Of a DNA stretch of 46,304 nt, positions 1 to 46,304 are shown piece by piece (within the stretch, counting starts at the first letter, position 1; each line of letters begins with the position of its first letter). The notes beneath the pieces were generated by a model, which saw only the letters and a list, made by a program, of their open reading frames with translations, ran no database searches and was not told the origin of the DNA. The DNA comes from Acidilobaceae archaeon. Its GTDB lineage: Archaea; Thermoproteota; Thermoprotei_A; Sulfolobales; Acidilobaceae. A program made the position numbers and the translations under genes. Where the stretch lies: assembly GCA_027051095.1 (NCBI GenBank), contig JALUAM010000041.1:1-46304 (forward strand), given 5' to 3'.

Positions 1-102
1 GTTACTCAGCCGTCCGCCACGCCCCGCAGCGGCGGGGCGTTCGACTCCCATGGCTTAGCCCTACCCCGATAGCGGTCGGGTCCGGCAGGATCAACCGGAG
101 TT
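1..102 (-). rRNA. 16S rRNA, 5' end (partial)
   Basis: Read on the minus strand, bases 102 down to 81 give the near-universal archaeal 16S start, ACTCCGGTTGATCCTGCCGG, followed by the expected helix region that ends near GGCGGACGGCTGAGTAAC at the window edge. Only the first hundred or so bases are present; the gene runs off the left side. The mature 5' end is placed at about 102 by similarity to other archaeal 16S genes, with an uncertainty of one or two bases. The GC-rich variable helix at 20-40 fits a hyperthermophile. Confidence 0.97.
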
Positions 103-323
103 ACGGCCGCGGCTGAGCCGCAGCCCCCGGCGGGCTGCCCCTCCGGGCATGGTTCCGTGGGCCCGGAGGGGGGCGGGGTGTCCCGGCTCCCAGGGCCCCG
201 TCGGGCCTGAACGTCCCCAGGGTAAGCGTCCCTGGGGGTGTTCAGGCCCCCATCTCATGTAAGCGTAAGGGAGCCCTACAGCCCCGCAGGGCTGCTGTTC
301 CTGCGGGGGCTGTAGGGCTCCGC
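103..323 (-). other. Pre-rRNA 5' leader with stacked hairpins
   Basis: This is the transcribed leader between the inferred start site (about 323) and the mature 16S end. It holds four strong inverted repeats: 270-290/300-321 (about 21 base pairs with one bulge), 203-222/230-249 (20 pairs including two G-U), 138-148/161-171 (11 pairs) and 109-113/117-121. The first hairpin would form almost at the 5' terminus of the transcript. No open frame of interest is present. The long helix that normally releases 16S needs the 3' flank of the gene, which lies outside the window, so I cannot say which of these takes part in processing. Confidence 0.7.
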
Positions 324-358
324 ATTGGGTGGTATAGTGTGTGAGGGGTTATAATGGT
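322..358 (-). promoter_or_regulatory. rRNA promoter (TATA box and ATGC initiator)
   Basis: On the minus strand a TTATAA element (349-354) lies about 28 bases before an ATGC initiator-like motif (322-325), the classical archaeal box A/box B arrangement for stable RNA genes. Transcription would start around 323. A second TATA-like stretch at 331-338 would start inside the first leader hairpin and is the less likely element. Confidence 0.55.
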
Positions 359-784
359 TGCGGGATCGTAGTGGCCTGTCGCTCCCACCGCGCGCACGTA
401 TTGGAGGTGTGCCCGCGGCTGGAGGCTGGAGGCTCATCCAGCGGGGCTCAGCCCCGCGTCGCCCCCGCGCCGCCGCCGGGAAGCCGCGGGCCCACTAAGG
501 ATTCTGTGGCTGCTAGCGCCTTGAGCGTTGGGGGCCCTCGTTCCTGCGCGGGCTCTTCACAACCCGGCCGTGAGGGCCGGGCTACGCCCTTTCGAGCCTC
601 TTCACCGGGCCCCCGCTCTCGTTGGGGTGTCTCGGCGTGTAATGTTTATTCAGTTTAGAGGGTTGATGCCTATCTTTGGCGGGGTGATGAGGCAGGGACG
701 TCGGCTAGCCCCCGGGCCCTGGGGGGCGATGTTGAGTGGGGCTGGCCTGACCCGCCGCTGGCTGTAGCGGAGGGTGTCGTCGAG
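359..784. other. GC-rich non-coding stretch
   Basis: I see no convincing gene here. Frames that stay open are proline-, arginine- and glycine-rich and overlap one another, as expected from GC-rich DNA. There are compact hairpins at 426-441, 441-457 (7 pairs, 3-base loop) and 563-581 (7 pairs, GTGAG loop), the last nested inside a 5-pair stem 551-555/594-598. I looked for SRP RNA, RNase P RNA and tRNA signatures and found none. A TTTATT at about 644-649 could be a promoter for the membrane protein downstream. Confidence 0.4.
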
Positions 785-1510
785 TTGGGCGGCGGCTACT
801 TCGACTACCTGTCGCTGCTCGTCGAGGAGTACGGCGCTGTGGGCCTCTTCGCCGCGGCGTTCATAAACAACTTCCCCCCCGGGCTGCCCCCGGTCTACCT
901 GACGCTTGTCTCGGCCTACGCGGTCGCCGATCCCTCCAACTGGTACCTGGGCGTGCTGGGGGCCGGGCTCGGGGCGGGGCTCGGCAAGGTGGCCCAGTTC
1001 ATGGCCGCCGGGGCCTTGGCATCCAGGGTTTCAAGGGTCAGGGCTATGAGGAGGTACGCCTCCGCCGTCATGGGCGGGAGGAGGGCTAAGCTGAGCATAG
1101 CCCTGCTGGTATTCCTAGCAGCGAGCCTGCCGCTACCCGACGAGCTCATATACATACCCCTTGGGGCCGCGGCTTTCAGCCTCAGCTACTTCACGGTGGC
1201 AGTCGTCGCTGGGAAGATAGTCCTCGTCTCGGCTGCCTATGCCTTCGGCTCCGCGTTCAGGGTCGTGGTCACCTCGTCTGAGAGCCCCCTGGTGGTGGCC
1301 GCCCTCGCGGCCGCTAGCCTTGGCGCCTCTGCCCTCCTCACAGCATCCCTCTTCCTCCTCGACTGGGAGAGGGTCTACGAGGCCTACGCCTCGAGGGGCG
1401 GAGGAGAGGCCCTGAGGGTCCTATTAGACGAGGTGCGAAGGCTGCCCTCGACGTTCAGGGACGCCGCGTCCAAGACCCTCCTGAGGGCCCTTTCAACCCT
1501 ATCCAGGTAG
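785..1510 (+). CDS. DedA/VTT-like integral membrane protein
   Basis: A 241-residue protein with several hydrophobic segments. It opens with an amphipathic helix, then GLFAAAFINNFPPGLPPVYL, a small-residue glycine-rich helix (GAGLGAGLGKVAQF), and a re-entrant-like PLPDELIYIPLGAAAFS segment near residue 117. The proline/acidic re-entrant motif and glycine-rich helices resemble the SNARE-associated/VTT (DedA) membrane family, some members of which act in lipid or undecaprenyl-phosphate flipping; that role is not shown for this protein. TTG start with GGAGG at 769-773. Possible alternative: an unrelated small-molecule exporter. Confidence 0.6.
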   Translation: MGGGYFDYLSLLVEEYGAVGLFAAAFINNFPPGLPPVYLTLVSAYAVADPSNWYLGVLGAGLGAGLGKVAQFMAAGALASRVSRVRAMRRYASAVMGGRRAKLSIALLVFLAASLPLPDELIYIPLGAAAFSLSYFTVAVVAGKIVLVSAAYAFGSAFRVVVTSSESPLVVAALAAASLGASALLTASLFLLDWERVYEAYASRGGGEALRVLLDEVRRLPSTFRDAASKTLLRALSTLSR

Positions 1511-1612
1511 TTAAGCGCCAGGCTGACACATCTCTTCCTCTCGGGGCTGTGACGAGGATAGCGGACTCCGACCCCGCCGGGGGTTGACGAGGGATCAACC
1601 AGCCGAGCCCTC

Positions 1613-2806
1613 CTATCCCTTGAAGGCTACGAGCCTCTCAGGCGTGAACATCCTCCTGGCAGCCACCACAGCTATCAAGGTGAAGGCTAGGAGCACTGCC
1701 AGGTGTAGGGCCATGCCCGCGAGGTCACCATAAGACGCCCTGAACACTGCGAGGCTTGCATGGGTGAAAGGCACCGCTAGCAGCACAGCCCTGGCCCACG
1801 CGGGCAGGCTGTCGAAGTCGACGACAAGCGATGAGAAGTAGACTGCCAGGGCCGCCATGAGGACTGCGAAGGACGTGCTCTGGGCGCTCCTGAGGCTGCC
1901 GCTCCACGCTGAGAGCGCCGCCACCAGGGCACTCGTGAACGCAACCAGGGCTAGGGTGGAGAGGGCCCATGCCGCGGCGAGGTAAGCCCCCACCTCGACG
2001 CTAGTACCGCTTAAGACGAAGAAGGCCACTATCGCGACGCTATCTGCCACAGCCGCTGCCAGGCTTAGAAGCATGGATGCCGCCATCTTCCCCGCTAGGA
2101 CCTCCAGGGGGGTTGCAGGCGCCGAGAGGAGCCTCTCTATACTCCTCCTCTCCCTTTCTCCGACCACCGCGTCGCTCATGAAAACGACTGCTGGGTTCAC
2201 AACGAAGAAGAGCGAGAAGGCTATCACCCTGGCCGAGAAAGCGACAACCCCCGCCTCGCCACCCGCGGGCTCCCCGGCGGGGGTCAGAAAGGTGACCCTA
2301 ACCTGTATAGGGTCTAGGAGGCCTCCCTCGTCGACCTCTAGCCCCGCCGCCTCGGCTAGAGCCGACACCCTAGCCTCTACAACAGACCTCTCAAACTGCG
2401 CCACATAGGACCTAACTATGGATTCTATCGAGGAGAACACGGGGGGCCCCGGGACGTAGCTCAGCTCCACGTAGGTCCTACCATCTAGACTCTCAACCAT
2501 CTCGCCGAAGCCCTCAGGCACTATTATAGTGAAGTCGCCTCTACCTCCCACTACGACCTCCAGGGCGACGCCCTGAACACCCGCGGAGAGCCTCTCCACA
2601 AGGCCCTCCACGAAGGCTCTAGAGATCTCAGTGCCGTCTAGGTCGACCACGCCTACTGTCACTTGCTGAGCAGTGTAGAGACCCCCGGCCAGCACTGCCA
2701 TGCCCGGCAGGGCTATCAGGGGGAGTAGTACCACGTAGGCGAGCGTCCTGTAGTCCCTCGAAAGGTCCTTGACCTCCTTCCAGAATATAACCCTAGCCCT
2801 CTTCAC
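1613..2806 (-). CDS. ABC-2 type transporter permease (NatB-like)
   Basis: A 397-residue permease with the ABC-2 exporter plan. An N-terminal cytosolic helix (FWKEVKDLSRDYRTLAYVV) enters the first membrane helix; a large extracytoplasmic region of about 140 residues follows; then a block of five or six C-terminal membrane helices. The GERERRSIERLLSAPATPLE coupling segment typical of NatB/YhaP-type permeases sits just before the membrane block. Its start overlaps the end of the ATPase gene by 14 bases, so the two are almost certainly translationally coupled and form one exporter. The substrate cannot be told from sequence. Confidence 0.88.
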   Translation of the reverse strand: MKRARVIFWKEVKDLSRDYRTLAYVVLLPLIALPGMAVLAGGLYTAQQVTVGVVDLDGTEISRAFVEGLVERLSAGVQGVALEVVVGGRGDFTIIVPEGFGEMVESLDGRTYVELSYVPGPPVFSSIESIVRSYVAQFERSVVEARVSALAEAAGLEVDEGGLLDPIQVRVTFLTPAGEPAGGEAGVVAFSARVIAFSLFFVVNPAVVFMSDAVVGERERRSIERLLSAPATPLEVLAGKMAASMLLSLAAAVADSVAIVAFFVLSGTSVEVGAYLAAAWALSTLALVAFTSALVAALSAWSGSLRSAQSTSFAVLMAALAVYFSSLVVDFDSLPAWARAVLLAVPFTHASLAVFRASYGDLAGMALHLAVLLAFTLIAVVAARRMFTPERLVAFKG

Positions 2807-3548
2807 CGCCGACCGCCCTCACGAACGCCTCTTCCAGGCTGCCCGCAGAGTAGGCCTCCAGGGCCTCGCTCACGCTACCCTCGAACACAGTCACCCCCCT
2901 GTGTATGAATGTTACCCTATCCGCGATCTCCTCGGCCTCCCTCAAGTCGTGAGTCGTTATTATGAAGGTTGAGCCCCCCGCGGCGAGGCTCTTAATCAGC
3001 CTCCTCAGCTTGAAAGCGGCCACCGCGTCGAGACCCGACATCGGCTCGTCGGCTACCAGCAGCTCGGGGGAGTGCATCAGGGCTGCCGCTAGCAGAAGGC
3101 GCCTCCTCATACCCCTGCTATAAGACCCTGCCTTCTGCCGCTCCAGGACCTCCCAGGGGAGGCCTGCTATCCTCGCAGCCCTCTCGACCAGCCTCTCAGC
3201 CTCCTCATCGCTGTCGGCATAGAGCCTAGCATAGAATCTCAAGTTCTCCAGGCCCGTAAGCCTCTCGTATGGCTGAGCGTCTTCAGGCACGTAGCCTACC
3301 CTCCTGAGGACCTCAGTCCTCCTAGGACCCCGCGGGTCAACGCCTAGCAGCCTCACAACACCCGCGTCGGGCTTGTAGAATCCCAGGAGGACCCTCATAG
3401 ACGTGGTCTTCCCCGAGCCGTTTAGGCCCGCCACCACGTGTATAGTACCCTTGTATACCCTGAGGCTAACGCCCCTCAGGACCTCTCTCCCGCCTAGCCT
3501 CTTCCTAACCCCGATCATGCAGGCCGCGAGCCCGGCACACTCCTCCAC
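2793..3548 (-). CDS. ABC transporter ATP-binding protein
   Basis: A 251-residue ATPase of the exporter class. Walker A is GLNGSGKTTSM, the Q-loop region reads VGYVPEDAQPYERLTG, the signature is a degenerate SYSRGMRRRL, Walker B with D-loop is LLVADEPMSGLDAV, and the switch histidine is in ITTHD. The SRGM signature is common in NatA/CcmA-like ATPases paired with ABC-2 permeases, which agrees with the overlapping permease gene downstream. The N-terminal ten residues are weakly conserved, so a start a few codons further in is possible. Confidence 0.93.
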   Translation of the reverse strand: MEECAGLAACMIGVRKRLGGREVLRGVSLRVYKGTIHVVAGLNGSGKTTSMRVLLGFYKPDAGVVRLLGVDPRGPRRTEVLRRVGYVPEDAQPYERLTGLENLRFYARLYADSDEEAERLVERAARIAGLPWEVLERQKAGSYSRGMRRRLLLAAALMHSPELLVADEPMSGLDAVAAFKLRRLIKSLAAGGSTFIITTHDLREAEEIADRVTFIHRGVTVFEGSVSEALEAYSAGSLEEAFVRAVGGEEG

Positions 3549-3641
3549 AGGAAGCCCAGCCCCCCTTTAACCGGGGTAAACGGGGAAGAGGGGTCAAGAC
3601 GCTATTCTAGTCTCGGGGGCCCCCACCGGCGGTGGTCTGCC

Positions 3642-4322
3642 GTGCTCGACGACTTCCTGGCAAGGTACGGAGAAAGGGGCTACGCTCTACTTAAGGCTAT
3701 ACTAGAGGAGGCTGACAAGCCCCGGCGGGGGCCCTCCCTCGGCGACTTCAGCTTTAAGGGCGTGAAGGCCAGGCTATCCAGCTACGGCGTTGACTATAAC
3801 CCCGCGATACTCCTCTCAAAGCTAGAGAGGGAGTACGGGGTCATAGAGACTAGTTACAGGAGCGGGAGCCAGCACTGGTGGAGGATAGTCGACAGGCGCG
3901 CGATAGAGGAGGCTGTCAGAGAGTACGAGGGCAGGCCCCCGGGCCCCCATGATCCCAGGGTTAGGGTTCTCAGGGTACAGTTTGCGAGCCTAGAGCCCGA
4001 GGCCCTCCTCAGGGAGCTGGAGAGGATAGCCTCGAGCCCGAGGCCCGGCAGGAGGGAAAGGGAAAGGCTCAGGGAGATCGCCTTCAAATACCTGCCACTC
4101 ATAGCATCGTTCCTCGAGGAAGCCTCAGGCTACGAGGACGAACTGGAATACGAGATAAACCTGGCAAACGAGATCCTAGCAGCAGCCGAAAGAGCTGCTA
4201 GAAGACTCAGGGATGCTGGTAGGTCAGCTTTCGCCCTAGGCACAAGCGTGAATGATAGCATCAGTGTTAAGAGCGCTGCGGAGAGGACACAATTAAATCG
4301 CGGCTGGGAAACAGACACGTGA
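3642..4322 (+). CDS. Uncharacterised protein with winged-helix-like N terminus
   Basis: A 226-residue, highly charged protein that I do not recognise. Residues 1-85 look like a winged-helix module: alternating helices, then a wing-like YGVIETSYRSGSQHWWRIVD, followed by a REAIEEAVREYEG-type helix. From about residue 105 it becomes almost wholly helical (ALLRELERIASSPRPGRRER and onward), probably a dimerising coiled region. GTG start. It stands alone on the plus strand between the ABC operon and the DUF411 gene. A DNA-binding role is inferred from shape only. Confidence 0.6.
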   Translation: MLDDFLARYGERGYALLKAILEEADKPRRGPSLGDFSFKGVKARLSSYGVDYNPAILLSKLEREYGVIETSYRSGSQHWWRIVDRRAIEEAVREYEGRPPGPHDPRVRVLRVQFASLEPEALLRELERIASSPRPGRRERERLREIAFKYLPLIASFLEEASGYEDELEYEINLANEILAAAERAARRLRDAGRSAFALGTSVNDSISVKSAAERTQLNRGWETDT

Positions 4323-4362
4323 TTAAGTCCGGGCAACCTCACTGTTTCCAGGGCGTCAAGCG

Positions 4363-4827
4363 GTGAGGGCTGTCTTAGCAATCCTCGTGATAGCCGGAAT
4401 AGCGCTTATAATCTCCTTCACGACTCTATTACCCGAAGACGACGCCGATACTCCAAAGGCGCTCATATATTCAACGCCTAGCTGTACATGCTGCACAAAC
4501 TACGCTGCATACCTTCAATCGAAGGGCTTCGCCGTTGAGCTACGCTTAGTAGATGTAACCTATTTAGCGGAGTTAATGAGCTTAGCATCCCCCAGCCTCT
4601 GGAGCTGCCACGTAACTATAATAAACGGGTATTACTTTATCGGCCACGTCCCGGCAAGCGTAATATATGAGGTGCTAGAGAAGAAGCCAGCTATAGACGG
4701 TATATCATTACCCGGCATGCCATCGGGCTCCCCCGGGATGCCCGGTGAACTACTAACTCCTTTGGTAATATATTATTTCAAAGGAAACAAATACGACATT
4801 TATATAATAATTAATTCTTTAAATTAG
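4363..4827 (+). CDS. DUF411 family membrane-anchored metal-binding protein
   Basis: A 154-residue protein with an N-terminal hydrophobic anchor (residues 3-23) and then a DUF411 domain: a thioredoxin-like first strand (KALIYSTPSCTCCTNY) with Cys41, Cys43 and Cys44, a conserved SCH motif (LWSCHVTIINGYYFIGHVPA), and the hallmark ISLPGMPSGSPGMP. DUF411 proteins are linked to copper or other heavy-metal handling; that is family knowledge, not shown here. The anchor suggests it works outside the membrane. The last 90 bases are much more AT-rich than neighbours, which may signal transfer. Convergent with the next gene, overlapping it by nine bases. Confidence 0.85.
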   Translation: MRAVLAILVIAGIALIISFTTLLPEDDADTPKALIYSTPSCTCCTNYAAYLQSKGFAVELRLVDVTYLAELMSLASPSLWSCHVTIINGYYFIGHVPASVIYEVLEKKPAIDGISLPGMPSGSPGMPGELLTPLVIYYFKGNKYDIYIIINSLN

Positions 4828-5619
4828 TGAACCTTTTTCCGCGGCCTCCTTAAGCCTTTCCATTATGGCCTTGAAAGCACGCGCTAGCACTTTCTTATTA
4901 TCATAAGAGGATATAATTTGTTTTAAGTTGCTCTTATCTAGACTTCTTAATCTTTCCACTTCCCGTACTATCAGCTTAGTAGCCCTAACCGCCTCGTCCA
5001 CTATCGTTATCGACGCCTTCTGAGCCGTCCTGCTGAATGGGTTAAGGTCTATGGCTGCAACGGTTTTACCCCACCTAACTAGGGCCTCGGTCCTGTCACC
5101 GTCCTCTATTGCGAGGAGGACGAAGTCGGCCGAGGCTATGCCGTCCCTACAGACTATCCCCCTAGGGCTCTCGAGCCCCGGCACCCTGGTCTTCTCGCAG
5201 CCGCTGCCCAAAACCTTCCTTACGCCCGCGGCCCTCAGCTCCTCCTCTATGAGCCTGACCCTCTCCTCCGTCCTGTAGAAGATGTTTACCTCGACGGGCG
5301 CCCCCGTGACTTCCTGTAGCTCTCTTATCTCCTCTGCGGCTAGCGCCGCGTAGTTGCCGTTGACTGATATCACGGGCCTCCTAGCCAGTAGGAACCAGGC
5401 CGCAGCGGCCCTCGCAGCCTCAACCGCGAAGTCATGGCTCCTCTCGCCCAGCAGGTAGTCGAAGCACTCGCCCCTACCATGCGCTATAAGCCCCTGGGGC
5501 ACTACCACGCCCTTCTTGAAGGCCTCTACCAGCTTCTCCCTCGCTACCAGCGAGTGGTACCTGGGGTGGCTCCTCGGTATCTCGAACTCCAACCCGCACC
5601 CCCGGAATCCCCTAGCCAC
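4819..5619 (-). CDS. 4-phosphopantoate--beta-alanine ligase (archaeal phosphopantothenate synthetase)
   Basis: A 266-residue enzyme of the archaeal phosphopantothenate synthetase family (formerly DUF137). It joins 4-phosphopantoate and beta-alanine with ATP, replacing bacterial PanC in archaeal CoA synthesis. Family hallmarks visible are the N-terminal IPRSHPRYHSLVAREKL, VVPQGLIAHGRGECFDYLLGE, the SVNGNYAAL segment and the C-terminal AAIDLNPFSRTAQKA. The gene is last in a four-gene minus-strand operon and starts nine bases after the pantoate kinase stop, so the two consecutive archaeal-specific CoA steps are encoded side by side. Confidence 0.93.
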   Translation of the reverse strand: MARGFRGCGLEFEIPRSHPRYHSLVAREKLVEAFKKGVVVPQGLIAHGRGECFDYLLGERSHDFAVEAARAAAAWFLLARRPVISVNGNYAALAAEEIRELQEVTGAPVEVNIFYRTEERVRLIEEELRAAGVRKVLGSGCEKTRVPGLESPRGIVCRDGIASADFVLLAIEDGDRTEALVRWGKTVAAIDLNPFSRTAQKASITIVDEAVRATKLIVREVERLRSLDKSNLKQIISSYDNKKVLARAFKAIMERLKEAAEKGSLI

Positions 5620-5628
5620 TCCAAGGCA

Positions 5629-6483
5629 CTAGTACACGACTCTGGGCGGGCCCCTGGAGGGTGATAGCACTCTCACCTTGAGCCCGGACGCGGCTAGCCT
5701 GGATGCAATCTCTTCCACAGAGTCTCGTTCAGCTACCACTACCGCCAGCTTCTTCTTGACGTAGTACGATGCCACGCCGCCGCGTGGCAGGACCTCGCTC
5801 AGCTTCAAGCCAAGCATTCTCTCGTCGAGCCTTCTGGCTCTAGTATACTTCAGCGCCTCCTCGAGGAACCTCTCGGCGCTTAGCTCCGACGCGAGCCTGT
5901 GGAGGGACCTAGAGGCTTCAGCCCAGTCCTCGCTTTTAAGCGCTGAGAGCAGCTCGCCGGTAGCCATAGACCCCCCCTCGCCGACTACGACCACGAGACT
6001 CGGAGGTAAAGGCATGCATTCTATGACTGCCGAGCCTGGGGGCCCCGGTGAGAGCCTCACAGCGACGCCGACGCCACAGCTTATAGCGGGCACGTCGCCC
6101 AGGCCAGTCTTCATCTCAACCTCAACCCTGTGGGCCTCTCTCAGAGCCCTGGACACTGATAGGCCCCTCAGAGCGGCCGCGGCTAGCGCGCCCAGTATGG
6201 CGGCCGCGGCGCTCACAGCATACCCGCGGCCAGGGGGCAAAGGCATAGACGCCCTTCCCCCAATTTCGACGCCCAGCCTCGAGGCCGCCAGTTTTAGGTG
6301 GGGCGGGGCCTCGTGCCAGGGCGGCTCCCCTTCTATAGGCCCCGCTCCCAAGCAGAGCCTAGCAGCCGGCTCCACGACAATGCCGGCTCCCAGGGAGCCA
6401 GCCTGCATGGGGTCGGGGGCTGGCACGGGCCTGAAGAACGCCGTTATGTGGTGGGGAGTCTCAACGCACAGCCTAGCCGTCAA
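5629..6483 (-). CDS. Pantoate kinase (GHMP family)
   Basis: A 284-residue GHMP-family kinase. The ATP-binding motif is PLPPGRGYAVSAAAAIL (about residues 81-97), the N terminus has the archaeal pantoate kinase look (ETPHHITAFFRPV and GSLGAGIVVEP), and a third-motif-like region lies at LSEVLPRGGVASYYVKKKLA. Pantoate kinase phosphorylates pantoate before condensation with beta-alanine in archaea. Direct linkage to the ligase downstream and to CoaBC upstream makes pantoate the clear substrate over other GHMP substrates. Nine-base gaps on both sides show one transcript. Confidence 0.92.
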   Translation of the reverse strand: MTARLCVETPHHITAFFRPVPAPDPMQAGSLGAGIVVEPAARLCLGAGPIEGEPPWHEAPPHLKLAASRLGVEIGGRASMPLPPGRGYAVSAAAAILGALAAAALRGLSVSRALREAHRVEVEMKTGLGDVPAISCGVGVAVRLSPGPPGSAVIECMPLPPSLVVVVGEGGSMATGELLSALKSEDWAEASRSLHRLASELSAERFLEEALKYTRARRLDERMLGLKLSEVLPRGGVASYYVKKKLAVVVAERDSVEEIASRLAASGLKVRVLSPSRGPPRVVY

Positions 6484-6492
6484 GCCACCCTA

Positions 6493-7332
6493 TCACCGGA
6501 CGTAGAACTTCCTGACCTCCTCGACAGGCGGCGATGGCGGCAACTCCCTCTTGTGCCTCGTAGACTCGTGCATTTCTAGAACCTTCAGCACCTTCTCCCT
6601 GGACACCCCGGTCGCCTCTACTGCCTCGTCCACACTCATGCCGAGGTCGAAGAGAGCATGCAGGACCACGTCTATCTCCTCGTATTTAAGGCCGAGCTCC
6701 TTCTCGGCCTCATGCCCCCTCCAGAGCCTCGGGCTGCTTGGCTTGAACGCTATCCTCTCGGGCACGCCGAGGTGGAGCGCCAGCCTCCTCACCTGGCTCT
6801 TGTAGAGGGCGCCTATAGGCAGGAAGTCGACGGCCCCGTCCCCGTACTTCGTGAAGTAGCCTATGAGTATCTCGCTGCGGTCCCCGGTGCCCGCCACCAG
6901 CAGACCGAACTTGTTGGCGTAGTAGTATAGGATGGACATCCTGATCCGAGCTCTCAGGTTGCCCAGGGGCACCCTATCCTCCTCCTCGCCTTCGTAGACA
7001 GGGAGCGCCGACTTATACACGTCCACTATCGGCGCTATGTCGACCTGGTTCCACTTCACGCCGAGCGACTCCACCAGGCTCTTAGCGTCCTCAACGTCTG
7101 CCTGGGGGGTGACGTTCGAGTCCGGCATTATGAGGGCTCTAACCCTTTCCCTCCCGAGCGCCCTCACAGCTAGCGCCAGCGTAGTAGCCGAGTCGACCCC
7201 CCCGCTTACGCCCACCACGACGCCGCGCGCCCCAGCGTCCTCGACGACCTTGGATATGAAGGATTCTATGTAGCGTGCCAGCGAGTCGTAGTCAAGCCGA
7301 ACTAGGTCCTCCAGGGTTACCCTGGCCTGCAC
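6493..7332 (-). CDS. nadE: NAD synthetase, ammonia-dependent
   Basis: A 279-residue N-type ATP pyrophosphatase. The PP-loop is VVGVSGGVDSATTLALA (about residues 39-55), followed by the deamido-NAD binding and catalytic segments NLRARIRMSILYYYAN, GTGDRSEILIGYFTKYGDGA and LYKSQVRRLA. No glutaminase domain is present, so ammonia is the nitrogen source. It amidates deamido-NAD in the last step of NAD synthesis. The GTG start sits 41 bases inside the coaBC end, behind a GGGGTGGG ribosome-binding sequence. Its place inside the CoA operon is unusual; the link is only that both are adenine-nucleotide cofactors. Confidence 0.95.
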   Translation of the reverse strand: MQARVTLEDLVRLDYDSLARYIESFISKVVEDAGARGVVVGVSGGVDSATTLALAVRALGRERVRALIMPDSNVTPQADVEDAKSLVESLGVKWNQVDIAPIVDVYKSALPVYEGEEEDRVPLGNLRARIRMSILYYYANKFGLLVAGTGDRSEILIGYFTKYGDGAVDFLPIGALYKSQVRRLALHLGVPERIAFKPSSPRLWRGHEAEKELGLKYEEIDVVLHALFDLGMSVDEAVEATGVSREKVLKVLEMHESTRHKRELPPSPPVEEVRKFYVR

Positions 7333-8563
7333 AGGGGCCCACCCCTAGTTTCTCAGCGACTTTATCTATTAAATGTGCAGCCGCCACCTCCTTGTGGATA
7401 AGGCCCACCCTCTCCACTCCCCCGTCGCGGTAGAGCATTACAGCCTCCAGTAGAGGGCTGGAGAAGCCCACCCCCTCGACTCCAACCCTGTTAGCCACCA
7501 CGATGTCCGCAGAATACTTTTCCATCTTCTCCGCGGCCTTAGCCTCCAGCTCGCTCAGGTCTTCCACGTACTCGGCAGCGAACGCCACTAGGACCCTCGG
7601 CCTCGAGGCCAGGGAGGATAGCACTTTGGGCGTGGGTTCGAGCTTAACCTCGAGCGTAACCCCGCTCTTAATCTTACCCTCAACCCTCCTCGAGGGCCTG
7701 AAGTCCACGGGAGCCCCTGCACCCACAACGACGTCGTATCTTGTGCGCGAGGTGAGGGTCTTCACAGCCTCCGCCATCTCCTCTGTAGTGCTCACTCTCA
7801 AAACGTTCACTACATGGGGGATCTCAACTGCTACATGGCCTGCTACAAGGTCGACCTCTGCCCCGCGGGCCCATAGCTCGAGCGCTATCTCCACCCCCAT
7901 CACGCCGCTGCTAGGATTACTTATGAATCTCACCCTGTCTATCCACTCCCGGGTGGCCCCCGTAGTTACTAGAGCCCTCACACCCCGCAGGTCCTCGCAG
8001 CCCCTCCTCGCGAGGGCGGCCACCACCCTGCCAAGGGTGTGTATGCTAGGGAACCTGGCGAGCCCCTTCTTGACCTCGGGCTCCACGATCTTGTAGCCGT
8101 GCCTCCTGAGGACCTCAGAGGCAACCCTGTACTGCGGGCTGTTCCACATATTGCCGTGCATAGCGGGCGCCAATATCACCGGCTTCCCATAGCCCCTGGC
8201 TGATATCGAGAGCAGGGACACGCTCGTGTCGCCTATGCCATAGGCTATTTTAGCCATTGTCGTCAGAGTAGCGGGGGCCACTGCCACCGCCGAGGCCTCC
8301 CGGGCCAGAGATATGTGCTCCACTCCCCCGCCAAACTCCACGTAGACCCTCTTGCCGGTAGCCCATTCGAAGAGAGTCGGCGTGACAAGCCTAGCTGCGT
8401 CCTCAGTCATAACGACGCTTACTCTTCCACCCCTCCTCATCAGCCATCGCGCCAGGTCCACGGCCTTGTAAGCGGCTACACTGCCCGTGACGCCTAAAAC
8501 GACTTCACGTCCACCCAGATAGTCGTTCTCCTCCGCCACTATATCCTCTGAGGGGTGATGCAC
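7292..8563 (-). CDS. coaBC: Bifunctional phosphopantothenoylcysteine decarboxylase / phosphopantothenate--cysteine ligase
   Basis: A 423-residue two-domain enzyme for the middle of CoA synthesis. The CoaC half (about residues 18-190) shows GVTGSVAAYKAVDLARWL, the catalytic-His region VEHISLAREA and the PAMHGNMW substrate motif. The CoaB half begins at ALVTTGATREWIDRVRFISN, then PSSGVMG, and contains the GKIKSG segment. It is the first gene of the operon: GTG start with a strong GGGGGGAGG ahead and a TTAAAA promoter element on the minus strand near 8595-8603, placing this promoter back to back with that of the acetyltransferase gene. Confidence 0.95.
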   Translation of the reverse strand: MHHPSEDIVAEENDYLGGREVVLGVTGSVAAYKAVDLARWLMRRGGRVSVVMTEDAARLVTPTLFEWATGKRVYVEFGGGVEHISLAREASAVAVAPATLTTMAKIAYGIGDTSVSLLSISARGYGKPVILAPAMHGNMWNSPQYRVASEVLRRHGYKIVEPEVKKGLARFPSIHTLGRVVAALARRGCEDLRGVRALVTTGATREWIDRVRFISNPSSGVMGVEIALELWARGAEVDLVAGHVAVEIPHVVNVLRVSTTEEMAEAVKTLTSRTRYDVVVGAGAPVDFRPSRRVEGKIKSGVTLEVKLEPTPKVLSSLASRPRVLVAFAAEYVEDLSELEAKAAEKMEKYSADIVVANRVGVEGVGFSSPLLEAVMLYRDGGVERVGLIHKEVAAAHLIDKVAEKLGVGPCAGQGNPGGPSSA

Positions 8564-8619
8564 AACCTCCCCCCGCTACCACCAGGTCATAAGCCGGGGT
8601 TTTAAGAGCGGGTTGAAGC

Positions 8620-8660
8620 TAGATTACCCGAGTTTAAGAACCCCGGAGGGTAATAGCTCT
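8620..8660 (+). promoter_or_regulatory. Promoter with inverted repeat flanking the TATA box
   Basis: A TTTAAGA element (8632-8638) lies about 40 bases before the acetyltransferase start. It is flanked by a perfect 7-base inverted repeat, ATTACCC (8623-8629) and GGGTAAT (8648-8654), spaced by 18 bases. The symmetrical layout around the TATA box is what an operator for a dimeric repressor would look like, but no repressor is identified. Confidence 0.3.
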
Positions 8661-8677
8661 TCTAGCGAAGTGGTAGC

Positions 8678-9262
8678 ATGGAGAGCAGGGGTGAGCATAA
8701 AGAGCAGTTCAAGTTTAGGGTTAGGAAGGCTAGGGCCGAGGAGATTTACGCCGTCATGGACATAAACCTCAAGACCCTTCCCGAGAACTACTGGTATGGC
8801 TTCTACAAGTTCATATACGACAACTGGGGCGAGGCTTTCCTTGTAGCCGAGGCCGAGAACGGGTCTATAATAGGCTATGCCATGAGCAGAGTGGAGCACA
8901 CTAGAGACCCCGTACTCCTAGGTCTTAAGACCGAGCTCGAGGGGGATAGAAGCGTCCTTTCGAAGGTCATAGACGCCTTGAAGTCGCAGCTCGCCGAGGA
9001 GAGGCCTGTCGGCCACTTGATATCCATAGCCGTGTTGAAGGAGTACAGGAGGAGGGGCGTGGGGAGCGCGCTGCTATCCAAGACCATAGATGTAATGAAG
9101 AATGTTTACAAAGTAGACGCTATCTACCTGGAGGTCAGGGTGTCAAACACGCCGGCCATAAGGCTCTACGAGAAGTTCGGGTTCAAGAAGGCTAGGATAT
9201 GGAGGGGCTATTATAGGGACGGCGAGGACGCTTACATAATGGTGAAAAGACTCGTAGATTAG
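8678..9262 (+). CDS. N-terminal protein acetyltransferase (archaeal Ard1/RimI-like GNAT)
   Basis: A 194-residue GNAT enzyme closely resembling the crenarchaeal Ard1 N-alpha-acetyltransferase. The pattern includes INLKTLPENYWYGFYKFI at the N terminus, the acetyl-CoA loop EYRRRGVGSALL, and the C-terminal IYLEVRVSNTPAIRLYEKFG with DGEDAYIM. Such enzymes acetylate alpha-amino groups of proteins with Ser/Ala/Met-type ends. Compared with the form I remember from Sulfolobus there is an extra stretch of roughly 20-30 residues after MSRVEHTRD (about residues 75-105), rich in charged residues, which precedes the core beta strand. ATG start behind a TTTAAGA promoter. Confidence 0.9.
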   Translation: MESRGEHKEQFKFRVRKARAEEIYAVMDINLKTLPENYWYGFYKFIYDNWGEAFLVAEAENGSIIGYAMSRVEHTRDPVLLGLKTELEGDRSVLSKVIDALKSQLAEERPVGHLISIAVLKEYRRRGVGSALLSKTIDVMKNVYKVDAIYLEVRVSNTPAIRLYEKFGFKKARIWRGYYRDGEDAYIMVKRLVD

Positions 9263-9296
9263 CGCTAAACGCTCTATAATACACTATAAGCCAGCC

Positions 9297-10685
9297 CTAC
9301 CAGTCTATGCCGATCCTCTTCTTAAACTCCCTGTAGAGCGACTCGACCCTGTCAACCCACTTGGGTAGGTCCTCAGGCTTCTCGGGGTACTCCTTGTAGA
9401 GCCTCTTCACTCTTGACATGTACTCTCCCACGGTTAGCAGCTGCACCAGCTTAGTTGGCCTCTTAAGGAGCGACGCTAGGACCTTAGCCTTGTCCAGGAG
9501 GCTAAGGTTGACCCCTCTTAGCTCGCCCGTTAAGCTAGTCTCTATAAGATTCTCTACGTTTGCGAGCCCCGTCTTCATGGCCCACTCGACTTCCTCGTTG
9601 CTCAGAGTCTGCAGATACATTCTCAGTATGTCTAAGCCCGCCTGCTTAGCCCCTAGCCCCCTCATGTACCTTATGTTGGCTAGCCACAGCGTTGAAGCGG
9701 AGAAGTCGCCCACCTCGTGGGCACGTATTATAGCCTCGGCGGCGTGCTTAGCAGCAACCATCGCGTAGCCCATGCCGCCGCCATGGAGCGGGTTGACTGT
9801 GTACCCGTTATCGCCTATGCTTATAAAGTTGTGCCACACTAGTGTATTGGCTGGCCTCCGTGTAGGCAGAAGCGCTCCAGCCTCGTTTAGCACCCTCACA
9901 GGCTTCACCTCCCTCCTAGCCTCCAGGTACTTCTCGTAGAGGAGCCTTGGGTGAGGGTATCCTCTACCCCTCTGAACTCCCAAGCCTACGTTGGCTATGT
10001 TCCTGCCCTTGGGGAAGAACCACCAGTAGCCGCCGGGCGCTATCTTCTCATTTATATAAATTCTTATGACGTTGGGCTCTTCAATGTCGTAGTCAACCTC
10101 TATGATTTTTCTGAATGCTACAGCGCTGTCGGTCTCCCTCAGAGGCTCTTTAACGGGCCACTCATCCGGCAGCTTCCTCTTAACGGCCCCTCCGCTACCT
10201 GTCGCGTCTACTACTACGTTAGCCTTAACTATTATCGTCTTGCCGTCGCTCTTTCTCTTGGCTCTAACGCCTACGAGTTTACCGTTCTCTAGCACAGGCG
10301 CTAGTACGTGGGTCTCAAGCATAACGTCTACGCCTTTCTTCTCGGCTTCCCGTAGAAGGCTCAGCCCGTACTTAGTCCTGTCTATCATGAAGCCTCCTCC
10401 AGGCTCCTTCAGCCTTATCTTAACCTCCTCGGAGGGGCTGTAGATGTCTATGGCGTCCACAACCTGCATCAGCGCCTCTCCCTGAGGGAAAGGCAGCCCC
10501 GTCTCTATGAAGTGCTGCTTCCCTATCGCATCCCCGCACGGCTTGCCCCAAACACGCCCGGGACCTGAGACTTCAAGCCCCACAACCCTCAGCCCGCTAT
10601 CCTTAAGAAGGTATGCTAGTGAGGAGCCGGCAGGGCCTAGGCCGACTATAGCTACGTCGTACTTAAGCACCTCCGAGGCCAACAC
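9297..10685 (-). CDS. Geranylgeranyl reductase family flavoprotein
   Basis: A 462-residue FAD enzyme that saturates the isoprenoid chains of archaeal membrane lipids. The FAD-binding start is VAIVGLGPAGSSLAYLL, a conserved PCGDAIG follows, the family signature PGGYWWFFP is at about residue 220, and the second FAD motif reads SIGDNGYTVNPLHGGGMGYA. Length fits digeranylgeranylglycerophospholipid reductases. GTG start with a TGAGGTG ribosome-binding sequence and a strong TATA box (10732-10740 on the minus strand), giving a leader of about 25 bases. Convergent with the acetyltransferase, 34 bases between stops. Confidence 0.93.
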   Translation of the reverse strand: MLASEVLKYDVAIVGLGPAGSSLAYLLKDSGLRVVGLEVSGPGRVWGKPCGDAIGKQHFIETGLPFPQGEALMQVVDAIDIYSPSEEVKIRLKEPGGGFMIDRTKYGLSLLREAEKKGVDVMLETHVLAPVLENGKLVGVRAKRKSDGKTIIVKANVVVDATGSGGAVKRKLPDEWPVKEPLRETDSAVAFRKIIEVDYDIEEPNVIRIYINEKIAPGGYWWFFPKGRNIANVGLGVQRGRGYPHPRLLYEKYLEARREVKPVRVLNEAGALLPTRRPANTLVWHNFISIGDNGYTVNPLHGGGMGYAMVAAKHAAEAIIRAHEVGDFSASTLWLANIRYMRGLGAKQAGLDILRMYLQTLSNEEVEWAMKTGLANVENLIETSLTGELRGVNLSLLDKAKVLASLLKRPTKLVQLLTVGEYMSRVKRLYKEYPEKPEDLPKWVDRVESLYREFKKRIGIDW

Positions 10686-10988
10686 CCTAGCACCTCAATG
10701 CTGGTAACATGCCGCCCACATTAAAGTTTTCCTTTATAAACTCTACTAACAAGGACGCCCCTCCCCTGCGCCGCCATGCACTTAGCACTTAGCAGTCCCG
10801 AGATCGAGACACCTGCTGCTAAGCTTGCAGAGCTTAGTACAGGCTCAGGCCTTACGCTATGTAAAACTCCTCACAGCACCGCGATGCACATTCAAGACGT
10901 TAAGGGCCGTGGAGGCAGGAGCCGGCTGCACCTCATGCTAGCTTAATACCCTCTTCACCCCTAAAGCCTCCCCTCAGGGGGCACTCCC
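10686..10988. other. Intergenic region with competing hairpins
   Basis: This 303-base divergent gap carries the reductase promoter on the minus strand (TTTATAAA, 10732-10740) and probably the Hsp20 promoter on the plus strand (TTAATA near 10943). Between them lie CTTAGCAG (10788-10795), CTGCTAAGC (10816-10824) and GCTTAGTACAGG (10832-10843). The middle element can pair with either neighbour: 8 pairs with the first, about 12 pairs with one bulge with the last. The element CACTTAG also occurs twice in tandem (10780-10786 and 10787-10793). No coding frame is convincing here. Confidence 0.45.
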
Positions 10989-11531
10989 ATGGGGTTCTGG
11001 TTCGGGAGGAGAAGGAGGAGGAGTATATTCGACTACATCGACTACATGTTTAGAGAGTTCGAAGAGGAGATTAGAGCCCTTGAGGAGGAGATCGCTGAGA
11101 TGCTTAGGAGAGGGGGCGCCAGCGTTAGAGGCCCCTACGTGTACGGTGTCAGGATAACGATAGGGCCCGACGGCGTGCCACGGGTGGAGGAGTTCGGCAA
11201 CGTTAAGGTAAGTAAAGGCGAGGGAGTTAAGATACTCGAGGAAATGGAGCCTCTGGTAGACGTAATAGATCACGACGACGAGATTTGGATTGTCGCAGAC
11301 CTGCCTGGCGCCAGCAAGGATAAGATAAAGGTGAAGGCTACAGAGGACAAGGTGATCATAAGGGCTGAGGACGGAAAGAAGTACTATAAGGTGGTTGAGC
11401 TACCAAGCAAGGTTAAGCCCGAGACTGCTAAGGCCTCGTACAAGAACGGCGTGCTAGAGATAAGGATTAAAAAGGTGAAGCCAGCTAAGGAGGGCGAGGA
11501 GGAGCCTGGCTTCGAAGTGAAGGTGGATTAG
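10989..11531 (+). CDS. Small heat shock protein (Hsp20/alpha-crystallin family)
   Basis: A 180-residue chaperone subunit. A basic, glycine-rich start (GFWFGRRRRRSIFDYIDYM) leads into an acidic helical N-terminal domain, and the alpha-crystallin domain runs from about residue 85 to 170: DEIWIVADLPGASKDKIKVK, then the ASYKNGVLEIRIKK hallmark with the conserved GVL. The C terminus carries an EVKV sequence where an I-x-I oligomerisation motif is expected, so a V-x-V variant may serve. It forms large ATP-independent holdase assemblies. ATG start; ZPR1 follows after 13 bases, probably on the same transcript. Confidence 0.92.
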   Translation: MGFWFGRRRRRSIFDYIDYMFREFEEEIRALEEEIAEMLRRGGASVRGPYVYGVRITIGPDGVPRVEEFGNVKVSKGEGVKILEEMEPLVDVIDHDDEIWIVADLPGASKDKIKVKATEDKVIIRAEDGKKYYKVVELPSKVKPETAKASYKNGVLEIRIKKVKPAKEGEEEPGFEVKVD

Positions 11532-11544
11532 CGGCCGGGGAACT

Positions 11545-12201
11545 GTGTTGAACGAGGAGGGATCGAAAAGTAATTTTAACGACGTTGTTGAAAAGCTGAT
11601 AGGAGAGGCTGGTAAGGAGCCCCTCCTGCTTCATAGGGAGGAGAGTGTTGTCTGTCCTGCCTGCGGCTCAGCCTCCATGACGGTTGAGGAGTACCTATAT
11701 GAGGTCCCCTACTTCGAGAAAATTATACTCTCCGTGGGTAGGTGCTCTACGTGCGGCTACCACTTCAGGGACGTGAGGGTCGCTGAGGCCTTAAACCCCA
11801 GGAAGCTCGTGGTCGATATTTCAGGTGAAGACGCCCTTAGGATGCTGGTTGCTAAATCTCCCTTCTCCTCGGTCCTAGTGAGGGAGCTAAACGTGTCTAT
11901 GATACCCGGCCCCGCGTCTATAGGGTTCATAACCACGGTTGAGGGCCTTATCGAGCGGTTTATAGAGGTCACGAGTCATGCCTGCAAGGACGTAGAGGAT
12001 GAGAAGTCTAGAGCCTCCTGTGAGGATACGCTTAACAAGCTGAAGCTCCTCAAGGACGGCAAGATCAGGGCTACCTTAGTGATATGCGACTACGACGGTA
12101 TGAGCAGGATAGTGGATGGAAGAGGCGTATCTGAGCAGGAGCTAGACCAGGAGTGCGAGGCTCTAAAGCCGGATTGGATACCGTCACTGGGCCAGGCGTA
12201 G
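11545..12201 (+). CDS. ZPR1-type zinc finger protein
   Basis: A 218-residue archaeal ZPR1 homologue. The four-cysteine zinc finger is CPACG (Cys38/Cys41) and RCSTCGY (near residue 70), followed by the alpha-helical/beta homology domain with RKLVVDISGEDALRMLVAKS, SMIPGPASIGFITTVEGLIE and KDGKIRATLVICDYDGMSRI. Eukaryotic ZPR1 assists folding of elongation factor eEF1A; a similar job for archaeal aEF1A is an inference. GTG at 11545 or TTG at 11548 is the start, 13 bases after hsp20, which would put two protein-quality proteins under one promoter. Confidence 0.9.
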   Translation: MLNEEGSKSNFNDVVEKLIGEAGKEPLLLHREESVVCPACGSASMTVEEYLYEVPYFEKIILSVGRCSTCGYHFRDVRVAEALNPRKLVVDISGEDALRMLVAKSPFSSVLVRELNVSMIPGPASIGFITTVEGLIERFIEVTSHACKDVEDEKSRASCEDTLNKLKLLKDGKIRATLVICDYDGMSRIVDGRGVSEQELDQECEALKPDWIPSLGQA

Positions 12202-12212
12202 GTCAAGCCCTC

Positions 12213-12545
12213 TCAGGCTGCGCCCACCCTCCTGAGCTCCTCCAAGGCCATTCTTAAGGCCCTGACCCTTTCCTCCTCGCTCTCAGCCGCAAGAGCCTCA
12301 ACTATCCACGCTGTAACCCTGTACAGCACTGCCAGAGCAACACCTTGCCTCTTAAGCTCTGACTCCAGCGTCTGCGTCTGAGCCTTTATAGAGTCTATTA
12401 TCACTTCTAAAGCCGAGATAGCGTCCTCTAAGTCTCCGCCATGGTGATGATGGTGTTCGTGCTCGTGGCCATGCTCATGGTGGTGATGAGCCTCCACCTC
12501 TTCAACAATCTTCTCGAGGTCCTCCCTCCTCTTAGGCATAGTCAT
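12213..12545 (-). CDS. Histidine-rich small protein, probable metal binder
   Basis: About 110 residues in two parts: a charged N terminus containing a dense histidine/glutamate tract (HHHHEHGHEHEHHHHHGG, coded at about 12431-12484), then a helical domain of roughly 75 residues (LEDAISALEVIIDSIKAQTQ onward). I know no named family. The tract suggests binding or storage of nickel, zinc or cobalt, but this is inference. A strong TATA box (TATATAAA, 12595-12602) would start transcription near 12574, so an upstream in-frame TTG at 12575 cannot be the start; ATG at 12545 is chosen, with GTG at 12560 and ATG at 12539 possible. Convergent with ZPR1. Confidence 0.75.
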   Translation of the reverse strand: MTMPKRREDLEKIVEEVEAHHHHEHGHEHEHHHHHGGDLEDAISALEVIIDSIKAQTQTLESELKRQGVALAVLYRVTAWIVEALAAESEEERVRALRMALEELRRVGAA

Positions 12546-12593
12546 CCTCTTCCTGGCCACGCCAGGCCCCCTCAAGGACTAGCGGGTCCTCGA

Positions 12594-12604
12594 CTTTATA
12601 TATC
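12594..12604 (-). promoter_or_regulatory. TATA box of the His-rich gene
   Basis: On the minus strand GATATATAAAG is one of the best TATA matches in the window. It predicts a start site near 12574 and shows that the His-rich gene is transcribed separately from, or in addition to, the operon behind it. Confidence 0.55.
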
Positions 12605-12660
12605 TCGCCGGTAACTCCAGGCTAAAACATGGGGCCTGTGAGGAATGGTATTACCGCGTA

Positions 12661-12688
12661 CCCCCGGGGACCCCCGAGCCCCCGGGGG
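12661..12688. other. Perfect GC stem-loop
   Basis: CCCCCGGGG (12661-12669) pairs fully with CCCCGGGGG (12680-12688) around a 10-base loop. It lies 43 bases after the stop of the minus-strand coiled-coil gene (12731-13168) and ahead of the His-rich promoter. It may protect the 3' end of the upstream operon; no T-run accompanies it, so I do not call it a terminator. Confidence 0.4.
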
Positions 12689-12730
12689 CGTGATGAGGCC
12701 CTCCGCCCGAGGCCCCTCAGTCCTACCCTC

Positions 12731-13168
12731 TTAGGCTAGTTTTATAATCACGGTCTTCAAAGTGCCGCCCTCGAATATCACGTTAATGGACGCGTTAATG
12801 CCCTCAAGCTTTGAGAGGGGCTCAAGCGACTTCCTTACCCTCTCCAGCTGCAGTATCTTCTCCTGCATACCCTTAATGGCGTCTACTAGGACCTGCAACT
12901 CAAGCCTAGGGTTAGGGTTAACGTAGACCTTCACACCGTCGAGGTTAAGCTCTGCTGCCGCTGCAGGCGGCGTAGAGCCTCCCAGCTCTCTAAGCATCTC
13001 CTCGAGCTTAGACGAAAGGTCGGCCGCCGCCCTGATCTTCTCGACTTCTCTTAAAAGCTCTGCTAGGATCTTTTTATTATCGGCTATCTCTTTGTCCAGG
13101 TACTCGAAAAGGTCTCTAACATTGTTGAACCTCATTATGTTGATGCCCTGAGCGCTTTCAGCAGCCAC
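12731..13168 (-). CDS. Uncharacterised coiled-coil protein
   Basis: A 145-residue protein that I do not recognise. Residues 12-60 are predicted coiled coil (RDLFEYLDKEIADNKKILAE onward), an Ala/Pro linker follows (STPPAAAAELN), then a strand-rich piece (GVKVYVNPNPRLELQVLVDA), a second helix (MQEKILQLERVRKSLEPLSK) and a terminal strand pair ending TVIIKLA. The helix-strand-helix plan recalls prefoldin-like subunits, but no specific match is claimed. GTG start with GGTGAGC upstream. It sits in a minus-strand block with a Cys-containing unknown and the nucleotidyltransferase pair. Confidence 0.65.
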   Translation of the reverse strand: MAAESAQGINIMRFNNVRDLFEYLDKEIADNKKILAELLREVEKIRAAADLSSKLEEMLRELGGSTPPAAAAELNLDGVKVYVNPNPRLELQVLVDAIKGMQEKILQLERVRKSLEPLSKLEGINASINVIFEGGTLKTVIIKLA

Positions 13169-13216
13169 TCCTAGCTCACCTATGAAACTTGTGCTAGCGC
13201 TTTAACCATATAAAGA

Positions 13217-13588
13217 CTACTTCTCCTCTAAGTTATCGCTACCCGAGCTTCTGATCTCCGCGTACTCCACCACGCTCCTAGCTATAGACCTAGCGAGCTT
13301 CGATAGCCCCTCTCCCACGCACCTTCTAACACACTCTTTCCTAGCATTCTCTGGGAGCTTGGAGCACCTGCTATACATGCATTCTCTCTCCAGGACCTCC
13401 GTTTTAATGTAATATACTGTCACTCCGGGCCCCTTCCATTTAGATAGCATCCCTGCTACCCCTGAGCCCCTGACAAGCTCGTCTACCACGCTCTCGTCTA
13501 TTAGCGAGGCTGAGAACACGTATGCCCTCAGCTCCGATGAGATGCTTCTTGCAAAGCTAGCAGCTATCTCCCTCACCTTCCTCTCCAC
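13217..13588 (-). CDS. Uncharacterised protein with a four-cysteine segment
   Basis: A 123-residue protein of unknown function. The N-terminal 60 residues are helical and strand-mixed (VREIAASFARSISSELRAYV; GVAGMLSKWKGPGVTVYYIK). The middle holds four cysteines in CMYSRCSKLPENARKECVRR plus a following Cys, spaced C-x4-C-x10-C-x3-C, which could bind a metal or form disulfides. The C terminus is a helix followed by a Ser/Gly/Asp tail. GTG start, 48 bases before the coiled-coil gene, probably one transcript with it. Confidence 0.6.
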   Translation of the reverse strand: MERKVREIAASFARSISSELRAYVFSASLIDESVVDELVRGSGVAGMLSKWKGPGVTVYYIKTEVLERECMYSRCSKLPENARKECVRRCVGEGLSKLARSIARSVVEYAEIRSSGSDNLEEK

Positions 13589-13646
13589 CTGGAGCCCCGC
13601 CGTTACGTTACGGGGTTAAGCCTCGATTACGGGGGGAGCTTCGTAA

Positions 13647-14609
13647 TTACTCCGTGATAGCCCTAGAATGATTACCCTTTAGCCTGCGTATACTCGTATG
13701 CTCGCCTCTAACTGCTAACAGGACGGCCCTGCCCGAGTATAAGCCTTCTACTTCGAAAACTCCCCCCTCGTAGAGGTCGCCCGCCAAGTTGTACTCATAG
13801 GATATTATATACCTGCCGTCCTCCGAGCGCACGCAGGGAGGGTATAAAAGCGCGCTCTCCTGGCCGCCCTCAACATTGACCACAGCCCTAACCCTACCCT
13901 TTACGTGCTCCATCCAGCTGTAGCTCCTGAGCGGAGGGCAGTGGGCGCCTGGCTCTACTGGCGCCATGACGATCGTCACCCTTCTGCCCTTGACAAGACG
14001 CCTTCTCCAGCTCACCCTCGCCTCGGCTTCGAATACGCCCCTATAGGCTATGACTGTCATCTCAGGCTCGCCTAGCTTCGACATGGACTCATAGATTAAA
14101 CCAGCCTTCCCGGGCCTAGGATAGGCTACCAGGTCTACATCGGAAGACGTGTGATAATAACCGCCTGCTAGGGAGCCCGCGACGCCTACCTCTTCACAGG
14201 GGGAGACCTCTAATCGTGGAAACACCTCGCCTAGGACCTCGATAGCCCATTCCGGCCCGGCCCCTTCTATTAAGCGCCTGCAAGCCTCCAAGGGGCTTAT
14301 AGACCTGACTACATCGAGGGCGCTGGCGTAGGGCATTTCGGCTGAGTAAAGAGGGTCGTGGACCAGCCTTATGTGGCGGAAAGCCTCGCCTAGCTCCTCC
14401 GGGGTGTAAGAGGCCAGAAGGCGGCAAAGCCTTGCGCTACCCAGCCTCCAGGGCCCCTCACCGCACACTTTATACTTGGGTAGCACTGCCACGAAGCCTG
14501 GAGGCGAGGGGAGCGCTAGGACCTCCCCTAAGATCCCGGAGCGCAATTCTATAATAGACCCATGGACTAGCCTATCCTTGAGCCTTAAGTAGCTCAAGCC
14601 TTCCACCAT
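13647..14609 (-). CDS. Predicted nucleotidyltransferase-fold protein A
   Basis: A 320-residue three-part protein. Residues 1-50 form a small strand-rich domain with PSPPGFVAVLPKYK. Residues about 95-205 form a polymerase-beta-like nucleotidyltransferase core with the G-S pair at 145-146 and D-x-D at 157-159 (VAGSLAGGYYHTSSDVDLVA); an acidic strand EAEAR at 194-198 may give the third carboxylate. The C-terminal 110 residues are strand-rich. The neighbour at 14572-15420 has the same plan and overlaps its start by 38 bases, so these are tandem paralogues. Substrate unknown; archaeal families of predicted nucleotidyltransferases exist, but I cannot confirm membership. Confidence 0.75.
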   Translation of the reverse strand: MVEGLSYLRLKDRLVHGSIIELRSGILGEVLALPSPPGFVAVLPKYKVCGEGPWRLGSARLCRLLASYTPEELGEAFRHIRLVHDPLYSAEMPYASALDVVRSISPLEACRRLIEGAGPEWAIEVLGEVFPRLEVSPCEEVGVAGSLAGGYYHTSSDVDLVAYPRPGKAGLIYESMSKLGEPEMTVIAYRGVFEAEARVSWRRRLVKGRRVTIVMAPVEPGAHCPPLRSYSWMEHVKGRVRAVVNVEGGQESALLYPPCVRSEDGRYIISYEYNLAGDLYEGGVFEVEGLYSGRAVLLAVRGEHTSIRRLKGNHSRAITE

Positions 14610-15420
14610 AGTCTGGGGTCGCCACTATGTCCCCGCTTGCTACCTCCACCCTTAGCAGCAGCTTTGCCCGGTAAAGGCCCTTAGGCAGCTCTTGAAAGCT
14701 TGTCCTCCAGGTCTCGAGAACGCCGCTCAGGCCTATGCCGCGGAACCTGTAGCGTGCAGGCACCGTGATAGCGCCGTGCTTACTAGCCTCACCCTCAATC
14801 ATTATTATGCCATTATACCTGCCGGCGGGCACGTATAGAGGAGTATAGCACTCCGCGCCCTCAGCCTTCTCCAGCACCCTAATCGTAACCCTAAGCCCGC
14901 CCCTACACACCTCTGTCACCCGCTCTTTGGGCCTTAGCCCTGGCCACTCGCTTCTCGGGCCCAAGCATCCCCTGAAGCCGAGCCTCTCTAGAGCCCTTCT
15001 CAGCCTCTCAACGCCGCCCTCAATGTCTTCAAAGTGGATTAGCAGGTCCACGTCGCTAGCCCGACCCTCCTCCGCTACAGCCCACGAACCCGTTAGCCCG
15101 CTCCAAGAGGGCTCAGCGATGCCGATCAGGTCGTGGATGATCTCTGGCAGGTCCTCAGCCCTCACTTCAAGAGACTTGCGGGGGTCTATGAGCCTCCCCG
15201 TATCGCGAGTCGCAGGCACCTCTGCCGATAAGCAGCCAACCCATGATAGTGATGCCTGAGGTGACCTCTCAGGCAATGTTTCAAGCCTAGAAGCCCCTTT
15301 AGCCCGGTAGGGGACTGCTATCAACATGCCTGGAGGGTGGTAATAGCCCTTGACTATCCAATAGTAAACTATGCCAGCCAGCGGCGCTTCCAGGATCCAC
15401 CCTTCAAAAGGCCTTCTCAT
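14572..15420 (-). CDS. Predicted nucleotidyltransferase-fold protein B
   Basis: A 282-residue paralogue of the downstream protein. An N-terminal strand-rich piece has HPPGMLIAVPYRAK; the nucleotidyltransferase core shows G111-S112 and D123-x-D125 (GLTGSWAVAEEGRASDVDLL); the C-terminal beta domain contains GRYNGIIMIEGEASKHGAIT and ends in strands similar in order to the partner. Retention of the metal-binding aspartates in both copies argues that both are catalytic. It begins 27 bases after the phosphohexulose isomerase stop and overlaps its partner, so the three genes are one operon and the two proteins may form a heteromer (inference). Confidence 0.75.
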   Translation of the reverse strand: MRRPFEGWILEAPLAGIVYYWIVKGYYHPPGMLIAVPYRAKGASRLETLPERSPQASLSWVGCLSAEVPATRDTGRLIDPRKSLEVRAEDLPEIIHDLIGIAEPSWSGLTGSWAVAEEGRASDVDLLIHFEDIEGGVERLRRALERLGFRGCLGPRSEWPGLRPKERVTEVCRGGLRVTIRVLEKAEGAECYTPLYVPAGRYNGIIMIEGEASKHGAITVPARYRFRGIGLSGVLETWRTSFQELPKGLYRAKLLLRVEVASGDIVATPDYGGRLELLKAQG

Positions 15421-15447
15421 TGACCCTTAAGGTCCCCCCGCCGCCTT

Positions 15448-16107
15448 TCAGCTAGAGTGAGGGAGTTCAATATTTGCATGGATCTCCTTCATGTAATCCT
15501 CGTTTATGCCGAGTCTAACCATTAATGCGTAGATCACGCCGTCTAAGAATACCATGGCCGTGTCCTCGAAAAGCGTGCCCAGCGGAGCGAGAGGCTCATG
15601 GATCCCTAGTATCTGGCGGGCGAAGAAGTCTTCCATACGCGACATCTTGGCCCTACCTGGCACCCTAACTACTACATCCGCTATCCTAGCTAGAGGGCTG
15701 TCCCTGTAGGTGGTTATCGCCGCCACCCTCGCGTTAACCTTCTTCGCAGTCTCCGCAGCAGTGACAATGAGTTGCGTCCTGCCCGACCCTGATATAGCTA
15801 CTACTAAGTCGCCCTCCCTCACGCTCGGCACGATAGTCTCGCCCAGAACGTAAGAATTGAAGCCTAGATGTAGGAGCCTCATTGCGAAAGCCTTGCCTAC
15901 GAGGCCGCTTCGACCCGCACCCATCACGAGAACCTTCTTAGACTCCTTGTACACCCTAACCAACTCGTCTATGAACATGTTGACTTCGTTTTCATCGATC
16001 TCCTCTATAGATTTCATTATGAAGCTTGCTATCTCCCTCATAGCTAGGAATACTGGATGGGCCTTAGAGGCCCCTGAGCCCTCCTTTCCTCCAGCCTCTC
16101 TCTCCAA
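15448..16107 (-). CDS. hxlB: 6-phospho-3-hexuloisomerase (SIS domain)
   Basis: A 219-residue SIS-domain isomerase. Motifs are [20 protein letters not shown], the phosphate loop [17 protein letters not shown], the central [20 protein letters not shown] and the C-terminal helix ending IHANIELPH, which carries the histidine seen in this family. In archaea it interconverts hexulose-6-phosphate and fructose-6-phosphate, normally with hexulose-phosphate synthase, supplying pentoses by the reversed ribulose monophosphate route. No synthase gene is in the window. TTG start with a 25-residue charged extension; ATG about 22 codons further in is an alternative. An ATTTTAAG promoter lies near 16149. Confidence 0.88.
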
Positions 16108-16459
16108 GAGGTGTAGCCCCTTTACACTTGGTAACCGGTAGAAGGCTTAAAATAGGGATTGTCGCTCTGAGCCGTGCTACATGCTCTTTAATCTCCTCGT
16201 AGAACATAGATACTTGTTGCTACGCGTGAGCGGTCGGCTCCGGCTCGACCCTCTCATCACCCTGCGGCTCGACTTGGGCTAGGGAGACCTCATCCCTACT
16301 AGCTGTTGTGCCCCGCCTTACCGTTCCGCCGTCATATTCATCCCCCCTGAGGGGGTCTCGGCGGACGTGAGACCGGCGGGGCCGTATACACCTTAAACGT
16401 CTATATTAGGCTTAGGCTTTACTGCGAGAGGAAAGCCGCCGGTACATGACGTGTCGCTA
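16108..16459. other. Intergenic region around the guide RNA
   Basis: Apart from the guide RNA and its promoter, and the isomerase promoter near 16149, the interval holds a repeated CGGCTCGAC (16241-16249 and 16265-16273) and a lone GTGATGA on the minus strand (16254-16260). No protein frame is supported. Confidence 0.4.
16304..16384 (-). ncRNA. Candidate H/ACA guide RNA
   Basis: On the minus strand an 8-pair lower stem (16375-16382 with 16310-16317) encloses an internal loop (5' side 16365-16374, 3' side 16318-16325), a 6-pair upper stem (16359-16364 with 16326-16331), an asymmetric GA-bearing loop like a K-turn, and an apical C/G stem. ACA follows directly after the lower stem (16307-16309), and exactly 16 bases separate it from the upper stem, the spacing required of archaeal H/ACA RNAs. 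The pocket halves CGGU and GUCUCAC complement ACCG-UC-GUGAGAC, the conserved helix 93 region of 23S rRNA (target U about 2593 in E. coli numbering). A TAATATAG element at 16402-16409 fits as its promoter. Confidence 0.65.
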
Positions 16460-17629
16460 CTAGGCCTGACAGAGCTCTATACCGCCTCGCTTAAGTATAT
16501 CATCTGCTATTAAGTCGGTCTCCGTAACCGCGGGGCTCTCAGCTATAAGCTCCTCCATCTCACCCAGCCTAGAGCCTTCAACCCCGTCCACGATAACAGT
16601 CATCTCTATCTTCCGCCTTTCGACTGAACGCCTGTAGAGCATTACAACTAGCGGGTAATAGACAAGCTGCTCGTCCTTCACGTTGCCGTAGAGGCGGAGC
16701 ACAGAGTTTATCTTCGACACGTCTACGTGAGCCTTAAACACGTAGCCGCAGCTGGGCTCCCCCTTGATGAGGCGGCCCTCTAGGCTTGAAACAACATCTC
16801 TTATCCTCGACGTGGGTAAGGGCGCCAAGGAATAGGTTTCAGGCGACTTCTGCCTTATAAGTCCTCTCTCCATGAGCACCTCTATTACGGAGTCCACGTC
16901 TACCTTGTCGCCGAGCTTCTCCTTTAAGTCAGGTATACCCGCTTCGCCCATCTCAGCTATAAGCTTGAGCACCTCTATGCTCTCGGAGCCCAGCTCTCCT
17001 ATCTTCTGCCAGAAATTGGCGGTTCTAAGGCCGTCGCCAAATGTCACCAAACTGCCTGTCTGCAGCTCGAAGCACAGCGTAACCGTCTCCATCTCGAGCG
17101 GCGAAGGAGTATAGTCTATGCTATGAGCGTGAATTACGGAGCAGTATAAGGGCATGAATGCCAGTCTAGCCCCTACGAAGTCCCCTAGAACGTTGACGAC
17201 GCGCCTTAATAGCCCTCCCCTAAGCCTTTCGCTTATCTCGCTGACTTTCTCAACTGTAAGCGAAGGCGACACATAGAACTTCTTAGCAGGCTTCTTAGCC
17301 GTCACTGGAACGATCTCCTTGACCTCCCGTTCCTCGATTGCAACTAACCATCCAACACCTAGGGAATTAACACTCTTAGCTACATCACCGCCTGCGACCA
17401 CAACTACCTTATCATAGCCCCCGCCTCTCTTAGCTAATAGGGCTCTCCCAAGGACCTCCTCGAAACCTAAGCCCCTACAGTCTACAAACCCTACCTTTAC
17501 AGGCACAGGACCGATCTTAACCTTGACCTCATTCACTTCTAACCCGTTAACTCTAGAGAGCGAAGACTCGACCTCGATTTCAATCTCGGAAACGTTTAAT
17601 CCTTTATCGCCGCCTCGCTCCTCTTCCAT
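16460..17629 (-). CDS. Uncharacterised protein with winged-helix domain
   Basis: A 389-residue protein that I do not recognise. Residues 1-50 are acidic with two short strands. Residues about 58-105 form an alternating alpha/beta piece (VKVGFVDCRGLGFEEVLGRA; DKVVVVAGGDVAKSVNSLGV) that resembles a nuclease-like fold, without clear catalytic residues. The middle (FYVSPSLTVEKVSEISERLR; RLAFMPLYCSVIHAHSIDYT) is mixed. Residues about 205-270 look like a winged helix (SIEVLKLIAEMGEAGIPDLK, then EVLMERGLIRQKSPETYSLA). ATG start behind GGGAGAGGC and a GATTAAAT TATA box near 17664. It is divergent from the C2H2 gene, with both promoters in under 100 bases. Confidence 0.65.
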   Translation of the reverse strand: MEEERGGDKGLNVSEIEIEVESSLSRVNGLEVNEVKVKIGPVPVKVGFVDCRGLGFEEVLGRALLAKRGGGYDKVVVVAGGDVAKSVNSLGVGWLVAIEEREVKEIVPVTAKKPAKKFYVSPSLTVEKVSEISERLRGGLLRRVVNVLGDFVGARLAFMPLYCSVIHAHSIDYTPSPLEMETVTLCFELQTGSLVTFGDGLRTANFWQKIGELGSESIEVLKLIAEMGEAGIPDLKEKLGDKVDVDSVIEVLMERGLIRQKSPETYSLAPLPTSRIRDVVSSLEGRLIKGEPSCGYVFKAHVDVSKINSVLRLYGNVKDEQLVYYPLVVMLYRRSVERRKIEMTVIVDGVEGSRLGEMEELIAESPAVTETDLIADDILKRGGIELCQA

Positions 17630-17680
17630 GCCTCTCCCTCTTCTCAGCCTCCCTCCCCTATTTAATCATAAGGATACGAA

Positions 17681-17690
17681 TTTTATAAAG
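17681..17690 (+). promoter_or_regulatory. TATA box deciding the C2H2 start
   Basis: TTTTATAAAG with a purine/A element just before it is a near-consensus archaeal promoter. A start site near 17711 rules out the upstream GTG at 17693 and TTG at 17702 as translation starts. Confidence 0.55.
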
Positions 17691-17725
17691 GGGTGGAGAG
17701 CTTGTCTGTTAGGAAGAGCAAGAGA

Positions 17726-17908
17726 ATGAAGGTAATTATTGAATATAAGGGGTCGATAGTCGAGGCTGAGAGGGACGAAAGAGGGCTCTACTCATGCCCC
17801 ATATGCAATAAGTACCTGTTCTACTCTCCAAGCGACTTAATGCATCATATAGTGTCTCATGCCAAAGGCATCATAAAGCATGTAAGGCCGGCCCCGAGAA
17901 GACATTAA
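17726..17908 (+). CDS. C2H2 zinc-finger mini-protein
   Basis: About 60 residues with a single classical C2H2 finger: YSCPICNKYLFYSPSDLMHH continues to a second histidine after IVSHAKG, giving C-x2-C-x12-H-x3-H. The flanks are basic (IIKHVRPAPRRH at the end; KVIIEYKGSIVEAERDERG before the finger). Small C2H2 proteins are known in crenarchaea and their viruses as DNA-binding regulators; the target here is unknown. I chose ATG 17726 because the TATA box places the transcript start near 17711, with AGGAAG as ribosome-binding sequence; a GTG at 17693 would add eleven residues. Confidence 0.78.
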   Translation: MKVIIEYKGSIVEAERDERGLYSCPICNKYLFYSPSDLMHHIVSHAKGIIKHVRPAPRRH

Positions 17909-17994
17909 CATCTAATATTTACTTCGCGTGATTAAGCTAGTTTAGGATTAGTTTATTCAACAGTCGAGGAGAAGTAAATTTAGCTTCCAAGAAT
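17909..17994. other. Convergent intergenic inverted repeat
   Basis: Between two convergent genes the DNA turns AT-rich and holds ATTTACTTC (17917-17925) and GAAGTAAAT (17971-17979), a perfect 9-base inverted repeat 45 bases apart. A shared two-way terminator is a reasonable guess but not shown. Confidence 0.3.
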
Positions 17995-18372
17995 CTAGCC
18001 CGCTATAGCGCCTATGGAAGACTCAGGCCCTTTAACCCGCGATAGTGCCTTAAACCCGTTATACTCGCCTAGCTCACCGAAGAGAAGCTTTATTATAAGC
18101 TGTGCTATCTCCCTAGCATCGTAGCCTCCATCGCTATTAATGCTTATACTTTTACCGTTAACGACTAGGCGGGGGGGCCCGCAGAGCCCTATACATCCCA
18201 TTAGACCGTCGTTGACAAAGTCTACTATTATCTCGATACCATACGTTTCTCTTATAATCGTGGCCGCCTCAAACACCTTAAGCGCTAGATCCCCCTCGTG
18301 AATTCCAGGCGATATAATCTCGATCACGAAACCCACTATCAGCCCACCCCCGGCCCCCTGAACGTGATTCAT
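17995..18372 (-). CDS. Thioredoxin-like fold protein with C-x4-C (putative)
   Basis: A 125-residue protein of unknown role. Its order of elements (helix ALKVFEAATIIRETYGIEII; strand; CIGLCGPPRLVVNGKSISIN; helix DAREIAQLIIKLLFGEL) follows the second half of a thioredoxin/glutaredoxin fold, with GPPRLVVNG in the cis-proline position. Two cysteines spaced C-x4-C sit just before that loop rather than in the usual N-terminal CXXC site. ATG start about seven bases after the start site predicted by a CTTAAAGA box near 18405. A redox or metal-binding role is an inference. Confidence 0.55.
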   Translation of the reverse strand: MNHVQGAGGGLIVGFVIEIISPGIHEGDLALKVFEAATIIRETYGIEIIVDFVNDGLMGCIGLCGPPRLVVNGKSISINSDGGYDAREIAQLIIKLLFGELGEYNGFKALSRVKGPESSIGAIAG

Positions 18373-18503
18373 TACCCTTTGAAAGTGTTGTGGATGCTCT
18401 CTTTAAGGGGTCCCCCTCCCCGTGAGACTCCTAAAATACATGGGCGCCGGCGGAGGGAAGCTCTTCCCGCCCAAGATTTAGTAGTCCTGCCGGATTACAT
18501 ACC

Positions 18504-19328
18504 CTACAATTTAGTTTCGATGTATTCTATGTCCTCCTCGTTAAGCCTCCAACCCATAGATTCTGCTATCTCCTTTACATGCTCCTTTTTCTCCGCTTTA
18601 GGTATCGCTACCACCCTAGGCCTTGATATCACAAAGTTGAGGCCAACCTGAATTGCAGTTTTACCATACTTTCTCCCTATCCTAGCTAGCAACTTAATGT
18701 GAGCTACCTGCCCCCTTTCAAGGGGTGAGTAGGCCTGTATTGTGATCCCATTCTTTATAGCGAATGGGAGTAGACTCCTCTCTATCCTTCTATCGACTAC
18801 GCTATACTTCACCTGGTCGACGACTATTTCGTGCTTCCTAGCAGCATAGATTGCTTCCTCGAGTTCGCTTACGTCGAAGTTACTAACTCCTATGTATCTA
18901 GCCACGCCTGCCTCAGCTATCGCCTCCAGGTTTCTCACCTGCTCTTGTATTGACACCTGAGGGTCAGGCCAATGAATTAAAACTAAGTCTATGTATTTAA
19001 CGCCCATGCGCTCCGCGCTCTGCCTAGCAGCCTTGACAGCCTCGTCTCTATCCCTGAACCTATAGGGATATAATTTAGTAGTTATGAAAACGCTGTCTCT
19101 ACCGACCTCTCTGACAACTCTACCTATAAACTCCTCGGCCTCGCCGGCTCCATACATTTCTGCCGTGTCGAAATGGTTTATGCCCAGGCTGACAGCGTAA
19201 ATATAGGATTGGAGGGCTTCATTATAATCCCTTATAGCCCATGACCCGAGACCTATAGCAGAGAGCTTCTCGCCCGTCTTGCCCAGGGGCTTATAATCGT
19301 CCTTGTCAACGGGGAAGAGTGTCAACAC
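18504..19328 (-). CDS. Aldo/keto reductase
   Basis: A 274-residue TIM-barrel oxidoreductase using NAD(P)H. The catalytic tetrad is visible: Asp and Tyr in NHFDTAEMYGAGEAEEFIGR, Lys in VFITTKLYP and His in IDLVLIHWPDP. The cofactor end is GKTAIQVGLNFVISRPRVVA and IPKAEKKEHVKE. The natural substrate cannot be given. GTG start lies within two bases of the start site predicted from a CATAAATA box near 19356, so the message is probably leaderless; the glyA promoter is back to back with it. Confidence 0.92.
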   Translation of the reverse strand: MLTLFPVDKDDYKPLGKTGEKLSAIGLGSWAIRDYNEALQSYIYAVSLGINHFDTAEMYGAGEAEEFIGRVVREVGRDSVFITTKLYPYRFRDRDEAVKAARQSAERMGVKYIDLVLIHWPDPQVSIQEQVRNLEAIAEAGVARYIGVSNFDVSELEEAIYAARKHEIVVDQVKYSVVDRRIERSLLPFAIKNGITIQAYSPLERGQVAHIKLLARIGRKYGKTAIQVGLNFVISRPRVVAIPKAEKKEHVKEIAESMGWRLNEEDIEYIETKL

Positions 19329-19349
19329 ATCACACCCTATTACCTTGAA

Positions 19350-19390
19350 TCCGTATTTATGGTTATACTTAGCTTGCGGCTTTAATAGTT
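19350..19390. promoter_or_regulatory. Divergent promoters for aldo/keto reductase and glyA
   Basis: On the minus strand CCATAAATACG is centred near 19356, 27 bases before the reductase GTG. On the plus strand GCTTTAATAG is centred near 19383, predicting a glyA start site near 19409 and a leader of about nine bases. Confidence 0.45.
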
Positions 19391-19417
19391 TGCAGGTGTG
19401 CTCTTAGTCCATATGAG

Positions 19418-20725
19418 GTGGGCCCTATCGGCCAGGCTCTTGACCTCCTCGAGAAGGTTATACGTTTAACAAATGAGGGCAATTATTGGAGGGCCTCGAC
19501 TACTCTAAACCTCATAGCTAGCGAAAACGTAATGAGCAAGACTGCTCTCAAGGCTTACCTAAGCGATTTCATGTTCAGGTATGCCGAGGGGAAGCCTTTT
19601 AAACGCTACTATCAGGGCACAAAGTACTTAGACGAGCTTGAGGTATTCACCGCAAAAATCATTGGTGACATGCTTGGCACTAACATGGTAGAGCTAAGAC
19701 CTATAAGCGGTACTATAGCCAACGCTGCCGTGTTCAGGGTTTTAGCGGCTCCCGGCGAGAAGGCCGCCATAGCGCCTGTACAAGCTGGAGCCCATGTTAG
19801 CCATACAAAGTTTGGTACTTTAGGCGCGCTAGGGATTATACAGGTCCCTCTGCCTTATGACGACGAGAATATGAATGTTGACGTTGACAAGGCTGTCAAA
19901 GTCGTCGAGAAAGAGAAGCCCAAGTTCGTCGTGCTCGGCGGCAGTGTATATCTATTCCCGCACCCGGTGGAGGAGCTTGCAGATGCAATCCATAGCGTTG
20001 GCGGCAAGCTTGTATATGATGCTGCCCACGTGTTAGGCCTCATTATGGGCGGCGTTTGGAGGAACCCGCTAGAGAAGGGGGCTGATGCCATGACTGCGTC
20101 CACCCATAAGACATTTCCAGGCCCGCAGGGAGGCCTCATAGCTTTCACAGACGAGAAACTGTTCAAGGATGTAGGTAAAACCGTGTTCCCCTGGTTCGTT
20201 AGCAACCACCACCTGCACAGAATCCCAGCCACCGCGGTCACAGCGCTGGAAATGATGGAGTATGGGCGGGAATACGCTAAGGCTATAGTGGAAAATGCTA
20301 GAAAGCTCGCTGAAAGCCTCGCAGAGGAGGGGTTCGACGTTGTAGGCGAGAACTTAGGTTACACTAGAAGCCACCAGGTACTTGTAGACGTTAGGAGGCT
20401 TGGAGGCGGGGCTAAGTGCGCGGCGCTACTGGAAAGCGCCGGCATAATAGTTAACAAGAACCTGCTCCCCTGGGACCCGCCCGAGGCTGTTAAAGATCCC
20501 AGCGGGCTGAGGATCGGAGTCCAGGAGGTTACAAGGCTCGGCATGGGTAAGAGCGAGATGAAGGAGATAGCCACCCTTATGAGAAAGGTCTTAATAGACG
20601 GCAAAGAGCCCAGTAAGGTCTACGAGGAGGTAAAGGAGCTGCGCTCGCAGTTCAAGACGGTGAAGTATAGCTTCGACGAGGTAAGAGCCCACGAGAAGAT
20701 AACCACGCTATTAGATTTATTATAG
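19418..20725 (+). CDS. glyA: Serine hydroxymethyltransferase
   Basis: A 435-residue PLP enzyme that interconverts serine and glycine while charging a one-carbon carrier, a tetrahydropterin in archaea. Motifs: [20 protein letters not shown] near the N terminus, [13 protein letters not shown], the PLP-lysine segment [16 protein letters not shown] and the late [20 protein letters not shown]. Length and motif order match archaeal GlyA. GTG start, nearly leaderless. It stands alone, with convergent GNAT downstream. Confidence 0.96.
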
Positions 20726-20880
20726 GCTTAAGGCCCGCTCAGGTTTATCCCCGCGAGCAGGCTTCGAACACTAATTGAGCGCCGACCCGCGCGACGCCCC
20801 CGCAGGGGAATGGGATGAACGCGGGGACTTCAGGCCCCCCGAATCTTTCATTTCCTGTAGATATACATATTTATACATAC

Positions 20881-21465
20881 TCACAGTTTATACCATCTTC
20901 TTATCCAAGGCTTATAGCATGCATGCCACCACACTTCCCGGTAGCTGTCTTCCGTTATAGCGCCTATCTTCTCGTCTATGCTGATCCCCTTAAGGGCTAT
21001 TAGATCCTCTTCGTAGCTACACGCTGCATGAAGTAAGCCTAGCACAGGGCTCCAGCCCCACTTCGACGACGCCTCTTCAAGGCCGTAGACTCTATAGTCT
21101 AGGGACTTGAAAAGCGATATGCTCCTCTCGTTTGACGAGTCTATTGTAGATACGAATAAGTCCACGTCGACACTGTCTTCTAGGATCTCCTCCGCGCTCG
21201 CCACTAGTATTTTGCCGTAACCTCTGCCCCAGTACTTGGGATAAACCGCCACGTAGTATATCACCCCAAGAAGCGGGGCCTCCCCCTCGCCTCTGGCAGG
21301 GTACGCTGCTACAGCTCCCACAACCCTGCCGTCATGCTCCAGCACGAGCCCCACAGATCCTTCGACCGTATTTAAAGCCTCTAGGGCGTAGTAAGAGTCC
21401 CTTTCCCCCATGACATCACCTATAACCTTTGCAGCCTTAGATTTATCTTCCTTAACGACTAACAC
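20881..21465 (-). CDS. GNAT family acetyltransferase
   Basis: A 194-residue GNAT protein. The acetyl-CoA-binding strand and loop read IYYVAVYPKYWGRGYGKILV (about residues 87-106) with the R-G-x-G-K core, followed by DVDLFVSTIDSSNERSISLF and the usual late strand YRVYGLEEA. The last 55 residues have no GNAT equivalent that I know and end in an aromatic, basic WWHACYKPWIRRWYKL. Substrate unknown; the YWGRGYG pattern is shared by small-molecule and protein acetyltransferases. Divergent from the CinA-like gene. Confidence 0.8.
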   Translation of the reverse strand: MLVVKEDKSKAAKVIGDVMGERDSYYALEALNTVEGSVGLVLEHDGRVVGAVAAYPARGEGEAPLLGVIYYVAVYPKYWGRGYGKILVASAEEILEDSVDVDLFVSTIDSSNERSISLFKSLDYRVYGLEEASSKWGWSPVLGLLHAACSYEEDLIALKGISIDEKIGAITEDSYREVWWHACYKPWIRRWYKL

Positions 21466-21549
21466 GAATCAAGCCCTTCCGGGTTTCTACTCGGCCCGGG
21501 GCTAACATTCTTTGAGACTGGGCTTAGAATACTAATATTAAAGGGCCTC

Positions 21550-22365
21550 TTGGAGGAGCCTGTCTCGAAGCCTAAAGCGTGGATTATAAGTGTGGGCAAC
21601 GAGCTCCTCATAGGAAGAACCATTAACACTAACGCTGCCTGGCTGGGCAGGAAGCTCACGTTCCTAGGCTTCGAGGTGGAAAGGATAGTAACTGTGCCCG
21701 ACTCGATCGACGACATAGCAGAGGAGGTGTCCAGGGCGCTGGGCAGAGCAAAGGTTGTTGTAACCACCGGAGGCTTAGGACCTACATACGACGATGTGAC
21801 CCTTGAGGGGGTGGCAAAGGCTCTGGGACTCCCCCTCGAAGTCAACAGCGAAGCCCTAGACATGGTTAAAAGGTTTTACGAGGCTAAGGGGCTTGAGCTT
21901 ACGGAGCACAGGGTTAAAATGGCTAGGCTGCCTAGAGGCGCTAAGGCTCTCCCCAACCCTGTAGGGGCTGCTCCGGGGTCCTTAGTAGAAGCCGGCGGCT
22001 CTGTAGTAATATCACTGCCTGGTGTTCCCTCAGAGATGAAGGCCATGTTCGAGGAGCATGTCGAGCCTTATATTAAGAGGCTTGCGCCCCGGCTTCAAGT
22101 CGTAGAGTGCAGTGTCAGAATAGTCGGAGTTCCTGAGTCGAGCCTAGCACCAATCATAGAAAAGGCTTATAAGCTATCTCCCAGGGTCTATCTTAAAAGC
22201 CACCCAGAGGGCTATGAGACCGGGAACCCAGTCGTCACCGTGAAGGCGCTAGCCTCCTCGCATACCAGGGAAGCCGCGGAGAGCGAGGCTAAGAAGGTTC
22301 TCGAGTATATAGTGAGGGGGGCTAGGGAGCTTGGCGCGTCTATCTCTCAAGAGGGTTGTAGCTGA
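21550..22365 (+). CDS. CinA N-terminal-like protein (MoCF domain)
   Basis: A 271-residue protein of the molybdopterin-binding (MoCF) fold family related to the N-terminal half of CinA. Hallmarks are AWIISVGNELLIGRTINTNA, VVVTTGGLGPTYDDVTLEGV, the ALPNPVGAAPG segment and VVISLPGVPSEMKAMFEEHV. Bacterial relatives hydrolyse ADP-ribose or other pyrophosphates; the archaeal stand-alone form lacks the C-terminal deamidase domain, as here. TTG start; the conserved strand begins within twelve residues, so no later start fits. The next small gene overlaps its end by 35 bases. Confidence 0.85.
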   Translation: MEEPVSKPKAWIISVGNELLIGRTINTNAAWLGRKLTFLGFEVERIVTVPDSIDDIAEEVSRALGRAKVVVTTGGLGPTYDDVTLEGVAKALGLPLEVNSEALDMVKRFYEAKGLELTEHRVKMARLPRGAKALPNPVGAAPGSLVEAGGSVVISLPGVPSEMKAMFEEHVEPYIKRLAPRLQVVECSVRIVGVPESSLAPIIEKAYKLSPRVYLKSHPEGYETGNPVVTVKALASSHTREAAESEAKKVLEYIVRGARELGASISQEGCS

Positions 22366-22564
22366 GAAACTTGCACTTACAGCGCTCATAGCGGGGTTCG
22401 GGTCCTTGCTGGTAGCCCTCAGCGGCAAGCTAGGCTTCCTAGCCGCCGTGGTGGGCCTGGTTATAGTAGCCCTTTCCCCCGCAATATCCTACATTATAAT
22501 AGTTTACAGGATTTCTAGGAAAGTGCGTGGGGGGGAGGACGTCGGATCCAGCCGGCGGGAATGA
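22331..22564 (+). CDS. Small two-helix membrane protein
   Basis: A 77-residue protein with two hydrophobic helices separated by a short Gly-Lys turn (LALTALIAGFGSLLVALSG; LAAVVGLVIVALSPAISYII), followed by a basic, then charged tail (RISRKVRGGEDVGSSRRE). The basic tail suggests the C terminus is inside the cell. It starts at a TTG within the CinA-like gene and is probably translationally coupled. I do not recognise a family. Confidence 0.6.
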   Translation: MARLSLKRVVAEKLALTALIAGFGSLLVALSGKLGFLAAVVGLVIVALSPAISYIIIVYRISRKVRGGEDVGSSRRE

Positions 22565-22595
22565 AATCCAGCTTAATACCCTTCCGTTTTAACGC

Positions 22596-23015
22596 TTGTT
22601 AAAGGGGGAGGATTTGGAAGGAGGCTTCGTTAAGCTAGAGGGGGACGAGAAAATAGTCAAAAAGATCGTTGACGCTCTAAAAGAGGTTTACGACCCCGAG
22701 ATACCGGTAAACATCTACGACCTAGGCTTAATATATGAGGTTAAGGTTGAGAGGGGGCAGAGCGGTAAGCCCATTGTAAAAATCAAAATGACGTTAACTG
22801 CCATAGGGTGCCCCGTTAGCGTGGCTTTACCAGCTTACGTCGAAGAAGCTGTGAGAGAGGCTGTGCCCGAAGCAGAGGATGTCAGCGTGGAAGTCGTATT
22901 CGACCCTCCGTGGACGCCTGAGAGGGTTACCCCCGAGGGGAGAGAGTTGTTGAAAGCCATCTACGGCTACGACGTAGTAGAGCAGTGGAAGAAAATGATG
23001 TCACAGCAAGTATAG
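22596..23015 (+). CDS. DUF59/MIP18 family protein (iron-sulfur assembly type)
   Basis: A 139-residue DUF59 protein. The hallmark YDPEIPVNIYDLGLIYEVKV is followed by KIKMTLTAIGCPVSVALPAY with the single conserved cysteine, and then VEVVFDPPWTPERVTPEGRE. Relatives (SufT, PaaD, eukaryotic MIP18) help assemble iron-sulfur clusters, which is the likely role. The first 15 residues are variable; TTG 22596 or TTG 22614 could be the start, and neither has ideal ribosome-binding spacing. A CTTAATAC element at 22572-22579 may be the promoter. Confidence 0.9.
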   Translation: MLKGEDLEGGFVKLEGDEKIVKKIVDALKEVYDPEIPVNIYDLGLIYEVKVERGQSGKPIVKIKMTLTAIGCPVSVALPAYVEEAVREAVPEAEDVSVEVVFDPPWTPERVTPEGRELLKAIYGYDVVEQWKKMMSQQV

Positions 23016-23080
23016 CCAGTATTAGCATTAAAGCTTGGCTGCGCCCACAACATTAACAAAGAGTTACCTGTAGCGGGGGC

Positions 23081-23437
23081 GTGGTCTTATTGGGTAGCCT
23101 CGACTACATGAAAAGAAAGATTTTAGAGTTAATAGACGAATCCGATGACCCCTGGCTTAAAGCCGCCTTCTACGGCGACCCTAAGGTCTCAGCTATATTG
23201 GACAGGCTTGTATCCGAGTGGGAAAGCAATGGTAGGAAGGGCATACCGCTGGACTATGCGACACCCGATGAGGTGGAAGCCCTCTACTCTTTAGCTTCTA
23301 GGTATGCTTCTATGACCACTGCGGAGTTGCAGGCTCTCACCCTCAGGAGAATGGAGGGTAGATCCTCCGAGGCTGAGGGCAGCGAAAAGGGAGAGAGTAT
23401 ATGGAGGAGGCTCTTTAGGCTGTTTAAACAGCGCTAA
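23081..23437 (+). CDS. Uncharacterised small helical protein
   Basis: A 118-residue protein that I cannot assign. It is helical and acidic through residue 75 ([40 protein letters not shown]), with a Ser/Glu-rich linker near 92-103 and a basic amphipathic end ([13 protein letters not shown]) that could touch a membrane or nucleic acid. GTG start. Its stop overlaps that of convergent serS by four bases. Confidence 0.6.
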
Positions 23438-24816
23438 GCCGGGCGCTTAGCCCTGGGCTCTATTACTTCTTTAGGAGCCCTCTTGAACATCTCTAGGTAG
23501 CCGCGCAGAACCTTAGGTATGACCACGGTTCCATCGGGCTCCTGGTAGTTTTCCAGTATTGCCGTTATAGTCCTTGTGCTAGCTATCGCCGTGCTGTTCA
23601 GCGTGTGCACGTACCCCTTCTCCATGCCCTTTCTCCTCACGAATCTTATGTTAAGCCTGTAGGCCTGCCAGTCTGTGCAGTTGCTAGCGCTCACCATCTC
23701 CCTATACTTGCCCTGGGCCGGCATCCAGACCTCTAGGTCGTACTTCTTGACGGCGCAGGCCCCCAGGTCCCCTGAGGCTATGTTTATAACCCTGAAGGGG
23801 AGCCCTAACCCCTTGAATAGCTCCTTCGCGTTGTTTATTATCTCCTCATGGAGCTTCCTGCTATCCTCGGGCAGCGAGAATATGAACTGTTCCACCTTGT
23901 GGAACTGGTGCACTCTGAATATGCCCTTAAGGTCTCTGTTGCCCGCGCCGGCCTCCTTCCTAAAGCAGGGGCTTACTCCTACTAGCTTAATCGGCAGGTC
24001 CTCTTCGTATATCTCCTCGTTGTAGTAAAGCGCCGCTAGCGGGTGCTCGGCTGTCGCAATCAAGTATAGGTCCTCGCCCGCCACCTCATAGATTGCATCC
24101 TTGAACGTCTCTAGATCTATAACCCTGCTTATGACTTTATATCTGAGCATGTAGGGCGGCAGAACTAGAGTATAACCCTTAGAAGTCATATAGTCGATTG
24201 CATACAGGAGTAGCGCTATATCAAGCCAGACTAGGTCCTCGAATAGGTAGTAGAAGCGTGAGCCGGCTACTTCACCCGCCTTCAAGGTGTCTCCAAGCTT
24301 CAACACGTTTTCAAGCATATCGGCGTGGCCTTGAGGCTTCCAGTCTATGACCTCGTAGTCTACCTTGAAGCCGTATCTTTCTGTTTGCTGTTTAAACGCC
24401 TCCAAGTGGCCTTTCCAGACCCTAGCCCTACCCCAATACTCTACGGGCACGTAATCGTCCTCACCACCCACAGGCACGTCCGGGTCTACTAGGTTAGGCA
24501 GGCTTAGGAGAGCCCTCTCCCTTTCTTTCTCGACCTCCTTAAGTTTAGCCTCCAGCACCTCCAGCTCCTTGAGGAGCTTCCTAGCTTCCTCTATGAGCCT
24601 CCTCCTCTCCTCCTCGCTGGCCGCCTTAGCTATACTCTTAGTCACTAGGTTGTGCTTGTGCCTCATCTCGTTGACCCTGGTTAAGAGCCTTCTCCACTCG
24701 ACATCTAGCCTATAAGCCTCATCTACTATTGAAGGATCCATGAGTCTCTTCTTAACGTGCTCTTTAAGCTCGTCCGGGTTCTTCCTGAGAAGCTCCAGCA
24801 CGCTCCAGCCTGGCAT
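23434..24816 (-). CDS. serS: Seryl-tRNA synthetase
   Basis: A 460-residue class II synthetase of the common type, not the rare methanogen type. The N-terminal tRNA-binding coiled coil spans about residues 30-110 ([20 protein letters not shown] onward). Class II motif 2 is near [20 protein letters not shown] with [10 protein letters not shown], and motif 3 is [20 protein letters not shown]. The serine-binding [11 protein letters not shown] (usual TxE) is present. ATG start behind GGGGGT; a TTTTAAA box near 24842 would make a nearly leaderless message. It charges tRNA-Ser, and tRNA-Sec if present. Confidence 0.96.
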
Positions 24817-25011
24817 ACCCCCTTAGCCCTTTATCACCAGTTTAAAACCCGGATAGGTTTAACGGTGTCGCTTAGAGCGGGGCGGAGGACCTCTGATAGT
24901 GGTCCGTCCGCCATCACCTAGACGGTTAGCGGCTGGCCAGGACTCGTCAGCGGCCCTCCGCCTCTTGAAGCATATAGTGGCGGGAAGGGGCTTTACTAGT
25001 TCGATCATCCT
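24817..25011. other. Structured intergenic stretch ahead of serS
   Basis: GGCGGAGGACC (24881-24891) pairs with GGTCCGTCCGCC (24901-24912) as a hairpin with one bulge. The first eight bases can instead pair fully with CCTCCGCC (24955-24962), enclosing a second hairpin. The block lies between the ESCRT-III-like gene and the serS TATA box, so it is either a 3' tail of the former or a separate small RNA. I found no tRNA, C/D or H/ACA boxes in it. Confidence 0.4.
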
Positions 25012-25494
25012 CTACGCGTTCACGCTATCCCCTTTAAGCCTCTGAACTCTTTCTGCGGCCGCGGCCTCTGCCTCTCTTAGTATCCTCTCGACTCTCTTGT
25101 CAACGCTCGAGTCTCCGTAACTATTCACTTCTACGTCCCACGCCGAAGCTATAGTCATTAGCTGGGACTCTATCTCGCCGAGGTAGCCATATATCTCTGG
25201 CGGCATCTCTCTGAGCCTCTTGGACGCCTCTCTGACTAGTCGTATAGGCTCCGCGATCAGCTGGCCGCCTTCAACGCCAGCAACCAGAATGGTCTCGAGC
25301 CTTATTATCACCGCTTCCAGCACGTTTTCCATAATGTACAAGCTTTTCAGCATAGCCTCGGGGGCGTCGCCCCTTGATTCTAGTAACGCTATGCCCCGCT
25401 TAACCGATATGAGTGCGCTTCTCGCATTGCCTAGTGCCTCAACTACGGCCTTCTTAGGATCCCTCTTTTTACGCCTTCTCCACCCTAGCAGCAT
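25012..25494 (-). CDS. Short ESCRT-III-like protein (CdvB family)
   Basis: A 160-residue protein whose core matches the crenarchaeal ESCRT-III/CdvB helical hairpin: a basic start (WRRRKKRDPKKAVVEAL), helices near 15-45 and 46-75 with LYIMENVLEAVIIRLETILV, an MPPEIYGYLGEIESQLMTIA segment at 97-116 matching the MPE-containing region of CdvB, and a last helix 133-154. CdvB paralogues assemble filaments for cell division and vesicle budding in crenarchaea. I see no proline-rich Vps4-binding motif and no C-terminal winged helix, so this would be a short paralogue. CdvA and Vps4 are not in the window. Confidence 0.68.
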   Translation of the reverse strand: MLLGWRRRKKRDPKKAVVEALGNARSALISVKRGIALLESRGDAPEAMLKSLYIMENVLEAVIIRLETILVAGVEGGQLIAEPIRLVREASKRLREMPPEIYGYLGEIESQLMTIASAWDVEVNSYGDSSVDKRVERILREAEAAAAERVQRLKGDSVNA

Positions 25495-25562
25495 CTCCTA
25501 TACCTCACCGTCCCTTAACGCCCCGAGACTTCATATTAGACCCGTGCACCGGTTAAGGGGGT

Positions 25563-27704
25563 CTAGCCCCTCCACAGGTAGACTCCTATCACCTCGGCGG
25601 TGAACTCGACGATCAAGCCTGTGTCACTTATTATCTGGGGGCACGTCATCACTATTCTCAGCGGCTCGAACCTTTCAGTATCTGTTACAATGAATAGAGG
25701 CTGCACCACTGTCCTGCCCGGCATTGCTACGAATGCTCCCGGCACGAATACTGCTGTTTCCGGTATAAACCCGCAGCCTCTTAGCAACTCTCCGTCGCTG
25801 GCCAGCTTAAACACGGAGTCCAGTATTAGCCTCACAAGCAGAGTCTCACGGGCCCTTGCAACGTTATCGGAGGGGTTGCCTAGCAGGCCGGGGAACATAA
25901 CGGTGGTAAAGCCTTGTATGGAATATTCGGACTGCCAGCCGCTGTCGAACGGTGACACACCTTCCTCTATCCTCCCGGTGAACGCGAGCGCCGTGTATAG
26001 GTGGGCCAGGTCTGCTACTCCCTGCACTACGAAGAAGCGCGTGCCTAGGCTCTGCACCACTATGGGTCTAGGATATAGGACTACAACCCCGTTTTGAGCG
26101 TCATACCTTCCCAGGAATACCTCCCTGACCACTACTACAGCCTCGCCGGGTGCTAGGCCCTCGTATCTCGATATTATAGCCGAGGCCTCGCCCTCCGTTC
26201 CCGTGAGCACGGCCAGAGCGTTGAATAACTCGTTGTAGCCGTCGTCTAGACTAGTGGACTCGACGCCGGCTAGGGCCTCTATTATGTTCCCGTAAGACGG
26301 CCATACGTAGACCTTTCTAGCACCCGACTCTTTGATCACAGATGCTACCTCCTCCCACAAGAAGTAGGGTTCTGGCTCCTCGGCGTCCTCAGCATCAACC
26401 AGCGCTTGACCCCCAGCCAGGATAGGCACCATGAGCTGAACCCTGTCCAGATCTTGCGATGCCAAGTAAGCTCCGGTGATCACCAGTCCCAGGGCGGCCC
26501 CTACCGCTATTACAAGGCCGAGTTCGTCGCCGCTGAGACCTAGCTCCCTGAACACTCGAACAGCCATGGGAGACGTTAGAGCTGTTAGGGCTACCGCCGA
26601 GGGGGCTAGCGATGAGGAAACCTCGGCTGCTAGGGCGAAGACTGCAACTAGCCCTACGGCTAGCGGGGCGCCGGCTACTACATCCCACGAGATCTTGCCC
26701 TGGACGAGCTTGTAGGCTAGCCATGCCGACGCCGCCGCCGAGAGAACTACCCATACGCCTAGGTCCCTCAACAGGGCTCCGGCGCCAGCGCCACCCTCAG
26801 CCGGCAAGGCTAGAGTAGCTACAGGGTCTAAGCCTAGGAGCCCGCGTGCAAGGTCCGGCTCGGCTACGAGGCCCGAAGCCAGGAGGAGGAAGTAGTATGC
26901 GAAGGCTGCTAGAAGCGCCCAGACTCCCAACGCTAGGCCCGGCCTCAGAGCCCTCAGGTGGGCCGCTATAGAGAGTGATAGGGCCGCAAGCGCGACTACG
27001 CCGGGCCCTAGCAGCAGCGAGGCTACGCCGGCACCCGGAGATACGGCTAGCGCCGCGGTAAGGGCTAGAGACGAGACGAGCGCCGCGAGCGTACTACCCC
27101 TCGCCAGCTCTAGTATGGAGTAAGTCGACACCACCAGCACCGCTATGGGATAGGAGTCCCAATATGTAGACGAAAGCCCGGCTACAACGCCTGCAACCGC
27201 AGCGTAGACTTCTCTGCCCGTCCTAGCAGACATCGCGAGGGCGAGCGCTAACACGGAGAGAGTTGCCAGGGATGGAGTGTCCCAGGCCGTGAACCCCGCT
27301 GCCGTGGCCTGCAGGGCTATCGTGGAAAGCGATAAAAGCGACACGGCTACTAGCGCAGCTACAAGCGAGCCCGTAAACACGATGGCTGCGGCGCCCGCAG
27401 CTATAGCAGCTATTAACCAGAGCGCTACCGGGGCTAGGGAGGCGGCGGCAGCGCCGCCCATAGAGGCTGCGAGCCACAGGAGGAAGCTGGGCTCTCCAAA
27501 GCTGTATGCGCCGGCAAGCGCTTTCCAAGAGTAGAGGTCCCCGGGGAGGGGGCCCACGGACTCCAACGGCTTAAGCCTTAGGTAGAGCCCATATCCTATT
27601 AATGCGGCCGACGCCAGCGCGAGGATAGGGTCTATAGCCTTTAACAAGCTACTCTTAAACCTGCCTGCTATGCCTAGAGACCCCCTCCTAGCCACAATGT
27701 ACAC
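25563..27704 (-). CDS. STT3/AglB-like GT-C membrane protein with altered catalytic motif
   Basis: A 713-residue protein: about ten to thirteen membrane helices to residue 430, then a large extracytoplasmic domain. The layout follows oligosaccharyltransferase STT3/AglB: an acidic first loop (GPLPGDLYSWKAL), AGFTAWDTPSLATL resembling the second-loop metal site, SSTYWDSYPIAVLV like the conserved Trp/Tyr helix end, and VYVWPSYGNIIEALAG at 465-480 in the place of the sequon-reading WWDYG motif, followed by a STSLDDGYNE resembling its next conserved block. The WWD is replaced by VWPS. It may be a non-catalytic or divergent paralogue; a different GT-C enzyme is possible. GTG start. Confidence 0.6.
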   Translation of the reverse strand: MYIVARRGSLGIAGRFKSSLLKAIDPILALASAALIGYGLYLRLKPLESVGPLPGDLYSWKALAGAYSFGEPSFLLWLAASMGGAAAASLAPVALWLIAAIAAGAAAIVFTGSLVAALVAVSLLSLSTIALQATAAGFTAWDTPSLATLSVLALALAMSARTGREVYAAVAGVVAGLSSTYWDSYPIAVLVVSTYSILELARGSTLAALVSSLALTAALAVSPGAGVASLLLGPGVVALAALSLSIAAHLRALRPGLALGVWALLAAFAYYFLLLASGLVAEPDLARGLLGLDPVATLALPAEGGAGAGALLRDLGVWVVLSAAASAWLAYKLVQGKISWDVVAGAPLAVGLVAVFALAAEVSSSLAPSAVALTALTSPMAVRVFRELGLSGDELGLVIAVGAALGLVITGAYLASQDLDRVQLMVPILAGGQALVDAEDAEEPEPYFLWEEVASVIKESGARKVYVWPSYGNIIEALAGVESTSLDDGYNELFNALAVLTGTEGEASAIISRYEGLAPGEAVVVVREVFLGRYDAQNGVVVLYPRPIVVQSLGTRFFVVQGVADLAHLYTALAFTGRIEEGVSPFDSGWQSEYSIQGFTTVMFPGLLGNPSDNVARARETLLVRLILDSVFKLASDGELLRGCGFIPETAVFVPGAFVAMPGRTVVQPLFIVTDTERFEPLRIVMTCPQIISDTGLIVEFTAEVIGVYLWRG

Positions 27705-27814
27705 CTTGAGGCTAGAGTCCCCCTCTCGGCTAATATCGGTAATGCTCTATCCCTCTTCCACATACATCACTTTAAAACAATCTTTCGTTACTAGTATAAC
27801 CTGCGGGGCCCGGG

Positions 27815-29152
27815 TTGAGGCCCAGGAAGGTGCTTATACTGGGCGCGGGCGGCCGCGACTTCCACAACTTCAATGTCTACTTTAGGGGTAAGAGCGAGTA
27901 CAGGGTTGTGGCGTTCACCGCCACGCAAATACCCGGCATAGCAAGGAGAAGATACCCCCCAGAGCTAGCTGGCGATGGTTATCCGGAGGGCATACCCATA
28001 CTCCCGGAAAGCGAGGCTGAGAGGATCATAGAGGAGGAGGGCGTAGACCTGGTAGTGCTATCCTACAGCGACCTCTCCTACAGCGACGTCGGCAGGATAA
28101 TTAGCAGGGCCCTCGCCAAGGGGGCCTCATTTCTGATCCTTGGGCCGAGGGAGACTATGCTCAGGTCTGCACGACCTGTTATAGCTGTAACTGCCGTGAG
28201 GACCGGGGCGGGTAAGAGCAGCGTCTCTAGGGAGCTAGTATCAATCCTCAGGGAAAAGGGCTTCAACGTCATCCCCGTCAGACACCCCATGGCTTATGGG
28301 CCCCTCACGGCTGACAGAGCGGTCCAGGTGTTCGAGAAGCCCGAGGACCTAGACAAGTACGGCGTCACCATAGAGGAGAGGGAGGAGTACGAGCTATACC
28401 TTAAAATGGGCGTAAAGGTTTACGCAGGGATCGACTACGGCGAAGTCCTAAGGAGGGTGGAGAGGGAAGCAGATATTATCCTCTGGGACGGCGGCAACAA
28501 TGACTGGCCCTTCTTCAGGCCCGATTTCCAGATAACGGTGGCCGATGCCCTAAGGCCCGGCGAGGAAGTATCGAGCTTCCCCGGAGAGGTTAATGTGAGA
28601 ATGGCCGACGCCGTCATAGTTAACAAGGTAAACTCCGCGCCTAAGGATAACGTTGAGGCCATAATTAACAATGTGAAGAGCGTTAACCCTCGGGCACTGA
28701 TATCACTAGCCGAAAGCGAGGTGTATGTTGACACGCCGGAGCTTATAAGGGGTAAGCGCGTAGTCGTAGTTGAAGACTCTCCGACGGTCACCCATGGAGG
28801 GGCCCCGTATGGGGCTGGCTATGTAGCCGCTAAGCTCTACGAGGCCGCGGAGATAGTAGACCCGAGGCCCTACGCTAAAGGCGTCATAGCCGACATGTAT
28901 AGGACCTACAAGCATATGGGCCCCGTTGTGCCCAGCACGGGCTACACCGAAGAGCAGCGGAGAGACCTGGAGGAGACCCTAAACTCCGTGCCGGCAGATG
29001 TAATAGTTTCTAGCACGCCAATAGACATAGAGAAGGTGCTAAATCTCGACAAGCCTGTAGTCAGGGTTAGATACCGCGTTAAAATAGTCGAGGGGCCTAC
29101 TCTAGAGGAGCTAGCAAATGCCTTCCTGGAGAGGGTCAAGGACAAGCTGTAA
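27815..29152 (+). CDS. Cyclic 2,3-diphosphoglycerate synthetase family
   Basis: A 445-residue archaeal P-loop protein. The N-terminal Rossmann-like region has LILGAGGRDFHNFNVYFRG, the P-loop is ITAVRTGAGKSSVSREL-like (AVRTGAGKSSVSREL, about residues 125-139), and ADIILWDGGNNDWPFFRPD and ADAVIVNKVNSAP are family hallmarks. The enzyme closes 2,3-diphosphoglycerate into the cyclic form, a thermoprotectant in some methanogens. Close relatives are widespread in crenarchaea where the product is less documented, so the exact substrate is uncertain. TTG start with the conserved core beginning at residue 4. Confidence 0.82.
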   Translation: MRPRKVLILGAGGRDFHNFNVYFRGKSEYRVVAFTATQIPGIARRRYPPELAGDGYPEGIPILPESEAERIIEEEGVDLVVLSYSDLSYSDVGRIISRALAKGASFLILGPRETMLRSARPVIAVTAVRTGAGKSSVSRELVSILREKGFNVIPVRHPMAYGPLTADRAVQVFEKPEDLDKYGVTIEEREEYELYLKMGVKVYAGIDYGEVLRRVEREADIILWDGGNNDWPFFRPDFQITVADALRPGEEVSSFPGEVNVRMADAVIVNKVNSAPKDNVEAIINNVKSVNPRALISLAESEVYVDTPELIRGKRVVVVEDSPTVTHGGAPYGAGYVAAKLYEAAEIVDPRPYAKGVIADMYRTYKHMGPVVPSTGYTEEQRRDLEETLNSVPADVIVSSTPIDIEKVLNLDKPVVRVRYRVKIVEGPTLEELANAFLERVKDKL

Positions 29153-30095
29153 GGGGGGTGGCCTAACTATAGCGGCTCAACCCCTCTACGTGGTAGCGCT
29201 TGGAGGCAATGCTATAGCCGGCCCCGGGCTTTCGGTAGACTACGACTCGATGGCCCAGGCTATATCCAGGGCTGCGTCCCTCATAGCGAGAGCTCTCTCA
29301 GGCTCCTCTGTGAGGCTAGTCATAACCCATGGTAATGGCCCTCAAGTCGGCTTTCTCGCAGAGGCCCTGGAGCATAGCGGCTCATATATACCCCTCTATC
29401 TGCTCACAGCCATGACGCAGGCCTGGATAGGCTCCATGATAAAACGTTTCTTCGAGAGGAGCTTCTCGGAGGCGGGCTCTCCCAGGCGTGTGGAGGTCGT
29501 GGTCACGCATGTGCTGGTGGAGACTAGCGAGGCCCCTATTAAGCCAATAGGCAGGGTTTACAGCGCCGAGGAGATCGCTAAGCTTGAAAGAGAAAGGGGG
29601 TGGAGGTTTTCTAAGGACCCGCGCGGAGGTTATCGTAGGGTTGTGCCCAGCCCTAAACCTCTCAGGGTTCTAGAGGCCGATGTTATACGCGCTTTGCTTG
29701 ACCGCGGCTTTGACGTTATAGCATGCGGTGGGGGAGGCGTACCGGTATCTGGGTTAGAGGGCCGCTACGAGTTCGTCGAGGGAGTAGTCGACAAGGACCT
29801 ATGCTCTTCGAAGCTGGCCGTAGAGCTGGGCGCCGACAGGCTCGTAATATTAACCGATGTAAGGGGGGTAGCGCTAGACTATGGAGGGCCTCGTGAGAGA
29901 TGGCTGTCTAAGCTTACGGTCAGCGAGGCAGAGGACCTACTGAAAGCCGGCGTCTTCCCCGAGGGCAGCATGGGGCCCAAGGTCGAGGCGGCTGTAGAGT
30001 ACGTGAAGGCTACTGGCAAGAAAGCCGTTATAGGCAGCCTCCTGGAAGCCGAGAAGGTTCTCTCGCTTAGAGCGGGCACCGTGATCGAGCCGTAG
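29118..30095 (+). CDS. arcC: Carbamate kinase
   Basis: A carbamate kinase of about 300-325 residues. The N-terminal strand LYVVALGGNAIAGPG, the THGNGPQVGFLAEALEH loop, IACGGGGVPVSGLEGR and VDKDLCSSKLAVELGADRLV are all diagnostic. It makes ATP and carbamate from carbamoyl phosphate and ADP, or the reverse. The true start is unclear: ATG 29118 lies inside the previous gene and adds about 20 residues not usual in the family; a strong GGGGGGTGG (29153-29161) is followed at ideal spacing by ATA 29169; GTG 29190 would cut into the first strand. Ornithine carbamoyltransferase lies 5 kb downstream. Confidence 0.92.
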   Translation: MPSWRGSRTSCKGGGLTIAAQPLYVVALGGNAIAGPGLSVDYDSMAQAISRAASLIARALSGSSVRLVITHGNGPQVGFLAEALEHSGSYIPLYLLTAMTQAWIGSMIKRFFERSFSEAGSPRRVEVVVTHVLVETSEAPIKPIGRVYSAEEIAKLERERGWRFSKDPRGGYRRVVPSPKPLRVLEADVIRALLDRGFDVIACGGGGVPVSGLEGRYEFVEGVVDKDLCSSKLAVELGADRLVILTDVRGVALDYGGPRERWLSKLTVSEAEDLLKAGVFPEGSMGPKVEAAVEYVKATGKKAVIGSLLEAEKVLSLRAGTVIEP

Positions 30096-30262
30096 AATCG
30101 CGGGGAGCCGCGTTGGCTTAGACAGCGTTGAACAGTGCCACCAGTTGACCGAATTTAACCGGAGCCGCGTCCTATCGAGTGAGAGGCCCGCTAGGCCGCC
30201 GTAGGAGGCCCCCTCCTTTAAAGCCCGGCTTATAACTATAATGCCCGAGGAGAGTGTCTAGG

Positions 30263-30859
30263 ATGGTTAGAGCCAGGAGGGGCTCACTCCAGGGGATCAT
30301 GCAGCTTGAGATAGAGGAGCCCGTCTCCTGGGTTGTAGGCCTAGCAGCTCTAGCCTTCGCGTGGGGTGGCCTCAGCGCTCTAACCCCTACATTCTACTTG
30401 AGGCCCTCATTCATAGCTATACTGGCGGGCTTCGTAGTCCACGAGATGGCCCATAAGATGGTTGCTATAAGGTATGGGCTGAGAGCGGGCTTCGTAGCCT
30501 TCGGCCCCGGCCTGCTGATAACCTTCCTGAGCGGCGTCATACCGGGCCTAGTAATACTGGCCCCCGGCTATGTAAGAGTAGTGGGCTACGGCCATCACCC
30601 TAGGGCTTTCCTCTACTCGGTGGCTTCGGGGCCCGCGTCAAACATAATCCTCTCCGCTGCAAGCATACTGTTACTCACGCTACTACCTGAAACACCCTTG
30701 GACCCATACCTTCATTCTATGGCCTCGATTAACGCTTACCTAGCATTCTTCAACCTACTTCCCGTGCCGCCGCTCGACGGGTCGAAAATCCTTAGATCAG
30801 ACGTTAGGCTGTGGGCCGTGATGATGCTCTCGTCGATAGCGCTTCTCCTATTAGCCTGA
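30263..30859 (+). CDS. Site-2 protease-like M50 membrane metalloprotease
   Basis: About 198 residues with four or five membrane helices. The zinc site is FVVHEMAHKMVAIRYG (HExxH), and the third ligand lies in FFNLLPVPPLDGSKIL (the LDG motif). The lack of a PDZ domain and the small size match compact archaeal S2P proteases, which cut membrane-embedded substrates such as anti-regulators. Substrate unknown. A CTTATAACTATAATG box at about 30228-30242 predicts a start near 30258, so ATG 30263 is preferred over GTG 30254. Confidence 0.9.
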   Translation: MVRARRGSLQGIMQLEIEEPVSWVVGLAALAFAWGGLSALTPTFYLRPSFIAILAGFVVHEMAHKMVAIRYGLRAGFVAFGPGLLITFLSGVIPGLVILAPGYVRVVGYGHHPRAFLYSVASGPASNIILSAASILLLTLLPETPLDPYLHSMASINAYLAFFNLLPVPPLDGSKILRSDVRLWAVMMLSSIALLLLA

Positions 30860-30942
30860 ATAGGTATAACACATTAAAGCCTCTAGAACTCAATTCTCTT
30901 GGGAGGATCCTGACATCTTTGCTAGTTAGGGGGTGACCTGGC

Positions 30943-31290
30943 ATGACGCCTTCGGGGGTTTCAGGAGAGTTTGACTACGAGGAGGAGAAGGAGAGGAGTG
31001 AAGAGGAATCACCGCGCAAGAAGTGGGTCACGAAGATGATTAGAAGTGCTAAGAGGTATCACAAGCTCTGCCCATACTACGATAAGAAGACCGGCCAGTG
31101 CCTCCTGTACCCGACGCTTTACAATACTATAGGCAAGTGCGACAGGGAGGGCCGCTACGACAACTGCCCGGTATTCATAAAATTCCTGGAGAACGCCTAC
31201 GACACTTACACCAAGAAGAGGAAGGTGCTACCCAGGGACTTCCAGGAGCTAGTAAATCAAGCCTTCCTTATCATGGAGGGCCCCTTCTAG
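30943..31290 (+). CDS. Small four-cysteine protein A
   Basis: A 115-residue protein of unknown function. An acidic N terminus (EFDYEEEKERSEEES) turns basic (PRKKWVTKMIRSAKRYHK), then a four-cysteine segment: LCPYYDKKTGQC, GKCDREGRYDNCPVF, spaced C-x9-C-x11-C-x8-C-P. The rest is helical (FIKFLENAYDTYTKKRKVLP). The pattern suggests zinc or an iron-sulfur cluster. A similar pattern occurs in the 69-residue protein at 32405-32614. ATG start behind GGGGTGA, and a T6 run directly after the stop. Confidence 0.7.
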   Translation: MTPSGVSGEFDYEEEKERSEEESPRKKWVTKMIRSAKRYHKLCPYYDKKTGQCLLYPTLYNTIGKCDREGRYDNCPVFIKFLENAYDTYTKKRKVLPRDFQELVNQAFLIMEGPF

Positions 31291-31291
31291 C

Positions 31292-31297
31292 TTTTTT
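31292..31297 (+). terminator. T6 tract terminator
   Basis: Six consecutive T residues begin two bases after the stop of the four-cysteine protein A gene. Archaeal RNA polymerase terminates on such T-runs without needing a hairpin. Confidence 0.5.
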
Positions 31298-31409
31298 AAC
31301 TGGAAGACGACTTTCTGGGCCTCCACCACATTATTTTAGCCTATAGCATACTGGCCTCAACCCCCTAAAGCGGGGTTAATGGTTTAAGACTTGAAGGGGC
31401 GCCGGAGTT

Positions 31410-31763
31410 ATGAGCGAACCGAGGAAGTCGTCTATTATACATGCCGAGATCGAAGCTCTATACGACGCACTAAATGAATACCTCGACAAGCTAGCTAGAC
31501 TACAGTCCGAGTTGAGAGAGCCCCCCGAGGATTTAGTCTATCTCAGGCTGGCTCTAGGCAGGATAGCTCTTTCCCTGAAAAAAATGTCTAGCTATATAGT
31601 CGAGGGTAAGAGCATAATTGCTGAGAGCGAGGCTTGCAGCCTCTCCAGGTTTATAGCATCGCTTTTGGTAGGTCGCGTGGGAGTGAGAGATCAGTTCATC
31701 GAGTCCTCGAGGACCCTGCTAGCCGCCACGAAAGGGCTAGCGGACAGGCTTTGCAGGCACTGA
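31410..31763 (+). CDS. Uncharacterised small helical protein
   Basis: A 117-residue all-helical protein (IEALYDALNEYLDKLARLQS; LVYLRLALGRIALSLKKMSS; DQFIESSRTLLAATKGLADR) with two cysteines. I do not recognise it. The ATG coincides with the start site predicted from a GTTTAAGA box centred near 31385, so the message is probably leaderless. It precedes the COG1318-type regulator by 84 bases in the same direction. Confidence 0.6.
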   Translation: MSEPRKSSIIHAEIEALYDALNEYLDKLARLQSELREPPEDLVYLRLALGRIALSLKKMSSYIVEGKSIIAESEACSLSRFIASLLVGRVGVRDQFIESSRTLLAATKGLADRLCRH

Positions 31764-31847
31764 TCTCGGAGGCCGAGTACACGTTAACCCCCCAGTCAAC
31801 CGGTTTAATAACCCGGAGCCCTGACTCCTGGTGGGCGGTGAGCTCAA

Positions 31848-32348
31848 GTGAGCGGTGAGGGTGAAAAGCTCCATGAGGTTAGGCTGACTAACGTGCCCGT
31901 AAGGCCTACCTCTGCGAGCGAGGTCAGGGAGCTAGAGATAGCCTTGATTATAGGCACCATTTTCAGGCCGGACGTCATAAAGGAGATCCTTCATCCCCGC
32001 GAATTCACTACGTGGCTTGACAGCCTAGCAGTAGCCGCCGGAGCACTAGCTAGAGAGAAGGCTGGCTATACTGTGGCCAAGATAGCCGAGGATCTAGGCA
32101 GGTCGGAAACCACGATTAGGAACCACTTGCAGGGCAAGACGAAGGCCGGCCAGCTGGTCAGGCAGACCTATGAGATGCTTGCTAGGGGCAACCTAGTGCT
32201 CTCTATCCCGAGTATAGCGGGGGGCGAGGCCTTAGAGAAAGCTAAGAAGCTCGAAGAGGAGCTATCCAGGCTTAAAGAAGCAGTATCTAAGGCTGTAGAG
32301 CACCTGAAAGAGGCAACCAGGGTCTTGGAGGACGCTGTCAAGGGCTAG
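31848..32348 (+). CDS. COG1318-type helix-turn-helix regulator
   Basis: A 166-residue predicted archaeal transcriptional regulator. The middle has a clear helix-turn-helix (KAGYTVAKIAEDLGRSETTI then RNHLQGKTKAGQLV, about residues 75-108). The N terminus carries the family-specific EVRELEIALIIGTIFRPDVI and LHPREFTTWLDSLAVAAG. A C-terminal coiled coil (EKAKKLEEELSRLKEAVSKA onward) should mediate dimerisation. This matches the crenarchaeal family that I know as COG1318; targets are unknown. GTG start after a GGTTTAATAA promoter near 31806. Confidence 0.82.
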   Translation: MSGEGEKLHEVRLTNVPVRPTSASEVRELEIALIIGTIFRPDVIKEILHPREFTTWLDSLAVAAGALAREKAGYTVAKIAEDLGRSETTIRNHLQGKTKAGQLVRQTYEMLARGNLVLSIPSIAGGEALEKAKKLEEELSRLKEAVSKAVEHLKEATRVLEDAVKG

Positions 32349-32404
32349 CCATTCTCCCTTTAAAGCCTCAAACCGCTCCGTAACCCTGAACAGGGGGCTA
32401 CCTC

Positions 32405-32614
32405 TTGACCAGACTCGTGTACCCTAAAATCTATGTTTTATCAAGAAGGCCCTCCTCGGGCTGTAAGTACTTTGAAGTGAGAGAAACCGAGGGTATGTAC
32501 TATGCATACTGCAAGGTTTTAGATAGGCCTCTCCCTAAGACGGTAGTTCCAAAATGCGAGAAGCTATGGGAGGGCTGCCCATTTAGAAGGCTTGCAGCTA
32601 GAATGGAAGAGTAA
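32405..32614 (+). CDS. Small four-cysteine protein B
   Basis: A 69-residue protein with four cysteines in SGCKYFEVRETEGMYYAYCK and PKCEKLWEGCPFRRLA, spaced C-x14-C-x14-C-x6-C-P. The layout, with a final C-P-F after a charged stretch, parallels that of the protein at 30943. It probably binds zinc or an iron-sulfur cluster. TTG start behind GGGGG. No family name is recognised. Confidence 0.65.
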   Translation: MTRLVYPKIYVLSRRPSSGCKYFEVRETEGMYYAYCKVLDRPLPKTVVPKCEKLWEGCPFRRLAARMEE

Positions 32615-32646
32615 CGAGAGCGCTAGTACGCGCAATAGGAGCAACG

Positions 32647-33003
32647 CTATGCCCTAAACCTTCTCACGGCTAAACCCTTGCTTCTAGCCTCCTCTGCGAG
32701 GTCCCTAGGCATCTTAGGTCCTCTGCCATAGAGGACTAGTATGGGCCTGGCACCGTTCTTCTCCGCTTCCTTAATGAGAGCCTCTACCTCCTCTTTCTTG
32801 ACCTCGCCGCTCCTCACCACCACTTTAACGGCGAATCTTTCTCCACCCTTTTTCCATGCCAGGAAGTTGATCGGCGAGTCCTCATCAGCCCCTATAACCT
32901 TAACCTGGAACCCGGCCATCCTATAGTTTCCTGCGACCCTGCCGATAGGTCCATAGCGTGATGCAAGCAGTCTCGCCTCAAAGGCCTCTCTAGGCGTAAC
33001 CAT
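32647..33003 (-). CDS. Degenerate PD-(D/E)XK-like protein (putative)
   Basis: A 118-residue protein with the order helix-strand-strand-helix-strand of the restriction-endonuclease fold: FEARLLASRYGPIGRVAGNY, DEDSPINFLAWKKGGERFAV, KVVVRSGEVKKEEVEALIKE and ARPILVLYGRG. The usual acidic-x-Lys in the second strand reads V-K-V, so catalysis by the classic mechanism is unlikely. It may be a nucleic-acid-binding remnant or only look alike. The start faces nadM across a 76-base gap. Confidence 0.45.
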   Translation of the reverse strand: MVTPREAFEARLLASRYGPIGRVAGNYRMAGFQVKVIGADEDSPINFLAWKKGGERFAVKVVVRSGEVKKEEVEALIKEAEKNGARPILVLYGRGPKMPRDLAEEARSKGLAVRRFRA

Positions 33004-33079
33004 GCCGGGCCCCCCGGCTCAGGGTTATTATCGGAGGTGAAAAGGATTTCCTGATCGATTAAGAGGCGGTGACCTAACC

Positions 33080-33613
33080 GTGGTTAAAAGGCCCAGGAGA
33101 GCGCTTATCTTCGGCAGGTTCCAGCCCTTCCACAAGGGCCATTTGAGCATAGTCGAGTGGGCGCTTAGCCGCGGCTATGATGAGATCGTCTTCCTAGTAG
33201 GGATGGCCTCTGAGAACTATACCCCCAGGAATCCCTTCACGGCCGGCGAGAGAATAGAGATGATAAGGCTCTCTCTAATGGACGCTGGCATACCGCTCGA
33301 GAAAGCTATCACAGCAACCATAAGGACGCTTGAAACTAGTATAGGCAGCGTGTACTACGTGCTATCCTATGTCCCGCGGGTCGATACTATTTTAACTAGA
33401 AACCCCGTCATAGCTAAGATATTCCTCGACGCCGGGATTAACGTGGAGACCCCACCCCTCTTCAATAGAGAGGAGTGGAGAGGCGAAAGGATTAGGAAGC
33501 TGATAGCCCAGGGCAACCCCGAATGGAAGAAGGCGGTTACTCCCTCAACAGCAGAGTTCATAGAGGAGATTGGGGGCGTCGAGAGGCTTAGATGGCTTAT
33601 AGCCAGGGACTAG
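33080..33613 (+). CDS. nadM: Nicotinamide-nucleotide adenylyltransferase
   Basis: A 177-residue archaeal NMN adenylyltransferase. The nucleotidyltransferase alpha/beta motif is IFGRFQPFHKGHLSIVEWAL, the substrate segment PRNPFTAGERIEMIRLSLMD follows, DTILTRNPVIAKIF and PPLFNREEWRGERIRKLIAQ complete the pattern. It joins ATP and NMN (or nicotinate mononucleotide) to make the dinucleotide, one step before NadE in the same window. GTG start. Confidence 0.95.
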   Translation: MVKRPRRALIFGRFQPFHKGHLSIVEWALSRGYDEIVFLVGMASENYTPRNPFTAGERIEMIRLSLMDAGIPLEKAITATIRTLETSIGSVYYVLSYVPRVDTILTRNPVIAKIFLDAGINVETPPLFNREEWRGERIRKLIAQGNPEWKKAVTPSTAEFIEEIGGVERLRWLIARD

Positions 33614-33633
33614 ACTAGATGGGTTGAGTGCAG

Positions 33634-34752
33634 CTACCTGCCCAGCTTATATCTGAGTATTCCCGCTAGGCCCTGGAACGTTTTATAGAACCACTCAGCT
33701 TCGGGGAGGCTCTCTGGCACGACTACTACCTTGGCCGCGCTCTTAGAAGCCTCCTCCTCCCACTTCTCAACATCGGGTCTATTCTCGTGGACCAGTAGCG
33801 TCTTGACTGCGCCCATTTCGAGGGCCTCCTTCACCTCTCTCTCCCCATAGACAACCATCCCTGTGTTTCTAGCTAGATGCATTTTGAACTCCTCGAGCGA
33901 GTTCACGACGTCCCTGTACAACTGCGTCTCCACAACCTTCTCGGCCTTCAAGACTACTTCCTTGAGTCCCTGAAGGCCCTGATAGGCCACATCTATAAGC
34001 TCGGGCGCCAGCAGCCGTCTCAGCCTGTAGTCTAGGTAGCCCCCTTCTACGAAGTCTTTCTTAGCGTAACCAGGCCCAGCTACTATTACACCCTTCAAGA
34101 CTCCTTTCTCGGCTAGGGGCACGAGCCTCTTATTCGCTTCCTCCCCCACCTTCTTATAGAACTCCTCCACCATCTGCTCTATAATCCGCTCGTACCTCCT
34201 CTGGCTCTGCCCGCCCATCTTGTGCTTTCCAGGCACATACCCCTCTATCTCGTCTAGAACCTCGAGCCTCGTGCCCCTCAGTAAGCCTATAGTGGCCTGG
34301 TCCCTCTCGATAATTATTATTCCTATCGCGTCCTTCTCCTCGACTATCTCCTCCAGGAATTCCGTGATGAACCTTTTATCGGTCCTGTAGTAGAACACGT
34401 TTATAGGCTCGGGGGGGCTGAAGACGAAGCATTCAAACTTGCCAGTCTTCATGTCTTCGCCACAGAATATTACTAGGCCGTTAGGAGGAACCTTAGGGAT
34501 CTGCTGGAGCCTGTCCATGGCGGCTGCTAGAGCTCTCCTAACCGCCAGCTTAGTCCTCTTCAGCTTTATGTTATCAGCTATCGAGTACTCCTGCCTTAAT
34601 AGGTTCATGACCTCGCTTATCGGCCTTCCCGGGGGTATATACAGGCTTAGAAGTGTTGTAGCCGGCGCGCTCCAGTTCTTTAACTCCTTTATGAGAGATG
34701 CCAGCTCTCTCTTGGATATCGACAGCTTCTTCTCAAGCTCGTCTCTAGCCAC
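33634..34752 (-). CDS. prf1: Peptide chain release factor aRF1
   Basis: A 372-residue archaeal class I release factor. The peptidyl-tRNA hydrolysis motif is GGQ in GKHKMGGQSQRRYERIIEQM. The stop-codon domain has YSIADNIKLKRTKLAVRRAL, where the usual NIKS reads NIKL, and the C-terminal domain ends with VVVPESLPEAEWFYKTFQGL. It recognises all three stop codons and releases the peptide together with ABCE1. GTG start; an ACTATAAGG box centred near 34778 puts the transcript start at or very near this codon, so the message is probably leaderless. Confidence 0.96.
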   Translation of the reverse strand: MARDELEKKLSISKRELASLIKELKNWSAPATTLLSLYIPPGRPISEVMNLLRQEYSIADNIKLKRTKLAVRRALAAAMDRLQQIPKVPPNGLVIFCGEDMKTGKFECFVFSPPEPINVFYYRTDKRFITEFLEEIVEEKDAIGIIIIERDQATIGLLRGTRLEVLDEIEGYVPGKHKMGGQSQRRYERIIEQMVEEFYKKVGEEANKRLVPLAEKGVLKGVIVAGPGYAKKDFVEGGYLDYRLRRLLAPELIDVAYQGLQGLKEVVLKAEKVVETQLYRDVVNSLEEFKMHLARNTGMVVYGEREVKEALEMGAVKTLLVHENRPDVEKWEEEASKSAAKVVVVPESLPEAEWFYKTFQGLAGILRYKLGR

Positions 34753-34888
34753 TAACCCTACACCCCAGCCCTTATAGTCTAGCTCCTCTGCAGGCTTTAA
34801 CCAAACCCTTCCCAGTTGCTCTCAGCGTGCTACCAGCCCTCCACCCCTTAGAAAGGCAAGCTCGCATTAAACTCCGCGGGGGTACGCC

Positions 34889-35224
34889 TTGAGCAGCGTA
34901 GTGGAAGTAACCGTGTACAGGGGGCTAGGCGTTGAGGGGTTACTGGCCGAGAGAGTAGTCAAGCATGCAGCCTTCATTCTGGCCTCCAGCTATAGCCTGC
35001 CCGTCGACATTGTAGTAATCGAGATCCCGGCGGACTCCGTCGAAGCGCGGGAGAGAGGCCTACCCACGGTCATAGTGGGGGGCCGGGTAGTAGTTGAGGG
35101 CAGGGTGCCCGGCGTGAGCGAGGTCGTGGATGCGGTTTTCGAGGTTATAGGTGAAAAGTATGAGGCCCTTCTATCCCTAAACGGCTTCCCTCTGCCGGCT
35201 GGCGAGGCCTGGGACGCATCTTAA
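34889..35224 (+). CDS. Thioredoxin-fold-like protein without CXXC (putative)
   Basis: A 111-residue protein that follows a thioredoxin-like order: helix LLAERVVKHAAFILASSYSL, strand VDIVVIEIPADSVEARERGL, then LPTVIVGGRVVVEGRVPG with proline in the cis-proline position, and helix SEVVDAVFEVIGEKYEALLS. There is no cysteine at all, so it is not a redox enzyme. TTG start. It is convergent with argF, separated by eight bases. Function unknown. Confidence 0.55.
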   Translation: MSSVVEVTVYRGLGVEGLLAERVVKHAAFILASSYSLPVDIVVIEIPADSVEARERGLPTVIVGGRVVVEGRVPGVSEVVDAVFEVIGEKYEALLSLNGFPLPAGEAWDAS

Positions 35225-35232
35225 CAAGTGCT

Positions 35233-36183
35233 TCACGGCACTAGCAGGGCTAGAACAGCCTTGTGGGTGTGAAGCCTATTCTCAGCCTGGTCCCATACTA
35301 CGCTCCGGGGCCCGTCTATAACATCGTCTGTAACCTCCTCGCCCCTCCTTGCGGGCAAACAATGCATGAATATAGCCTTATCGCCGGCAATCTCCATGAG
35401 CTTAGAGTTCACCTGGTACGGTCTCAGCATCTTCCTCTTCTCTTCGGCTATATCCTCCTGCCCCATGCTAACCCAGACGTCAGTATACACCACGTCTGCC
35501 CCCTTAACAGCCTCTACGGGGTTCTCCACGATTTCTATTGTAGCCCCGCTCTCCTCCGCAGCCTTTGAAGCCTCTCTTAGAACTCTCTCGTCGGGTCTTA
35601 GCGGCCTGGGAGTCGCTACCACTAAGTGCATGCCCAGCTTTGACACAGCCAGCATTAGACTATGGAGTACGTTGTCCGAGCCGTCGCCTACAAAGGCTAT
35701 TTTTACTCCTCTAACCCTGCCTAGCTTCTCCTTTATAGTCATGATGTCGGCTAGGGCTTGGAGCGGGTGAACTAGGTCGCTGAGTCCATTTATAACTGGT
35801 ATACTCGAATGCCTTGCCAGCTCCACGAGGTCCTCATGTCTTCTAACCCTTGCAACAAGCGCGTCAAGATACCTGGAAAGGACCCTTGCCGTGTCAGCGA
35901 TCGTCTCCCCCCGGCCAAGCTGCAGCTCCGAGCGAGTCATGTATATGGGCTGGCCTCCGAGCTGATACACTGCTACCTCCAAGCTAACCCTGGTCCGCGT
36001 GCTCGGCTTCTCGAATAGAAGGCCTATGCTCTTACCCTTCAACACAGGGATTACTCTCTCGCCGGCGTAGAACCTTCTCTTAAAGTCGATGGCGGTGTCA
36101 ATTATGAACATTATTTCCTCGCCGCTGTAGTCGGCTAGCCAGAGAAGGTGCCTCCCCCTTAGACGCCTCAATGCCCCATTCAC
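35233..36183 (-). CDS. argF: Ornithine carbamoyltransferase
   Basis: A 316-residue transcarbamylase. The carbamoyl-phosphate site is [20 protein letters not shown] (S-T-R-T-R), ornithine-side motifs are [12 protein letters not shown] (with SMG in place of aspartate carbamoyltransferase motifs) and the [18 protein letters not shown] loop with its catalytic cysteine. It converts ornithine and carbamoyl phosphate to citrulline, or works in reverse with the carbamate kinase encoded at 29118-30095 for ATP gain. No arginine deiminase is in the window. ATG start. Confidence 0.95.
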
Positions 36184-36254
36184 CGCTTTTTGATCCCCTG
36201 CAGAGGCCGGAGAGATAACTTCATTAAATGCCTGAGTAGTGGGGGAGGTCCTAC

Positions 36255-36524
36255 GTGTGGGAGGCTAGGAGGAGGGAGAAGAAGCTAAAGGAAAAGCTGC
36301 TAGAAGTCCTCGAGGCTAGCGGCGTGGACCCCACACTAATCTCCGAGTGGGTCTGGGAAGAGTTCGGCAAGCGCGTGAAGCCTGAGTGGAAAAGTATCAG
36401 GAGGGTCCTGCTGAGCGAACAGGAGATCACGGCTCAAGACCTAATCTCCCTTATAGACGAGCTCGGCTTGACCGATAGGCTGGATAAGCTTAACCTTGAA
36501 GGCGAGGCCGGCTGGGAGAGCTGA
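36255..36524 (+). CDS. Uncharacterised small charged protein
   Basis: An 89-residue helical protein ([60 protein letters not shown]). I do not recognise a family. GTG start preceded at ideal distance by GGGGGAGGTC (36241-36250). The next gene starts six bases after its stop, so the two are co-transcribed, linking it with a DNA-binding-type protein. Confidence 0.6.
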
Positions 36525-36529
36525 TAGCC

Positions 36530-37162
36530 ATGGGCGAGCGTCTGGATCCATGCAACGCGGCCAGGCTAATAGTCTCTGTTGCCGGGCCTACTAGAGGCGG
36601 TAGCCTCGGCTTCACGCCATTTCACGTGGTAGAGGCTCTGAAGTATATAAGGCTCAGGCCTCTGGGCAGACCCGCCCTCCAAAGAGTATTGGGCATAGGC
36701 GAGTCCAGTATAAAAACGCTGGTGTCCAGGCTCTCATCGTCGGGCCTCGCAGAAAGGTCGAGCAGGGGCATCGCGATATCCCGGCTAGGGGCAATGGTCC
36801 TCGAGGCCCTCGGAGGAGTTCTCAATTACGTGGTCATTAAAGGCGATCTTCCAGGCCTCTGGGACGAAGACAGCATACTTATCAATATACCCTGTGCCCC
36901 TCCCCCGAAGAGCCTGACAGAGGTTTACCGGGTGAGAGATTATCTAGTGGAGGAGGGGTGTAAAATGGCTGTCATAGGAGGCTTTGAAGGTGGCTCCTTC
37001 AAGGCGCCCGGCACGCCGGACTATCTTGTAGAACCTATATCCCCTGTAGTCGAGGACGCCGCTTCTCAGGGCCTCGTGATACTAGCCCCGCTTAAATGCA
37101 TGCCCGGGGCCGTGTCTGCAGCCCTCAAGCTTCTTGCAGAGGAATGCCCCTGCAGGCTTTAA
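36530..37162 (+). CDS. Winged-helix regulator, DUF4443-like
   Basis: A 210-residue protein: an N-terminal winged helix (TPFHVVEALKYIRLRPLGRP; RVLGIGESSIKTLVSRLSSS; GLAERSSRGIAISRLGAMVL, about residues 28-95) and a C-terminal domain of about 110 residues with four cysteines in CAPPP, EEGCKMAVIG, LKCMPG and EECPC. The arrangement recalls archaeal proteins with a DUF4443-type ligand domain, named from memory and not confirmed. A metal or small-molecule sensor function is inferred. Confidence 0.65.
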   Translation: MGERLDPCNAARLIVSVAGPTRGGSLGFTPFHVVEALKYIRLRPLGRPALQRVLGIGESSIKTLVSRLSSSGLAERSSRGIAISRLGAMVLEALGGVLNYVVIKGDLPGLWDEDSILINIPCAPPPKSLTEVYRVRDYLVEEGCKMAVIGGFEGGSFKAPGTPDYLVEPISPVVEDAASQGLVILAPLKCMPGAVSAALKLLAEECPCRL

Positions 37163-37244
37163 ACCCTGGGAACCCGTGATACGCGCCTGTCACCCCCCTG
37201 CCTCCTAGATACCACGCTCCCGCCTAACACTCCCACGGGGCTCC

Positions 37245-38009
37245 ATGGACGACGACATATTCAAGGTTATGAGAGATTTAGCGAGGTCTGAGGCTGAGGC
37301 GCGTGAAAAGGGTAAAAAACAGAGGGGACCTAGGAGTAGGCTAGTCGACGCTATTTTCGTGATGCTGCTATCAAGGCCCATGAAGAGCAGCGAGATAGCC
37401 GGGCTCCTGGGCTATGACTCAAGGTACATAGCGAGCTACCTCAGCTACTGGAAGACGCGAGGATATGTCGAGTACGAGAGCGGATACTGGTATCTAACCC
37501 CCCTAGGAGAGGAGTACGCCCGAAACGTTGTAGAGAAAGAGATTAACGATAGGTTTAACGAGTTCGCTGCTATAGCACAACGTATACTATCCTCTTTACA
37601 TATAAGTGGGGCAAGAAAGAGCAAGAAAGGGGTTCCTGAGAGGGGGGGTGCAGGCGTTTCCTTGCCGTTCATTGCAGGAAATATAGCTTCGCCAGGCAGT
37701 AAACGGCAAAAGAGGCAGGCGATAGCCGAGTGCGCTCTCCAGTCCCTCTCAGGCGAGGACCTAACCTCGGATGAACTAGAGGTAGTTAAGGTCCTACTGG
37801 AGCACTATGCTAGGTGGGGCACCAGCTACATGTATGTAGACCAGCTTCAGGAGGCGTTACAGGCCGACTATGAGTGGCTCGTGAGAACGCTGAGGGAGCT
37901 CCAGACAAAGGGCATAGTATACTTGTACAGGGACCCAAGGCTAGGCCTTAGGGTAGGCTTTTCCAAGAGTATGAGGCAGGTCTTAGAGGCGTGCGGGGCG
38001 TCCAAGTAG
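37245..38009 (+). CDS. Two-winged-helix DNA-binding protein, possibly WhiP-like
   Basis: A 254-residue protein with two winged-helix domains. The first (about 30-100) reads RLVDAIFVMLLSRPMKSSEI, YDSRYIASYLSYWKTRGYVE, YWYLTPLGEEYARNVV. The second (about 180-250) reads ELEVVKVLLEHYARWGTSYM, DYEWLVRTLRELQTKGIVYL. A basic, Ser/Gly-rich linker (about 122-160) joins them. The pairing of two winged helices recalls WhiP, the Cdt1-like replication initiator of crenarchaea, but similarity is judged by eye. A dual-domain transcription regulator is the main alternative. ATG start. Confidence 0.6.
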   Translation: MDDDIFKVMRDLARSEAEAREKGKKQRGPRSRLVDAIFVMLLSRPMKSSEIAGLLGYDSRYIASYLSYWKTRGYVEYESGYWYLTPLGEEYARNVVEKEINDRFNEFAAIAQRILSSLHISGARKSKKGVPERGGAGVSLPFIAGNIASPGSKRQKRQAIAECALQSLSGEDLTSDELEVVKVLLEHYARWGTSYMYVDQLQEALQADYEWLVRTLRELQTKGIVYLYRDPRLGLRVGFSKSMRQVLEACGASK

Positions 38010-38221
38010 GTCTAACAAGCCCGCAGGATCTATATAATCAACAACACGCCCAGGGTAGTCTTGAGCTGAGAGACTGCAGGGTCCACACGGCTGAGCATGG
38101 TGTGGATAATACCTTTTGCATCATGGACGCCGTGTTACCTTTGCAAGAAAATCAGGGCTCTCCCGCGGCTGGGCCTACCCCGGTTGTAGAAGTGGATATA
38201 CTGGTTGGGGGTAGGCGCTAG
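37991..38221 (+). CDS. Doubtful small ORF between convergent genes
   Basis: Up to 76 codons stay open here and the TAG stop interlocks with the stop of convergent nreA in a shared CTAG. If real, a TATATAAT at 38030-38037 would start the message near 38057 and the first usable codon would be GTG 38102, giving about 39 residues ending VVEVDILVGGRR. No family resemblance and no ribosome-binding sequence; it may be chance. Confidence 0.2.
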   Translation: MRGVQVGLTSPQDLYNQQHAQGSLELRDCRVHTAEHGVDNTFCIMDAVLPLQENQGSPAAGPTPVVEVDILVGGRR

Positions 38222-39432
38222 AGGTAATCTTCTAGTGTGGGGCTTGCCCGTAAGAGGAGGGACTTCCTTCTAGCTACGTTCCAGTGTCGTAGAAGCCTCG
38301 ATGCTAGTGTTTCGAGCTCGCTCGTGGAGGGATTGGTGACCACAGGCCCGTTGTTCAGAGCTTTTTTCACAGTCTCCCTAATCACCCAGCTGCCCATGGA
38401 AGTGAAGTAAGTTGGTAGGACCTCCCTGACTATGAGGAAGTCTGCTTTCACCCTCCGGGATTCTAAGTGCTCTAGAACGGCTTGCCTGGCCGCAGTGTAC
38501 CCTCCGTCCCATGAGTCCATGTATCCCCGCGCGTTCTCGAACAGCTTATAGACGGCTGGCTTCTCTCCTCCCTGCCTAATCCACACCTCTATCCACTCTC
38601 CCCTGCCCGCGCCAGGCATGAGCACGATCAGGAACCTATTGCCTAGGTACTCGCCGAAGTAGACTTCCATCTCGCTGATCTGCTTGGCGTCCCTCAACGC
38701 CTCACGATGACTCCTGGAAAGCGCCTGGTAGACGGCTGCTATAGCCCATCTAGTAGGCACTAGCCTGCGCCTCCTAATCCTCCCGAGCAGGCCAAGGCTC
38801 AGGGCTCTTTGAAGAGTGTATACGCTGACGCCGGAGCGGTAGAGGCGAGGTAGCGAGTCGGAGGCGGGCTCGTCATCCCACATTGCCTTTTCAAGGGGAG
38901 AGGGGATCTTGGGAGAGCCTGTAACAGAAACCTTTGCCGCGGGGGCCGAGGGGCCCATAACTCCCAGCACAGGGTTTTGGCTCTTCGGCGGTTGAGGAGC
39001 AGACGCTAGCCTGGCCTCGAGGTCCACGGGCTCCTCTGATATGGGGGCTAGGCCGACCTCGCTCTCGTATAGCTTCTCAAAGCCTGATTTAGCGTCGACC
39101 GCGATTCTCGCTCCCACTAGGCCTAGCCGGAACCTTAGGACCTCGGGCAGGCTTAAGCCCTTGGAGGCCCAGCCCTCAGGGTCGTCGAAGGACCTGGCTT
39201 CGTAGCCCTTCACTCCGGGCGGGGCCATAATATAGAGGTTTACCCTAGGGTAGCCCTTCTCGCCGACTATAGCGGCAGGTGGCGTAGAGCCCTCTAGTTT
39301 GAGGCCGCCGACGCGGAGCTGGATCAGCGCTAAGCTCCTTGCCCATTCTATCACGGGGCACGCTGGAAGCCCGCATAGCAGCCTGTAGCCGAGGCATCTC
39401 TCACAGAGCCCTGGAAAGGGGTTAGGCTTCAA
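38218..39432 (-). CDS. nreA: Archaeal DNA repair protein NreA family
   Basis: About 404 residues of the archaeal Nre family, linked to DNA repair and PCNA binding. The N-terminal cysteine cluster is PGLCERCLGYRLLCGLPACP, followed by the family hallmark GSTPPAAIVGEKGYPRVNLY and the late RRRRLVPTRWAIAAVYQALS. The extreme C terminus, RASPTLEDYL, resembles a PCNA-interacting peptide with Ser in place of the usual Gln. The TTG at 39432 is preferred: it follows AGGAGGG at good spacing and leaves an 11-base overlap with the gene before; an upstream in-frame start at 39513 would add 27 non-conserved residues. Confidence 0.85.
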   Translation of the reverse strand: MKPNPFPGLCERCLGYRLLCGLPACPVIEWARSLALIQLRVGGLKLEGSTPPAAIVGEKGYPRVNLYIMAPPGVKGYEARSFDDPEGWASKGLSLPEVLRFRLGLVGARIAVDAKSGFEKLYESEVGLAPISEEPVDLEARLASAPQPPKSQNPVLGVMGPSAPAAKVSVTGSPKIPSPLEKAMWDDEPASDSLPRLYRSGVSVYTLQRALSLGLLGRIRRRRLVPTRWAIAAVYQALSRSHREALRDAKQISEMEVYFGEYLGNRFLIVLMPGAGRGEWIEVWIRQGGEKPAVYKLFENARGYMDSWDGGYTAARQAVLEHLESRRVKADFLIVREVLPTYFTSMGSWVIRETVKKALNNGPVVTNPSTSELETLASRLLRHWNVARRKSLLLRASPTLEDYL

Positions 39433-39898
39433 CCTCTCGGCCCTCCTGCTTTGCCAGGTGGTAGAGGATGAGAGCAGCCTCCGCGATGGGGCCAAGCTTG
39501 GCTTCAACGCCATCTATGTACACGCGCTTGGCCCCAGCTATCTCTTGGGGCGTGAACTCGGGGTCGCCGCCGCTGAAGACTATGAGAACCTTGCTCCCGG
39601 TAACCGGGGGGTTAACAGGGTTTATGCGCTCCTCGGCGTAGGACCTAGTCACCGCTATGAAGGTGTCCGGCGATAACAGGTCTAGAGCGTCCTTCAGCTC
39701 GGGCAGTACTATAAGCTTGGCGTTGGATTTTAGAGCTAGCCTCATCGCCTCGGGAACACCGCTCTGAGCGGCACCCCCATACGCCTTGGTTATTACCAGC
39801 GTGTCGAGGCCTAGCCCGTAGACTAGTCTAGCCATGTCTACTACCCTCTGAACGCTGCTGACGTTGTGAAGCACCGGTATGATGAGGGGGCTAGTCAC
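39422..39898 (-). CDS. SPOUT-like protein, probable RNA methyltransferase
   Basis: A 158-residue protein. The N-terminal part has VLHNVSSVQRVVDMARLVYG and LDTLVITKAYGGAAQSGVPE, and the C-terminal part has VLIVFSGGDPEFTPQEIAGA, then VYIDGVEAKLGPIAEAALIL. These match the plan of the SPOUT (trefoil-knot) methyltransferases, in which the last two blocks form the SAM-binding knot. The exact family and RNA target are not recognised. It overlaps both neighbours by 8 to 11 bases, inside the TFE to NreA operon. Confidence 0.5.
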   Translation of the reverse strand: MTSPLIIPVLHNVSSVQRVVDMARLVYGLGLDTLVITKAYGGAAQSGVPEAMRLALKSNAKLIVLPELKDALDLLSPDTFIAVTRSYAEERINPVNPPVTGSKVLIVFSGGDPEFTPQEIAGAKRVYIDGVEAKLGPIAEAALILYHLAKQEGREVEA

Positions 39899-40883
39899 CG
39901 CTCTCTCCCTCTCCGCTCTCTAGGAGCGTGGCCAGGTATTCAGCTATAGCCCTAGCCAGTGGGGGCGGAACAGCCTCACCCACCATGTTGTACTGGGCGT
40001 CCCTGCTACCGAGGAACACGTGGTAATCGGGGAACCCCATCAGCCTGGCCTGCTCCCTAACGGTCAGCAGCCTGTCCTCGAAGGGGTGAATAAACCTGCT
40101 CGTACCCATAACCGTGGGCGCGTTGTCGTCGGGGTCCAACCTTATATAATTGGGTATCCGCTTCCCCCCAGCTCCCTCGAACTCTATGAGACCCTCTCCC
40201 CTCCTAAGCCTGTGAAGCCTCCTCCTATGCCTCCTGGGAGGCTCTGGCGGCTCCTCGTGGTTGGGAGGCCAGGTAGAGCCGGGCGGGGGCAGATCCCTAA
40301 GAGCATCCCATACTGTGGGCCCGCGCCTCTTCTTAGGCCTAAGCCTCACATTTGAGACGAAAACCCTTACCCTCCTGCTAGGAGTCCCGTGCTCCTCGGC
40401 TCTGAGAACGTTGAAGTAGACCTCCCTGTAGCCAGCCTTCCTTAGTTCCCTCCTAATTGCGGAGGCTATGCTACCTTCCATTATGCCGGGGACGTTCTCT
40501 ATGACGAAGAACCGCGGCCTAAGTTCTCCAATAATCCTTATGGCGTGGAGAAAGAGCTGGCCCGCTGGGTCGGAGTAGAGCCTGTCGAGGGGGTCAACCA
40601 TCCTCCTGGGGTTAGCGCCTGTAAACGGCTCGCAGGGCGGACTAGCGATGACTACGTCAACCTCCCTGGGCGAGAGCGATGCGAGAGACGCTAGGTCTAA
40701 ACCTCTAACCTCCTTTATATCGTCGGCTACTACTGTTGCATGAGGGAAGTTGACTTTGTACGTCTTAGCGGCGGGAGGGTAATTGTCAACCGCCGCCATG
40801 ACTCTGAAACCAGCCTCTTCGAAGCCCCTAGCGAAGCCTCCTCCACCAGAGAATAAGTCAATAACCGTATACCCTCTTCTCAT
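39891..40883 (-). CDS. DNA (cytosine-5-)-methyltransferase, orphan
   Basis: A 330-residue C5-methyltransferase. Motif I is [19 protein letters not shown], motif IV is ASPPCEPFTGAN with catalytic Cys84, motif VI is ENV (Glu129), motif VIII is TPSRRVRVFVS, motif IX is near HPFEDRLLTVREQARLMGFP, and motif X is YNMVGEAVPPPLARAIAEYL. All catalytic motifs are intact. The target-recognition part is short, Pro- and Arg-rich (about 205-255). No restriction endonuclease is nearby. It overlaps tfe by 26 bases and the SPOUT-like gene by eight, so it is embedded in a housekeeping operon, not a mobile restriction cassette. The recognised sequence is unknown. Confidence 0.92.
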   Translation of the reverse strand: MRRGYTVIDLFSGGGGFARGFEEAGFRVMAAVDNYPPAAKTYKVNFPHATVVADDIKEVRGLDLASLASLSPREVDVVIASPPCEPFTGANPRRMVDPLDRLYSDPAGQLFLHAIRIIGELRPRFFVIENVPGIMEGSIASAIRRELRKAGYREVYFNVLRAEEHGTPSRRVRVFVSNVRLRPKKRRGPTVWDALRDLPPPGSTWPPNHEEPPEPPRRHRRRLHRLRRGEGLIEFEGAGGKRIPNYIRLDPDDNAPTVMGTSRFIHPFEDRLLTVREQARLMGFPDYHVFLGSRDAQYNMVGEAVPPPLARAIAEYLATLLESGEGESGD

Positions 40884-41427
40884 CCCTCTTGATCTCCTCC
40901 TCCAGTGCTTCGATCCTACTTCTAAGCTTACTTATACCCCCCGACCTGTCCTCCTCTTCGAGGACCGAGCCGCAGCGCGGGCATATGTAGTCGTTCTCTA
41001 GGGCCTGCTGGAGAGTGTACCTGGTGCCGTCGCTCGGGCACACATAGAACGTGTTCTCCTCTTCATACTTAAGCCTCTCCTTGAGCCTTTGAAGAACTAG
41101 CTTCTTCCTGTTGAGCAGCACTATATTTATATTGTCGGGGTCCACCCTCCAGAAGTACCTGGAGACCTCCTTCTCCGGATGCCTCCTCCTCCTGTGAACA
41201 GCTATCCCATAATCCTCGAGAAGCCTAAGTATCTTCCTTATCTCGCTCTGCCTATAGCCGGTAACGCTCTCTATGTCGTCGTCGCTGAGCCCCCCCTTGG
41301 GGGTTTCGCTGAGGATTAGATGGAATATGTGGACAGCCTTGCTAGGGTCTATGTTGTGGGTCTCAGCTAGGCGCCTCACGAAGGCCTCTAGGCTCTTGAG
41401 GGGGTCGTTTCCGCCCCTCTCCTTCAA
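40858..41427 (-). CDS. tfe: Transcription factor E, alpha subunit (TFE)
   Basis: A 189-residue TFIIE-alpha homologue that helps open promoters with RNA polymerase, TBP and TFB. The N-terminal extended winged helix covers about residues 25-90 ([40 protein letters not shown]). The zinc ribbon shows [10 protein letters not shown] and [10 protein letters not shown], so the first knuckle is C-P-S-D, giving three Cys plus possibly Asp. A charged C-terminal coiled region follows. TTG start, lying 65 bases inside the end of trm56, a strong sign of coupled translation. Confidence 0.94.
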
Positions 41428-41962
41428 CTCTCTTACCCCTCACGGCCTCGATTATCCTTAAGCGGGCTCCCTCATATTCGAGATATACCCATTCACCCCT
41501 AAATAGCCTGTCCAGGAATATAGCGAGAGCTGCGACCTCGCTGTGAGGCTGCAGGCCTATAGACACGTTATAGTCAGCCTCCTCGTAATAGTATTTCTCT
41601 ACCTTCTCGGCCCCCACAACTATAAGCTTTGGCCGCGGACTCGAAGCTATGACACCTATGACGTCGTCAACGTTGACACCATACATGGTTAGGTGTATTA
41701 CTTCCCCGCCGCTCTTCTTCCAGGCCCTTACATATGATTTACCGGGGACCCCGCATTCTAGGTGGAAAGGGCCGCCCCACCTCTCTACAACTTTAGCAAT
41801 GCTATTCATGACTGACTCGTCGCAATCCCCTTCAAGCACGAACCCGTTGGCTCCGAAGGCTCTAGCTACTAGGGCTACATGAGTCGTAATCCTCTTGTCC
41901 CTCTCAGGCCTATGACCTAGCCTTAAAACATAGACTTTACCGTATACCCCGCCCGGCTTCAC
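41363..41962 (-). CDS. trm56: tRNA (cytidine(56)-2'-O)-methyltransferase
   Basis: A 199-residue SPOUT enzyme methylating the ribose of C56 in the tRNA T-loop, an archaeal modification made by this family except where a C/D guide is used instead. The start [20 protein letters not shown] and [17 protein letters not shown] are diagnostic, and [20 protein letters not shown] is the knot region. The last 25 residues are charged and probably exist only because of the overlap with tfe. A CTATAATG box near 41982 suggests a leaderless GTG start. Confidence 0.92.
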
Positions 41963-42000
41963 AGCGGCGCCCCGGGCATTATAGAATGAGGGGGTTTAAG

Positions 42001-43086
42001 CTAATGTGGGCTGAGTAGTGAAAGCAGGATTCCAAGCAGCTCTTCTATGCCGTAGCCTTTGGTCGCAGACACCCTGACCACGGCTTTAACGCCGGGCACT
42101 GTAAATGCGATCCTTTTAACTAGGGCTTCCTTCTCGTCTACGCGGGACGCCACGTCTACCTTATTGAGAGCTATGACCGTGGGCAGGCCTAGCGAGCCTA
42201 TCCTAGCTAGAGTGTTGAAGCCGGCCGCGACCTTTTCCCTGATCTCGCTCTCGCTCTCAGAGGCGTCGACAACAAATAGTATTGCATCGGCATACCTTAT
42301 CTCGGCTAGCGTAGCATGGAAGGCCTCTACTATCTCGGGCGGCACGTCCCTTATAAATCCGACAGTATCCACGGCCACAACCTTTCCACCGTTGGGAGTG
42401 CTCACGCCCTTCACAGTCCCGTGTTTGGGCTGAAGCGTAGTGAAGTATTCGGGGCCGACTGGCATGTTATAGCCTGTAAGGGCATTGAAAAGAGTAGTCT
42501 TCCCCGCCGACGCGTAGCCTACTATAGCCACATGCATTATGCCGCTCCTAGACCTGCTCTTAAGCCTAGACTCCCGCAGCTTCTTAAGCTCATCGAGTTC
42601 TCTCCTAATCCTAGAGAGCCTCCTAGTTAAATGTCGGTAGTACTCGTCTATCGCATATTTACCTGGGCCCAGGAAGCCTGGGAGCTCTCCTAGCTTACTC
42701 CTCCTGACTAGCTCCCTGACTAGGGGGATCTCATGTCTTATCCTCGCCGCCTCGATTTGTAGCAGGGCTTCCTTGCTCCTCGCATGTTTTGCGAATATCT
42801 CGAGTATAAGCATGACCCTATCAACTACTCTAGCCTTGGAGTGCTTCATGAGTATGAATGCTGCCGAGGGCTTCAAGCTCCCATAATATATTATTGTTGA
42901 GGCTCCCCTCTCGGCGACCTCGCTTACTATCGAGTCGAGAAGACCCTTCTTGATATAACCTTCATACCTAGCCTTCACCATAGACACTATGTTGTAGCCC
43001 GCCGTCTCAGCTAGGGACATCGCCTCCTCTAGGTGGCTAATCATGCTCCTGGGGATTACTAGTACGGCATTCTCCCTAAGCGTCAA
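42001..43086 (-). CDS. hflX: HflX-family GTPase
   Basis: A 361-residue ribosome-associated GTPase. The N-terminal HflX domain and a helical linker (RRLSRIRRELDELKKLRESR) lead to the G domain: G1 VGYASAGKTTLFNALTG, G2 around TLQPKHGTVKG, G3 VAVDTVGFIRDVPPE, G4 IALNKVD and G5 VSATKG. HflX proteins rescue or split stalled 70S-type ribosomes under stress in bacteria; the archaeal role is less clear. The start overlaps the MBF1 stop by four bases (ATGA-type coupling). Confidence 0.94.
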   Translation of the reverse strand: MTLRENAVLVIPRSMISHLEEAMSLAETAGYNIVSMVKARYEGYIKKGLLDSIVSEVAERGASTIIYYGSLKPSAAFILMKHSKARVVDRVMLILEIFAKHARSKEALLQIEAARIRHEIPLVRELVRRSKLGELPGFLGPGKYAIDEYYRHLTRRLSRIRRELDELKKLRESRLKSRSRSGIMHVAIVGYASAGKTTLFNALTGYNMPVGPEYFTTLQPKHGTVKGVSTPNGGKVVAVDTVGFIRDVPPEIVEAFHATLAEIRYADAILFVVDASESESEIREKVAAGFNTLARIGSLGLPTVIALNKVDVASRVDEKEALVKRIAFTVPGVKAVVRVSATKGYGIEELLGILLSLLSPH

Positions 43087-43598
43087 TCCTCATCCCTTTT
43101 AACCACGACTATATCTCCAAAGGTAAGGTAGTCCTCATCCTCATCGGAGTAGTAGGACTCCTCGTCTACAACGGGCTCCAGCAGTTTTACCTTGAGGAGG
43201 CTCTCTATTCTACGCGCCAACTCTATGCTAGGCTTCACCTTGCCGCTCTCAATCTTCCTGAGCATGGACTCGCTTATTCTCAGCTTCTGAGCGAGCACTG
43301 CGGTAGACCAGCCTTTAGCCTCTCTCGCAGCCCTAATCCTCTCGGCATAGTCCTCGACTAAGTCGTATAATTCTAGTGATGCACGCCTTCTACGCCTGGC
43401 CTTCATCGTTGGGGCTTTAAAGCCGCGGTGCCCTCCTCCGCTCTCTCTTACAGGTTTAGCTAGCCCCGACCTCGAAAGTTTCTCGTAGCACTCGAAGCAC
43501 AGGTACATGTGGCTGCCATCCACGTCTGCATAGATAGGTCTCCCTTCAATCCTCTTACCGCATATCTCACAGTAATACTCTGCACTCACAACTCCCAT
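43083..43598 (-). CDS. mbf1: Multiprotein bridging factor 1 (aMBF1)
   Basis: A 171-residue archaeal MBF1. The N-terminal zinc ribbon is YYCEICGKRIEGRPIYA with LCFECYEK (C-x2-C twice). A basic linker follows, then the helix-turn-helix core: RIRAAREAKGWSTAVLAQKL, RISESMLRKIESGKVKPSIE. The tail is acidic. In archaea aMBF1 binds the small ribosomal subunit, linking transcription and translation. It begins the minus-strand information-processing operon. Confidence 0.94.
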   Translation of the reverse strand: MGVVSAEYYCEICGKRIEGRPIYADVDGSHMYLCFECYEKLSRSGLAKPVRESGGGHRGFKAPTMKARRRRRASLELYDLVEDYAERIRAAREAKGWSTAVLAQKLRISESMLRKIESGKVKPSIELARRIESLLKVKLLEPVVDEESYYSDEDEDYLTFGDIVVVKRDED

Positions 43599-43738
43599 CC
43601 TGCCATATTTATTGAGTAGAATGTGGCTGCTAGATAAAAACTCAAATAGCCGTGTATTGCTGATACAGGGTTCATATTTTACTTTGCGATGTTCAACGGC
43701 TTGCGATTAGTTTATGTGGAGCCTGGGGAGGGGGTTAC

Positions 43739-43807
43739 ATGAGGCTTAATATCTTAAATACTCTCTCGCGCCTTAAGATTTCTCCCGGGGGATCAGGTGC
43801 CTATTAA
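43739..43807 (+). other. Short upstream reading frame overlapping the PAN start
   Basis: An ATG behind GGGGAGGGGG opens a 22-codon frame ([20 protein letters not shown], then AY) that ends at TAA 43805-43807, a few bases past the PAN GTG. It could be a coupling leader, but CTTAAATA at 43752-43759 inside it looks like the PAN TATA box, in which case the frame is not transcribed from that promoter. Confidence 0.25.
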
Positions 43808-45005
43808 TAGTAGCAGGGAGAGCGCGAGGTCTCACAAGGCCGCGTCTCCTGCGGAGGACTTAGAAGTTAAAGCGTTGAAGGATAGGATTAAGAGTTTAAC
43901 TCGCGAGAAGCTCAGCCTCATGCGCGAGCTAGAGCACTACAGGAACGAGCTCAGCAAGCTACTAGCACCGCCCTACATAGAAGCTGTCGTGTTAGAGGTG
44001 CTGGAGGATGGTAGGGTGGTTGTGAAGAGTAGCACGGGGCCAAATCTAATAGTTAATGTAGCCGCGGGTGTAGACGTATCCAAGCTGAGGCCTGGCGCCA
44101 TAGTCGCACTCAACAATAGGGGCTCAACTATAGTCGAGGTTCTCCCCGGAAGACACGACCCAATGGTAAAGGCGATGGAGGTGGAGGAGAGGCCTAGAGT
44201 GAGATTCAGCGATGTAGGGGGCCTCGAGAGGCAGATAAGAGAGCTGTACGAGGTTGTCGTGCTGCCTCTGAAGAAGCCGGAATTGTTCAGGGAGCTGGGT
44301 ATAGAGCCGCCGAAAGGCGTACTCCTCTACGGCCCCCCGGGTACGGGTAAAACACTCCTGGCTAAGGCTGTGGCCGGGGAAACCGAAGCAACTTTCATAA
44401 GGGTGGTCGCCAGCGAGTTAGTTAACAAGTTCATAGGCGAGGGCGCTAGGCTGGTGAGAGAGATATTCAAGCTCGCCAGAGAGAAGGCGCCCTCAATAGT
44501 GTTTATAGATGAGATTGATGCGATAGCGTCGAGGCGTCTAGACCTGGGCACGAGCGGGGATAGGGAGGTTCAGAGGACCTTAGTCCAGCTTCTAGCGGAG
44601 CTGGACGGCTTCGACCCACTAGATAACGTCAAGGTTATAGCGGCAACCAACAGGATAGACCTACTTGACCCGGCGATACTTAGGCCCGGCCGCTTCGATA
44701 GGATCATAGAGGTGCCTCTGCCCGATAAGAGGGGGAGGCTTGAGATACTAAGGATTCACACGCGGAGGGTTAAGCTGGCTAGGGACGTAGACCTAGAGCG
44801 GATAGCAGACATAACTGAGGGCTTCAGCGGCGCCGACCTTAAGGCGGTAGTTACAGAGGCGGGCTACTTCGCAATCAGAAAGGGAAGGAGAGTTATAACT
44901 ATGGAGGACTTAGTCGAAGCTGTAGCCAAGGTTAAGGAGAGTGTGGAGAAGAGGAGGGGCATAGCTCTTAAAGGGGTACACGGGGCGGGCCTCATGGTTA
45001 TATGA
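43797..45005 (+). CDS. pan: Proteasome-activating nucleotidase (PAN)
   Basis: A 402-residue AAA ATPase that unfolds and feeds proteins to the 20S proteasome. The N-terminal coiled coil (about 22-55: [20 protein letters not shown]) precedes the OB domain. AAA motifs: Walker [19 protein letters not shown], pore loop [12 protein letters not shown], Walker [16 protein letters not shown] and arginine fingers [15 protein letters not shown]. The protein ends [10 protein letters not shown]: the usual hydrophobic-Tyr-X motif that docks on the proteasome is missing its tyrosine. GTG start with GGGGGATCA upstream. Confidence 0.95.
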
Positions 45006-45043
45006 GTCCCCGCGCTTCCATGCTTCCTACCCGGTCGCCGCCT

Positions 45044-45364
45044 CTACATCCTCTTGATGCATAAGTAGTATTTCACGTTATCCTTCAGGCCCAGCGGCGG
45101 CTTGAAGAGAAACAGTATGCCCCAAAGGCTGAGGAGCTCCGCATCGTCTCTAAACGCTGCAAGATAACCATGCCCGCAGAAGTCGAACGGATCAAGGCTT
45201 TCAGGCCTCTTATCGCTCACCAGTATCTTTATCTTGTCGCCCTCGGACAGGGCTAGAAGGCCCTCTATAACGTCGAAGGTTATCATCATGTCGCCCGCTC
45301 TCGCGTAAGCTATCTTCTGGCCCCTCAGCTTGCCGGGCTCAACTTTCTCTACTATAGCGTCCAT
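45044..45364 (-). CDS. rpo8: RNA polymerase subunit Rpo8 (RpoG)
   Basis: About 106 residues resembling the crenarchaeal Rpb8-like subunit: MITFDVIEGLLALSEGDKIK, then SLDPFDFCGHGYLAAF, LLSLWGILFLFKPPLGL and the terminal KYYLCIKRM, parallel to the OB-fold order of RPB8 (ending YLLMKKL in eukaryotes). The subunit is known in crenarchaeal polymerases and lacking in most Euryarchaeota. ATG 45364 is chosen for the GGAGG five bases ahead; GTG 45388 would add eight residues and lie close to the predicted transcript start. Identity judged by eye. Confidence 0.72.
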   Translation of the reverse strand: MDAIVEKVEPGKLRGQKIAYARAGDMMITFDVIEGLLALSEGDKIKILVSDKRPESLDPFDFCGHGYLAAFRDDAELLSLWGILFLFKPPLGLKDNVKYYLCIKRM

Positions 45365-45410
45365 TTCAACCTCCAAAACCCACACCACTCTAAGCGCTTG
45401 AAGCCTTAGA

Positions 45411-45424
45411 GGAGTATAAACCCA
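45411..45424. promoter_or_regulatory. Shared two-way TATA element of rpo8 and tgt
   Basis: GTATAAAC (45414-45421) reads GTTTATAC on the other strand, so it works as a TATA box both ways. It lies 26 bases before the tgt GTG (leaderless start) and about 26 bases before a minus-strand start near 45392 for rpo8. Divergent transcription from one element is the simplest reading. Confidence 0.45.
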
Positions 45425-45442
45425 TCTCCCGGGGTTGTAGGG

Positions 45443-46304
45443 GTGCCCGCGCCCGGCGCCTTTGAGATAAGAGATGTAGACCTAGGAGGGAGAATTGGAA
45501 GGTTATATACTAAGTCGGGGTATATAGAGACTCCCGCGTTCTTCCCCGTCATAGACATAGAGAGGCAGGAGGTTCCTGTAAGGGAGGTTGCGGATGTGGG
45601 CTTCAAGCAAGTGATAACTAATGCATATCTAATATTGAAACGGTATGGGTGGGAGGCCGCAGAGAAGGGGGTTCATGGAATACTGGGCTTCGACGGCATA
45701 GTGATGACCGACTCGGGAGCTTACCAGATACTAGAGTACGGTGAAATAGAGGTGGACCAGAAAACAATAATAAGGTTTCAGCAAGAGATTGGGAGCGACA
45801 TAGCTGTGATTCTCGATATACCCACCGGCGACGTTGAGAGGAGTCTAGCAGAGAGAAGCGTGGCGGAGACTCTGAGGAGGGCTAGAGAGGCTGTTCAACT
45901 CATTAAAGACGATTCGGAGAGGGTATGGGTTCTGCCCGTACAGGGGGGTAAATATTACGATCTAGTTGAGGCTTCTGCAAGGGAAGCCGCGGGGTTACAT
46001 CAATACTACAAGATGTTTGGGGTTGGAAGTCCTACTGTGTTCCTAGAAAGGTATCTGTACGACGTTGTGATTGAGGCCGTCTATAGGGCTAAGAAGTGGC
46101 TGCCCGGGGGGAGACCTGTCCATCTCTTCGGGGCAGGCCACCCACTTATAATATACTTCGCAGTAGCTCTGGGCGTTGATACCTTCGATTCGGCGTCTTA
46201 CATACTCTACGCTAGAGACGGCAGGTATATAACGGAGTGGGGGGTGTATAGGCTGGAGGAGCTGGACTACTTTCCGTGCAGCTGCCCCGTATGCTCTAGG
46301 TATA
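45443..46304 (+). CDS. tgt: Archaeosine/queuine-type tRNA-guanine transglycosylase (partial)
   Basis: The first 287 residues of an archaeal TGT, cut by the right edge. IGRLYTKSGYIETPAFFPVI is the family start, VMTDSGAYQILEYGEIEVDQ holds the catalytic-site aspartate, and VHLFGAGHPLIIYFAVALGV with FDSASYILYARDGRYI is the base-exchange pocket. The last residues show CSCPVC, the first zinc ligands. The archaeal enzyme puts preQ0 in place of guanine 15 in the D-loop of tRNA; the PUA-bearing C-terminal part expected in archaea is beyond the window. GTG start, leaderless. Confidence 0.95.
   Translation, partial: MPAPGAFEIRDVDLGGRIGRLYTKSGYIETPAFFPVIDIERQEVPVREVADVGFKQVITNAYLILKRYGWEAAEKGVHGILGFDGIVMTDSGAYQILEYGEIEVDQKTIIRFQQEIGSDIAVILDIPTGDVERSLAERSVAETLRRAREAVQLIKDDSERVWVLPVQGGKYYDLVEASAREAAGLHQYYKMFGVGSPTVFLERYLYDVVIEAVYRAKKWLPGGRPVHLFGAGHPLIIYFAVALGVDTFDSASYILYARDGRYITEWGVYRLEELDYFPCSCPVCSRY

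Follow-up and report, generated by a model that had tools for sequence, protein, structure and literature searches.

The window analysed here, i.e. the whole stretch of 46,304 nucleotides forming contig C41 of an Acidilobaceae genome (1.43 Mb, 83% complete), encodes two paralogous nucleotidyltransferases (NTases), A and B, which very probably act in the biosynthesis of a methanopterin-type one-carbon (C1) carrier. Methanogens, and many archaea besides, employ carriers of this type as C1 coenzymes. Documented here are the paralogy of the two proteins, their intact catalytic motifs, and their association with this pathway through co-occurrence and linkage with genes for CitG, MptG, MptA, MptD, MptE and DUF447. 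Taken as a whole, the explanation that we favour, and consider reasonably likely, is that these ancient paralogues act together with a CitG-family protein in building the carrier, by way of a relay chemistry set out below. The pair is not confined to the organism from which the window derives, and is a single instance of an ancient archaeal family that has scarcely been characterised, possibly the one named COG1665.

Gene layout and conserved motifs

The genes for A (13647..14609, 320 amino acids) and B (14572..15420, 282 amino acids) both lie on the minus strand and have 38 bases in common (14572..14609, minus strand), where the end of B overlaps the start of A, confirming the overlapping tandem paralogues of the preliminary description. 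They are preceded by hxlB (15448..16107, minus strand), encoding 6-phospho-3-hexuloisomerase (TIGR03127, 185 bits against a cut-off of 160), giving the minus-strand order hxlB, B, A with 27 bp between the hxlB stop and the B start. Among relatives the junction of B and A varies from a gap of 18 bp to extensive overlap, and distant lineages show ATGA-type overlaps of 4 bp; the overlapping N-terminus of A is unconserved, and the exact length of the overlap is set by which start codon is taken. On these comparisons the 38-base overlap is an ordinary and variable translational-coupling arrangement.

Both proteins consist of an N-terminal strand domain, an NTase core and a C-terminal beta domain. 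This three-part plan, including a P-P-G motif (at residue 36 in A, and from residue 29 in B as part of HPPG at 28-31), was recovered as first described, whilst the C-terminal E-G motif did not hold up as a conserved landmark. The G-S and D-x-D motifs, previously noted as retained, are indeed intact in A (G145/S146 and D157/D159) and in B (G111/S112 and D123/D125). These aspartates are invariant in alignments of the window's family (f1), and both are found in 101/101 members of the wider protein family, the alignment of which also has an invariant glycine and a serine in 96% of sequences. A and B are both apparently active nucleotidyltransferases. Inspection by eye of the A7/A8 alignments made no invariant D/E evident for the third catalytic carboxylate, expected on a later strand, the corresponding strand reading IRxVK or SIHPVK.

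Several further genes surround the pair. Downstream of A are two small conserved genes with no Pfam match (13217-13588 and 12731-13168, both minus strand), which run in the same direction as A in several relatives; the product of the latter resembles a coiled-coil, prefoldin-like protein. The gene at 12213-12575 (minus strand) specifies a 120-residue protein, likewise with no Pfam match, that carries the histidine-rich stretch HHHHEHGHEHEHHHHHGG and recurs close to A and B at 10 loci from two families; it is possibly a metal-binding protein. Serine hydroxymethyltransferase, a user of folate-type C1 carriers, is encoded 4 kb from B (19418..20725, plus strand; PF00464, 207.5 bits) and is mentioned as context only.

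Fold and family history

Searches of Pfam and NCBIfam with A and B from the window returned only sub-threshold or chance matches, with NTP_transf_2 (PF01909) at 13.1 and 12.4 bits, respectively, against a cut-off of 21. Several relatives do pass the PF01909 cut-off, and among 11 B-type members 10 show a match to it of some strength. A sequence search of the PDB using the A and B profiles gave nothing significant. Structure prediction, which the preliminary description had put forward for a heterodimer, yielded confident models of the single proteins with an NTase-like core (AlphaFold2 mean pLDDT 90.2 for A and 90.4 for B), built on alignments that drew their genes from named genome records. 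Foldseek comparison of these models with the PDB identified the NTase cores of Cid1/TUTase/PAP over about 110 residues (best NTase E about 0.02-0.03) and, separately, OB-fold proteins including SSB and HIN domains, all of these matches being weak, in that none for A or B had E < 0.001. The models thus support an NTase core flanked by beta domains, with no close relative among solved structures. The likeness to NTP_transf_2/Pol-beta-type NTases (PF01909) lies in the succession of G-S and then D-x-D; in contrast to those enzymes, A and B add the N-terminal strand domain and a C-terminal, OB-like beta domain, and the third carboxylate is not evident. As paralogous NTases kept as a pair, and belonging to no curated family beyond the weak NTP_transf_2 match, they retain the standing first given to them as candidates for an undescribed enzyme step.

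Profile-profile comparison relates the Acidilobaceae A and B families with E 3e-14, in a match that covers the N-terminal domain and the NTase core, and less diverged A and B homologues from other lineages align over their full length with E 1e-69; these slower-evolving homologues each match back to the profile of the window's A or B family. In a tree of 101 members, B-type sequences form a clade (support 0.99) with members from most of the families sampled, and the A side, on which some deep nodes are weakly supported, likewise has members from most of the families sampled together with two extra paralogue clades. Since the B clade and the A side each span most families, the duplication is old, reaching beyond this genome and predating the Thermoproteota families sampled. 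The two genes are adjacent in nearly all sufficiently complete genomes of the window's family, and elsewhere are often at separate loci.

Several lineages have, in addition to the A and B types, members of one or two other NTase paralogue clades (loci L162, L163, L164, L165, L166, L167, L169 and L176), and some genomes hold up to five members of the NTase family. The extra paralogues occur in tandem or convergent clusters near genes that we take to be those for formylmethanofuran dehydrogenase and Ftr. Family members at Bathyarchaeia-like loci, a label for which the lineage was taken from gene content, likewise lie near genes to which these two names were given from our own reading of the sequences. 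Family-profile searches of viral contigs found no relatives. In the plasmid collection the NTase searches matched Streptomyces only, the proteins in question being distant homologues (e.g. L177:9923-11017 and L178:10004-11020; about 22-30% identity over 90% of the query). These are encoded on 20-22 plasmids directly 3' of an APH-type phosphotransferase gene, with a histidine phosphatase, a GntR regulator and SAM methyltransferases as other neighbours, and the locus is possibly a specialised-metabolite or nucleotide-tailoring cassette.

Co-occurrence and linkage with CitG

The closest partner of the pair is a homologue of CitG, i.e. triphosphoribosyl-dephospho-CoA synthase. When neighbours were clustered at about 60 loci of the family, a single functional partner was seen to recur in lineages far apart, and this was a CitG-family gene (PF01874 matches of 146.6 and 58.5 bits for two such neighbours). 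In a phylogenetic profile of 200 Thermoproteota genomes the A profile matched 100 and CitG 90, distributed as 90 genomes with both, 10 with A only, none with CitG only and 100 with neither (p about 1e-45, with related genomes, which are not independent, counted singly). Joint presence or joint absence of A and CitG is also apparent within each of four GTDB families (f19, f21, f31 and f39), as in f19, where genus g99 contrasts with g46, g70 and g108. All 90 CitG genomes accordingly possess an NTase, and in 34 of them, from 12 families, CitG lies no more than 1.5 kb from an NTase gene, as exemplified by the Sulfolobaceae-type genomes in which A overlaps CitG. Within the window's own family CitG was found in 25/25 genomes of good quality; the window genome, although below the quality bar applied to those 25, has a CitG gene on another contig (G000:C58; PF01874, 112 bits).

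Citrate lyase was considered as the reason for the presence of CitG and was rejected. The lyase is essentially absent, CitF being found in 2/200 genomes, and therefore CitG serves no citrate lyase in these genomes.

Clustering with methanopterin genes

The other genes that follow the NTases belong to the tetrahydromethanopterin pathway or accompany it. MptG (beta-RFAP synthase), counted as matches above 60 bits, was present in 76 genomes, all 76 of which have A, and DUF447 exceeded its cut-off in 67 genomes, 66 of which have A; the genome sets of MptG, CitG and DUF447 thus fall inside that of the NTases, save for one weak DUF447 match. MptG was not recognisable in 19 genomes that have both A and CitG. 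The window genome itself contains CitG, MptG-family and MptA genes. DUF447 has no match in it or in the other sampled members of its family, which is a case of replacement or loss.

Gene order is most telling at three loci. At one locus (L204) DUF447, CitG, B and A are consecutive on the same strand and divergent from MptA-MptE-MptD, comprising MptA (TIGR00294, 317 bits against a cut-off of 220), an MptE-like gene and a dihydroneopterin aldolase (PF04038, MptD). At a second (L161) MptG and DUF447 diverge from a series containing an MptE-like gene, a DHPS-like gene (TIGR00284, 378 bits), MptA, the dihydroneopterin aldolase MptD, B and A. B overlaps MptG at L205 (TIGR00144, 120 bits against a cut-off of 113.5) and, in another lineage (L190), CitG adjoins DUF447 and lies near MptG and MptA. 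MptA, MptD, MptE and MptG, which both cluster and co-occur with the NTase pair, cover the pterin and RFAP parts of the pathway; A and B would fill later steps.

A putative mechanism for tail assembly

In methanopterin, an alpha-ribofuranosyl 5-phosphate is attached to ribitol and joined through a phosphodiester to 2-hydroxyglutarate. CitG attaches the triphosphoribosyl group of ATP to dephospho-CoA, at a hydroxyl; CitX or MdcG then hands on the phosphoribosyl part to the hydroxyl of a serine, and pyrophosphate is lost. The CitG/CitX and MdcB/MdcG systems resemble the present case in that a CitG-family protein is paired with a D-x-D NTase-type protein; they differ in employing one NTase where there are two here, and the partnership with a CitG/MdcB-type protein is seen here as a genomic association. 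On this analogy the most likely chemistry for the pair, although one that could equally turn out otherwise, is a CitG/CitX-type relay that would make a phosphoribosyl phosphodiester tail.

In such a relay, the CitG homologue would place a 5-phosphorylated ribosyl group onto the ribitol of a pterin intermediate, and if ATP is used as it is by CitG the group added would be triphosphoribosyl. The D-x-D NTases would come next, transferring or activating that phosphate so that pyrophosphate is released and the phosphodiester of the tail is formed, for which the partner in methanopterin itself would be 2-hydroxyglutarate. A and B might function as a heterodimer, or might catalyse two consecutive steps, i.e. 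nucleotidyl activation followed by transfer. Alternatively, should PRPP be the substrate of the archaeal CitG, activation of the 5-phosphate could fall to one NTase and its transfer to the other, an arrangement that would account for the retention of two active paralogues. The reaction, the substrates and this division of labour are what we infer from the analogy with CitG and CitX. That comparison is one of mechanism, and apparently not of homology. Homology to CitX was looked for and not found: E. coli CitX aligned to the family with hhalign probabilities of 1.3% and 0.1%, and the MdcG match was marginal (E 0.077 for one of 11 members).

An inventory from 2011 counted at least nine steps in the non-pterin part of methanopterin, and estimated that 7 methanopterin proteins were unknown (PMC3087415). 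We tentatively propose that the archaeal CitG, together with A and B, might be the missing builders of the ribosyl-phosphate phosphodiester tail, working by a relay like that of citrate lyase with paralogous transferases that are unrelated to CitX or very remote from it. A and B would in this way pass from hypothetical proteins to testable enzyme candidates for the gap in that inventory and, were the proposal true, triphosphoribosyl followed by phosphoribosyl transfer would constitute a single chemical strategy serving two unrelated cofactors. We found no paper linking CitG or triphosphoribosyl with methanopterin, although most subscription papers lay outside the search and an earlier proposal is possible.

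Alternative roles for the pair

The preliminary description placed the pair beside a sugar-phosphate isomerase and suggested a sugar phosphate or RNA as substrate. The neighbour is indeed there, and at most f1 loci an hxlB cluster lies close to A and B, as would suit A and B being subunits of a hexulose or sugar-phosphate enzyme that acts with HxlB. Such a role is nevertheless highly improbable, as the proposed count of co-occurrence between the pair and hxlB revealed no association: HxlB, which served as a control of comparable frequency in the 200 Thermoproteota genomes, exceeded its cut-off in 49/100 genomes with the family and in 52/100 without it (table 49/51/52/48; p = 0.78), and its position upstream of B thereby loses its value as a functional clue. 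In the sampled neighbourhoods hxlB stood beside the pair in the window's own family only, together with one f6 genome in which it is 2.8 kb from A, and beyond the window's family the pair has pterin genes as neighbours; the link to hxlB is local synteny. The notion of an RNA-modifying enzyme (a tRNA or terminal nucleotidyltransferase) draws on the Foldseek results, where the best matches to the NTase core are RNA nucleotidyltransferases and the OB-fold matches extend to SSB and HIN domains. These are weak matches to generic folds, however, and since distribution and linkage instead track a coenzyme pathway, the genomic context points to methanopterin-type coenzyme biosynthesis, lending no support to RNA as the substrate and making this role very unlikely. 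The sequence and structure searches also gave weak matches to an MNT antitoxin, but a HEPN-MNT-like toxin-antitoxin or defence module is barely credible: no recurrent HEPN-like partner emerged from the neighbour clusters of the approximately 60 loci, the genes flanking the pair in the window have no HEPN Pfam match, A and B are about three times the length of MNT and possess flanking domains, and their distribution is that of a core-genome family conserved with the coenzyme pathway.

A closer competitor keeps the pair in the same pathway and assigns it to another step, such as nucleotidyl or phosphoryl transfer to a pterin or ribitol intermediate before CitG acts, or a part in maintaining or recycling the coenzyme. 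Linkage and phylogenetic profile fix the pathway and not the step, A occurs without a CitG match in 10 genomes, and at L161 the pair directly follows MptD. Against this, the tightest association is that with CitG, which extends from complete co-occurrence (90/90) to the operon order DUF447-CitG-B-A, and we regard action at another step as rather unlikely.

Related loci in bacteria and haloarchaea

The proposed formation of the tail phosphodiester by A and B, following ribosyl transfer by CitG, may be set beside what is found in bacteria. CitG homologues occur in annotated H4MPT clusters on Thiodictyon and Azospirillum plasmids, which also hold beta-RFAP synthase and the methylene-/methenyl-H4MPT enzymes; a search of the plasmid collection found no NTase relatives on the plasmid records of these organisms. 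Dephospho-H4MPT, a carrier not known to bear the hydroxyglutaryl phosphate, is of interest here. It is the form used by Methylobacterium (PMC6193120). The occurrence of bacterial CitG without the NTases, as observed on plasmids only, is what a role of the NTases in making the phosphodiester would predict, and is no more than suggestive. The carrier of Sulfolobus is sulfopterin (PMC3697235), the tail of which may differ from that of methanopterin.

Haloarchaea are described as having no methanopterin-specific enzymes (PMC8305020). CitG and DUF447 genes are adjacent on a plasmid of the haloarchaeon Natrinema (L199:8004-9448) and, given this arrangement, the possibility of a ribosylated pterin in haloarchaea may deserve a look.
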